A DNA stretch of 37,045 nt from Candidatus Woesearchaeota archaeon (lineage in GTDB: Archaea > Nanobdellota > Nanobdellia > SCGC-AAA011-G17 > GW2011-AR18): assembly GCA_016179945.1 (NCBI GenBank), contig JACPCE010000006.1, forward strand, positions 1-37,045, written 5' to 3'. The position numbers and the translations under genes are program-made. Below, piece by piece: positions 1 to 37,045 of the stretch (its first letter is position 1; every line of letters begins with the position of its first letter). The notes beneath the pieces were generated by a model, which saw nothing but the letters and a program-made list of their open reading frames with translations, made no database searches and was not told where the DNA came from.

Positions 1-140
1 CCCTTGTCTTTATGTAATTTATAATATTCATAAAAAACCCATCCAGGAATTAGCCATCTTACATGTTTAATATTTTTTACTTGGCTTAAAGGTTTTTTCA
101 CATTTCTAATTGAATTTCTTAATTTAGAAAATCTTCTCAT
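1..140 (-). CDS. Partial small protein, 5' end only
   Basis: A reading frame starts with ATG at 140 and runs off the left edge, so only about the first 46 residues are seen. They begin MRRFSKLRNSIRNVKK, strongly basic, followed by an aromatic stretch around WLIPGWVFYEYYK that could enter or lie on a membrane, and then more lysine. I do not recognise the family. It lies 34 bp downstream of the phosphoesterase stop on the same strand, so the two may be co-transcribed. The open frame and AT-rich codon use match the neighbours, but without the rest of the gene the call stays tentative. Confidence 0.45.
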   Translation of the reverse strand, partial: MRRFSKLRNSIRNVKKPLSQVKNIKHVRWLIPGWVFYEYYKLHKDK

Positions 141-174
141 AATTTACTTTAGATTTTAATATTTATATAACTAT

Positions 175-888
175 TTATTTGAACTTATTTAATTTTCCAA
201 AATCATAAATTTTATTATTTTCCATAACATAAGCCTTAAAATTTTTTAAGTCTTGATGTAAAAAAGGACTTAGCAATTTATTTCTTAAAACATCAGTTCC
301 AATTGTTAAAGTATTAAAAGATGGTAAAACAATTAACATCTTATCTAAATATTTTCCCTTTAAAAAACACTTGAAATTTTCATACTTTGATTTATCTCTA
401 AATCCAATGGCAGGATGTTCATGGCCAATTATTACAATATTACATTTTCTAAAGTCATCATTGTCTATTATTTCATCTCCATGACAAACGAAAATATCAT
501 CAATCTTATAATATTCAGAAAGTTCAATTCCTTTTTTCTTAGCTATAAATGGCAATGCAACATCATGATTTCCTTTTATAATAACTAATTTTTTAGAGTA
601 TTTCAAAAACAAATCAATTATTTTTAATATATTGTCCCATTCAGTTCTATTTATAATTCCAAACTCATGTTTTAAATCTCCAGTAACTACAACAGTTTCA
701 ATATCATTATTGTTTAATATTTTTTCTATTCTTTCATATGTATCCTTAAATTGCATTCTAGGAATTAAAACCCCCCTTTGGTTTAAAGATTCTTCATATC
801 CTAAATGAATATCTGCGATAACTAATATTTTATATTTCTTAATATATAAACATAAATCAATAATTTCAAATCCTTTTTCTATTTCCAT
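175..888 (-). CDS. SbcD/Mre11-related archaeal metallophosphoesterase
   Basis: This 237-residue calcineurin-like phosphoesterase has the full two-metal motif series: DIH (D26, H28), GD (G70-D71), GNHD (106-109), HGD (136-138) and GHEH (155-158). The length and the motif context (IADIHLGYEESL) match the small archaeal proteins annotated as SbcD-related phosphoesterases, usually placed near nucleic-acid metabolism. They lack the capping and dimer parts of true Mre11, so nuclease activity is possible but unproven. The protein is probably cytosolic, with no signal peptide or membrane segment. The ATG at 888 comes just before MEIEKGFEI and is the natural start. The family call is firm; the substrate is unknown. 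Confidence 0.85.
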   Translation of the reverse strand: MEIEKGFEIIDLCLYIKKYKILVIADIHLGYEESLNQRGVLIPRMQFKDTYERIEKILNNNDIETVVVTGDLKHEFGIINRTEWDNILKIIDLFLKYSKKLVIIKGNHDVALPFIAKKKGIELSEYYKIDDIFVCHGDEIIDNDDFRKCNIVIIGHEHPAIGFRDKSKYENFKCFLKGKYLDKMLIVLPSFNTLTIGTDVLRNKLLSPFLHQDLKNFKAYVMENNKIYDFGKLNKFK

Positions 889-941
889 AAAAATATAAAA
901 ATAACAAGCCTTTTAAAAATTTCTATAATAAGTTTAATTCT

Positions 942-1553
942 ATGACTGGTTTATTAGATCATAAAAGAGTATTAAATATTAGTTTAGAAGGTCTTGCTTA
1001 TCCGTTAAGATTTTTGTCAGTTCCATTCCGTGCTATGTTGGGTTACAGATTAGTACGTATATACGAAGATAGAGAATATGAAATTGAATTAGTTCAAGGT
1101 TTACAAAATGGAATTACAATAAGAAATCCAAGAGATACACTAAGACTATTTTATGTGCCGGAATTTTTACTTCAAGATGAAGAAAGAGCGAGGGCAGGTG
1201 ATGATAATTTAATATCAGGAAATTTAGCTGCATTTTCTTCTGATGACAAGAATACATTTTTTAATCAGTACCTTAGATTAATAGACGGTGAAAGAAAAAT
1301 AGTAACTGTAGATATAAGAGGAGAACAAAGATTACTATTAGAAAAGGTATTTAGAATATCAGTAGAAGAAAAATTAAGAAGATTAAAGGAAGATTCAAAT
1401 TGGAGAAAAGGAGCAATAGAATATAGTAAGTTGTTATTAGATGTATGGCATGAAAAAGCATTAAACTCACTATCAACTTCAAGAGAAAAAGGTCCAGAAT
1501 TATATGATGCAATAACAGGAATAGCAGAAATATTCAGACAAGAAATGTTTTAA
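942..1553 (+). CDS. Hypothetical protein, 203 residues
   Basis: I do not recognise this family. Residues 20-40 (YPLRFLSVPFRAMLGYRLVR) are amphipathic and could touch a membrane or a partner. The middle is a mixed alpha/beta region and residues 115-175 are charged and helical, with many Arg and Glu. There is no cysteine motif or signal peptide. It is divergent from the phosphoesterase, and a TATA-like TTTTAAAAAT lies about 22-30 nt before the ATG, which fits a leaderless transcript. Its TAA stop overlaps the stop of the convergent Toprim gene within one TTAA tetramer. Confidence 0.6.
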   Translation: MTGLLDHKRVLNISLEGLAYPLRFLSVPFRAMLGYRLVRIYEDREYEIELVQGLQNGITIRNPRDTLRLFYVPEFLLQDEERARAGDDNLISGNLAAFSSDDKNTFFNQYLRLIDGERKIVTVDIRGEQRLLLEKVFRISVEEKLRRLKEDSNWRKGAIEYSKLLLDVWHEKALNSLSTSREKGPELYDAITGIAEIFRQEMF

Positions 1554-1891
1554 TCTTTTAGATATTTATTTAATCCTTCTATATGTCTCAGTTTTGTTTT
1601 AAACAACAATTCTCTGATTTTATAGTGTATTTTTATTCCATTTCTCTGTAATTGGTGTCTAAACTTATTAAATAATTTCTTTCCTTCTGTGTCTAAATCA
1701 GTTAAAATTACTACATCTTTTTTATAAATCATTTCTATTATCTCAAACAAAGGTTTATTTTCAAGAAAAATTACATTTTTAATACCAAGTTCATTTAGTG
1801 CTTTCTTATCTTTTTTACCTTCAACTATAACTAAATAATTATTATTAATAATTTTAAAAATTTCTTTTTTTATATTTTCAATATTATTCAT
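1550..1891 (-). CDS. Small Toprim-domain protein (RNase M5/primase-like fold)
   Basis: A stand-alone Toprim domain. The conserved glutamate lies in VIVEGKKD near residue 25, and the metal-binding DxD pair in LTDLDTEGK near 66-68. Toprim domains catalyse metal-dependent phosphodiester chemistry in primases, topoisomerases and the rRNA-maturation nuclease RNase M5. Archaea carry short single-domain versions of this length (about 110-130 residues) with no settled function. Two ATGs in tandem (1894 and 1891) could start it; I chose the second, but the first is equally possible. The gene overlaps the end of the upstream DJ-1-like gene by 8-11 bp, so the two are very likely translated from one message. 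Confidence 0.8.
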   Translation of the reverse strand: MNNIENIKKEIFKIINNNYLVIVEGKKDKKALNELGIKNVIFLENKPLFEIIEMIYKKDVVILTDLDTEGKKLFNKFRHQLQRNGIKIHYKIRELLFKTKLRHIEGLNKYLKD

Positions 1892-2420
1892 CATTAACTA
1901 TATGTGATAAAGCCTTAGCAATTAACTCTCCAAATTGTTTAGCAGCCTTTGGACCTGAAGCACTTACAATCCTTCCAGAAACTTCAACATCATTTCCAGT
2001 GTATTTTCCCCCATTCTTCTCAATTAATTCTTTTGTATCAGGCCAGCCAGTTGCATTTTTATTTTTAAATATTCCAGAATTAGCCAAAGTTCCAGAGCCT
2101 AAGCATATAGAAGCAACAATTTTTCCCTTGAGATAAGACTCTTTAGCAATATTCAATGCAGTTTTATCATTCCAGTATATTGTGCTTCCCTGTCCTCCAA
2201 CAAAGACAATAGCATCATAATCATTAACATCTATTTTGTTAATTATTAAATTTATCGTAACCTTAGCACCAAGCATACCAGAAGCTGTACCTAAAATATT
2301 ACTAGCAACAACAGTCTTCGCTTTGTAGTTTTCTAGAATTTTTCTAGGTTCTAATAATTCCTCATCCCTAAAATTATTTGGAGCAATAACAAACAAAATT
2401 ACTTTTCCGCTTAAATCCAT
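1884..2420 (-). CDS. DJ-1/PfpI family protein
   Basis: This 178-residue class I glutamine-amidotransferase-like protein has the DJ-1/PfpI nucleophile elbow ASICLGSG with Cys106, an acidic pair near residues 20-21 (RDEEL) that would contact the cysteine, and the GGQGS turn near 75-79. Relatives act as peptidases, glyoxalases or protein and nucleotide deglycases; which applies here cannot be told from sequence. There is no signal peptide. It is the first gene of a pair with the Toprim gene (8-11 bp overlap). The ATG at 2420 follows an AT-rich promoter-like stretch (TAATATTTAAAAC in the gene orientation). Confidence 0.85.
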   Translation of the reverse strand: MDLSGKVILFVIAPNNFRDEELLEPRKILENYKAKTVVASNILGTASGMLGAKVTINLIINKIDVNDYDAIVFVGGQGSTIYWNDKTALNIAKESYLKGKIVASICLGSGTLANSGIFKNKNATGWPDTKELIEKNGGKYTGNDVEVSGRIVSASGPKAAKQFGELIAKALSHIVNDE

Positions 2421-2503
2421 ATAATCATTAGGATATAATAATATTTAAAACTAACTAAGACTAATTCAGAAAACTATAAATACAATTAGAAAATATATAA
2501 TTT

Positions 2504-3034
2504 ATGAATAGATATAAACTGCAGAAATATTTATACACAATTCCAAACTTTATAACTTTATTCAGATTTTTATTAATACCTTTTATTTTATATTTTATCG
2601 TTAAAGATAAAATGATTATAGTAATAATTTTATTTTTAATAACTACTTTATCTGATATGTTCGATGGTTTTTTAGCAAGAAAACTAAAACAGTCAAGTTA
2701 CTATGGTGGAATGTTTGATGCATTCACAGATACAATATTAATATTGTCAACAATTACTTTTACTTATTTAACAAACCATATTTCTGGAATAATTTTATTA
2801 ATATTATTGGCGCCAAAAATAATAACTTTTTTATTCCTGACATTTCTATATAAAGGGGAATATAAACCAACAATATTTTCTAGATTATCATCATTATTTT
2901 TTTATATTTCAATACCGATATTTTTATTAGATTTAGAAATAGTTGTAGAATATTTATTAATAATTACTGTTTATATTTTATCAGCAATACATTGGATGAA
3001 ATTAATATTGGATAAATTCAACCTAAAATTCTGA
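2504..3034 (+). CDS. CDP-alcohol phosphatidyltransferase, membrane
   Basis: An integral membrane enzyme of 176 residues with the complete family signature DxxDGxxARx8GxxxDxxxD: D51, D54-G55, A58-R59, G68, D72, D76. Hydrophobic segments fall near residues 12-33, 37-52, 78-96, 97-117, 126-146 and 147-163, the usual six. The family transfers a phospho-alcohol from a CDP-activated lipid (CDP-archaeol in archaea) to glycerol phosphate, inositol phosphate or serine, making polar lipid headgroups. The short form resembles PgsA-type enzymes, but the acceptor cannot be read from sequence. Its last 17 bp overlap the end of the convergent eL18 gene. Confidence 0.88.
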   Translation: MNRYKLQKYLYTIPNFITLFRFLLIPFILYFIVKDKMIIVIILFLITTLSDMFDGFLARKLKQSSYYGGMFDAFTDTILILSTITFTYLTNHISGIILLILLAPKIITFLFLTFLYKGEYKPTIFSRLSSLFFYISIPIFLLDLEIVVEYLLIITVYILSAIHWMKLILDKFNLKF

Positions 3035-3380
3035 CCTTTTTTCCTTTAGGATTTTCTTTCATTAATTGCTGAATAGAAATTGCCTTTCCTGTTTTGTTTA
3101 TTTTTTCTCTTGCTTTATCAGAAAACTTGAAAGCAGCAACAGTTAGTTTTTTATTTATCTCGCCTTCAGAAAGAACTTTTCCAGGAACAACAGCTATTTC
3201 TCCATCTCTAGTATATTTTTCTATTTTATATAAATTAACTTTTCTTCTTTGTCTTGTTGATTTGCTTAGGTCTTCTGCCAATCTTCTCCATAGCTTTACT
3301 TTTTCCTTTGTTGATAGGCTCTTTAGGTCTGCTATTAATTTCTTTAATACTAAACTTGTTGGTCCTGTTCTTTTTGCCAT
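3018..3380 (-). CDS. rpl18e: 50S ribosomal protein eL18 (L18e)
   Basis: A 120-residue protein matching archaeal/eukaryotic L18e along its length: a basic N-terminus (MAKRTGPTSLVLKKLI), the central LWRRLAEDLSKSTRQRRKVNLYKI-like region, VVPGKVLSEGE near 67-77 and a C-terminal KVRILG. It is part of the large ribosomal subunit. In many archaea it heads an operon with uL13 and uS9; here it stands alone between a lipid gene and a tRNA. A TATA-like CTTATAAAC lies 21-29 nt before the ATG with no room for a ribosome-binding site, suggesting a leaderless message. Confidence 0.93.
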   Translation of the reverse strand: MAKRTGPTSLVLKKLIADLKSLSTKEKVKLWRRLAEDLSKSTRQRRKVNLYKIEKYTRDGEIAVVPGKVLSEGEINKKLTVAAFKFSDKAREKINKTGKAISIQQLMKENPKGKKVRILG

Positions 3381-3400
3381 ATTTTTGGTTTTTTATTTTG

Positions 3401-3409
3401 GTTTATAAG
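3401..3409 (-). promoter_or_regulatory. TATA-like box for the eL18 gene
   Basis: The minus strand reads CTTATAAAC 21-29 nt before the eL18 ATG at 3380. This is the archaeal TATA spacing for transcription that starts at or next to the start codon. Confidence 0.5.
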
Positions 3410-3524
3410 GTTTTCTCTAAAGGTTTTTTAAATACAACTAAGAAAAATATTAAAGTCAATCAAAATTAGAAAAGAAACAAAACAGACTTCTGTGGATTCG
3501 AACATGAAAATGCGGAGAACAGGA

Positions 3525-3562
3525 TTTTCGTTTTTTACTCAAGCTTTTGGAAAAAGCTTGTA
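3525..3562 (-). other. T-loop intron of tRNA-Leu (38 nt)
   Basis: The insertion lies between T-loop positions 59 and 60. Exon TTCG can pair with CGAA near the intron 3' end, giving the 4-bp central helix of a bulge-helix-bulge. It is flanked by 3-nt bulges AA^T on each side and by the 5-bp T-stem. Cutting inside the bulges restores TTCGAAT exactly. The intron holds a perfect 9-bp hairpin, CAAGCTTTT-TCC-AAAAGCTTG. The inner helix next to the first bulge is weak, so this is a relaxed motif. Confidence 0.75.
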
Positions 3563-3609
3563 TTCGAACCTGCGTAGGCCTAAGCCACTAGGTCCTTAGC
3601 CTAGCCCGT

Positions 3610-3636
3610 AAAGCCCATTTTGCTTAAAGCTTGTGT
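3610..3636 (-). other. D-loop intron of tRNA-Leu (27 nt)
   Basis: The insertion follows AGTGGCCAA in the D-loop. Exon GGCC can pair with GGCT near the intron 3' end (one G-U), giving a 4-bp central helix with bulges AA^A and TT^A. Removal joins GGCCAA to ACGG, leaving a normal class II D-arm. The boundaries could shift by about one base, and the inner intron helix is only about 2 bp. Confidence 0.65.
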
Positions 3637-3695
3637 TTGGCCACTCCGGCATCCCCGCATAAAAATTAAGAATAAAATTTTATTTATTAATTTAT

Positions 3696-4736
3696 CTAAA
3701 CATAGGATCTGTCTATTGTTTTATCCAAGTACAAAACCCTAAGTGCTTTCACAATTTTAGGTTCTATTCTCCTTCTGTGTTCAAGAGCATATTCATACAT
3801 ATCTCCATTTATACCTAATTTTGTTATAGTATATTTTCTTCTATTACCCATATCACTGTCTTGATATATCTGACTTGCCATTCTATAACTCAAACGCTTT
3901 CCTGAAAAACTTGCAATAAAATCACGAGTAACTTTTCTTTTTCCTTTTATTCTAATAAAAAGTACATTTACAACATATTCCCTTAAACCTAAGAAATAAG
4001 CAATGTCTATGGGTGGAATATCTAAATCAAATCCCCTGTATACTGCCTCTTTTTTGTAAACAGGTGTAACAACTCTTTTTCTAGAACCATTTAGAGGTTC
4101 TAAACCAACACATTTAAGAATTCTCCCAATACTTGCAGGAAACATTCCATTGTCTTTAGCTAATTTTTCCAAGCCTATTTTTCTCCCCTTTTTTAAAGCA
4201 AAATAATATTGTTCAAATATATTATATAATCTACTGTAAGAAAAGTTTGTTCTTTTAGTTAAAATATATTGCATTGCTTTTTCCCTTGCTATATTGCCTT
4301 CTTTTCTTGCTTTTTCAAGAGCAATTTGTCTTAAGCAAGTTATTAATGCTGAAACAACACTCCTTGAAGAATAAAGTCTATTATTGTTTTCTAAAGGTCT
4401 TGAAACTTCATCAAGTATTTTTCTATTTTCTACCCATTGATTATATTGCCCTGTATATCTAATATAGTTTAATACAGATTGTCTACTTGTTTGACATATT
4501 AATCCAATATTTCTAAGCGATAAACCGCCATCTATGCAAGAATCAGCATCAGAATTTAATCCTCTGTAAGGTTCAAGATCTTCAGGAATATGAATATGGT
4601 GAATTTCACAAACTTTCATCAATCCACTAGGTTTTAATCTTGTCCTAAAACAAAGTTCTTCTAAAGAGTTTACACCCTTAGATAAAGCCTTCCTGATAAT
4701 TGGAACAGCTAATTGTCTCTTTGTTATTCTTCTCAT
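3696..4736 (-). CDS. Putative DNA-binding protein with several HTH-like units
   Basis: I do not recognise a named family for this basic 346-residue protein. It contains at least four stretches with helix-turn-helix character: about 20-50 (SLEELCFRTRLKPSGLMKVC), 72-98 (SLRNIGLICQTSRQSVLNYI), 183-212 (GLEKLAKDNGMFPASIGRIL) and 240-262 (PIDIAYFLGLREYVVNVLFI). Each resembles the others in spacing, as in a repeat-built DNA-binding protein. Isoelectric character is high, with many Arg/Lys, and there are no membrane segments. It starts at ATG 4736, divergent from GluRS, and ends 37 bp before the tRNA-Leu, so the tRNA could sit on the same transcript. It may be a regulator or a chromatin-type protein. 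Confidence 0.6.
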   Translation of the reverse strand: MRRITKRQLAVPIIRKALSKGVNSLEELCFRTRLKPSGLMKVCEIHHIHIPEDLEPYRGLNSDADSCIDGGLSLRNIGLICQTSRQSVLNYIRYTGQYNQWVENRKILDEVSRPLENNNRLYSSRSVVSALITCLRQIALEKARKEGNIAREKAMQYILTKRTNFSYSRLYNIFEQYYFALKKGRKIGLEKLAKDNGMFPASIGRILKCVGLEPLNGSRKRVVTPVYKKEAVYRGFDLDIPPIDIAYFLGLREYVVNVLFIRIKGKRKVTRDFIASFSGKRLSYRMASQIYQDSDMGNRRKYTITKLGINGDMYEYALEHRRRIEPKIVKALRVLYLDKTIDRSYV

Positions 4737-4845
4737 AAAAATAAAACCTTGTAAACAATTATAAAACTTGTGCTAATGTAACTACTTAAAAATAGTTTAA
4801 TTAAAACTTAGTTAAATATAAAAACAAAACAATTACCTATTTTTC

Positions 4846-6318
4846 ATGAATGAATTAATCTACAAACATACACTTCATAATGCAATAAAATATGAAGGTA
4901 AAGCAAATCCTGGAGCAATCATAGGCAAGGTTCTTTCTGAAAATCCAGAATTAAAAAAAGATATGAAATATTTAAGCAAGGAAATATCTGAAATAATAAA
5001 AAAAGTAAATTCTATGAAATTAAAAGACCAGATTGAAGAATTAAAAAAATTAGCTCCAGAATTACTAGAGGAAAAGAAAGTAGTAGAAGAGAGAAGACTT
5101 CCCCCATTAAAAAATGTTAAAAATCAAGTAATTCTTAGAATAGCTCCATATCCATCTGGACCATTACATATAGGTAATGCAAAGCAAGTTGTAATTAACG
5201 ATGAATATGCAAAAATTTACAAAGGAAAATTGATTTTAGTAATAGATGATACAATAGGAAGCGAAGAAAAAAATATAGAACCAGATGCTTATAGATTAAT
5301 TCCAGAAGGTTTAGAGTGGTTAAATATTAATTTTGATAAGAATATAGTTTACAAATCAGATAGATTAGAAATTTATTATAAGCATGCTGAAGAACTGATA
5401 AAAAAAGGAATGGCTTATACATGTAAATGTTTATCTGAAATATTAAGAGAAAAAAGGGCAAAAGGAATAGAATGTTCTTGCAGAAAATCTGAAGTTTCTA
5501 ATGTTTTATCAGAATGGTATGGTATGTTAAAAGGAAATTACAAAGAAGGACAAATAGCTCTAAGATTAAAAACAAGTATGAATAATCCAAATCCTGCTTT
5601 TAGAGACAGAGTATTATTTAGAATATCAGAAAGAACACATCCAAGAGTTGGAAATAAATACAAAGTTTGGCCAATGCTTGAATTTTCCTGGGCTGTTGAT
5701 GATTATTTATTAAAAATAACCCATGTAATTAGGGGAAAAGAATTAATGATAGAAAGCGATATGGAAAAATTCATCTGGGACATATTTAAGTGGAAAGGTC
5801 CAGAATTAATCCATACTGGATTATTGACAATAGAAGGAGTAAAATTAAGTAAAAGTAAAAGTAAATCTGAAGTTAAATCAGGAAAGTACTTTGGATGGGA
5901 TGATCCAAGAACTTGGAGTTTGCAGTCATTAAAGAGAAGAGGTTTTAAGCCAGAAGCTGTGAGAAATTTCATTCTAAGCTTTGGTGTTAATGAACATGAA
6001 TCAATGGTTTCTGTTGACAAATTTTATTCAGAAAGCAGAAAATTAATTGAATCAGAAGCTAACAGATATTTTTTAATTGAAGATCCTATTGAAATTGAGA
6101 TTAAAAATTCTCCTGAACAAGAGATAGAATTAAAATTGCATCCAGATTTTCCTGAAAGAGGATTTAGAAAATATGATGTAAGTAACAAATTTTACATTTC
6201 TAAAAAGGACTTTGATAATTTAAAAGACAACAAGATAAATAGATTAATGGACTGCTTGAATTTTGTTAAAAAAAAGAATAAATTTATTTTTGATAGTAAC
6301 AATTACATGGAGAAATAA
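4846..6318 (+). CDS. gltX: Glutamyl-tRNA synthetase (archaeal type), C-terminally truncated
   Basis: An archaeal class I GluRS that charges tRNA-Glu (and in many archaea also tRNA-Gln). The N-terminal helical extension (1-90) is archaeal. The HIGH motif is APYPSGPLHIG (100-110) and the KMSKS equivalent is KLSKSKSKS near 328. The frame stops after LMDCLNFVKKKNKF and SNNYMEK at residue 490, where family members continue for another 70 or so. The very next bases, in another frame, encode the conserved GluRS C-terminal end (see 6315-6449). About 25-30 residues that normally lie between are missing, so a deletion with frameshift has removed part of the anticodon-binding beta-barrel, unless the assembly is wrong here. 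The catalytic core is intact. Confidence 0.88.
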   Translation: MNELIYKHTLHNAIKYEGKANPGAIIGKVLSENPELKKDMKYLSKEISEIIKKVNSMKLKDQIEELKKLAPELLEEKKVVEERRLPPLKNVKNQVILRIAPYPSGPLHIGNAKQVVINDEYAKIYKGKLILVIDDTIGSEEKNIEPDAYRLIPEGLEWLNINFDKNIVYKSDRLEIYYKHAEELIKKGMAYTCKCLSEILREKRAKGIECSCRKSEVSNVLSEWYGMLKGNYKEGQIALRLKTSMNNPNPAFRDRVLFRISERTHPRVGNKYKVWPMLEFSWAVDDYLLKITHVIRGKELMIESDMEKFIWDIFKWKGPELIHTGLLTIEGVKLSKSKSKSEVKSGKYFGWDDPRTWSLQSLKRRGFKPEAVRNFILSFGVNEHESMVSVDKFYSESRKLIESEANRYFLIEDPIEIEIKNSPEQEIELKLHPDFPERGFRKYDVSNKFYISKKDFDNLKDNKINRLMDCLNFVKKKNKFIFDSNNYMEK

Positions 6319-6449
6319 TTAAAGGACTAGCTGAAGATAAAATTAAAAATTTAAAAATAAACGATATTATTCAGGCTGAAAGGCGTTATTTCTGTCGTTT
6401 AGATACTATAGAAGATAATACTTATAAATTTTGGTTTACACATAAATAG
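6315..6449 (+). pseudogene. gltX: Displaced C-terminal end of GluRS in another frame
   Basis: This frame has no start codon of its own and overlaps the GluRS stop. It reads IIKGLAEDKIKNLKINDIIQ, then a RYFCRLD segment, and ends KFWFTHK. That is the typical end of archaeal GluRS (usually ...KGLGE...LKVGDIVQFERFGFCRLD...FYFTHK). It is offset by one base from the main frame. No independent promoter is visible. It is best read as the remnant left by a deletion inside gltX. Confidence 0.75.
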
Positions 6450-6463
6450 TTGTTTACAATAAT

Positions 6464-6474
6464 CTTTTTAAATA
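6464..6474 (+). promoter_or_regulatory. TATA-like box of the TFIIB-repeat gene
   Basis: CTTTTTAAATA lies 21-31 nt before the ATG at 6495. The identical 11-mer sits at the same distance before the alaX gene at 36464-36474, which supports both as promoters of leaderless messages. Confidence 0.55.
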
Positions 6475-6494
6475 CAAATTTAATCAAGAAATAG

Positions 6495-6767
6495 ATGAAT
6501 GCAGAACAAATTCTAAAAAAGTTATGTAATGATTTAAGGTATGACTTAAGTGTCATGAGAAATGCAGCTAAAATACATGAGATGGCTGTTAGAAAAGGTT
6601 ATGATAGAAAGTACAAGCCAATTGCACTTGTTGCAGGTTCTTTGTATTTTTATTGTAAGAGTTCAGGAAAACCTATTGTTATGAATATGATTCTAGAAAG
6701 ACTGCCTGTAGAATCAGACGAACTAAATGCTATTTACAACGAATTAAAAAAAGAAACTTTATTCTAA
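6495..6767 (+). CDS. Small protein resembling one TFIIB cyclin repeat
   Basis: A 90-residue all-helical protein. Residues 22-65 read like a cyclin repeat of archaeal TFB: AAKIHEMAVRKGYDRKYKPI, then ALVAGSLYFYCKSSGKPI, matching the family pattern of A..I...A...GL..GR....IAAA.LY.ACR..G.P. Full TFB has an N-terminal zinc ribbon and two such repeats; only one repeat and no cysteine ribbon is present. It could be a TFB paralogue fragment kept as a regulator, or a small adaptor. The start is fixed by a TATA-like box 21-31 nt upstream. The fold resemblance is by eye. Confidence 0.6.
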   Translation: MNAEQILKKLCNDLRYDLSVMRNAAKIHEMAVRKGYDRKYKPIALVAGSLYFYCKSSGKPIVMNMILERLPVESDELNAIYNELKKETLF

Positions 6768-6800
6768 TAATCCAACCCTTAGTTTTCTCTTAAACTATTG

Positions 6801-7358
6801 TTATTTTTTAGATGCATTAGAACCTGCACAACAATCATAATCACCTTCACAAGAGGCACATGGGGCTTTTTTTCCTAATTTAATATCATAGTCATCACAT
6901 TCAGCGCAAAAAGATTTATTTTTAATCCAAATGGGATGAAGTTTACCAAATGTTTTTATGTATAATTCTCTAAATTTATTACCACTTCCTTCATTTAATG
7001 GTGTAAAAGAAGTATTTGGACTATGATGTAAATACTTTCCTAAAAACTTCTTGCAGAATAATGCATATTCTTTTGTAAATAAAATAAATTGGTGCCATAC
7101 AGCATCAACTTTCTTGCTGGTCATTGCCAATCTCTCATCTTCGTATAAACTGGCAAGTATGACATACTTTTTGAATTCTATAAAAGCAACATTATATTCA
7201 TCAATATTATAAAAGACTTTTTCAGATAGTAACTTCTCAGCCAGCCAAGGAGCTTGAAAACTATTTAATTCTTGTAAAAAAGAGTCGCTTAACAAATCAG
7301 GATTAATTAGTGTTATTTTATTTTCTTGCACTTGTATTTGCATATTATTTATGATCAC
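6801..7358 (-). CDS. WH-motif protein with a Cys-rich tail (GRDP-like)
   Basis: A 185-residue protein in two parts. Residues 20-130 hold the motif KKVDAVWHQFILFTKEYALFC followed by YLHHSP, as seen in uncharacterised bacterial proteins and in the plant glycine-rich-domain (GRDP-like) family, where D-x-x-WH is the hallmark. Residues 150-181 form a cysteine cluster (CAECDDYDIKLGKKAPCASC, then DYDCCAGS) with seven cysteines, probably a metal site. There is no signal peptide. The short gap (21 bp) to the DUF4346-like gene upstream on the same strand suggests co-transcription. The function is unknown. Confidence 0.6.
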   Translation of the reverse strand: MIINNMQIQVQENKITLINPDLLSDSFLQELNSFQAPWLAEKLLSEKVFYNIDEYNVAFIEFKKYVILASLYEDERLAMTSKKVDAVWHQFILFTKEYALFCKKFLGKYLHHSPNTSFTPLNEGSGNKFRELYIKTFGKLHPIWIKNKSFCAECDDYDIKLGKKAPCASCEGDYDCCAGSNASKK

Positions 7359-7379
7359 AATTAATATATAAATATATTG

Positions 7380-7676
7380 TCAATCTTGAATATAATTTTC
7401 TTCCCTTTCTAAACATTCTTTAGCCTTATAAAGTTCTTTTTTCAGATAATTAAAATGTTCTTTCATACTTATTAATTCATTTTCTTTAATCCATTTTAAA
7501 ATATCTTCAGGATCTTTAGAACTAAAAGTTTTATTTATTGTATTTTTACCAAATTTTGCTTTTGGGTGTGTAAATTTTATTTCATCATATTTGCAAAAAG
7601 CAACTTCTATTTCTTTAGTTTCTTGATTAATTCTTATCAAAAAATATCCTATTGGATCTAAAATTAGTTCTGGCAT
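7380..7676 (-). CDS. DUF4346-like small protein
   Basis: A 98-residue protein opening with LILDPIGYFLIRINQETKEI and ending with a helix containing HFNYLKKELYKAKECLEREE. This matches my memory of the DUF4346 pattern (DPKGYFLIRV...IEVE... through LxHAxYLGxELxKAExAL), a domain related to a methyltransferase subunit of methanogens but also found in non-methanogens and candidate-phyla bacteria. It is first in an apparent pair with the Cys-rich protein. Nothing else methanogenic is nearby, so a role in methyl transfer is doubtful. Confidence 0.6.
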   Translation of the reverse strand: MPELILDPIGYFLIRINQETKEIEVAFCKYDEIKFTHPKAKFGKNTINKTFSSKDPEDILKWIKENELISMKEHFNYLKKELYKAKECLEREENYIQD

Positions 7677-7726
7677 AAATTTAATATCTTAGCTAGGTTT
7701 ATAACTTTTTCTTTAAACAAAATACT

Positions 7727-8332
7727 ATGGGTGAATATAAACCAAAATTAGCATTAGGTGTTGAACATAGCCTTGAAAATCTAGACAGAGTAAAAAGTAG
7801 ATTAGAAAATTTAATAGAACCAGGAACTATTGTAGGAACAGAAGCATATAGTCATCCAATAAGTTATAGGTCTTTATATCGTCCAGAAGGAACAGCAGAA
7901 TTTTTTGATGAAATAAGCGATTTTATAGTATCAAAAGGGGGAATATTTGTCCCGCTGCAAACTTATAAAGATATGAGTCATAGAAGAATGTTATATGATG
8001 ATCTCATGGCAGGTGATTATTTTTCTCTTGTAAAAAAATTAAGAGAAGGACTAAGGGGAAAAGCAATAGATGCAAACATAACAGATTTAGATGTTGCAGC
8101 AGAATACATGGCCACTCATAGAGAACATCCTATTGGTATTATCCTTTCTAGATTATTAAAAAGATTGTTTTTAAAATATGGTTATGATCTTGATGAATCT
8201 AGAGATGATTCAATGATAAGATTAGCAAAAGAGAAAAAACCAGAAATAATTGTTTTCGGATATATACACATTCCTTCTTTAATGGTAGAATTTCCTGATA
8301 TGTCAATAGAACTAATTGTAACAGGAAAATAA
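7727..8332 (+). CDS. Hypothetical protein, possibly TraB/Tiki-like
   Basis: A 201-residue soluble protein that I cannot assign firmly. GVEHSLEN near residue 11, GTIVGTEAYSH near 33-43, HRRMLYDD near 85-92 and a late IIVFGYIHIPSL near 174-185 are arranged like the two-half EreA/ChaN/TraB/Tiki fold, in which an early GxEH, a central ExR/K and a late GxxH surround a metal. The resemblance is only in spacing and residue type. It is divergent from the DUF4346-like gene and 51 bp upstream of the TyrRS fusion on the same strand. Confidence 0.5.
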   Translation: MGEYKPKLALGVEHSLENLDRVKSRLENLIEPGTIVGTEAYSHPISYRSLYRPEGTAEFFDEISDFIVSKGGIFVPLQTYKDMSHRRMLYDDLMAGDYFSLVKKLREGLRGKAIDANITDLDVAAEYMATHREHPIGIILSRLLKRLFLKYGYDLDESRDDSMIRLAKEKKPEIIVFGYIHIPSLMVEFPDMSIELIVTGK

Positions 8333-8383
8333 TTATAATATTATACAGAAAACTTAATATAGAGATTTAAGAAGATAATTCTT

Positions 8384-10000
8384 ATGATAAATAAAGGAAA
8401 AATTGTGGTTAATGAAAAAAACTTAGATATAATACCAATAGGAAAAGAAAACGTTAAAAAAGTTCTAGATGTTATTAAAAAAAATAAATTAAAAGCTGAA
8501 GTTTTAGCTCATCCTGACACTAAAGTTACTAATTTGCAAATACATTTAGATTTATACGGTGGAACTCCAGAACAAGTAATGAAATGTCTTTGTATGGTTT
8601 CAAAAAATAAACCCTTAGTTGTTATAGCCTCTGGAGAAATTAAAATTGATACTGATAAGTTATCTAAGTTTAGCGGATTAAAAGATATAAGAATGGCAAC
8701 TAAAGAAGAATTAGAAAAATTGTTTGGGAGAATGCCGGGCGCTGTAGATCCATTAACAATACCAAAAGAAATTAATGTATTTGCAGACAAAAAGTTTTTT
8801 GGAAAAGAATATGTTGTTGGTTCTGCAGGTTCACCATGTGTTGGTTTAAAAATAAATCCTAAAGAAATATTAAAAGTCAGAAAGATAGAGGTTGCAGATT
8901 TAGCTGAGGATAACAAAAATACTTCAGACATAGATAAAAAAATTGGAATTATAAAATCCTTTGCTGAAGAAATAATTCAGGAAGATGAATTAAGAGAATT
9001 ATTCAGATCAAAAAAGCAGATAATTGCATATGATGGTTTTGAACCTTCAGGCAATATACATATAGCTCAAGGATTAATGAGAGCAATAACTGTAAATAAA
9101 TTAACTTCTTTAGGAATAAAATTCAGGTTTTGGGTAGCAGATTGGTTTGGAATGTTAAATAATAAATTTGAAGGAGATTTAAATAAAATAAGAATAGTGG
9201 GTGAGTATTTCATAGAAGTTTGGAAAGCTTGTGGTTTAGATATGAAAAATGTTGAATTTATATGGACTTCTGATTTTATAAAACAACATCCAGAATACTG
9301 GGAGACAGTTCTTAAATTATCTATGCATGCATCTGTTCAAAGAGTTTTAAGATGTAGTCAAATAATGGGTAGGGAAGATAGTATAAACAATCCAGCAGCC
9401 CAGATTTTATATCCATTAATGCAGGCAGCAGATATTCATCATTTAGAAGCAGATATTGCCCAATTAGGATTAGACCAAAGAAAAGTAAATATGCTTGCAA
9501 GGGAAATATTTCCTAAATTAGGATTTAAACCACCAGTTGTTATTTCTCACCATATGCTTTTGGGTTTACAATTTACAGAGTCTAATTTAGAAGGTACAGA
9601 TAGAAAAATAGCTATGAAAATGTCAAAATCTAAGCCAGATACAGCAATATTTATGACAGATACGAAAGAAGATGTTTTTAGGAAATTCTCAAAAGCATAT
9701 TGTCCTGAAGGTCAAGAACAAGATAATCCTGTATTGGAGTATGCTAAGTATATTGTTTTTGAAAAGTACAATAAAATAATAATAGAAAGGCCTGCTAAGT
9801 TTGGTGGTAATTTAGAAGTGAAAAGCTATGAAGAATTAAGAGACTTGTTTGTAGATAAAAAAATTCATCCAATGGATTTAAAAAATACTATAGCTAAATA
9901 CATTAATGAATTGTTAGAACCTATAAGAAATAATTTTGAAAAAAATAAAAAAGCAAGAGAACTAAAAGAAAAAGTTGAATCATTTAAGATTACTAGATAA
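8384..10000 (+). CDS. tyrS: Tyrosyl-tRNA synthetase with N-terminal YbaK-type deacylase domain
   Basis: A single 538-residue frame joins two enzymes. Residues 1-170 are a YbaK/ProX-type aminoacyl-tRNA deacylase domain: the conserved lysine context QVMKCLCM (K67), LVVIASGEIKIDTDKLSK (79-96), the GAVDP turn (119-123) and VVGSAGSP (144-151). Residues 185-538 are archaeal/eukaryotic TyrRS: YDGFEPSGNIHIAQG (HIGH equivalent 226-229), the tyrosine pocket near ILYPLMQAADIHHLEADIAQ, and KMSKSKP near 422-428. TyrRS charges tRNA-Tyr; YbaK-type domains hydrolyse mischarged tRNAs, classically Cys- or Ala-tRNA-Pro. A linker of about 15 residues with no internal stop separates the halves. The domain calls are strong; the editing target is unknown. 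Confidence 0.9.
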   Translation: MINKGKIVVNEKNLDIIPIGKENVKKVLDVIKKNKLKAEVLAHPDTKVTNLQIHLDLYGGTPEQVMKCLCMVSKNKPLVVIASGEIKIDTDKLSKFSGLKDIRMATKEELEKLFGRMPGAVDPLTIPKEINVFADKKFFGKEYVVGSAGSPCVGLKINPKEILKVRKIEVADLAEDNKNTSDIDKKIGIIKSFAEEIIQEDELRELFRSKKQIIAYDGFEPSGNIHIAQGLMRAITVNKLTSLGIKFRFWVADWFGMLNNKFEGDLNKIRIVGEYFIEVWKACGLDMKNVEFIWTSDFIKQHPEYWETVLKLSMHASVQRVLRCSQIMGREDSINNPAAQILYPLMQAADIHHLEADIAQLGLDQRKVNMLAREIFPKLGFKPPVVISHHMLLGLQFTESNLEGTDRKIAMKMSKSKPDTAIFMTDTKEDVFRKFSKAYCPEGQEQDNPVLEYAKYIVFEKYNKIIIERPAKFGGNLEVKSYEELRDLFVDKKIHPMDLKNTIAKYINELLEPIRNNFEKNKKARELKEKVESFKITR

Positions 10001-10012
10001 TTATTCATAACA

Positions 10013-12253
10013 TTAATTTATCTTTAACTTTTCCAGTGCCTCATAAATTACTTTATAAGATTCATCTTTTCTACCATAATATTTACTAAATTCTCTTTCA
10101 ACCCTTACTACAGCTCTTTTTGCATTTTCTAATGAAGAAATCATTACCTCTCTGTTTGTATCTTTAACTTGTACATAAATTTCAAACGCCCTAATAATTA
10201 AAGAGTTAAAATAAGCCAGCCTGTACTTGGGTATATCAATATCATTATTATCTACAGAATATCTTTTAAAAGCGTCTAAATGTTTTGTAAATATTAAATC
10301 TTCTTGTTCTTCATCAAATACATCATACTGCCCTAATAAATTAGCAGTATCAAAAGTTAAGGGAACAAACCTTCCTCCTTCTATATCAATAGCAATTATG
10401 CCTCCATAATCACTTCTTATCCAGTTTCTTGGATGTCCATCCCTATTACTAACTCTTAAAATATTCTCCAATGAATCTTTTAAAGAATCAATACTTTCAC
10501 ATAGTCTGCTTACAAAATCCATTGAAAAACCACAAGCAGTTAGTCTGTGATTTATGACTTCAACATAATCTCTTTCTCCATCTAAAGGTTTTATCCTGGC
10601 ATGAATTAATCCCATAAAATCTGCTACATTGTAAAAATCTTCAGCTTCAGCTTTTCCTTCCCTAATTCTATCAGAAAGCAGTTCACCATGTGCCATCTCC
10701 ATAATATAATAGCTCTTCTCATCATGATCAATAACTCCCACAGGAATTGGAACATCATAGTCATCAAAGTCTGCAGCTATTGATCTTACATCATTAGTTG
10801 CCTTGACAAAACCTTCAAGAGAACTGCGGTCTCCAGATTTTGTAACAACTTCATCACCAAATAATTCATCGTCAAAAAGAGCAACTCTGTATTTTGTGCT
10901 TGAAATCTCTATTAAATTACTTGTAGACATTACCCTCCTTATTGCTTCTAATTTTTGTAGTCTGCCTGATTCTTTATAACCTAATATTTCAAGGACTTTT
11001 CCATACAAATATAGGATTTTTGGATCATCTGGATTTCTTTCAGCAGCATCTTTCATATAACTGACAGCATTAGTATCTTTATTTAACAATGAAATAAAAA
11101 CCCTGTTTATTGTTGACTCATCATCAAGTTTATTTCTAAATCTTAATTTCCTTATTCCCCTGCTTATAAAATCCAATCCAAAAGTTCTTCTGAAAAAATC
11201 AACATAATTTATTCTCTCACCTTTTTTTGAAAATAATCTTAATGCTCTTTTATAACATTTAAAAGCATTAATTCTGTCTTCAGATTCATAAAAATTATTT
11301 CCCAGATCAACTAGATCTTCAATGTTTCTTTCAGCACTGTTAGGCAGATTAACTAATTGCTCTTGATGTTCAATAGAATTATCATTATTCCCCAAGACAG
11401 TATGAATTAACTTAGCAGACCTATGGTAGTATTCTCTTAAACTATGTCCATGCAGCAATGAACTAACAACTAAAGATAATGCAAAACCAGCAGATGTTAA
11501 AATTCCAGATCTTGCTGCTATAGAAAACATGCTTCCTGTATGATCTAATAAATCTTCAAGTATATTTCCGCTTAAAAAAGGCGTATTTGGATGATGAACT
11601 CTGTATCTAGTTCTGTAATCATAATAAGAATAAAATGAAAACATGAAAACCAAGCTTGATAAAGCTAATGGACGTTCAAATAAAAAATTATAAGCTTTCT
11701 CATAAACAGAAGTTTTTATTCTTTTTATGCTTTGCTTTATTCTTCTTAAGTTTTTTAATCCTCTGCTTAAGGTTTCAGTTATAACTCCTGCATGTATTGA
11801 ATTTTCTAAAGTTAGGCTAGGTAAATTCCCGGGGATAATATCATTCATTTTTCCCTCGCCGTAATAAGTTATTAATCCGCCAGAAAATGCACCAAAAAAA
11901 GCAGCAATTTTTGGATTTTGTAAAAACCAAGAATAAATGCCTTTGGCTTTTAATCCTCTGCCTTCTAAAATATATTCCTTTATTAAACCTACAATGCTAT
12001 AAATACCATATGCAACAGGAATGTTTATTCTTTCACTAGGAATAATTTCAGGATATTTATAGCGCAAATATTCTAAGCCAATAAAAAATATACTAGAGGT
12101 AATAACAGGATGTCTTATTATTGGACTGTCAAAAAAATCCCTTATCCCAGATCCAATACTTTTGCCAGGAGTAGATTCCCTTTCTAAATCTTCTTTCACT
12201 ATGTCTTCCAGAAATTTTGCCACAGAAAACAAAATAATTTTTATATTATACAC
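10013..12253 (-). CDS. Membrane protein with TPR-like and APH/choline-kinase-like domains
   Basis: A 746-residue three-part protein. Residues 45-270 contain several hydrophobic segments (about 50-68, 108-130, 195-212, 245-270) and positively charged loops, so it is likely membrane-bound. Residues 310-430 look like TPR or related helical repeats (NNFYESEDRINAFKCYKRAL; DDPKILYLYGKVLEILGY). Residues 450-690 resemble an aminoglycoside/choline kinase: the catalytic loop NRDGHPRNW (D605, N610) and the metal-binding DIEGG (D623), with YYIMEMAHG as the hinge. The usual H of HxD is Asn here. It may phosphorylate a small molecule or be a sensor. It ends 12 bp from the convergent TyrRS gene. Confidence 0.65.
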   Translation of the reverse strand: MYNIKIILFSVAKFLEDIVKEDLERESTPGKSIGSGIRDFFDSPIIRHPVITSSIFFIGLEYLRYKYPEIIPSERINIPVAYGIYSIVGLIKEYILEGRGLKAKGIYSWFLQNPKIAAFFGAFSGGLITYYGEGKMNDIIPGNLPSLTLENSIHAGVITETLSRGLKNLRRIKQSIKRIKTSVYEKAYNFLFERPLALSSLVFMFSFYSYYDYRTRYRVHHPNTPFLSGNILEDLLDHTGSMFSIAARSGILTSAGFALSLVVSSLLHGHSLREYYHRSAKLIHTVLGNNDNSIEHQEQLVNLPNSAERNIEDLVDLGNNFYESEDRINAFKCYKRALRLFSKKGERINYVDFFRRTFGLDFISRGIRKLRFRNKLDDESTINRVFISLLNKDTNAVSYMKDAAERNPDDPKILYLYGKVLEILGYKESGRLQKLEAIRRVMSTSNLIEISSTKYRVALFDDELFGDEVVTKSGDRSSLEGFVKATNDVRSIAADFDDYDVPIPVGVIDHDEKSYYIMEMAHGELLSDRIREGKAEAEDFYNVADFMGLIHARIKPLDGERDYVEVINHRLTACGFSMDFVSRLCESIDSLKDSLENILRVSNRDGHPRNWIRSDYGGIIAIDIEGGRFVPLTFDTANLLGQYDVFDEEQEDLIFTKHLDAFKRYSVDNNDIDIPKYRLAYFNSLIIRAFEIYVQVKDTNREVMISSLENAKRAVVRVEREFSKYYGRKDESYKVIYEALEKLKIN

Positions 12254-12285
12254 TTTACTAAACTAGAAAATAACTTTTAAAGAAC

Positions 12286-13002
12286 TTACTTCCTGGATAT
12301 ATTCCACATAATATTAAAATAACTTCTAAAACCGTCAGTCATATCCTTCTCTCTAATAATTATGGAAATTGGCTCATCCTTCCATACAATTAACGAAATA
12401 TTATTGCCATAAACATAAATAGACATATTTGAATTAATTACACTACTTAAATATTTAATTTCAGACAAAGGAATCCTCTTATTTAAAATAAATTTTCTTG
12501 ATTCTAAATCAAAAAGCATCTTAATGTAAATTTTTTTCTCAATCCTTTTAGCATCAAACCTAGATGTATAAATATTTAATAATTCATTAATTTCTATAAA
12601 TTTACCAATAAAAATTATTTCTTTTCCTTCTCTTATCAAATCATCAAAAACAGTTTTTAGTGCCTGTTTTCCCCTAAAAAACAAAACTTCATTTTTGCTT
12701 TTGTTTGATTTATAAAAATTCTTTAGATCTGGCAGAATATTTTTTAAAATATCTTCTTTTTCCTTAAGTAATTCAAGTAATCTGTCAGGATTTACAGCTT
12801 CAAAATATCTTTTGTTCTCAATTATAATATTACTTATCAGTCCTTTTGACCTTAGCCTGTAAAGTATATCATAAGTAGTTCTTCTATGTGTTCCAGTTTC
12901 TTTTGTTATTAAACCTGCTAATGATGGTCCTTTTTTTACTAAAGTTAAATATACCTTAGCCTCAACAGCTGTTAATCCTATTTCTTCAAGTTCGCTTTGC
13001 AT
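12286..13002 (-). CDS. TrmB-family transcriptional regulator
   Basis: This 238-residue protein begins with a winged helix, ELEEIGLTAVEAKVYLTLVK, followed by ETGTHRRTTYDILYRLRSKG and NKRYFEAVNPDRLLELLKEK. That is the signature of TrmB-type archaeal regulators, which often respond to sugars. The C-terminal half (100-238) matches the ligand-binding/PLD-like part of the family in layout. I start at ATG 13002 (MQSELEEIG) rather than the upstream MIYLCF, because a TATA-like box lies about 28-33 nt before it. It is divergent from the SWIM-type gene, and a palindrome between the two is a candidate operator. Confidence 0.85.
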   Translation of the reverse strand: MQSELEEIGLTAVEAKVYLTLVKKGPSLAGLITKETGTHRRTTYDILYRLRSKGLISNIIIENKRYFEAVNPDRLLELLKEKEDILKNILPDLKNFYKSNKSKNEVLFFRGKQALKTVFDDLIREGKEIIFIGKFIEINELLNIYTSRFDAKRIEKKIYIKMLFDLESRKFILNKRIPLSEIKYLSSVINSNMSIYVYGNNISLIVWKDEPISIIIREKDMTDGFRSYFNIMWNISRK

Positions 13003-13039
13003 AAAACAAAGATAAATCAATGAATAATATAAATATTGT

Positions 13040-13070
13040 GGTGTTATATCTCACCTCAAATATTTAAATA
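13040..13070. promoter_or_regulatory. Candidate operator plus TATA between trmB-like and SWIM-type genes
   Basis: The palindrome GGTG-TTATATCT-CACC (13040-13055) is followed by a TATA-like TATTTAAATA (13061-13070), 23-32 nt before the ATG at 13093. The regulator's own TATA-like box lies on its other side. The position between two divergent promoters fits a site for the adjacent TrmB-family protein. Confidence 0.4.
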
Positions 13071-13092
13071 AAGAAATATCAAACAATATTAT

Positions 13093-14484
13093 ATGGCAAT
13101 AGAATCAAAAATAGAAACACCTGAACCAATACCAAGAATTTATGGATTGGGAACAAGAACTAGCGCCGGAGTCCATGTAGTTTATCCTCCATCTGCTTTT
13201 ATGACAGCAGCAGTTCAGCTAGCAACATCAGGAGAACTTGAAAGAGATATAGAAGGATGGCAAAGATATAGAAATGAATTAAATAAAAGAACAGTAGAAG
13301 GAAAACACAAAAGATCAGATTCTCCAGTTTTTAAATTAACAGGAAAATTAGCTAAGCTTGTTGATGAAGATCCAAAAAAAGTAAAGGAAATACTTCTAGA
13401 AGCAATAGTAAGAAGAGAAGAAGCAATGAATTTGTGGGTAAAAGATAGATATGAAGGAGCAATCCAATATGATCCAAAAACAGAAAGCCCATATTATGGA
13501 ATTTTGCATTTAACAGGAAGGGTAGCATCAAAAAGTAATGCTAGAGGAAGAAATGCATTTAGAAAAGTCTCAATAAGTAATCCAAATTTAACTACTGAAG
13601 GAATGTTAGGAATAAGGGAATTAAATTGTGATTGTGAGGATGCATATTACAATGGAATTAAAGACAAGCTAAATGCTGTCTTCTGTCATCACAGTGCAGC
13701 ATTGCAGTTGCTTTATTATGCAGCAGTAAATGGTAATGATAAAGAACTTGTTAGATTTAGAGAAAAACTTATAGACAAACCAGAAGATATTCCAGCACTT
13801 CCATTTAATATAACACATCAAAATTCAAGAGCCATAGCGTACTTAAACATAGAATTTTTAATTGCAAGGTATTTAGGAAAAGGAAATTTATTTCAAATAA
13901 ACAGAAAATTATCAAGATTAGGTTATTTATTGTTTTCTCCGGCAGTTAATACAATGCTAAGAGAAGGAAGAATGTGGTTTGAAGTGGTAAGACAAGAACT
14001 AAGGGATGTAAAAGAAGATCCAAGATATATAAGAGATACAATAGGATTAATGTCAAGAATTAGTGAAGAATTAAAAGGAGAAGGTTATAGAAGAAAAGGT
14101 TATTGTGTAGAATATGAAGGAACGCCTTATGAAACATTAGCCAGAAGATGGACAAGTGAAGATGGAAACTGCTCAATAAGTTTAGTTTATAATAAAGATT
14201 TGCCATTGCATTATATTCATAAAGAAGCTCTTGATTTGGAAGTTGATTTATATGGTGATAGAAAAATTACTGTAATAGAGAATGACAAAACAGGAATTAT
14301 AGATTCTCATCCATATTATAGATTAGGAAAAAATTATAGAGAAATTGATGATATGACTAGAAGATTGTGTAGAACAAGAGTTATACTTCCGGGATCTAGA
14401 TCTGCTAAGCACAGAATAGTAGTTCCAACTTCAATAGATAAGAGATACAGAAGCACAATAGCCATTGCTTCTAAAAAAGCCTAA
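13093..14484 (+). CDS. Hypothetical protein with a SWIM-type zinc motif
   Basis: I cannot name this 463-residue protein. Residues 172-205 carry C179-x-C181 then C198-x-H200, which is the CxCx(n)CxH pattern of SWIM zinc fingers, preceded by the typical strand (RELNCDCEDA) and followed by a helix (HSAALQLLYYAA). SWIM domains bind DNA or protein. The N-terminal 110 residues are helical and charged; residues 240-330 are helical with many aromatic residues; the tail is basic. There is no signal peptide. It is divergent from a TrmB-like regulator, which may control it, and overlaps the convergent kinase gene by 14 bp. Confidence 0.6.
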   Translation: MAIESKIETPEPIPRIYGLGTRTSAGVHVVYPPSAFMTAAVQLATSGELERDIEGWQRYRNELNKRTVEGKHKRSDSPVFKLTGKLAKLVDEDPKKVKEILLEAIVRREEAMNLWVKDRYEGAIQYDPKTESPYYGILHLTGRVASKSNARGRNAFRKVSISNPNLTTEGMLGIRELNCDCEDAYYNGIKDKLNAVFCHHSAALQLLYYAAVNGNDKELVRFREKLIDKPEDIPALPFNITHQNSRAIAYLNIEFLIARYLGKGNLFQINRKLSRLGYLLFSPAVNTMLREGRMWFEVVRQELRDVKEDPRYIRDTIGLMSRISEELKGEGYRRKGYCVEYEGTPYETLARRWTSEDGNCSISLVYNKDLPLHYIHKEALDLEVDLYGDRKITVIENDKTGIIDSHPYYRLGKNYREIDDMTRRLCRTRVILPGSRSAKHRIVVPTSIDKRYRSTIAIASKKA

Positions 14485-15061
14485 ACAAATAAATAGCTAA
14501 ACCAGAAATTAAGGGCACAGTAATATTATCATCAATAACTAATTTCTTTGTCAATCTAAGTTCTACTGACTCTATTAGCATTCCAAATATGGAAGCTATC
14601 AATGCTTCTTTATAATTTACAAAAATTAATGCTCCAAAAAAAGCAAAAACAATTCCAGCTACTGTTCCTTCTAATAGTTTATTTTTATTTAAAGGATGGG
14701 TTGTTCTTCCAAAATGTGTTCCAACTAAATAACTGATAGAATCTCCTATTGTCAAAACCATTATTGATGCTAATGCAATATTCTTCTCAAATAATATAAG
14801 GCTTAAAAAACATCCTAAAATAAAAGTTATAGCCCCGATTCCGGGATAATTATTTAAATCATTTTTTCTATCTAAATGTTTTAAACACCAGTAAATTAAA
14901 GGTATTTTTATTTTGTTTGTTAATAAAGAAAGAAATATTCCTAATATTAGGATTATCCCTAAAATTAGAGCATTAAATATTCCCAAATCTATCAATAAAA
15001 CTAAAATTAAACCAGAAATCATGTGGAATATCTTTCTCTTGACTTCTATTTTATAATCCAT
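14471..15061 (-). CDS. Polyprenol/diacylglycerol kinase-like membrane protein (SEC59/DGK1 type)
   Basis: A 196-residue membrane protein with about six hydrophobic segments. KRKIFHMISG at the N-terminus, GDSISYLVGTHFGR near 105-118, KLLEGTVAG near 128-136 and DDNITVPLISG near 177-187 are the recurring motifs of the CTP-dependent dolichol kinase, yeast Dgk1 and plant phytol kinase family. In archaea such proteins probably phosphorylate an isoprenoid alcohol for lipid or glycan carrier synthesis. It ends inside the last 14 bp of the convergent SWIM-type gene. Confidence 0.78.
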   Translation of the reverse strand: MDYKIEVKRKIFHMISGLILVLLIDLGIFNALILGIILILGIFLSLLTNKIKIPLIYWCLKHLDRKNDLNNYPGIGAITFILGCFLSLILFEKNIALASIMVLTIGDSISYLVGTHFGRTTHPLNKNKLLEGTVAGIVFAFFGALIFVNYKEALIASIFGMLIESVELRLTKKLVIDDNITVPLISGLAIYLFRLF

Positions 15062-15092
15062 AATTTTATTCAGACAAAAAATTATTTAAGAT

Positions 15093-15518
15093 TTACTTAA
15101 GAAGAGGTTTAGCAGCACTGCCAACAGCTAAGACATCTCTTTTAGCACCATCATAAATCTGGCCAATACCATTTACAAATTCGTCACCCTTCGTACCATA
15201 ACTCCTGTGCAATTCAGAAGCCAATTGTGCTACCATACCTAAACTAGCAACTGCTTCTAGTCCTCTTTTTGCATCGCCTGACATCATGCCAGTCATAAGA
15301 TCATAAAGTCCTAAACTACCAAAAGCCACTATACCTGCTGCTTTAGCTAATCTTCCTATTCTAGAATCTCCAATTCCAGTTAAATTAAATTTATTTAATG
15401 TATAAAGACCACCATAGAATAAGGCTGCATAAGGGTTTCCAGCGCTAAAACCTAAAGCAGTAACGCAATTTCCGCCATAAGCTGCAATAGCTCCTACATC
15501 TTTATCTTTTACTGTCAT
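15093..15518 (-). CDS. Hypothetical small Ala/Gly-rich protein
   Basis: A 141-residue protein rich in Ala and Gly, with moderately hydrophobic stretches around VGAIAAYGGNCVTALGFSAG, PYAALFYGGLYTLNKF and LAKAAGIVAFGSLGLYDLMTG. It may span or lie on the membrane. I start it at ATG 15518 (MTVKDKDVG), since the upstream in-frame extension is AT-rich and looks like promoter DNA. It is 31 bp upstream of the polyprenol-kinase-like gene on the same strand and divergent from the M16 peptidase. I do not recognise the family. Confidence 0.5.
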   Translation of the reverse strand: MTVKDKDVGAIAAYGGNCVTALGFSAGNPYAALFYGGLYTLNKFNLTGIGDSRIGRLAKAAGIVAFGSLGLYDLMTGMMSGDAKRGLEAVASLGMVAQLASELHRSYGTKGDEFVNGIGQIYDGAKRDVLAVGSAAKPLLK

Positions 15519-15632
15519 GAGAATTATGAAAATTAACATATTTATATACTTTTCTATATTTACCACTAATAAGATACAACATAAAGATAGTTTTATATAT
15601 AAAAAACAAAAACAAAAATTAACATAATTAAC

Positions 15633-16910
15633 ATGGATGATACAAAATTTATAGATTATATAGAAAAACGCGTAGTTGAAAATACAAGAGTTATTAGATT
15701 AGAAAATGGCTTGACTATTGTACTAGAAAAAGAAAATAATAGTTCTGGTGTTCTAAATGGTTTACTAGATGTTAAATTTGGATCAGTAAATGAACAAGAA
15801 GGTGATGAAGGAATAGCGCATTTCTTAGAGCATATGTGTTTTAGTGGTACAAGAAAATATCCAAATAGAAAAGAAATAATTAAAGCAGCTAATAGGATTG
15901 GGATGTATTTGAACGCATCAACAGATTTAGTTACAATGTCTTTTCCATTTAGAGCATTAAAAGATGATTTAAAACCAACAATTGATCTTATGACACAATT
16001 GGCTTTTGACCAAACATTTCCTGAAGGAGAAATTGAAAGAGAAAGAGCTAATGTTTTGAATGAACTAAGAAGAAATTTATCAAATCCTTATTATCTAATT
16101 AGTGGATGGTCTAATGGTTTATTTATAAGAGGATTTTCACAAGGCCACAGTGGCATAGGAACAGAGGAAACAATAGGAAAAATAAACACGGCAAAAATTG
16201 TTAATTATAGGAATAGGTTTATGATACCAAACAATGCATATATTGGAATTGTCGGAAACATTAACGATAAAATGATAGAAAAATTAGAAAGAATTACTTC
16301 TAGTTTTAAACGTGGAGAAGAAGTCAGAACTGTAGAAGTCCCAGATGAAGAAGTAATAACAAAAAGGCAAGTTAATGAAATGTTATTTTATGGAATATCG
16401 AGAGCGTATGTAAAGTGTTACTTTAGAGTACCAAGAATAGGTCATGAAGATTTAGCACCTCTAGCTTATGCTTCTGAGATTTTAATAGCAAGCAATACAG
16501 AAAGATTAAACGAAATGTTGAGAGAAAGGCATGGTTTAACATATGGTATTGGAGGATCACTTGACGTTGGAATATACAATAGTGGTTTAGTTTTATGTTT
16601 TGATGTTGAACCAAAAGAAGTACAAAAGTCAATAGAAATAGTTGAACATGAAATAGAAAGATTAAGAGAAAATTTAGTTGCAGAAGAAGAGATTGTAAGT
16701 GCTATTAAGTCTACAAAAATTAGGTTATTATCAAAATTTTATGATGGTGGAAGTGCTGCTTCATTGGTTTTAGCTAGAGAAAGATTTGGTATAGACCATA
16801 TAAGAGAGATGAGAAGAACTTTCAGAGTTAATAGAGAAGACGTAAGAAGAGTTGCGCAAAAGTATCTAGGACTGGAAAGTTCAATGATAAATATAGCCTA
16901 TCCTGCTTAA
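15633..16910 (+). CDS. M16 family zinc peptidase
   Basis: A 425-residue peptidase of the pitrilysin/insulinase clan. The inverted zinc motif HxxEH is at 63-67 (AHFLEHMCF), and the third zinc ligand is expected in EIERERANVLNELRR, about 75 residues later. The second half (from about 230) is the non-catalytic M16 repeat, with GLTYGIGGSLDVGIY near 300-315. The length is normal for single-chain bacterial-type M16B enzymes, which degrade peptides in the cytosol. There is no signal peptide. The gene stands alone, with a TATA-like TTTTATATA upstream. Confidence 0.9.
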   Translation: MDDTKFIDYIEKRVVENTRVIRLENGLTIVLEKENNSSGVLNGLLDVKFGSVNEQEGDEGIAHFLEHMCFSGTRKYPNRKEIIKAANRIGMYLNASTDLVTMSFPFRALKDDLKPTIDLMTQLAFDQTFPEGEIERERANVLNELRRNLSNPYYLISGWSNGLFIRGFSQGHSGIGTEETIGKINTAKIVNYRNRFMIPNNAYIGIVGNINDKMIEKLERITSSFKRGEEVRTVEVPDEEVITKRQVNEMLFYGISRAYVKCYFRVPRIGHEDLAPLAYASEILIASNTERLNEMLRERHGLTYGIGGSLDVGIYNSGLVLCFDVEPKEVQKSIEIVEHEIERLRENLVAEEEIVSAIKSTKIRLLSKFYDGGSAASLVLARERFGIDHIREMRRTFRVNREDVRRVAQKYLGLESSMINIAYPA

Positions 16911-17100
16911 TAATTATGATTCTATACATTTTAGATATTGGTTTAGTCCTGAAAAAATTTCTAGAGGAATATTTGAAATAGATCCAATGAAACCAGCACT
17001 AGAAAGAGTATTATCACAAGCAAAAAATCCTATTTTAATAGAACATGAATGTATTGAAATGACTGTTGATAGGATATTAGAAATAGCAGCTTTAAAATAA
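16897..17100 (+). pseudogene. Unassigned open stretch, possible gene remnant
   Basis: The 238 bp between the M16 gene and polX contain a 67-codon open stretch in the +1 frame relative to M16. It reads through DSIHFRYWFSPEKISRGI, then MKPALERVLSQAKNPILIEH, and ends RILEIAALK. The composition is protein-like, but the only ATG (16987) would leave 37 residues. No match is recognised. The tail of a decayed gene is likelier than a functional small protein. I see nothing else in the interval except AT-rich promoter DNA before polX. Confidence 0.3.
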
Positions 17101-17148
17101 ATTCATATAACTAAATGTTTATATAATTAAAATTATTAAATTTATACT

Positions 17149-18867
17149 ATGAAAAACCAAGAGGTGGCTGAAATTCTCTATAAAGTAGCAGACTTGTTAG
17201 AGCTACAGGATGAAATAAGATTCAAATATTTAGCTTATAGAAAAGCAGCTCAAACAATAGAAAGTTTATCTCAAGATATTTTAGAAATATACAAAAAAGG
17301 AGGAATAAAAGCTTTGGAGGAAATTCCCTCAATAGGCTCTGCTATAGCTCAAAAAACTGAAGAAATTATAAAAACTGGAAAATTAAAATATTATCAAGAT
17401 CTAAAAAGTAAAATTCCGATTGATGTTGATTCTTTAATGAATATCGAAGGCTTAGGCCCAAAAAGAATAGGCATTTTATACAAAAAACTAAAAATTAAAA
17501 ATATTAAGGAACTAGAAGAGGCTGCAAAAAAAGGCAAGATAAAAAATATTTCAGGTTTTGGTCCGAAAGTAGAAGAAAATATTATAAAAGCAATTGAATT
17601 TTCTAAAACTTCCAAACAAAGGTTTGTTTTAGGATTCGCATGGCCTTCAATCAAAGAATTAGAAAATAAAATTAAATCAATTAAAGAAGTTGAAAGAGTA
17701 GAAATATGTGGTAGTTTTAGAAGAAGAAAAGAAACAATAGCTGATTTAGATATTTTAACAATTAGTTCAAATCCAATAAAAGTTATGGAAGCATTCACTA
17801 AATTAGAAGATGTAAAAAGAATTTTAGCAAAAGGAAAAACAAAAAGCACTGTAATAATAAAAAATAATATGCAGGTTGATCTAAGAGTTCTTCCAAAAGA
17901 AAGTTTTGGTGCTGCTATGCAATATTTTATAGGAAATAAAAACCATAATGTTAAGTTAAGAAAAATTGCTATATCTAAAGGATACAAATTAAGCGAATAC
18001 GGCTTGTTCAAAGGAAAAAAAATAATAGCTGCAGAAGATGAGAAGGAAATTTACAAAGCCCTTGGTTTAGAATACATTGAACCAGAAATGCGCGAATATA
18101 CAGGAGAAATAGAATTAGCTATGAGAAATAAACTTCCAAAATTAGTTCAATTAAAAGATATTAAAGGTGATTTGCACATGCATACGAATGAAAGTGATGG
18201 TTTGAATACAATGGAAGAAATGATTGAAAAAGCAATTTCTTTAGGAAGGGAATACATTGTAATAAGTGATCATACTGGATTTCTGCAAGTAGCTCATGGA
18301 TTAAACGAAAGGCAATTGCTGAAGCAAAAAGAATTAGTTGAAAAAATGAATAAAAAATATGAAAATAAAATTAAAGTTTTAAGTGGATGTGAAGTTAATA
18401 TAAAAGACAGTGGAAAGCCAGATATTAAAGAATCAGTTCTAAAACAATTAGATGTAGTGACTGCAAGCATACATTCAGGGTTTAAAGGTTCAGAAGAAAA
18501 AATAACAAAAAGAACAATTATTGCAATGGAAAATACAAATATTGACATAATTGGTCATCCAACAGGAAGGGTTTTGCAAAAGAGAGAACAATTTTCAATA
18601 AATATGAATAAAATATTTGAAAAAGCAAAAGAAACAGGAACATGTCTTGAAATAAATGCATTTCCTACAAGACTTGATTTAAAAGATATTCACATCAGAG
18701 AAGCTGTAAAAGATAAAGTTAAACTAGTTATATCAACAGATTCACATGAAATAAGTCATCAAGAATTTATGCAGTTTGGAGTATGGCAGGCAAGAAGAGG
18801 ATGGGCTGAAGCAAAAAATATCTTAAATACCTTGCCACTGGATAAGTTTTTAAAAAGCTTAAAATAA
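17149..18867 (+). CDS. polX: DNA polymerase X family with PHP domain
   Basis: This 572-residue gap-filling repair polymerase has the standard PolX layout. An N-terminal helix-hairpin-helix domain (about 5-75, IPSIGSAIAQKTEEI) and a second hairpin (98-112, GLGPKRIGI) come first. The nucleotidyl-transfer palm follows, with GSFRRRKETIADLDIL (188-203; metal ligands D199 and D201). Residues 335-572 are a C-terminal PHP domain with DLHMHTNESDG, VISDHTGF, SGCEVNI, STDSH and related His/Asp clusters that bind three metals. PHP domains in PolX give 3'-5' exonuclease activity. The length is full. Nearby AP-lyase and exonuclease genes suggest a repair neighbourhood. Confidence 0.93.
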   Translation: MKNQEVAEILYKVADLLELQDEIRFKYLAYRKAAQTIESLSQDILEIYKKGGIKALEEIPSIGSAIAQKTEEIIKTGKLKYYQDLKSKIPIDVDSLMNIEGLGPKRIGILYKKLKIKNIKELEEAAKKGKIKNISGFGPKVEENIIKAIEFSKTSKQRFVLGFAWPSIKELENKIKSIKEVERVEICGSFRRRKETIADLDILTISSNPIKVMEAFTKLEDVKRILAKGKTKSTVIIKNNMQVDLRVLPKESFGAAMQYFIGNKNHNVKLRKIAISKGYKLSEYGLFKGKKIIAAEDEKEIYKALGLEYIEPEMREYTGEIELAMRNKLPKLVQLKDIKGDLHMHTNESDGLNTMEEMIEKAISLGREYIVISDHTGFLQVAHGLNERQLLKQKELVEKMNKKYENKIKVLSGCEVNIKDSGKPDIKESVLKQLDVVTASIHSGFKGSEEKITKRTIIAMENTNIDIIGHPTGRVLQKREQFSINMNKIFEKAKETGTCLEINAFPTRLDLKDIHIREAVKDKVKLVISTDSHEISHQEFMQFGVWQARRGWAEAKNILNTLPLDKFLKSLK

Positions 18868-18920
18868 ATCTATTCTATATCTCAATTATTCTTATAAATC
18901 AAGAAATTATTATAAAAGTA

Positions 18921-19529
18921 ATGATAAAAAAAGTTGCAATCATTGGAGCGCATGGGGTTGGAAAAACAGGATTGGCATATGCACTAGCAGCTGCCTTGAC
19001 ATCTAGAAGTATTTCAGTTGAGCTTATTCTTGAAATTGCACGTGAACTTAGGCGTGTTGAGCCAGAAATTGTTAAATTAGATGAGGAAACAACGATTGAC
19101 TCACAGGCAAGAATTCTAGAATACCAATTTCAGCGTGAAATTGAAGCAGAAAAGCTTGGAAGATGTGAAGTTATAATTTGTGATAGGTCTTTTGATAATT
19201 ATTTATACATGGAAAGGAAATTCGGTTCTCAGCAAAAATATGAAGAGATAATTATTAATCATCTGAAGGAGCACCCATACACATTGATTGTAAAAGTTCC
19301 AGTAATTTCAAAAGAAATAAAAAACGATGGTTTTAGAAACACAGATTACAATTTCCAGCAGGATATTGATGCCAGAATAGAATTATTCTTAAAAAGATAT
19401 GGAATTCCGCACGTTATTCTTCCAGAACCAGTCATGCCTAACAGAGAAGAATGGACTTATATAATATTAAACAAAATTGGTTATAAACTTAGATTTAATG
19501 GTTTTGAATTTCAGCAAAAACTAATATAA
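18921..19529 (+). CDS. P-loop ATPase/kinase-like protein (AAA_28/NadR-like)
   Basis: A 202-residue P-loop protein with Walker A GAHGVGKTG (9-17) and an acidic strand VIICDRSFDNYLYM, where CDR is the lid/Walker B-like part of nucleoside-kinase folds. The layout matches the small AAA_28 group, related to NadR ribosylnicotinamide kinase and thymidylate kinase. It may phosphorylate a nucleoside or be a regulatory ATPase. No partner gene is clear; polX lies 53 bp upstream. Spacing and codon use are slightly less AT-rich than the flanks at the 5' end (CGTGAACTTAGGCGTG), without other signs of transfer. Confidence 0.75.
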   Translation: MIKKVAIIGAHGVGKTGLAYALAAALTSRSISVELILEIARELRRVEPEIVKLDEETTIDSQARILEYQFQREIEAEKLGRCEVIICDRSFDNYLYMERKFGSQQKYEEIIINHLKEHPYTLIVKVPVISKEIKNDGFRNTDYNFQQDIDARIELFLKRYGIPHVILPEPVMPNREEWTYIILNKIGYKLRFNGFEFQQKLI

Positions 19530-19631
19530 AATTATAAATAAATTATATTATTAAATACATGAAATTAAGTAATATATTCTATGCAAGATAATTATTGCCT
19601 AAGATTTATAGTACTTGTAATATACAATAAA

Positions 19632-19640
19632 TTATATAAA
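19632..19640 (+). promoter_or_regulatory. TATA-like box of the ogg gene
   Basis: TTATATAAA lies 22-30 nt before ATG 19662. This favours that internal start over the upstream in-frame ATG at 19581, whose extra 27 residues would be AT-rich leader sequence. Confidence 0.5.
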
Positions 19641-19661
19641 CTTAATAAAAATAATAGTTCT

Positions 19662-20303
19662 ATGTTTTACAAAGATATAAACTACTTAAAAGAAGCATAT
19701 TCTCAAAGAAAAGAAATAATTCAAAACAGGCTAAAATATTTCAAAAGTGTCTGGAATGAAGATAATAAAAGAATATTTGCTGAATTGTGTTTTTGCTTAT
19801 TAACACCACAGAGCAAAGCTAAGTTATGTGATGCAGCAATACAAAATTTAGTAAAAACAAATTTGTTATATAATGGATCTGAAGAAGATATTAAAGATTA
19901 TTTGATAGGTGTAAGATTTAACAATAATAAGGCAAAATATATTATGGAAGCAAGACAATTATTTAATAATGGATTAAATACTAAAGAAAAATTATCTAAA
20001 TTCAATAATGATTTCGAACTAAGAGAATGGTTAATAGAAAATGTTAAGGGAATGAGTTATAAAGAATCAGGTCACTTCATGAGAAACATTGGAAGATATG
20101 AAAATGTAACAATTTTAGATAGGCATATATTAAAGAACTTGCACAAACATGGGGTTATAGAGGAAATTCCAAATCCATTAACAAAAAAACAATATTTGGA
20201 AATAGAAGAAAAAATGAAATTATTCTGTAAAGAAATAAGTATAGGTATAGAAGAAATAGATTTATTATTCTGGTCTGAAGAGACAGGAGAAGTATTCAAA
20301 TGA
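19662..20303 (+). CDS. ogg: N-glycosylase/DNA lyase, Ogg2 type
   Basis: A 213-residue 8-oxoguanine glycosylase with AP-lyase activity, of the archaeal Ogg2 class. FAELCFCLLTPQSKA near 45-60 is the family's conserved helix. The helix-hairpin-helix region contains the catalytic lysine in KGMSYKESGHFMRNIG and the catalytic aspartate in TILDRHILK, about 18 residues later. The C-terminal LLFWSEETGEVFK ends like other Ogg2 proteins. It removes oxidised guanine and nicks the strand. ATG 19662 gives the usual family length (about 205-215). Its stop overlaps the next ATG by 4 bp (ATGA), so the exonuclease gene is co-translated. Confidence 0.9.
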   Translation: MFYKDINYLKEAYSQRKEIIQNRLKYFKSVWNEDNKRIFAELCFCLLTPQSKAKLCDAAIQNLVKTNLLYNGSEEDIKDYLIGVRFNNNKAKYIMEARQLFNNGLNTKEKLSKFNNDFELREWLIENVKGMSYKESGHFMRNIGRYENVTILDRHILKNLHKHGVIEEIPNPLTKKQYLEIEEKMKLFCKEISIGIEEIDLLFWSEETGEVFK

Positions 20304-20923
20304 TAATAGTAGATGTTGAAACAACAGGCTTTGATCCTAACAAACATTCCATAGTAAGTATTGGAGCAATAGACTTAGAAAATCCTAATAACCAATTTTA
20401 TATAGAAAACCAAATTTGGGATGGAGCAGAAATTTTTGAAGAGGACCCATTATTACCAGGCCCAGGTTATGTATCCTCATTATCAGTTAATGGATTTACT
20501 AAAGAGCAAATAAAAGACAAAAACAAACCAACATTAAAAGAGGCAATAGGACTTTTTCTTAAATGGACAGAAAGTTGCAATATAAAACTTTTAGCAGGAC
20601 ATAATCCTTATTTTGACATGGACTTCTTAAGGTCATCTGCATTAATTCACGGTATGGCATGGAAATTAAGTTATAGAACAATTGATCTTCATACTGTTGT
20701 TTACTTAAGCCATAAAAAAAGAGGATTAAATCCACAAAAATTAGGTTCAACAGAATGTTTTAATTATGTTGGTCTTCCAGAAGAACCAAAACCACATAAT
20801 GCTTTAAAAGGAGCAAAGATGGAAGCTGAAGCTTTTTATAGGTTAATTTACGGAAAGCCCCTTCTAGAAGAATTTAAGAATTATCAAGTTCCGGATTATT
20901 TATCAAACCTTGCTCAAAAGTAA
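20300..20923 (+). CDS. DnaQ-like 3'-5' exonuclease with altered final motif
   Basis: A 207-residue DEDD-superfamily exonuclease. Exo I is IVDVETTG (D5, E7), Exo II is AGHNPYFDMDFL (D106 or D108), and Exo III is HNALKGAKMEAEAF (H166). In classical DEDDh enzymes the fifth residue after this His is Asp; here it is Gly171, with E175 and E177 nearby. Relatives with HNAL.GA...EAEA seem to exist, so this may be a subfamily that uses a different acid. The 4-bp overlap with ogg suggests a joint role in repair. The gene ends inside the convergent regulator gene (21-bp overlap). Confidence 0.8.
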   Translation: MIIVDVETTGFDPNKHSIVSIGAIDLENPNNQFYIENQIWDGAEIFEEDPLLPGPGYVSSLSVNGFTKEQIKDKNKPTLKEAIGLFLKWTESCNIKLLAGHNPYFDMDFLRSSALIHGMAWKLSYRTIDLHTVVYLSHKKRGLNPQKLGSTECFNYVGLPEEPKPHNALKGAKMEAEAFYRLIYGKPLLEEFKNYQVPDYLSNLAQK

Positions 20924-21754
20924 GTCTTCAATTTTTTCTAGGTCATTAATTCTATTTTCTATTGGTAGTGCATTGCTGTGCAGATTCCAAAATACTTTTT
21001 CCAGCCATTCAACCCAATCCTTGTCATAAATATTATATAAAATATACAAGTCTTTACTAAGTTCATTTTCCTTATAGTCTTGTTTCTTTTTCTCTTCTCT
21101 TAATCTAGCAATTTTATCATCAACAACAAAACCTCTTAAAGGCTGTTCAATATGCCTGACTTCCACTGCATCATAACCAACTAAATGATTTAGTTCTATA
21201 ATCTTTTTAATATTATTAATAGAAGCTATGTCAACCCTGCATAGTATTTTTATATTAATTCTTTTCCTTGCAAGTTCTCCCAAGACATCAATTAATCTAA
21301 TGTTATTATATATATCATTAATGAAAGATATATTTCCAGAAAAAATAAACAACTGCCTGTTTGTAGATTTAAAAATATCAAATAATTTTTGGTCTTCTAT
21401 TTTATCCTGAAAACTGACAAAAGCTTCTTTCTTATTTTGATCAACTAAACTATAAACATCAAAAGGATTAAAATCATACTTTTTCTTTCCAGATCTTATT
21501 TTGTCTAATAAAATCTGCTGTGCAGTACTTGCCCTCATGCCTTCTAAGTTAGCCCAGTAAACAATTTTTAATGCGCCTTTAGTCCCGCCTCTAAAAGTCT
21601 TTATCTTAATAGTACCATATTTCTCAATGATATAACTTATGTATTTATCAGCAGTTACCCAGCTTACTTTTAGAAGTTCAGCAATTTCCTTTACAGCCCT
21701 AGGTTGTTTATAAACAAATTCATTTACAGCTTTTATTGCATCAGGAGTAAGCAT
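20903..21754 (-). CDS. HTH regulator with degenerate PLD-like domain
   Basis: A 283-residue likely regulator. Residues 5-65 form a winged helix (VKEIAELLKVSWVTADKYIS). Residues 95-260 resemble the phospholipase-D-like ligand domain found in TrmB-type and other archaeal regulators (KLFDIFKSTNRQLFIFSGNI; RGFVVDDKIARLRE), but no HKD motif remains. A C-terminal DWVEWLEKVFWNLHSNALPI is also typical. I start at ATG 21754; a TATA-like CTATATAAG lies 21-29 nt upstream, which rules out the GTG at 21775. It shares a 77-bp intergenic space with the divergent reverse transcriptase operon and may control it. Confidence 0.65.
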   Translation of the reverse strand: MLTPDAIKAVNEFVYKQPRAVKEIAELLKVSWVTADKYISYIIEKYGTIKIKTFRGGTKGALKIVYWANLEGMRASTAQQILLDKIRSGKKKYDFNPFDVYSLVDQNKKEAFVSFQDKIEDQKLFDIFKSTNRQLFIFSGNISFINDIYNNIRLIDVLGELARKRINIKILCRVDIASINNIKKIIELNHLVGYDAVEVRHIEQPLRGFVVDDKIARLREEKKKQDYKENELSKDLYILYNIYDKDWVEWLEKVFWNLHSNALPIENRINDLEKIEDLLLSKV

Positions 21755-21774
21755 ATTATAATAAAAATTAAACA

Positions 21775-21810
21775 CTATATAAGTTTTTTGATGGCAAATA
21801 CTTATACTTA
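21775..21810. promoter_or_regulatory. Two divergent TATA-like boxes, regulator and RT operon
   Basis: Minus-strand CTATATAAG at 21775-21783 serves the regulator (ATG 21754). Plus-strand CTTATACTTA at 21801-21810 is 22-31 nt before the RT ATG at 21832. The two promoters nearly touch, so a protein bound here would affect both. No structured RNA fits in the space. Confidence 0.45.
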
Positions 21811-21831
21811 CTAAAACACCTATATAATTCT

Positions 21832-22797
21832 ATGAGTTTAACATTAGAGATAGGACTTCAAGATAATAAACCTGCTATAAAGTCCTATAAAACTGAACTT
21901 TCACAATATCTTTCAGATTTAACTCATCCTTTAGAAGTTCTAGAAATAAGTCATAGAAGAAAGGAATTAACTGATATTTTATTAGATCTAACAGAAACAA
22001 CTCAATTATCTCTGCTTTGTGATGAATCAGAAACATTAGATCATTTATTTGATGGATTATTACAATTAAGAAAAGAGAAAAGGCCCCTTTATAAGAGATT
22101 TCAAAAGGAAATTAATGGAAAAACTAGAGATCTTGCTGTTCCACAAAAACCGCTTGATTTGTTCTTAAGAAATTATGCTGGACCTATAATAAATCAAGCA
22201 GAATGTCATGCACAAGCACATGGTGGGGAAAATAATTGGAGTCTAACAGAAAGCATAAAAACACATTTACCAATAGGTATTGCATTATCATTTGATTTAT
22301 CACAGGCATTTAAAAATACACATTTACAGTATGTATTTGATTTTTATTATAGTCTAATATACAAAAAAACAAGAGATAAAAAAACAAGCACTGATTTAGC
22401 AGGATTTTTAGCTACAGTATCAACTGTCTATTATAGAGACGGAGGTTATGCTCTTCCTCAAGGTTCAAATATTGCTACAAAGTTGTTTAATAGATTGCTT
22501 TATCCAATAGATGAATCACTTAGTAACTATGCCAAAAATAGAAATTTAACTTACACAAGATGGATAGATGATTTTATTCTAGCATCAAAAGATAGAGATA
22601 AAACAAATAAAGAATTAATAGAAGCTACAAATATTGTTCAACCATATTTTCCTTTATCTGAAAAAAAGACTTTTCTTCAAAGAGACAAACCTGTCTACTT
22701 ACTGGGGCAAAAGATTGTAGACTGTTGGATTACTAAAGCAACTACTAAAGAAATTCAATCAAAAAATCCAATGAAATCAACAACACATTACTTATAA
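21832..22797 (+). CDS. Reverse transcriptase, retron/UG-like size, motif C WIDD
   Basis: This 321-residue protein has RT motifs in order. The fingers motif is YKRFQKEINGKTRDLAVPQK (87-106), followed by an AHGG.....S region (129-137). Motif A is ALSFDLSQAF (D155, F160). Motif B is ALPQGSNIATKLFNRLL (207-223). Motif C is TRWIDDFILAS (catalytic D246-D247), and motifs D/E are SEKKTFLQRDKPVYLLGQKI (276-295). The three catalytic Asp are present. The usual YADD reads WIDD. There is no maturase or endonuclease domain and the length equals retron or abortive-infection-type RTs. It is co-transcribed with an HExxH peptidase 2 bp downstream. Its own promoter lies right before the ATG. Confidence 0.88.
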   Translation: MSLTLEIGLQDNKPAIKSYKTELSQYLSDLTHPLEVLEISHRRKELTDILLDLTETTQLSLLCDESETLDHLFDGLLQLRKEKRPLYKRFQKEINGKTRDLAVPQKPLDLFLRNYAGPIINQAECHAQAHGGENNWSLTESIKTHLPIGIALSFDLSQAFKNTHLQYVFDFYYSLIYKKTRDKKTSTDLAGFLATVSTVYYRDGGYALPQGSNIATKLFNRLLYPIDESLSNYAKNRNLTYTRWIDDFILASKDRDKTNKELIEATNIVQPYFPLSEKKTFLQRDKPVYLLGQKIVDCWITKATTKEIQSKNPMKSTTHYL

Positions 22798-22799
22798 TC

Positions 22800-23228
22800 A
22801 TGCAAAACTATAAGGAGATACACACCTGGGAGCATACATGTAGTTCAAATATATTAGTAGAACGTATTAAAAAATATCCATTAAACAGAGAGTTGCTAGC
22901 GGAATTTGGAACTAGAAATAAAGTCTTCATTACTCATAAAGATATTACACCCACATATGGTTTATGTCATAGATATGATAATGATTTTCATATAACAATT
23001 AATAGAGAAATCTCAAGAAGAGAAAGAGAAATTACTTTAGTCCATGAACTGTGTCATGCAGTATATAAAGATAGATTAATGTGGATGAGGTCTAATAAAG
23101 ACAATTTAGAAGTTATTATAGAGGAAACAGGCGTAAGATTATACTCAGAAAACAATGTTTTTTTCAAAGAACTTTATAAAAAAATAGCACCAATTGAATG
23201 GAAACAGGAGGAATTTATTTTTAATTAA
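22800..23228 (+). CDS. HExxH metallopeptidase-like protein (ImmA/IrrE-like)
   Basis: This 142-residue protein has a zinc-peptidase motif VHELCHAVYKD (H82, E83, H86) and a downstream acidic helix EVIIEETGVRLYSE (E108/E109), which could supply the third ligand. This is the arrangement of ImmA/IrrE-like gluzincins, which cleave repressors in mobile elements and defence modules. The preceding strand (DNDFHITINREI) is also typical. There is no helix-turn-helix, so it is the peptidase part only. The ATG lies 2 bp after the RT stop, indicating tight translational coupling. A partner or substrate is not visible unless it is the divergent regulator. Confidence 0.75.
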   Translation: MQNYKEIHTWEHTCSSNILVERIKKYPLNRELLAEFGTRNKVFITHKDITPTYGLCHRYDNDFHITINREISRREREITLVHELCHAVYKDRLMWMRSNKDNLEVIIEETGVRLYSENNVFFKELYKKIAPIEWKQEEFIFN

Positions 23229-23229
23229 A

Positions 23230-23313
23230 ATGACAAAGCATATAATAATAGGAGAACCTGGATTTAGAAAAACAAATTTTATTAAAAAACCTTATTTTAA
23301 ACTACTCAGTTAG
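23230..23313 (+). CDS. 27-residue micro-ORF with P-loop-like start
   Basis: The ATG lies one base after the peptidase stop. The peptide begins MTKHIIIGEPGFRKTNFI: a hydrophobic strand followed by GEPGFRKT, one residue away from a Walker A GxPGxGKT. It ends after 27 residues. It is either the stump of a decayed P-loop gene that followed the RT and peptidase, or a small coupled peptide. The next gene has its own TATA-like box downstream of this stop. Confidence 0.35.
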   Translation: MTKHIIIGEPGFRKTNFIKKPYFKLLS

Positions 23314-23323
23314 TTATATAAAT
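23314..23323 (+). promoter_or_regulatory. TATA-like box for the 105-residue gene
   Basis: TTATATAAAT lies 22-31 nt before ATG 23345, separating this gene from the RT operon transcriptionally. Confidence 0.4.
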
Positions 23324-23344
23324 CATATTTATTTAAGATTTCTT

Positions 23345-23662
23345 ATGGACGACTTGGTTTCTTTAATTGAAATAATGAAATATAATTTAGAGTCTATTGA
23401 AAAGGAGATAAAAAAATTAGAGAAATATAAAAATAATATCATTTACATAAGGTTAATCATTTTGGAAATAAACAAAATAAAAGTTAATCTAGATAACATG
23501 AATAAAAGCAAAATAAGAACCATAACAGATTTAATTAGAATAATATTAAGAAGATTAAAAAGAATAAAAGCAGAAGGTGAAGATGAAAAAATAAAGGCAG
23601 TTATTGATGGAAATTTAAGGGAATTCCTAGTTCTATTAATAAAATTGGATGGTAAAATTTAA
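23345..23662 (+). CDS. Small helical hypothetical protein
   Basis: A 105-residue, almost entirely helical, Lys/Ile/Glu-rich protein (SIEKEIKKLEKYKNN; IRTITDLIRIILRRLKRIKA). It is probably a coiled coil or helical bundle, with no cysteine, signal or membrane span. A private TATA-like box sits just upstream, so it is more likely a start of the debranching-enzyme transcript (38-bp gap) than the end of the RT operon. The family is not recognised, and low complexity makes homology hard to judge. Confidence 0.5.
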   Translation: MDDLVSLIEIMKYNLESIEKEIKKLEKYKNNIIYIRLIILEINKIKVNLDNMNKSKIRTITDLIRIILRRLKRIKAEGEDEKIKAVIDGNLREFLVLLIKLDGKI

Positions 23663-23700
23663 CAAAAACATTAAAATATGCAATAAATACTATATTTACA

Positions 23701-25698
23701 ATGTTAATATTCACAAAAGAGGATATAAAATTAGATTTAGCAAGAGAGAAGGAATGGATAATAACAAATGGTTTAGGTGGTTATTCCTCATCTACAATTT
23801 TAGGTTTAAATACAAGAAAATATCATGGTTTATTGGTTACATCATTGAACAAAAAGTTGAACAGAAACTTATTGTTGAGTAAATTTGAAGAACACATTAT
23901 TATAGGAAAAAATTATCATAATTTAAGCATCGATAAGTATTCTAACACAAATTATCAAAAAAACAAACATTTAGAAGGATTTGTATATAATGTTTATCCA
24001 ACTTTTAATTATAAAGTGGAAAATATTGATATAATAAAATCTATATGTATGGTTCATGATAAAAATGCAATTATAATTTCTTATAAAATAATTTCAGATA
24101 AAAATTTCACAATAAAAATAAGACCTTTGGTTAATTGCAGAGAATATAATAAACTCACAAAAGAACCAGATTGGGTTTTTGATCAAATTGCATCGCAAAG
24201 AACAACAGTAATCAGGCCAAGTTATGAACAATCACCTGCAATAATAATTGGCTGTGATAGGGGAACTTACAAACAAAAAGGAATTTGGTATAATAATATG
24301 GAATATGAGCAGGAAATTTTCAGAGGACATGATTACATAGAAAACCATTTTTGTCCAGGTGAATTCATAATAGATATAAAAAAAGGAATTAGTACATTAA
24401 ATTTCTTAGTAGTAGGAGATAAAGTAGATGAAGCATACTCAACATTTGATAATTTATACTCGCTAGACTATAAGGAATATAAAAAATTCTTTGAATATGA
24501 AGTTAATAGAATAAAATCTATGATTAAATTATGTTATAATTTCAATAATATAAAAGAAGACAAGCTCCTACCTTATTTAATCCAAGCAAGTGATTCATTT
24601 ATAGTAAAAAATCAAAAATCAATAACAGCAGGTTATCATTGGTTGTATGAGCAAGGAAGAGATTCAATGATAAGCCTTCCTGGATTATGCCTAGCAACAG
24701 GAAGAATAAACGATGCCAAAGACATATTACTAAAATATGCAAAGCATTGCAGCTATGGTTTAGTGCCGGACAAGATAAATCCAGAAGAAATAAAATATAA
24801 TTCAATAGACACATCATTATGGTTTATTCATGCAGTATACAAGTTCTACAAATATACAAATAATTTAGACTTCATAAAAATAAATCTTTGGAATAAGATT
24901 AAGGAGATAATTGATTATTACAAATATGGGACAAATTTCAATATAGCAATGAAGCATGACGGCCTAATATCATCAGAACACAATTCACCATTAACATGGA
25001 TGAATTCAAAATATACATTAAGAAAGGGAAAGTGTGTTGAAATAAACGCATTATGGTATAATTCATTGAAAATTGCAGAATTATTCGCAAAAAGGTTTAA
25101 TGAAGATTTTGAACAGTATATTGTTATAAGCAACATGGTTAAAAAAGCATTCAATGATAAATTCTGGAATGATGAAGAAAAATGTTTATATGACAGAATA
25201 GAAAAAAATAATAAAGACTCGAGTATAAGGCCAAATCAAATTTTTGCAGTTTCTCTTCCATTCAGTATTTTAAATCTCAGGAAAGAATACATGATTGTAA
25301 AAAAAATTACAGAAGAGATTCTCACACCATATGGATTAAGAAGCCTAACACCAAAAGATAAAAATTATATTGGTTTTTGTGTTGGAAGTCAGGAAGAAAG
25401 AGAAAAAGCTCACTATAATGGGGCTGTTTGGGGATGGCTTTTAGGCCATTATATAGACGCATACTTAAAAATTCATAATTATTCTGAAAAAGGAAAACAA
25501 GAAATTGAAGAAAAAATTATAAAACACATAGCACACAACATAAAAGATTATGGTTTAGGAACTGTGTCAGAAATGTACGATGGAGAACACCCTCATATTT
25601 CAAGAGGGTGCATTAGTAATGCCTGTAGTGTAGCAGAAATAATAAGGGTTTATATAGAAAATATATTAAGAAAAAAAAATAATGTAAAATGGGATTAA
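23701..25698 (+). CDS. Glycogen debranching enzyme (amylo-alpha-1,6-glucosidase)
   Basis: A 665-residue archaeal/bacterial GDE. The N-terminal beta-sandwich domain (1-270) begins EWIITNGLGGYSSSTILGLN and TRKYHGLLV, the family's hallmark. The (alpha/alpha)6 barrel (290-660) carries YEQGRDSMISLPGL, YNSIDTSLWF, GKCVEINALWYNSL and a late HYNGAVWGWLLGHYIDAY. It hydrolyses alpha-1,6 branch points in glycogen or related glucans, so the cell likely stores or scavenges glucan. No signal peptide is present, so it is cytosolic. The next gene overlaps its end by 10 bp. Confidence 0.92.
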   Translation: MLIFTKEDIKLDLAREKEWIITNGLGGYSSSTILGLNTRKYHGLLVTSLNKKLNRNLLLSKFEEHIIIGKNYHNLSIDKYSNTNYQKNKHLEGFVYNVYPTFNYKVENIDIIKSICMVHDKNAIIISYKIISDKNFTIKIRPLVNCREYNKLTKEPDWVFDQIASQRTTVIRPSYEQSPAIIIGCDRGTYKQKGIWYNNMEYEQEIFRGHDYIENHFCPGEFIIDIKKGISTLNFLVVGDKVDEAYSTFDNLYSLDYKEYKKFFEYEVNRIKSMIKLCYNFNNIKEDKLLPYLIQASDSFIVKNQKSITAGYHWLYEQGRDSMISLPGLCLATGRINDAKDILLKYAKHCSYGLVPDKINPEEIKYNSIDTSLWFIHAVYKFYKYTNNLDFIKINLWNKIKEIIDYYKYGTNFNIAMKHDGLISSEHNSPLTWMNSKYTLRKGKCVEINALWYNSLKIAELFAKRFNEDFEQYIVISNMVKKAFNDKFWNDEEKCLYDRIEKNNKDSSIRPNQIFAVSLPFSILNLRKEYMIVKKITEEILTPYGLRSLTPKDKNYIGFCVGSQEEREKAHYNGAVWGWLLGHYIDAYLKIHNYSEKGKQEIEEKIIKHIAHNIKDYGLGTVSEMYDGEHPHISRGCISNACSVAEIIRVYIENILRKKNNVKWD

Positions 25699-26936
25699 AT
25701 ACAAAAACAAAGGCAATTATTACAGCAATGATTCTAGCAGGCATTGGTGTTCCAATATACAAATTCATAAACACAATACAGGAAAGAAAAATTGCACAAC
25801 AAACAAGATATCATTTTGAAGATTTATATAGGGAAGCATTAAATGCCTTTAATAATAGTAATTACAAATTAGCATTAATAAAATTAGAACAAATTAAAGA
25901 CATAATAAAAAAGACCAATAATGAAATATACAAAAATATTTACAACAACCTTATAACATCTTTGGAATTTTCAATAAAAGCTCAGCAGGCAATTGATAAA
26001 GGGGATTATAAATTAGCTATAGATTTTATAATAAGTGCAAAAGGAGCATTAGAAGGAATTAAAGATAATGAACTAAAAAATCAAACTCAAAGAAAATTAT
26101 CAGAATTAGAGCTTGCGCTTGGTAAAGAACTAGCAGAAAAACAAAAAATAAAGATAAAGCAGGAGTTAACAGCATTCTACAAAGAAGCACTTTCTAAATT
26201 CAATAGTGACAATTTCAATGAAGCAATAGCCATTCTAGCAAAAGCAGAAGGAAGATTCAAAAATAATAGAAGCGAAGAAAGAAATTTAATATCGACATTT
26301 AAAAACATAGTATTACATTGTAAAAAGGCTGAAGAAGAATTTGACAATGATGATTTTGAAAAATCACAAAGCTATGTAAGATTGGCTATAAGCTTTGCAG
26401 AAGGAACTAGATTACCAGATAAAGAGGTTATATTAAGAACAATACGTGGGTTAGAAATAAAAGTAAAAACAAGAGGTATTGAAACAGAAGAAAGACAAGA
26501 ATTACCACCTGTTGAAGAAATGTTTAAAACTAAAGAAACAAAACCAAGTGAAACATCAGAAACAGCTTCAAAGTATGTAACCTATTTCAGAGATTTAGAC
26601 AGATTGAAAAGTCTAATTAATTTAGGAATTAACAGAAGTGGTACTAAAGGTAAAATAGGCAGTGGTACAATAAATGTGAGATTTACAACATATGACAAAA
26701 AATTATTTGAAGTTTATGTTGTAGTAAGGGATGGAAATGTTGAAAAGATAGAAAACGGATTAAGTACTAAACCAGATGTAGATATAACTTTAAGTGAATA
26801 TGACATTAATGATATATTAAGCTCTAAAGAACCAATAAAAGAAGCAAAAAATAAAATAGAAGACAAAAAAATTTTATGTAGTGCACATAGCGCTGGCTGG
26901 AAATTTAAAATATGGTTGCTGAAAAACTTTCTATAA
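25689..26936 (+). CDS. Membrane-anchored TPR-like protein with SCP2-like C-terminus
   Basis: A 415-residue protein with an N-terminal hydrophobic anchor (about 8-27, IITAMILAGIGVPIYKFI). Two or three helical repeats of about 40 residues follow (YREALNAFNNSNYKLALIKL; AQQAIDKGDYKLAIDFI; YKEALSKFNSDNFNEAIAIL), typical of TPR-like tandem hairpins. A Pro/Glu/Thr-rich linker spans about 265-295. The C-terminal 110 residues resemble the sterol-carrier (SCP2) fold (INVRFTTYDKKLFEVYVVVR; PDVDITLSEYDINDILSSKE). It overlaps the debranching enzyme by 10 bp, so the two are co-translated, perhaps tethering the enzyme or a glucan to the membrane. That link is inference. Confidence 0.65.
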   Translation: MGLNTKTKAIITAMILAGIGVPIYKFINTIQERKIAQQTRYHFEDLYREALNAFNNSNYKLALIKLEQIKDIIKKTNNEIYKNIYNNLITSLEFSIKAQQAIDKGDYKLAIDFIISAKGALEGIKDNELKNQTQRKLSELELALGKELAEKQKIKIKQELTAFYKEALSKFNSDNFNEAIAILAKAEGRFKNNRSEERNLISTFKNIVLHCKKAEEEFDNDDFEKSQSYVRLAISFAEGTRLPDKEVILRTIRGLEIKVKTRGIETEERQELPPVEEMFKTKETKPSETSETASKYVTYFRDLDRLKSLINLGINRSGTKGKIGSGTINVRFTTYDKKLFEVYVVVRDGNVEKIENGLSTKPDVDITLSEYDINDILSSKEPIKEAKNKIEDKKILCSAHSAGWKFKIWLLKNFL

Positions 26937-26939
26937 AAT

Positions 26940-27569
26940 TTATCTAATTTCAACAGGAAGTTCTCTTAACTTATGTTCAGCTTCTAAATCAAGTTGATAA
27001 CATGTAATACTGACGAGATCCCTTGCCATTTCTCTACCTTCAGATCCAGAAGCAGGATGAACAAAAAACCCTAAGCATTCAGGAGGAGCAAGATTCATAC
27101 CACTTAACTTTAAATGTCTTTTTTGCAGTAAAGTTGTGTAATTAGTACTACCATCAACTGCTAGTGAAGTGTAAAATCTTTCATCAACAACACAAGGTCC
27201 AGAAACACCATTTGGGGGAATTTTCCAATAAGGATCCTTTTTATCTATAATGCATCCTAATTCTCTTAAGTGCATATGTCCACTTGCTAATAGATAAGAC
27301 TCGGTGTTTTCAGCATGCGGTACAAATGCCTCAGGAATGGAGGTAAGATCATCCAAGCTTTCAGCAGGTAAACCTAATTGATCACGTGGATTTACAACAT
27401 AAATTCCAGAAACTAACAAAAAACTTTCACTGCTTGCCTTACCTGTAACTTCGGGATCAATTCTTCTTAATAAAAACCACATATCAGCACGTCCATTATT
27501 AGCATACTTTTCAGGATTCCCATATTTATCTACAAGAAAATCAAAATATTTTCTAGGCATTACTATCAT
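26940..27569 (-). CDS. Hypothetical protein, 209 residues
   Basis: I do not recognise this family. It is soluble with mixed alpha/beta character. Clustered polar motifs lie in ESYLLASGHMHLRELGCI near 89-106 and GFFVHPASGSEGREMARDL near 167-185. His, Ser and Asp in the latter vaguely recall the JAMM metal motif, but the HxH pair is missing. GC content is slightly higher than in its neighbours. It starts at ATG 27569 (or the in-frame ATG three codons later) and is divergent from rpiB. Its end is 3 bp from the convergent SCP2-like gene. Confidence 0.5.
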   Translation of the reverse strand: MIVMPRKYFDFLVDKYGNPEKYANNGRADMWFLLRRIDPEVTGKASSESFLLVSGIYVVNPRDQLGLPAESLDDLTSIPEAFVPHAENTESYLLASGHMHLRELGCIIDKKDPYWKIPPNGVSGPCVVDERFYTSLAVDGSTNYTTLLQKRHLKLSGMNLAPPECLGFFVHPASGSEGREMARDLVSITCYQLDLEAEHKLRELPVEIR

Positions 27570-27620
27570 AAAATTAAAACTATAGAAAAATTTATATTGT
27601 TATCTAAGCAAAGGTATTTA

Positions 27621-27627
27621 GAGGTGG
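27621..27627 (+). promoter_or_regulatory. Ribosome-binding site that fixes an AUU start for rpiB
   Basis: GAGGTGG ends 5 nt before ATT at 27633. The in-frame triplet just upstream (27630-27632) is TAA, so translation cannot start earlier. The next possible start would drop the conserved N-terminal catalytic strand. Confidence 0.7.
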
Positions 27628-27632
27628 TTTAA

Positions 27633-28073
27633 ATTAAAATATACATTGGTGCGGATCATGCGGGCTTCAAGCTTAAAGAAAGACTAAAAATATTTCTTAT
27701 TAAATCAAAATATAGCATAATAGATTTGGGAAATAAAAAATTCCAGAAAAACGATGATTACCCTATTTATGGTTACAAAGTAGCCAAAGCAGTAGTGAAA
27801 AATAAATATTCAAGAGGAATATTAATATGTGGTTCTGGACAAGGAGTATGTATTACTGCAAATAAAGTAAATGGTATAAGGGCAGCACTTGCAGAAAACA
27901 TAAAAGATGCTTATCTTGCCAGAAGAGATGATAATTGTAACATTATATGCCTACAAGGCAGATATACAAGTTTAAAGAAAGCAAAAATAATTATTAAGAA
28001 GTTCTTAGAAACAGAATTCAAACCACTAAAAAGGTACAAAAGAAGGATAAGTGAAATAAAAAGACTAGAATGA
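27633..28073 (+). CDS. rpiB: Ribose-5-phosphate isomerase B, starting at ATT
   Basis: Interconverts ribose-5-phosphate and ribulose-5-phosphate. The N-terminal (M)KIYIGADHAGFKLKERL, the nucleotide-like GSGQGV region (ILICGSGQGVCITANKVNGI) and RAALAENIKDAYLARRDDN match RpiB closely. About 146 residues is the normal length. The conserved start corresponds to an ATT codon at 27633 preceded by a good ribosome-binding site. A TTG at 27726 would cut off the ADHAG motif and is rejected. The usual active-site Cys/Thr loop reads CGSG. The stop overlaps rpe by 4 bp (ATGA). This is the first step of the phosphoketolase module. Confidence 0.88.
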   Translation: MKIYIGADHAGFKLKERLKIFLIKSKYSIIDLGNKKFQKNDDYPIYGYKVAKAVVKNKYSRGILICGSGQGVCITANKVNGIRAALAENIKDAYLARRDDNCNIICLQGRYTSLKKAKIIIKKFLETEFKPLKRYKRRISEIKRLE

Positions 28074-28690
28074 AATATAAAATAATTCCAACATTAATGG
28101 CAAAAAACCAGAAAGAATTAAACATTTTAATAAATAAATACAAAGATTATTTTAAATACTTCCAGGTTGATGTAATGGATGGAAATTTTGTTAGAAATAA
28201 AAGTAATTGGTTTAAATTCAAACTTCCAAAAAACTTCACTTATGAAGCACATTTAATGATAAACGATCCAGAAAAATGGATTAAAAAAAATTATAAACAG
28301 TTTGATATATTAATTGCAAATTTTGAAAGAGTAAAAAATCCTATGAAATTGATTGAATTTGTTAAAAGTAAAAAAAAGAAACTAGGATTTGTCTTAAATC
28401 CTGAAACATCAATAAATTTAGTTATTCCATATTTAAAATATTTAGATAGGGTACTAATTTTAACAGTTCATCCGGGAAAATATGGCGCTGAATTTCTACC
28501 AGAAACATTACACAAAGTAAAAGTATTAAGAAAAATATATAAAGGAAATATAGAAGTAGATGGTCATATTAATCCAGAAGTAATCAGATTATGCAAAATA
28601 TTAGGAGCAAACTTATTTGCTATAGGTTCTTATTTAAAAAATAGCAAAGATATATCTAAAAGTAAAAAGGAACTTAGCAAATTTTTATGA
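28070..28690 (+). CDS. rpe: Ribulose-phosphate 3-epimerase-like protein
   Basis: A 206-residue TIM barrel. IIPTLMAKN is at the N-terminus, FQVDVMDGNF near 31-40, EAHLMI near 59-64, LTVHPGKYGAEFLPE near 130-145, IEVDGHINPE near 162-171 and FAIGSYL near 185-191. Rpe interconverts ribulose- and xylulose-5-phosphate with a metal held by His, Asp, His, Asp. The first His of the usual HxDVMDG is Gln32 here, and DGGI reads DGHI, so the metal site is altered while D34, H61 and the late Asp remain. A related sugar-phosphate epimerase is an alternative. It overlaps rpiB and ends 10 bp from convergent ackA. Confidence 0.82.
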   Translation: MKYKIIPTLMAKNQKELNILINKYKDYFKYFQVDVMDGNFVRNKSNWFKFKLPKNFTYEAHLMINDPEKWIKKNYKQFDILIANFERVKNPMKLIEFVKSKKKKLGFVLNPETSINLVIPYLKYLDRVLILTVHPGKYGAEFLPETLHKVKVLRKIYKGNIEVDGHINPEVIRLCKILGANLFAIGSYLKNSKDISKSKKELSKFL

Positions 28691-28700
28691 TATAAACAAA

Positions 28701-29789
28701 CTATAAATTCATCAGCTTATTAACCTCTTTAATGATTTCTTTTTCTTCATCAGTTTTTACAACTAAAATTTTGTTTGGATTAATACCTAGAGCCTCTAAA
28801 TTTTTGCAGACTAAAGTTCTGACAAACTGAGAATTTTCACCAACAGCACCTGAAAATACCAAGAAATCCAAACCATTCATCGCAGCATAATAACTTCCAA
28901 TATATTTTTTAATTTTATAAGAATAAAGCTCCAAAGCAAAAATGGCATTTTTATTCCCTTTATTGTTTAAATCCAAAACATCTCTTAAGTCACTAAATCC
29001 TGTCAATCCAAAAAATCCAGTTTCATAATTAAAATAATCTTGCTTAATACTTAATTTTTTTATTAAGTAATTCACAGCATTTAAATCAATATCCCCGCAT
29101 CTACTAGATCCAAAAATACCTTCTAAAGGAGTAAAACCCATGCTAGTATCAAAACTCTTTCCATTCTTTATACAAGTTATACTAGAACCACCACCCAAAT
29201 GACATACTATTATTTTATCTGGTAATTTTTTATATTTTTCCTTTATTTGGTTTATAACAGATTGCAGTGCTATTCCATGATAGCCATATCTTAAAACTTC
29301 AAGTTTGTCTGAAATATTTTTATTTATAGCATAATATCTGGCAACACCTTGAATATTAGAATGAAATACACTATCAGATATTCCAAAAAATTTTGCATTA
29401 GTTAATTTTCTAATTTTTAATATTTCATCAATTAAAGGTTTAATATGCAAAGGTGCAAGTTCAGAATAATATTTTAATTTTTTCATATAATTATTATCAA
29501 TTCTTTTATGATTTAAAAAATATTTTCCAGGCGCAACAACTCTAAAACCAATAGCGTCTACAAATTCAAAGCCAAAATTATTTAAGATTTTAAAAACGTA
29601 ATTAGCTGAATTATAAAATTCTTTAATTGAAATTTCCTTATTTTCTTTTTTATAATTAGAAAAAAAATATGCAAAATACTTATTATCTAGCCTGTAAATC
29701 TTTAAATCAAAAAGCCTATTGTTATTGGTATAAAAAGAATATTTCTTAGACATACTGCCTAAATTTACAGTTAAAATTTTCTTTCCCAT
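28701..29789 (-). CDS. ackA: Acetate kinase, short form
   Basis: A 362-residue ASKHA kinase making ATP and acetate from acetyl phosphate. Motifs in order are TVNLGSMSKKYS (N-terminal phosphate loop), GFRVVAPG (Arg), LAPLHIKP, GISDSVFH (catalytic Asp), RYGYHGIAL (His), HLGGGSSITCI with DTSMGFTPLEG and SSRCGDIDL (Arg), and FSGAVGENS. Bacterial AckA is about 400 residues; the shortening is spread over loops. I start at ATG 29789 rather than the TTG two codons upstream. It overlaps the end of xfp by 19 bp, so both are one transcription unit that supplies and uses acetyl phosphate. Confidence 0.92.
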   Translation of the reverse strand: MGKKILTVNLGSMSKKYSFYTNNNRLFDLKIYRLDNKYFAYFFSNYKKENKEISIKEFYNSANYVFKILNNFGFEFVDAIGFRVVAPGKYFLNHKRIDNNYMKKLKYYSELAPLHIKPLIDEILKIRKLTNAKFFGISDSVFHSNIQGVARYYAINKNISDKLEVLRYGYHGIALQSVINQIKEKYKKLPDKIIVCHLGGGSSITCIKNGKSFDTSMGFTPLEGIFGSSRCGDIDLNAVNYLIKKLSIKQDYFNYETGFFGLTGFSDLRDVLDLNNKGNKNAIFALELYSYKIKKYIGSYYAAMNGLDFLVFSGAVGENSQFVRTLVCKNLEALGINPNKILVVKTDEEKEIIKEVNKLMNL

Positions 29790-32062
29790 TTCCAATCTTG
29801 AACTTCTGGAAGATCAACACCGTTCTTTATTATATATTCATTATGGTACTTAAGTTTATCTTTAAATATACGAATTAAATTACTTGCTTTTGCTATATTA
29901 ACAGCACTGAATTTAGCTAAAATATTTAAAGCATCTATTGCAAGATTAAACCTGTCTGTTTTATTTCTAACATGCATGTCAAATGGAGTTGTTGTAGATC
30001 CTTTTTCAATATAGCCATGAACATTAAACCTAGAAACATTACCAAATTTAAACAACAAAGCTTCTATATCATGAGGATAACCCTCATAATTAAATATTAC
30101 TGGTTTGTCATTAGTAAAATAATTCTCCAAATGCTTATTTTCGCCAATTCCTAGAGCAGAAACCTCAATTACATTTACAAATCTCAATCTTAATTCAGGT
30201 AAGTATTTTTTTAAGTAACTAATAGCAGCTAAACATTCTTTTGTTAAATAATCACCAATGCCTACAAAAACCAAGTCAGGATTTTTATCACTTGCAAAAT
30301 CCCAAGTCATTAATCCAGATTTAAATTCTTTTTCAGCTTCACCTAAGTTCAACCATAATGGTTCAAGTGTCTTCCCGCAAACTATTACATTTATTCTATT
30401 TCTAGATTTCAGGCATTCTTCCAATACAACCAAGGCACTATTCGCATCTGGCGGAAAATAAACCTTGCTTATTCCGTTCTTGTTCAATCTGCCGCTGATA
30501 AAATTGGGATTTTGATGAGAAAAACCATTATGTTCCTGCCTCCATCCAGATGAAGTTAATATATAATTGAAGGAAGCAACATCTTTTCTCCATGGAACTT
30601 CTCTTGAAGTTTTAAGAAATTTCTCATATTGATCAGCCATGCTGCTAACTATCTCTACAAAAGCTTCGTAAGAAGAAAAAACAGCGTGTCTTCCTGTTAA
30701 AATATAGCCCTGTGTAATTCCTTGTAAACAATGTTCGCTCAATACCTCAATAACTTTTCCATAAGAAGAAAAATCTTTATCCCATTTCTCAAGAGGCCAC
30801 ACAAAACATCTCTTTGTATTTTTAAAAACATCATCTAATTTATTAGAATATGTTTCATCAGGAGACATTAGCCTAAAATTATTGTTTAATTTAAAAATTT
30901 CACTTAAATATTTTCCAATTCTTATCATACTAACAGAAGAAGATTCACCTGGTTTATTGAATTCTTCATAGAATTTTCTAATTTTTCTAATGCTTGGCAA
31001 ATTCAATTTTTTACAAACAAATTCGTTCATTCCCATACAATATTTTAATTTAGGAATAACTAGCTCAATGTCTTTTGAAAATTTTCCATTGAATAACTCA
31101 TTAAAATTATAAGATATCAACCAATCTTCCAAGGCCTTAAGCTCAGTTAAGTCAGATTTAGCATTTTTTGCAACAACTTGATGTGACAAACAATTTCCCT
31201 CTATTTTATTTCCATTAAGTTCTTTTATTCCAGTCCAACCCTTTGGAGTTTTAAGAATTATCATAGGCAACCTAGGTGCAACAACTTTAGATTTTTTCAA
31301 TTTTAAAATAGAACTATAACAATATTCCAAAGAATTAATCATATTCTCATAAATATTATCGCCTTCAACAATTATTGGATCATAACCATACCCATAAAAT
31401 AAAGAACTTAATTCCTTATTACTCATCCTTCCAAATATCGTTGGCCCTGAAATTTTATATCCATTTAAATGTAAGATGGGCAATACCACGCCGTTCTTTG
31501 TCGGATCTAAAAATTTATTCAAATGCCATGAAGCAGATAATGGGCCTGTTTCAGCCTCTCCATCACCGATTAAACAAGCAACAATTAAGTCAGGATTATC
31601 TAGAGCAGCACCATAAGAAGTAGATAAAGAATATCCTAATTCTCCTCCCTCTAAAATAACTCCTGGAGCCCCAGGATTGCTATGGCTAGGAAATCCATAT
31701 GGCCAGCAAAAGTTTTTTGCAATATAAGCTAACCCATTTAAATTTTTATAGGCCTTTTTATAATATTTAGACAATGAGTTCTCTAAAAATAAGTTCGCTT
31801 GCAAAGCAGGAAACCCATGGCCAACACCCAAGACAAACAAGATTCTAGCATTATGTTTTTTTATCAAATAATTTAAGTTTCCATAAACAAAATTAATTCC
31901 AGGACAAGTTCCCCAGTGTCCAAGCAACCTAGGTTTTATATGTTCAAAATTAAGATTATGTTTTAATAAAAAATTATCTTGTAAATAAATCTGGATTGTT
32001 GTTATATAATTAGCAGCTCTAACATATTTCTTAATAGCTTCAACTGCCTCTTTTTTATCCAT
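29771..32062 (-). CDS. xfp: Phosphoketolase (xylulose-5-P/fructose-6-P)
   Basis: A 763-residue thiamine-diphosphate enzyme that splits xylulose-5-phosphate (or fructose-6-phosphate) with phosphate into acetyl phosphate and an aldose phosphate. Family motifs: RLLGHWGTCPGINFVYGNLN (45-64), GVGHGFPALQANLF, GFPSHSNPGAPGVILEGGELGYSLS, the ThDP-binding LIGDGEAETGPLSASWHLNK, PILHLNGYKISGPT, TPKGWTG, and the C-terminal ILTGRHAVFSSYEAF and FSHQNPNFI. The length is near the usual 790. With ackA directly downstream it forms the ATP-yielding half of the pathway; rpiB and rpe next door supply xylulose-5-phosphate. Confidence 0.95.
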   Translation of the reverse strand: MDKKEAVEAIKKYVRAANYITTIQIYLQDNFLLKHNLNFEHIKPRLLGHWGTCPGINFVYGNLNYLIKKHNARILFVLGVGHGFPALQANLFLENSLSKYYKKAYKNLNGLAYIAKNFCWPYGFPSHSNPGAPGVILEGGELGYSLSTSYGAALDNPDLIVACLIGDGEAETGPLSASWHLNKFLDPTKNGVVLPILHLNGYKISGPTIFGRMSNKELSSLFYGYGYDPIIVEGDNIYENMINSLEYCYSSILKLKKSKVVAPRLPMIILKTPKGWTGIKELNGNKIEGNCLSHQVVAKNAKSDLTELKALEDWLISYNFNELFNGKFSKDIELVIPKLKYCMGMNEFVCKKLNLPSIRKIRKFYEEFNKPGESSSVSMIRIGKYLSEIFKLNNNFRLMSPDETYSNKLDDVFKNTKRCFVWPLEKWDKDFSSYGKVIEVLSEHCLQGITQGYILTGRHAVFSSYEAFVEIVSSMADQYEKFLKTSREVPWRKDVASFNYILTSSGWRQEHNGFSHQNPNFISGRLNKNGISKVYFPPDANSALVVLEECLKSRNRINVIVCGKTLEPLWLNLGEAEKEFKSGLMTWDFASDKNPDLVFVGIGDYLTKECLAAISYLKKYLPELRLRFVNVIEVSALGIGENKHLENYFTNDKPVIFNYEGYPHDIEALLFKFGNVSRFNVHGYIEKGSTTTPFDMHVRNKTDRFNLAIDALNILAKFSAVNIAKASNLIRIFKDKLKYHNEYIIKNGVDLPEVQDWKWERKF

Positions 32063-32162
32063 ATTATCAAGCTTTTTTACTAATATAATAATTTATCGAA
32101 ATTTTTATACAATTTCAATTAAATTGAGAAAACTATAAAAGATAGTTAAATTATAAAACAAC

Positions 32163-32921
32163 ATGGCATTTTTAGACACAATTAAAAATTGGTTTAAAAA
32201 AAAGAATAATTCTTTTGTAAAAACTGTAAATATTCCTCCGTCTGAAGAAAATAAAACAGAAACAGTAGAAGCTTCAGAGCAAAAAGAGCATGTTCAGGAA
32301 GAAAAAATAGAAGTTCCAAGCTACAATAAGGAAGAATTAATAGGCATTTTGGATTCCTATAAAATAGACAACAAAGATTTTGCTCTTGAAAAAATTCAGA
32401 GTGAAGCTGAAACAATACATACATATGTAAAAGGGCTAGTAAAAGATCTAAATTCATACCAAGACTTCAAAAATGAAAAAGAAAAAATTGAGCACGTTAT
32501 AAAATCAATAGGAAGCAAGATAAAATTAATAACAAACCATGGATTAGAATTAAAAAATTTAATAGCAAATCTTGAAAACCATTACTACGAACCGCTAATT
32601 GATAATATAAGAAAAGTAAATGAAAAAGCAAAGAAAGAAGAGATAAAAAATTTAATTTCAGACTTAGAACATGATAAAAATTTAATGAAGACACTGGATA
32701 CCCAGATAACAAAAGTTGTAGGGTATAATGAATTATTTAATCCAGATAAAAATCCCAAATTCAAAGAAGATATAGAGAAAGAAGCTACAAAGAGGGTTGT
32801 TCATGGTGATTTAAATGACCTTCTTAACAGAATACTTGAAGCAGTTACAGATAGGGTAATAAGCGCAAAATCAAAAATAGAAAAAATAGATTATATAAAA
32901 ATAATAAAAGATATGGTATAA
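32163..32921 (+). CDS. Coiled-coil hypothetical protein
   Basis: A 252-residue charged protein. Residues 1-20 include a short amphipathic start (MAFLDTIKNWFKKKNN). Residues 21-55 are Glu-rich and probably disordered. Residues 60-250 are helical with long heptad-like stretches (KNEKEKIEHVIKSIGSKIKL; SDLEHDKNLMKTLDTQI). There are no cysteines and no membrane segment. It is followed 41 bp later by the translin gene on the same strand, which has its own TATA-like box. I do not recognise the family; a structural or adaptor role is only a guess. Confidence 0.55.
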   Translation: MAFLDTIKNWFKKKNNSFVKTVNIPPSEENKTETVEASEQKEHVQEEKIEVPSYNKEELIGILDSYKIDNKDFALEKIQSEAETIHTYVKGLVKDLNSYQDFKNEKEKIEHVIKSIGSKIKLITNHGLELKNLIANLENHYYEPLIDNIRKVNEKAKKEEIKNLISDLEHDKNLMKTLDTQITKVVGYNELFNPDKNPKFKEDIEKEATKRVVHGDLNDLLNRILEAVTDRVISAKSKIEKIDYIKIIKDMV

Positions 32922-32933
32922 TATATGAAAAAG

Positions 32934-32943
32934 CTTATATATT
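32934..32943 (+). promoter_or_regulatory. TATA-like box of the translin gene
   Basis: CTTATATATT lies 20-29 nt before the GTG start at 32963, which supports the use of GTG and a leaderless message. Confidence 0.4.
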
Positions 32944-32962
32944 ATTCTAAAACATTTAATTT

Positions 32963-33529
32963 GTGCTAAATAAATCAGATTTTGAACAGATAAGAAAGGA
33001 AATGCGAGATTTTGAAGTTAAAAGAGAAGAAACTATAACAGCTTCAAGAGAAATAATAAATCTATCAAAACAAATTATTTACTCTGTACATAGAAATGAC
33101 TTGGAAAATGCAAATAAATTAATAAAAGATATAAAAAATAAAATAAAATTATTAGACAGAAGAAAAAACTATGATACAGGAATAAGTTTAGTCGCTTTTC
33201 AAGAATATGTGGAAGCCATAACATTCTATGAATTAATAAAAAATAATAAATTGCCTACAAAAAAAGACCTAGATGTAGAGCTTGAAGCTTATTTAAGTGG
33301 TTTAGCTGACTTAACAGGAGAACTTGGAAGAAAAGCAGTCCATGATTCTATAAAGAAGGACTTTAAAAGTGTATTAAGAATTAAGGAAATAGTTGAAGAT
33401 ATATATGGTGAATTTTTGAAATTTGATTTAAGAAATGGTGAACTAAGAAAAAAATCAGATTCAATAAAATGGAATTTAAACAAGTTAGAAGATATGGTAT
33501 TCAGCCTACAATTAAATTCTAGAATATAA
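32963..33529 (+). CDS. Translin family RNA-binding protein
   Basis: This 188-residue all-helical protein matches archaeal translin: EKREETITASREIINLSKQI-like N-terminal helix (REMRDFEVKREETITASREI), VAFQEYVEAITFYELIKNNK near 75-95, LEAYLSGLADLTGELGRKAV near 106-126 and a C-terminal DSIKWNLNKLEDMVFSLQ. Translin forms octamers that bind and, with its paralogue, cut small RNAs and tRNA pieces. The start is GTG. It ends exactly against the MinD-like gene on the other strand, with no intergenic base. Confidence 0.88.
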   Translation: MLNKSDFEQIRKEMRDFEVKREETITASREIINLSKQIIYSVHRNDLENANKLIKDIKNKIKLLDRRKNYDTGISLVAFQEYVEAITFYELIKNNKLPTKKDLDVELEAYLSGLADLTGELGRKAVHDSIKKDFKSVLRIKEIVEDIYGEFLKFDLRNGELRKKSDSIKWNLNKLEDMVFSLQLNSRI

Positions 33530-34351
33530 TTATTTATAATAAGCTAATCCTTTGCTCCATTTATGAGTTTTTAATTTGGCAAAATCATCCTTTAGGTATC
33601 CAAGAATTTTAGTATGAAATTTAGGTTCACCATATGGAAGGCTTAACATTTTTGAAGCTATTTTTTTGTAAGCCAAAGAAACATCTGAATTAGGGTTCAA
33701 CATTGTTGCAGGCTTTACTTTGCTTAAGGCTTCCAAAACCCTGACATTGTCATTAATAACTCCAACTAAAGGAATGCCACTTAATCTTTCCATATCAGCA
33801 GATTTTAATTCATAGTTCTTACTTCTAACTTTATTTAAAATTAAACCATTAATGTTCATCTTCTTATCCCTGGCTAATTTTACAGCCCTCAATGTTGTTC
33901 CTAAAGTAGGCAAGTCAGGAGTGCTAACAACATATAATTCATCAGATGCTACAATAGTTGATAATAATTCATTATTCAATGTTGGAGAAGAATCTAATAA
34001 AACAACATCATAATGATTTTTCAATTGATTGACTTTTTCCTTAAGCTTCATGTAGTTAGCATTAGAATTAAAACCATTACCCATACCACCAGGAAGAACA
34101 TGAAAACCAAATTCATGCTCATGTATTACATCACTGAGCTTTACTTTACCATTTAGTAAGTCAAATATAGAATATTTATTATTAGCAGCACCAAGATGCA
34201 AAGCAACATTAGGTGAAGAAAAATTAGCATCAACAACAACAACTTTTTTACCAAAATCATTAGCTAATACATGGGCTAAATTTATTACAGAAGTTGTTTT
34301 TCCAACACCGCCTTTTATTGATATTATACCTATTGATTTACCTTTAACCAA
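33530..34351 (-). CDS. MinD/ParA-like P-loop ATPase
   Basis: A 273-residue deviant Walker A ATPase: IISIKGGVGKTTSVINLAH (10-28), VVVDANFSSPNVALHLG (switch I), DVVLLDSSPTLNNE (Walker B, switch II) and LNKVRSKNYELKS near the base-binding part. A C-terminal extension ends KWSKGLAYYK without the clear MinD amphipathic helix, so it is a general MinD/ParA relative. The start is TTG at 34351, supported by AGAGGTG 6 nt upstream. It is in the same direction as the PAS-HTH gene 89 bp upstream. Confidence 0.85.
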   Translation of the reverse strand: MVKGKSIGIISIKGGVGKTTSVINLAHVLANDFGKKVVVVDANFSSPNVALHLGAANNKYSIFDLLNGKVKLSDVIHEHEFGFHVLPGGMGNGFNSNANYMKLKEKVNQLKNHYDVVLLDSSPTLNNELLSTIVASDELYVVSTPDLPTLGTTLRAVKLARDKKMNINGLILNKVRSKNYELKSADMERLSGIPLVGVINDNVRVLEALSKVKPATMLNPNSDVSLAYKKIASKMLSLPYGEPKFHTKILGYLKDDFAKLKTHKWSKGLAYYK

Positions 34352-34357
34352 TATCTA

Positions 34358-34364
34358 CACCTCT
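34358..34364 (-). promoter_or_regulatory. Ribosome-binding site for the TTG-started MinD-like gene
   Basis: The minus strand reads AGAGGTG 6 nt before TTG 34351. It decides a non-ATG start. Confidence 0.6.
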
Positions 34365-34439
34365 TTAAATTACTTTTAATACAATTTTATTCCTTATTTG
34401 GGATTTATTAAACTTTTCATTATTGGCATTAAGCATCAT
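34365..34439 (-). CDS. Possible 24-residue linking ORF between PAS-HTH and MinD-like genes
   Basis: ATG-ATG begins one base after the PAS-HTH stop and the frame ends just before the MinD ribosome-binding site. The peptide, MMLNANNEKFNKSQIRNKIV plus four residues, has no recognisable feature. The tight spacing hints at coupling, but an AT-rich spacer would often contain such an ORF. Confidence 0.2.
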   Translation of the reverse strand: MMLNANNEKFNKSQIRNKIVLKVI

Positions 34440-34440
34440 G

Positions 34441-35106
34441 TTATTGTTTCTCTTCCTTTTTAAAATACTTCTCATAATTCTCTTTTTTTATTTGATTGTT
34501 ATAGCTCTTTCCATTATTTGTAAGTTCAAATATTCTAACATATTCAGAGCTAAATATCTCAATTACCAACTTCTTACCTATTAAAAAAGTCAGATGCTTT
34601 TCAACAGTCCTCCAATTAATTCCTGAATCAGTAGATATTTGATTTATTGTTTTTTTTTCATTGCCTACTGTTAACAAAATCAAATCCCTTATAACATTAA
34701 AAGTCCTTTTTGATTCTCTTGAACCTAGATCTATATCAAAAGATAAATAATTTGTATTCTTTAGTAAATCCATTCTTTGTATTATAATAGAAACTCCAAC
34801 TACAAAATCACCATTAAACAAAGGCGAAGTATTAAAAATTAAATCAAGTTCTTTTCCATATTTATCTTGCTTCTGTGTTCTAAAATTAAGTGATTGTCCA
34901 GATTTTGCCTTGTCAATTATTGTTTGAATTTCGTAGCTTAAACTATTTTTTATAAATGGAATAAATTTTCCAATTGCTTCTCTTTCTGTATATCCAAACA
35001 AACTTTCAGCCCCATTATTCCAAAGAGTGACATTGCCTTGTAAATCTGTTGCAATTATAACTTCATTAGAATTTCTTATTACATTCAAAATTAAGTTTTC
35101 ATCCAT
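34441..35106 (-). CDS. PAS-domain transcription regulator with winged helix
   Basis: A 221-residue sensor-regulator. Residues 5-115 are a PAS domain (EVIIATDLQGNVTLWNNGAE; LFGYTEREAIGK; GVSIIIQRMD). Residues 130-205 are a winged helix with TINQISTDSGINWRTVEKHL and GKKLVIEIFSSEYVRIFELT. The tail is Lys-rich. A ligand or redox-sensitive regulator is likely, but no cofactor residue is visible. An SD-like GAGGTGA precedes the ATG, whose first base overlaps the stop of a 25-codon upstream ORF. Downstream lies the MinD-like gene, probably in the same unit. Confidence 0.78.
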   Translation of the reverse strand: MDENLILNVIRNSNEVIIATDLQGNVTLWNNGAESLFGYTEREAIGKFIPFIKNSLSYEIQTIIDKAKSGQSLNFRTQKQDKYGKELDLIFNTSPLFNGDFVVGVSIIIQRMDLLKNTNYLSFDIDLGSRESKRTFNVIRDLILLTVGNEKKTINQISTDSGINWRTVEKHLTFLIGKKLVIEIFSSEYVRIFELTNNGKSYNNQIKKENYEKYFKKEEKQ

Positions 35107-35183
35107 TAAAAAATATCACCTCTATTTAATAGATAAAAAAAAGAATTAGCTACATTAAATGCAAGACTATTTTCAGCACCCAT
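35106..35183 (-). CDS. 25-residue upstream ORF coupled to the PAS-HTH gene
   Basis: A frame starting ATG 35183 (MGAENSLAFNVANSFFYLLN and then RGDIF) ends in TAATG, where the stop shares bases with the PAS-HTH start. The ribosome-binding site of PAS-HTH is inside it. A TATA-like TTTATATA lies about 27-34 nt before its ATG. It may act as a leader peptide that couples translation. The rest of the 151-bp interval to the HIT gene is AT-rich with no further gene seen. Confidence 0.4.
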   Translation of the reverse strand: MGAENSLAFNVANSFFYLLNRGDIF

Positions 35184-35257
35184 TTTTAATATTTATACAT
35201 AGAAAACTCTATATAAATATTTCTTTTATGCTTAAATTGATGTTATTTTAGTAGCTA

Positions 35258-35635
35258 TTAGCCTTTATATTTTAGAATATTTCTTATACCGCCAGCAGGA
35301 TTAATAACATCACCATTATATCTTGGAATTAAATGCAAAATTAAGTGTTCAACAGTCCTACCTGCAGATTTTCCTTCATTTACTCCAATATTATAGCCAT
35401 TAGGTGAGAATTGGTCATCTAAACTCTTTTTTAACTCTTTAATTAAATGAAACAAATCTAAAGATTCTTCGTCACTTAAGTCAAAAAAAGATATTACATG
35501 CCTCTTAGCAATAATCAAACAATGCCCTAAATTTACTGGGCTTATATCATATATTGTATAAAAAGATTTACTTTGTTTAAGAATTATTGTTCTATCACTT
35601 ATTAATCTACAAAATAAACATTCATTCTCTTTCAT
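35258..35635 (-). CDS. HIT-family protein lacking the catalytic histidine
   Basis: This 125-residue protein has HIT-family landmarks: CLFC (6-9), the strand IYDISPVNLGHCLIIAKRH near 28-46, GYNIGVNEGKSAGRTV (80-95) and HLIPRYNGDV. The HxHxH motif normally carries the nucleophilic His in the middle; here it reads H97-L-I99-L-H101, with Ile at that place. The flanking sequence is otherwise well kept, so the frame is right. HIT proteins hydrolyse nucleotide phosphoramidates or dinucleoside polyphosphates; this one may only bind nucleotides. Co-directional with the antitoxin-like gene, 35 bp downstream of it. Confidence 0.85.
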   Translation of the reverse strand: MKENECLFCRLISDRTIILKQSKSFYTIYDISPVNLGHCLIIAKRHVISFFDLSDEESLDLFHLIKELKKSLDDQFSPNGYNIGVNEGKSAGRTVEHLILHLIPRYNGDVINPAGGIRNILKYKG

Positions 35636-35670
35636 ATAAATTCTATAAATTATTAAGTTTAAATAAATTA

Positions 35671-36066
35671 CTAAACATTAACCTTAACAAAAAATTCATC
35701 AGAAGACAAAACTTTAATGTCAGCAGTAATACCTTTGTGCCAATTTTTAGTTATTTCTTTAGGAAATCTTAAGAAAAATGTCTTTCCATCAAAATTCACA
35801 GCTCTTTCAATTTCTATAACTCTTTTATTAAGCATTTTCTTCATAGACAACAATGTATCAAATTTTTCAGCTTGTTTACTATCAAGATATTCTTCTTTAC
35901 ATTTAGGGCATTTCCATACTTCATAGTTAAATATAGCACTACCTAACCTCATTTTCTTTATTATTTCTATTGCTTTTCTTCCATGACAAAAAACAGGTTT
36001 TTCAAATGCATCTCTAGCTATATTAAATTTTACTTCTCCAATTATATCTTTCTCAGTTACTCTCAT
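35671..36066 (-). CDS. Candidate antitoxin: zinc-ribbon plus AbrB-like domain
   Basis: A 131-residue protein from ATG 36066 (MRVTEKDIIG). Near the start lies VFCHGRKAI, followed 26 residues later by WKCPKCKEEY; Cys/His pairs of this type form a zinc ribbon as in YgiT/MqsA-like antitoxins. The C-terminal 45 residues (TFFLRFPKEITKNWHKGITA; FFVKVNV) look like a SpoVT/AbrB swapped-hairpin DNA-binding domain. The ATG overlaps the upstream stop as ATGA, which decides this start over the one 10 codons earlier. The order toxin then antitoxin suits a BrnT-type module. Confidence 0.6.
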   Translation of the reverse strand: MRVTEKDIIGEVKFNIARDAFEKPVFCHGRKAIEIIKKMRLGSAIFNYEVWKCPKCKEEYLDSKQAEKFDTLLSMKKMLNKRVIEIERAVNFDGKTFFLRFPKEITKNWHKGITADIKVLSSDEFFVKVNV

Positions 36067-36326
36067 TTTTTCCTTCTGTATAGTCTTACTTGCCATTTTG
36101 AACTTGGATATGCAGTTACTATTCTAGCACGCTTTCCAATTTTCTTTAATATAACAGTTATATGCCTATTATATTTTCCTATGCACATATATTTATTATT
36201 CCCAGACTTAAAGTAAATTGGATCGTCATAAAATATTGTTTGTTTAATTTCTATAATTTCTACACTATGTTTATGAAATATCTTGTTTTTTGTATTCTTG
36301 CCAATATCCAATGCTTCTATATTCAT
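36063..36326 (-). CDS. Candidate BrnT-like ribonuclease toxin
   Basis: An 87-residue basic protein. HKHSVEIIEIKQTIFYDDPI near 18-37, KYMCIGKYNRHITVILKK near 45-62 and RARIVTAYPSSKWQVRLYRR near 66-85 follow the BrnT/RelE-like pattern (KHxVxxxEaxxvf.DP; G....R.l.V.y...; RiisAR.As..Er..Y). A final basic YRRKK is common to these RNase toxins. It lies just upstream of, and overlaps by 4 bp, a zinc-ribbon/AbrB protein that could neutralise and co-repress it. A palindrome covering the TATA box precedes it. The fold is called by eye. Confidence 0.55.
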   Translation of the reverse strand: MNIEALDIGKNTKNKIFHKHSVEIIEIKQTIFYDDPIYFKSGNNKYMCIGKYNRHITVILKKIGKRARIVTAYPSSKWQVRLYRRKK

Positions 36327-36340
36327 TTACTAATTGTCCC

Positions 36341-36362
36341 ATAGTACGATTTAAAGTACTAT
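36341..36362. promoter_or_regulatory. Palindromic operator over the TATA box of the toxin-antitoxin pair
   Basis: ATAGTAC-gatttaaa-GTACTAT, a perfect 7-bp inverted repeat with an 8-bp spacer. On the minus strand the spacer reads TTTAAATC and forms the TATA-like element 24-29 nt before the toxin ATG. Binding here would block transcription, as expected for autorepression. Confidence 0.55.
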
Positions 36363-36380
36363 TAATTAAAATACTTTTCG

Positions 36381-36412
36381 TTAGTAATTGGATTCAAAGT
36401 TTAAATTACTAA
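36381..36412. repeat. 9-bp inverted repeat TTAGTAATT...AATTACTAA
   Basis: The perfect inverted repeat has arms at 36381-36389 and 36404-36412 and a 14-nt spacer. A third, partial copy (TTACTAATT) lies next to the toxin start, near 36328. It lies between the toxin promoter and the alaX promoter and could be a second regulatory site. The rest of the 167-bp interval shows only AT-rich promoter DNA. Confidence 0.4.
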
Positions 36413-36463
36413 TCTAAAAATTATTGAAAATCTTCAAAAAAACAATGAATAATCTTTAACAAA

Positions 36464-36474
36464 CTTTTTAAATA
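36464..36474 (+). promoter_or_regulatory. TATA-like box of the alaX gene
   Basis: CTTTTTAAATA lies 20-30 nt before ATG 36494, the same 11-mer and spacing as at 6464-6474. Confidence 0.5.
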
Positions 36475-36493
36475 TTGTCTTAGTAACAAGTTC

Positions 36494-37045
36494 ATGCAAG
36501 AAGGATTATATTTAAAAGACTGTTACTTAAAAGAATTTGATGCAGTAGTAGAAAGTGTAAAAGATAATAAATATATAATTCTAGATCAGACAGCATTCTA
36601 CCCAGTAAGTGGTGGTCAACCAAATGATACAGGTAAAATAATCCACAATAATCAAGAATATAATGTTGTTTTTGTTGGTAAATTTGACACTAAAATTTCT
36701 CATGAAGTTGATAAAGAAGGTTTAAAGGAAGGGGATAAAGTTCATTGTATTATCAACTGGGAAAGAAGATATAAATTAATGAGAATGCATACAGCAGCAC
36801 ATATTTTAGATAGTGTGATTCACAAAGAAAGTGGTGCTATGTTTACAGGAAATCAATTAGGTGAGGATCAAAGTAGACTAGATTTCAATCTTGAAAAGTT
36901 CGACAGAGAAAGAATGAAAAGTTACATTGAAATGGCAAACGAAGAAATAAGGAAAAATAAAGATGTAAAAATAAGCTTTATGCCAAAAGAAGAAGCTTCA
37001 AAAATGTCAATGCTTTTAGACTGGGATTATGGAGATATGAAAGAA
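36494..37045 (+). CDS. alaX: AlaX-type alanyl-tRNA editing protein (partial)
   Basis: The first 184 codons of a gene running off the right edge. LDQTAFYPVSGGQPNDTG near 34-51 and MRMHTAAHILDSVI near 97-110 (zinc-binding HxxxH) are the signatures of the AlaRS editing domain family. AlaX proteins remove Ser (or Gly) from mischarged tRNA-Ala in trans. The sequence starts directly with the beta-barrel, so it is AlaX rather than AlaRS, which would have a catalytic domain first. The second CxxxH zinc pair would lie beyond the window. Confidence 0.88.
   Translation, partial: MQEGLYLKDCYLKEFDAVVESVKDNKYIILDQTAFYPVSGGQPNDTGKIIHNNQEYNVVFVGKFDTKISHEVDKEGLKEGDKVHCIINWERRYKLMRMHTAAHILDSVIHKESGAMFTGNQLGEDQSRLDFNLEKFDRERMKSYIEMANEEIRKNKDVKISFMPKEEASKMSMLLDWDYGDMKE

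Follow-up and report, generated by a model that had tools for sequence, protein, structure and literature searches.

The window analysed here is a 37,045-nucleotide stretch of contig JACPCE010000006.1 from a Candidatus Woesearchaeota archaeon, whose genome (0.78 Mb, 74% complete) is called G000 below. It contains a reverse transcriptase (RT) gene with three small open reading frames downstream and a divergently oriented regulator gene upstream. Coordinates are given in Table 1. The initial annotation, made from the sequence alone, described an HExxH protein 2 bp after the RT, a 27-codon ORF 1 bp further on and a divergent PLD-like regulator, and this layout holds on all points, with the HExxH gene on the same strand as the RT. 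It also placed the genes behind one TATA-like box. A TATA-like element is indeed present, but two divergent promoters fit better than a single box. The predicted boxes lie about 25 bp from the start codons, and leaderless mRNAs are therefore implied. The regulator probably starts at the conserved ATG, which gives a protein of 283 aa, and not at the annotated GTG (290 aa). Upstream of the regulator, between positions 17149 and 20923 of the window, genes for a PolX-like protein, an AAA_28 kinase-like protein, an 8-oxoguanine glycosylase and a DEDD exonuclease stand in a row.

Table 1. Features of the RT locus, in positions of the window.
Feature	Position	Strand	Basis or remark
TrmBL2-like HTH + PLD-like regulator	20903..21754	-	conserved ATG 21754; annotated GTG start 21775
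Operator box 1, TAGTGTTTAA	21768..21777	-	candidate; resembles order-wide motif TAGTGTTGTA of regulator promoters
TATA-like box of regulator, CTTATATAG	21775..21783	-	predicted; ~25 bp from ATG 21754; overlaps operator box 1
TATA-like box of RT, CTTATACTTA	21801..21810	+	predicted; ~26 bp from ATG 21832
Operator box 2, AGGTGTTTTA	21812..21821	-	spacing to box 1 exactly 44 bp; RT start codon follows after 10 bp
Thumbless retron-side reverse transcriptase, 321 aa	21832..22797	+	RVT_1, PADLOC, tree, AlphaFold, PDB fold
HExxH zincin-like protein, 142 aa (M78/IrrE-like at cut-off)	22800..23228	+	lineage-specific
27-codon ORF, probable AAA_28 kinase N-terminal stump (Walker A, G to R)	23230..23313	+	shuffles
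105-aa helical ORF	23345..23662	+	directly after broken RT in G005:C27, peptidase missing there

The reverse transcriptase and its relatives

The RT matches the Pfam family RVT_1 at 9.7e-10, well above the cut-off. The catalytic aspartates recognized in the initial annotation, D155 in the motif SFDL and D246 and D247 in RWIDDF, are intact and invariant in all eight aligned sequences. An N-terminal helical extension of about 80 aa precedes the polymerase core. In the AlphaFold model (pLDDT 84) helices are absent past residue 309, and the C-terminal end consists of short strands and one small helix; the model therefore has no thumb. The nearest PDB fold is that of retron Ec86 (TM 0.57), with further fold matches to DRT9 (7.2e-9) and, more weakly, to AbiK (8.6e-7). 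On the basis of this model, the RT comprises palm and fingers with intact catalytic residues but has neither a thumb nor the msr-binding region. Thumb loss is known from AbiK, Abi-P2, and Cas6-RT-Cas1 (PMC9508834) and is therefore not diagnostic of the UG, Abi, or DRT groups.

In the HMM libraries, retron RTs outrank those of DRT, group II, and CRISPR systems. The best PADLOC model is RT_II-A (1.3e-21), and the top 25 PADLOC matches are retron-type RT models apart from one CRISPR RT; retron_St85_RT has 3e-18 but reaches just 66 of 235 bits. A profile search of the PDB matched retron Ec86 (3e-12). Matches to DRT/Abi models fall far under their cut-offs (Drt2, 27.6 of 390 bits; Drt3a, 22.5 of 200 bits). 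The group II maturase model TIGR04416 scores 21 of 300 bits and Rfam has no match at the locus, in agreement with the earlier reading that a maturase domain is absent. We placed the RT in a tree of 27 rows, which was built without UG references and carries a long-branch warning. Eight archaeal RTs form a single clade on its retron side (100/100), set apart by a stem 2.1 changes per column long. The DGR-type RTs of the window's genome and of phage Mushu split from this clade with 100/100, and group II RTs lie on the opposite side of a 100/100 branch. The HMM and phylogeny checks proposed by the initial annotation thus leave the RT on the retron side but in its own clade; they speak against group II and DGR kinship. 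Its description as a stand-alone archaeal RT is upheld, and the protein lies outside the known clades sampled. We found no description of a retron-side RT in Woesearchaeota in the literature. The window's genome separately contains two DGR-type RTs with the motif LGNLTSQFF, an open copy on G000:C17 (L001:1294-2358) and a copy split across two frames on G000:C14 (L002:1013-2757).

We ran profile searches against the order (103 genomes), the class (378), and the phylum (371), and these recovered the RT in only seven genomes (7 of 103 in the order). The carriers are all three genomes of the window's genus (G000, G001, and G002) and G005, which belongs to their family; G019, G050, and G079 come from other families, and G079 has two copies. 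GTDB contigs supplied one further RT, in a Pacearchaeon. The clade is small, made up of Woesearchaeota and this one Pacearchaeon, and its branch, on the retron side of the tree, is long. A viral or plasmid origin was considered and rejected: IMG/VR contained no relative, and phages and plasmids yielded just retron-like RTs at about 25% identity. Beside the second RT of G079, on L030 (G079:C14, ORFs 2142-5893, with masked bases), is a topoisomerase-like gene that is apparently interrupted by an intein-like segment.

The RT of the window is 50% identical to that of G001, 52% to that of G002, and about 82% (aligned part) to that on contig G005:C27. The last copy has lost 140 bp, including the YxDD motif, and the RT is therefore dispensable in G005. 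Exonuclease, regulator, and RT share 84, 96, and 82% identity between the window and G005:C27, and the debranching enzyme just beyond them shares 70%. This excess over the flanking gene suggests that the exonuclease-regulator-RT block was exchanged as a unit. The 6-kb contig itself (L012) may be mis-binned or recently transferred, because a second such block sits on G005 C21. Values of dN/dS are 0.32-0.45 for the RT against 0.04-0.10 for the regulator. The RT is therefore under purifying selection, constrained yet fast-evolving.

Retron RTs are marked by the motifs NAXXH and VTG together with region Y, an msr-binding stretch of about 90 aa (PMC6868368). In region X the archaeal RTs have S-I/L-x-x-H in place of NAXXH (SIKTH, SLESH; SIKSI in G001), and the RT lacks VTG and region Y, having YLLG followed by just 29 aa. 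We found no adjacent msr-msd RNA. Upstream, just 77 bp separate the RT from the ATG of the regulator, and the operator and promoters fill them; 2 bp remain downstream, and an Rfam search returned no retron RNA at the locus, all of which fits the earlier remark that there is no space for one. An RNA hidden within the RT reading frame was rejected, as synonymous change shows no clear, consistent drop. These findings count against a divergent archaeal retron with an ncRNA that is unrecognized or supplied in trans, although the top HMM, PDB, and fold matches and the tree position, on the retron side and distant from DGR and group II, speak for it. Also in its favour, the small ORF behind the RT differs among the genomes of the genus; the window's peptidase, a wHTH protein in G001, and a 145-aa helical protein in G002 would then be exchangeable effectors. 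In G005, the ORF after the RT is the counterpart of the 105-aa ORF that lies downstream of the window's peptidase; the RTs of G019, G050, G079, and the Pacearchaeon are followed by none of the wHTH, helical, or 105-aa ORFs. On balance, we consider a retron unlikely.

The divergent regulator, its operator and a nucleotide regulon

The regulator has only sub-threshold Pfam matches. Its AlphaFold model (pLDDT 87) is matched by Foldseek to TrmBL2 (1.6e-8) and then to PLD nucleases, with a global TM of only about 0.4. By fold search, it combines the HTH and PLD-like sensor domain that characterize TrmB-type proteins. Of the eight RT loci in Woesearchaeota, six, from three families, have it next to the RT or nearby, and it shares 96, 83, and 76% identity with its counterparts in G005:C27, G001, and G002. 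It is absent at both G079 loci and at that of the Pacearchaeon, and a search of G079 turned up no matching regulator. The conserved partner of the RT is this divergent regulator, which the initial annotation touched on only briefly, and not the protease. The reverse does not hold, and we rejected the HTH-PLD protein as an RT-specific partner: it occurs in 31 of the 103 genomes of the order, mostly without the RT, against 7 for the RT. It is therefore a general regulator with the RT as one client.

The promoters of the regulator share a recurrent box, TAGTGTTKTA. In 29 such promoters there are 11 exact boxes and 25 with at most one mismatch; mononucleotide shuffles give 0 and 0.5, respectively. 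Across the order, the boxes are commonly paired exactly 44 bp apart, and in the window each of the two divergent promoters carries one. A search of the 103 genomes for 44-bp twins with up to two mismatches gave 17 sites (3 exact, 5 with one mismatch), and 11 of these sites belong to promoters of the regulator or the RT. The 49-bp wrong-spacing control gave 9 sites at the same threshold, none exact and none at these promoters. In G002, an AAA_28 kinase gene lies between regulator and RT and each of the two has its own 44-bp pair, that of the RT at -63/-19. The G050 boxes are at -72/-28, and in G019 the divergent unit bears a box and has the RT as its second gene. The operator is absent at the G079 and Pacearchaeota RTs.

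Allowing up to three mismatches, the order-wide pattern finds one site in G000, one in G001, and four in G002, and these include every RT and regulator site of the genus. The window's own pair has three mismatches to the general motif, and the reversed-pattern control in G000 gives two sites against one; at this threshold the pattern does not clearly outperform its reversed control. Assignment of the window site therefore rests on its position and its relatives. The operator region is conserved while the RT has diverged to about 50% identity. Membership of the RT in the regulator's regulon is well supported, and we infer that the regulator binds the twin boxes.

Genes of nucleotide metabolism and genes for nucleoside-kinase-like ATPases lie around both regulator and operator. 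Divergent from the regulator are genes for thymidylate kinase, thymidine kinase (twice), a dCTP deaminase-like protein, MazG, and AAA_28 kinases; NrdR is co-directional with it; and CTP synthase, a full dCTP deaminase, dihydroorotate dehydrogenase, and dNK adjoin it. The genes named here are a plain listing, and for many further neighbours Pfam gave no match. On G032:C47 (L115:1969-2022 and flanks), in a genome without the RT, a 44-bp twin box with one mismatch precedes a unit of ThyA and thymidylate kinase, which is likely a core target of the HTH-PLD regulon. An AAA_28 kinase on a separate G005 contig lies behind another twin box with one mismatch. The regulator, with its twin operator at 44 bp, appears to define a nucleotide regulon of this archaeal order, for which we found no description in the literature. 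The regulator would accordingly be a sensor of nucleotide state, and the arrangement suggests that the RT is switched by the cell's dNTP supply. Two further observations concern the operator. A PD-(D/E)XK nuclease is encoded on the other side of the G032 twin operator from the ThyA and thymidylate kinase unit, and in G058 and G042 (L117 near 2282-2335, L118 near 4527-4580) the twin operator stands before a conserved uncharacterized ORF (ALEILLENPE...).

Possible roles and comparison with known systems

We propose a regulator-RT cassette under nucleotide-state control, in which the thumbless RT has an antiviral or stress role, and give this reading about an even chance. The TrmB-type HTH/PLD protein would bind the twin boxes, whose 44-bp spacing amounts to about four helical turns, over both divergent promoters, and would control its own gene and the RT. 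Elsewhere in the order, the same operator, or a position beside the regulator, would serve nucleotide-metabolism genes. A change in nucleotide state, sensed by the regulator, would lead to production of the RT, which would then most likely synthesize DNA without a dedicated retron RNA. Such synthesis could form an antiviral or stress response linked to dNTP supply, loosely resembling that of DRT9. For the RT itself, we infer DNA synthesis with a role in defence or repair. More tentatively, these RTs may represent a minimal, thumbless, RNA-independent archaeal class within a nucleotide-pool regulon, DNA-synthesizing enzymes that a transcriptional sensor of dNTP state would set off for defence or repair.

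No clear defence genes were found in the flanks of the locus, where only a DEDD exonuclease clearly matched PADLOC, and repair genes lie upstream. A domesticated housekeeping DNA-repair polymerase, which would fill or join DNA at low dNTPs alongside its neighbours, therefore stays a serious rival, and one to which we assign a low probability. The PolX-like protein, Ogg (PF22175), and RNase_T/DEDD exonuclease directly upstream in the window agree with it, as do the Ogg and exonuclease that accompany the regulator in G005 also, the presence of the RT in every genome of the genus, and the nucleotide-linked regulator. Repair neighbours are not seen by the RT in G019, G050, and G079, however, and rapid evolution relative to the regulator (dN/dS 0.3-0.45 against 0.04-0.10) and patchy occurrence (7/103 genomes) are poorly suited to housekeeping.

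The initial annotation instead proposed a two-component defence or regulatory cassette of the RT and the HExxH protein. The 2-bp spacing and shared strand invite this reading, and the HExxH protein reaches the Peptidase_M78 cut-off exactly (22.0/22.0 bits, 1.5e-4), with further weak matches to DUF6782, SprT-like proteins, and capP (0.0013). The survey of RT and HExxH adjacency gave the outcome that the annotation had itself set down as counting against its proposal, as the peptidase is absent from the homologous loci: it lies beside the RT in none of G001, G002, G005, G019, G050, G079 (two copies), or the Pacearchaeon, and the pairing therefore fails. No close homologue occurs among 371 genomes of the phylum, and the viral contigs searched gave one weak match. 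The nearest relatives in the genus, in G001 and G002, share 29-30% identity and lie on other contigs by a TruD-like gene. The peptidase is a lineage-specific gene and not a conserved partner of the RT, and a cassette of the two is very improbable.

The 27-codon ORF (MTKHIIIGEPGFRKTNFI) resembles the first residues of AAA_28 kinases, for example one beside the G002 RT. Its score against AAA_28 is reached by 1 of 1000 shuffles, and BLASTP with it returned no match. It is probably a stump of an AAA_28 kinase and not a peptide gene. That stump, the patchy distribution, and the 140-bp deletion in the G005 copy might indicate a decaying selfish remnant without function, which we regard as the least credible reading of all given that at the other loci the reading frame is open and the catalytic residues are intact, dN/dS is well below 1, and the operator region was kept while the RT diverged.

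The preferred regulator-RT cassette would be of interest on several counts. Its RT is without the parts by which retrons grip RNA, its regulator with a readable operator offers a testable handle on the purpose of such an RT, and its regulon would belong to an archaeal order known mainly from metagenomes. It would tie RT activity to nucleotide supply, a link known experimentally from bacterial DRT9.

The RT shares fingers and palm with retron RTs (Ec86/Eco1 and relatives), which are nearest by sequence, HMM, fold, and tree. It differs from them in lacking NAXXH, VTG, region Y with the thumb, and an adjacent RNA, and in being archaeal and having the N-terminal extension and ties to a TrmB-type regulator. 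AbiK and Abi-P2 likewise lack a thumb while keeping an RT-like palm and fingers (PMC9508834), but the RT described here has no C-terminal helical domain and is closer to retrons in sequence. The regulator has the HTH and PLD-like C-terminal domain of TrmBL2 and the TrmB family, but stands outside a sugar context and has instead a conserved 44-bp twin operator and nucleotide-gene neighbours. DRT9, which the RT resembles in fold, is a stand-alone defence RT tied to nucleotide supply: phage escapers map to the viral ribonucleotide reductase, and immunity hinges on nucleotide supply (PMC12483538). DRT9 needs an essential ncRNA, whereas the nucleotide link proposed here would be transcriptional.
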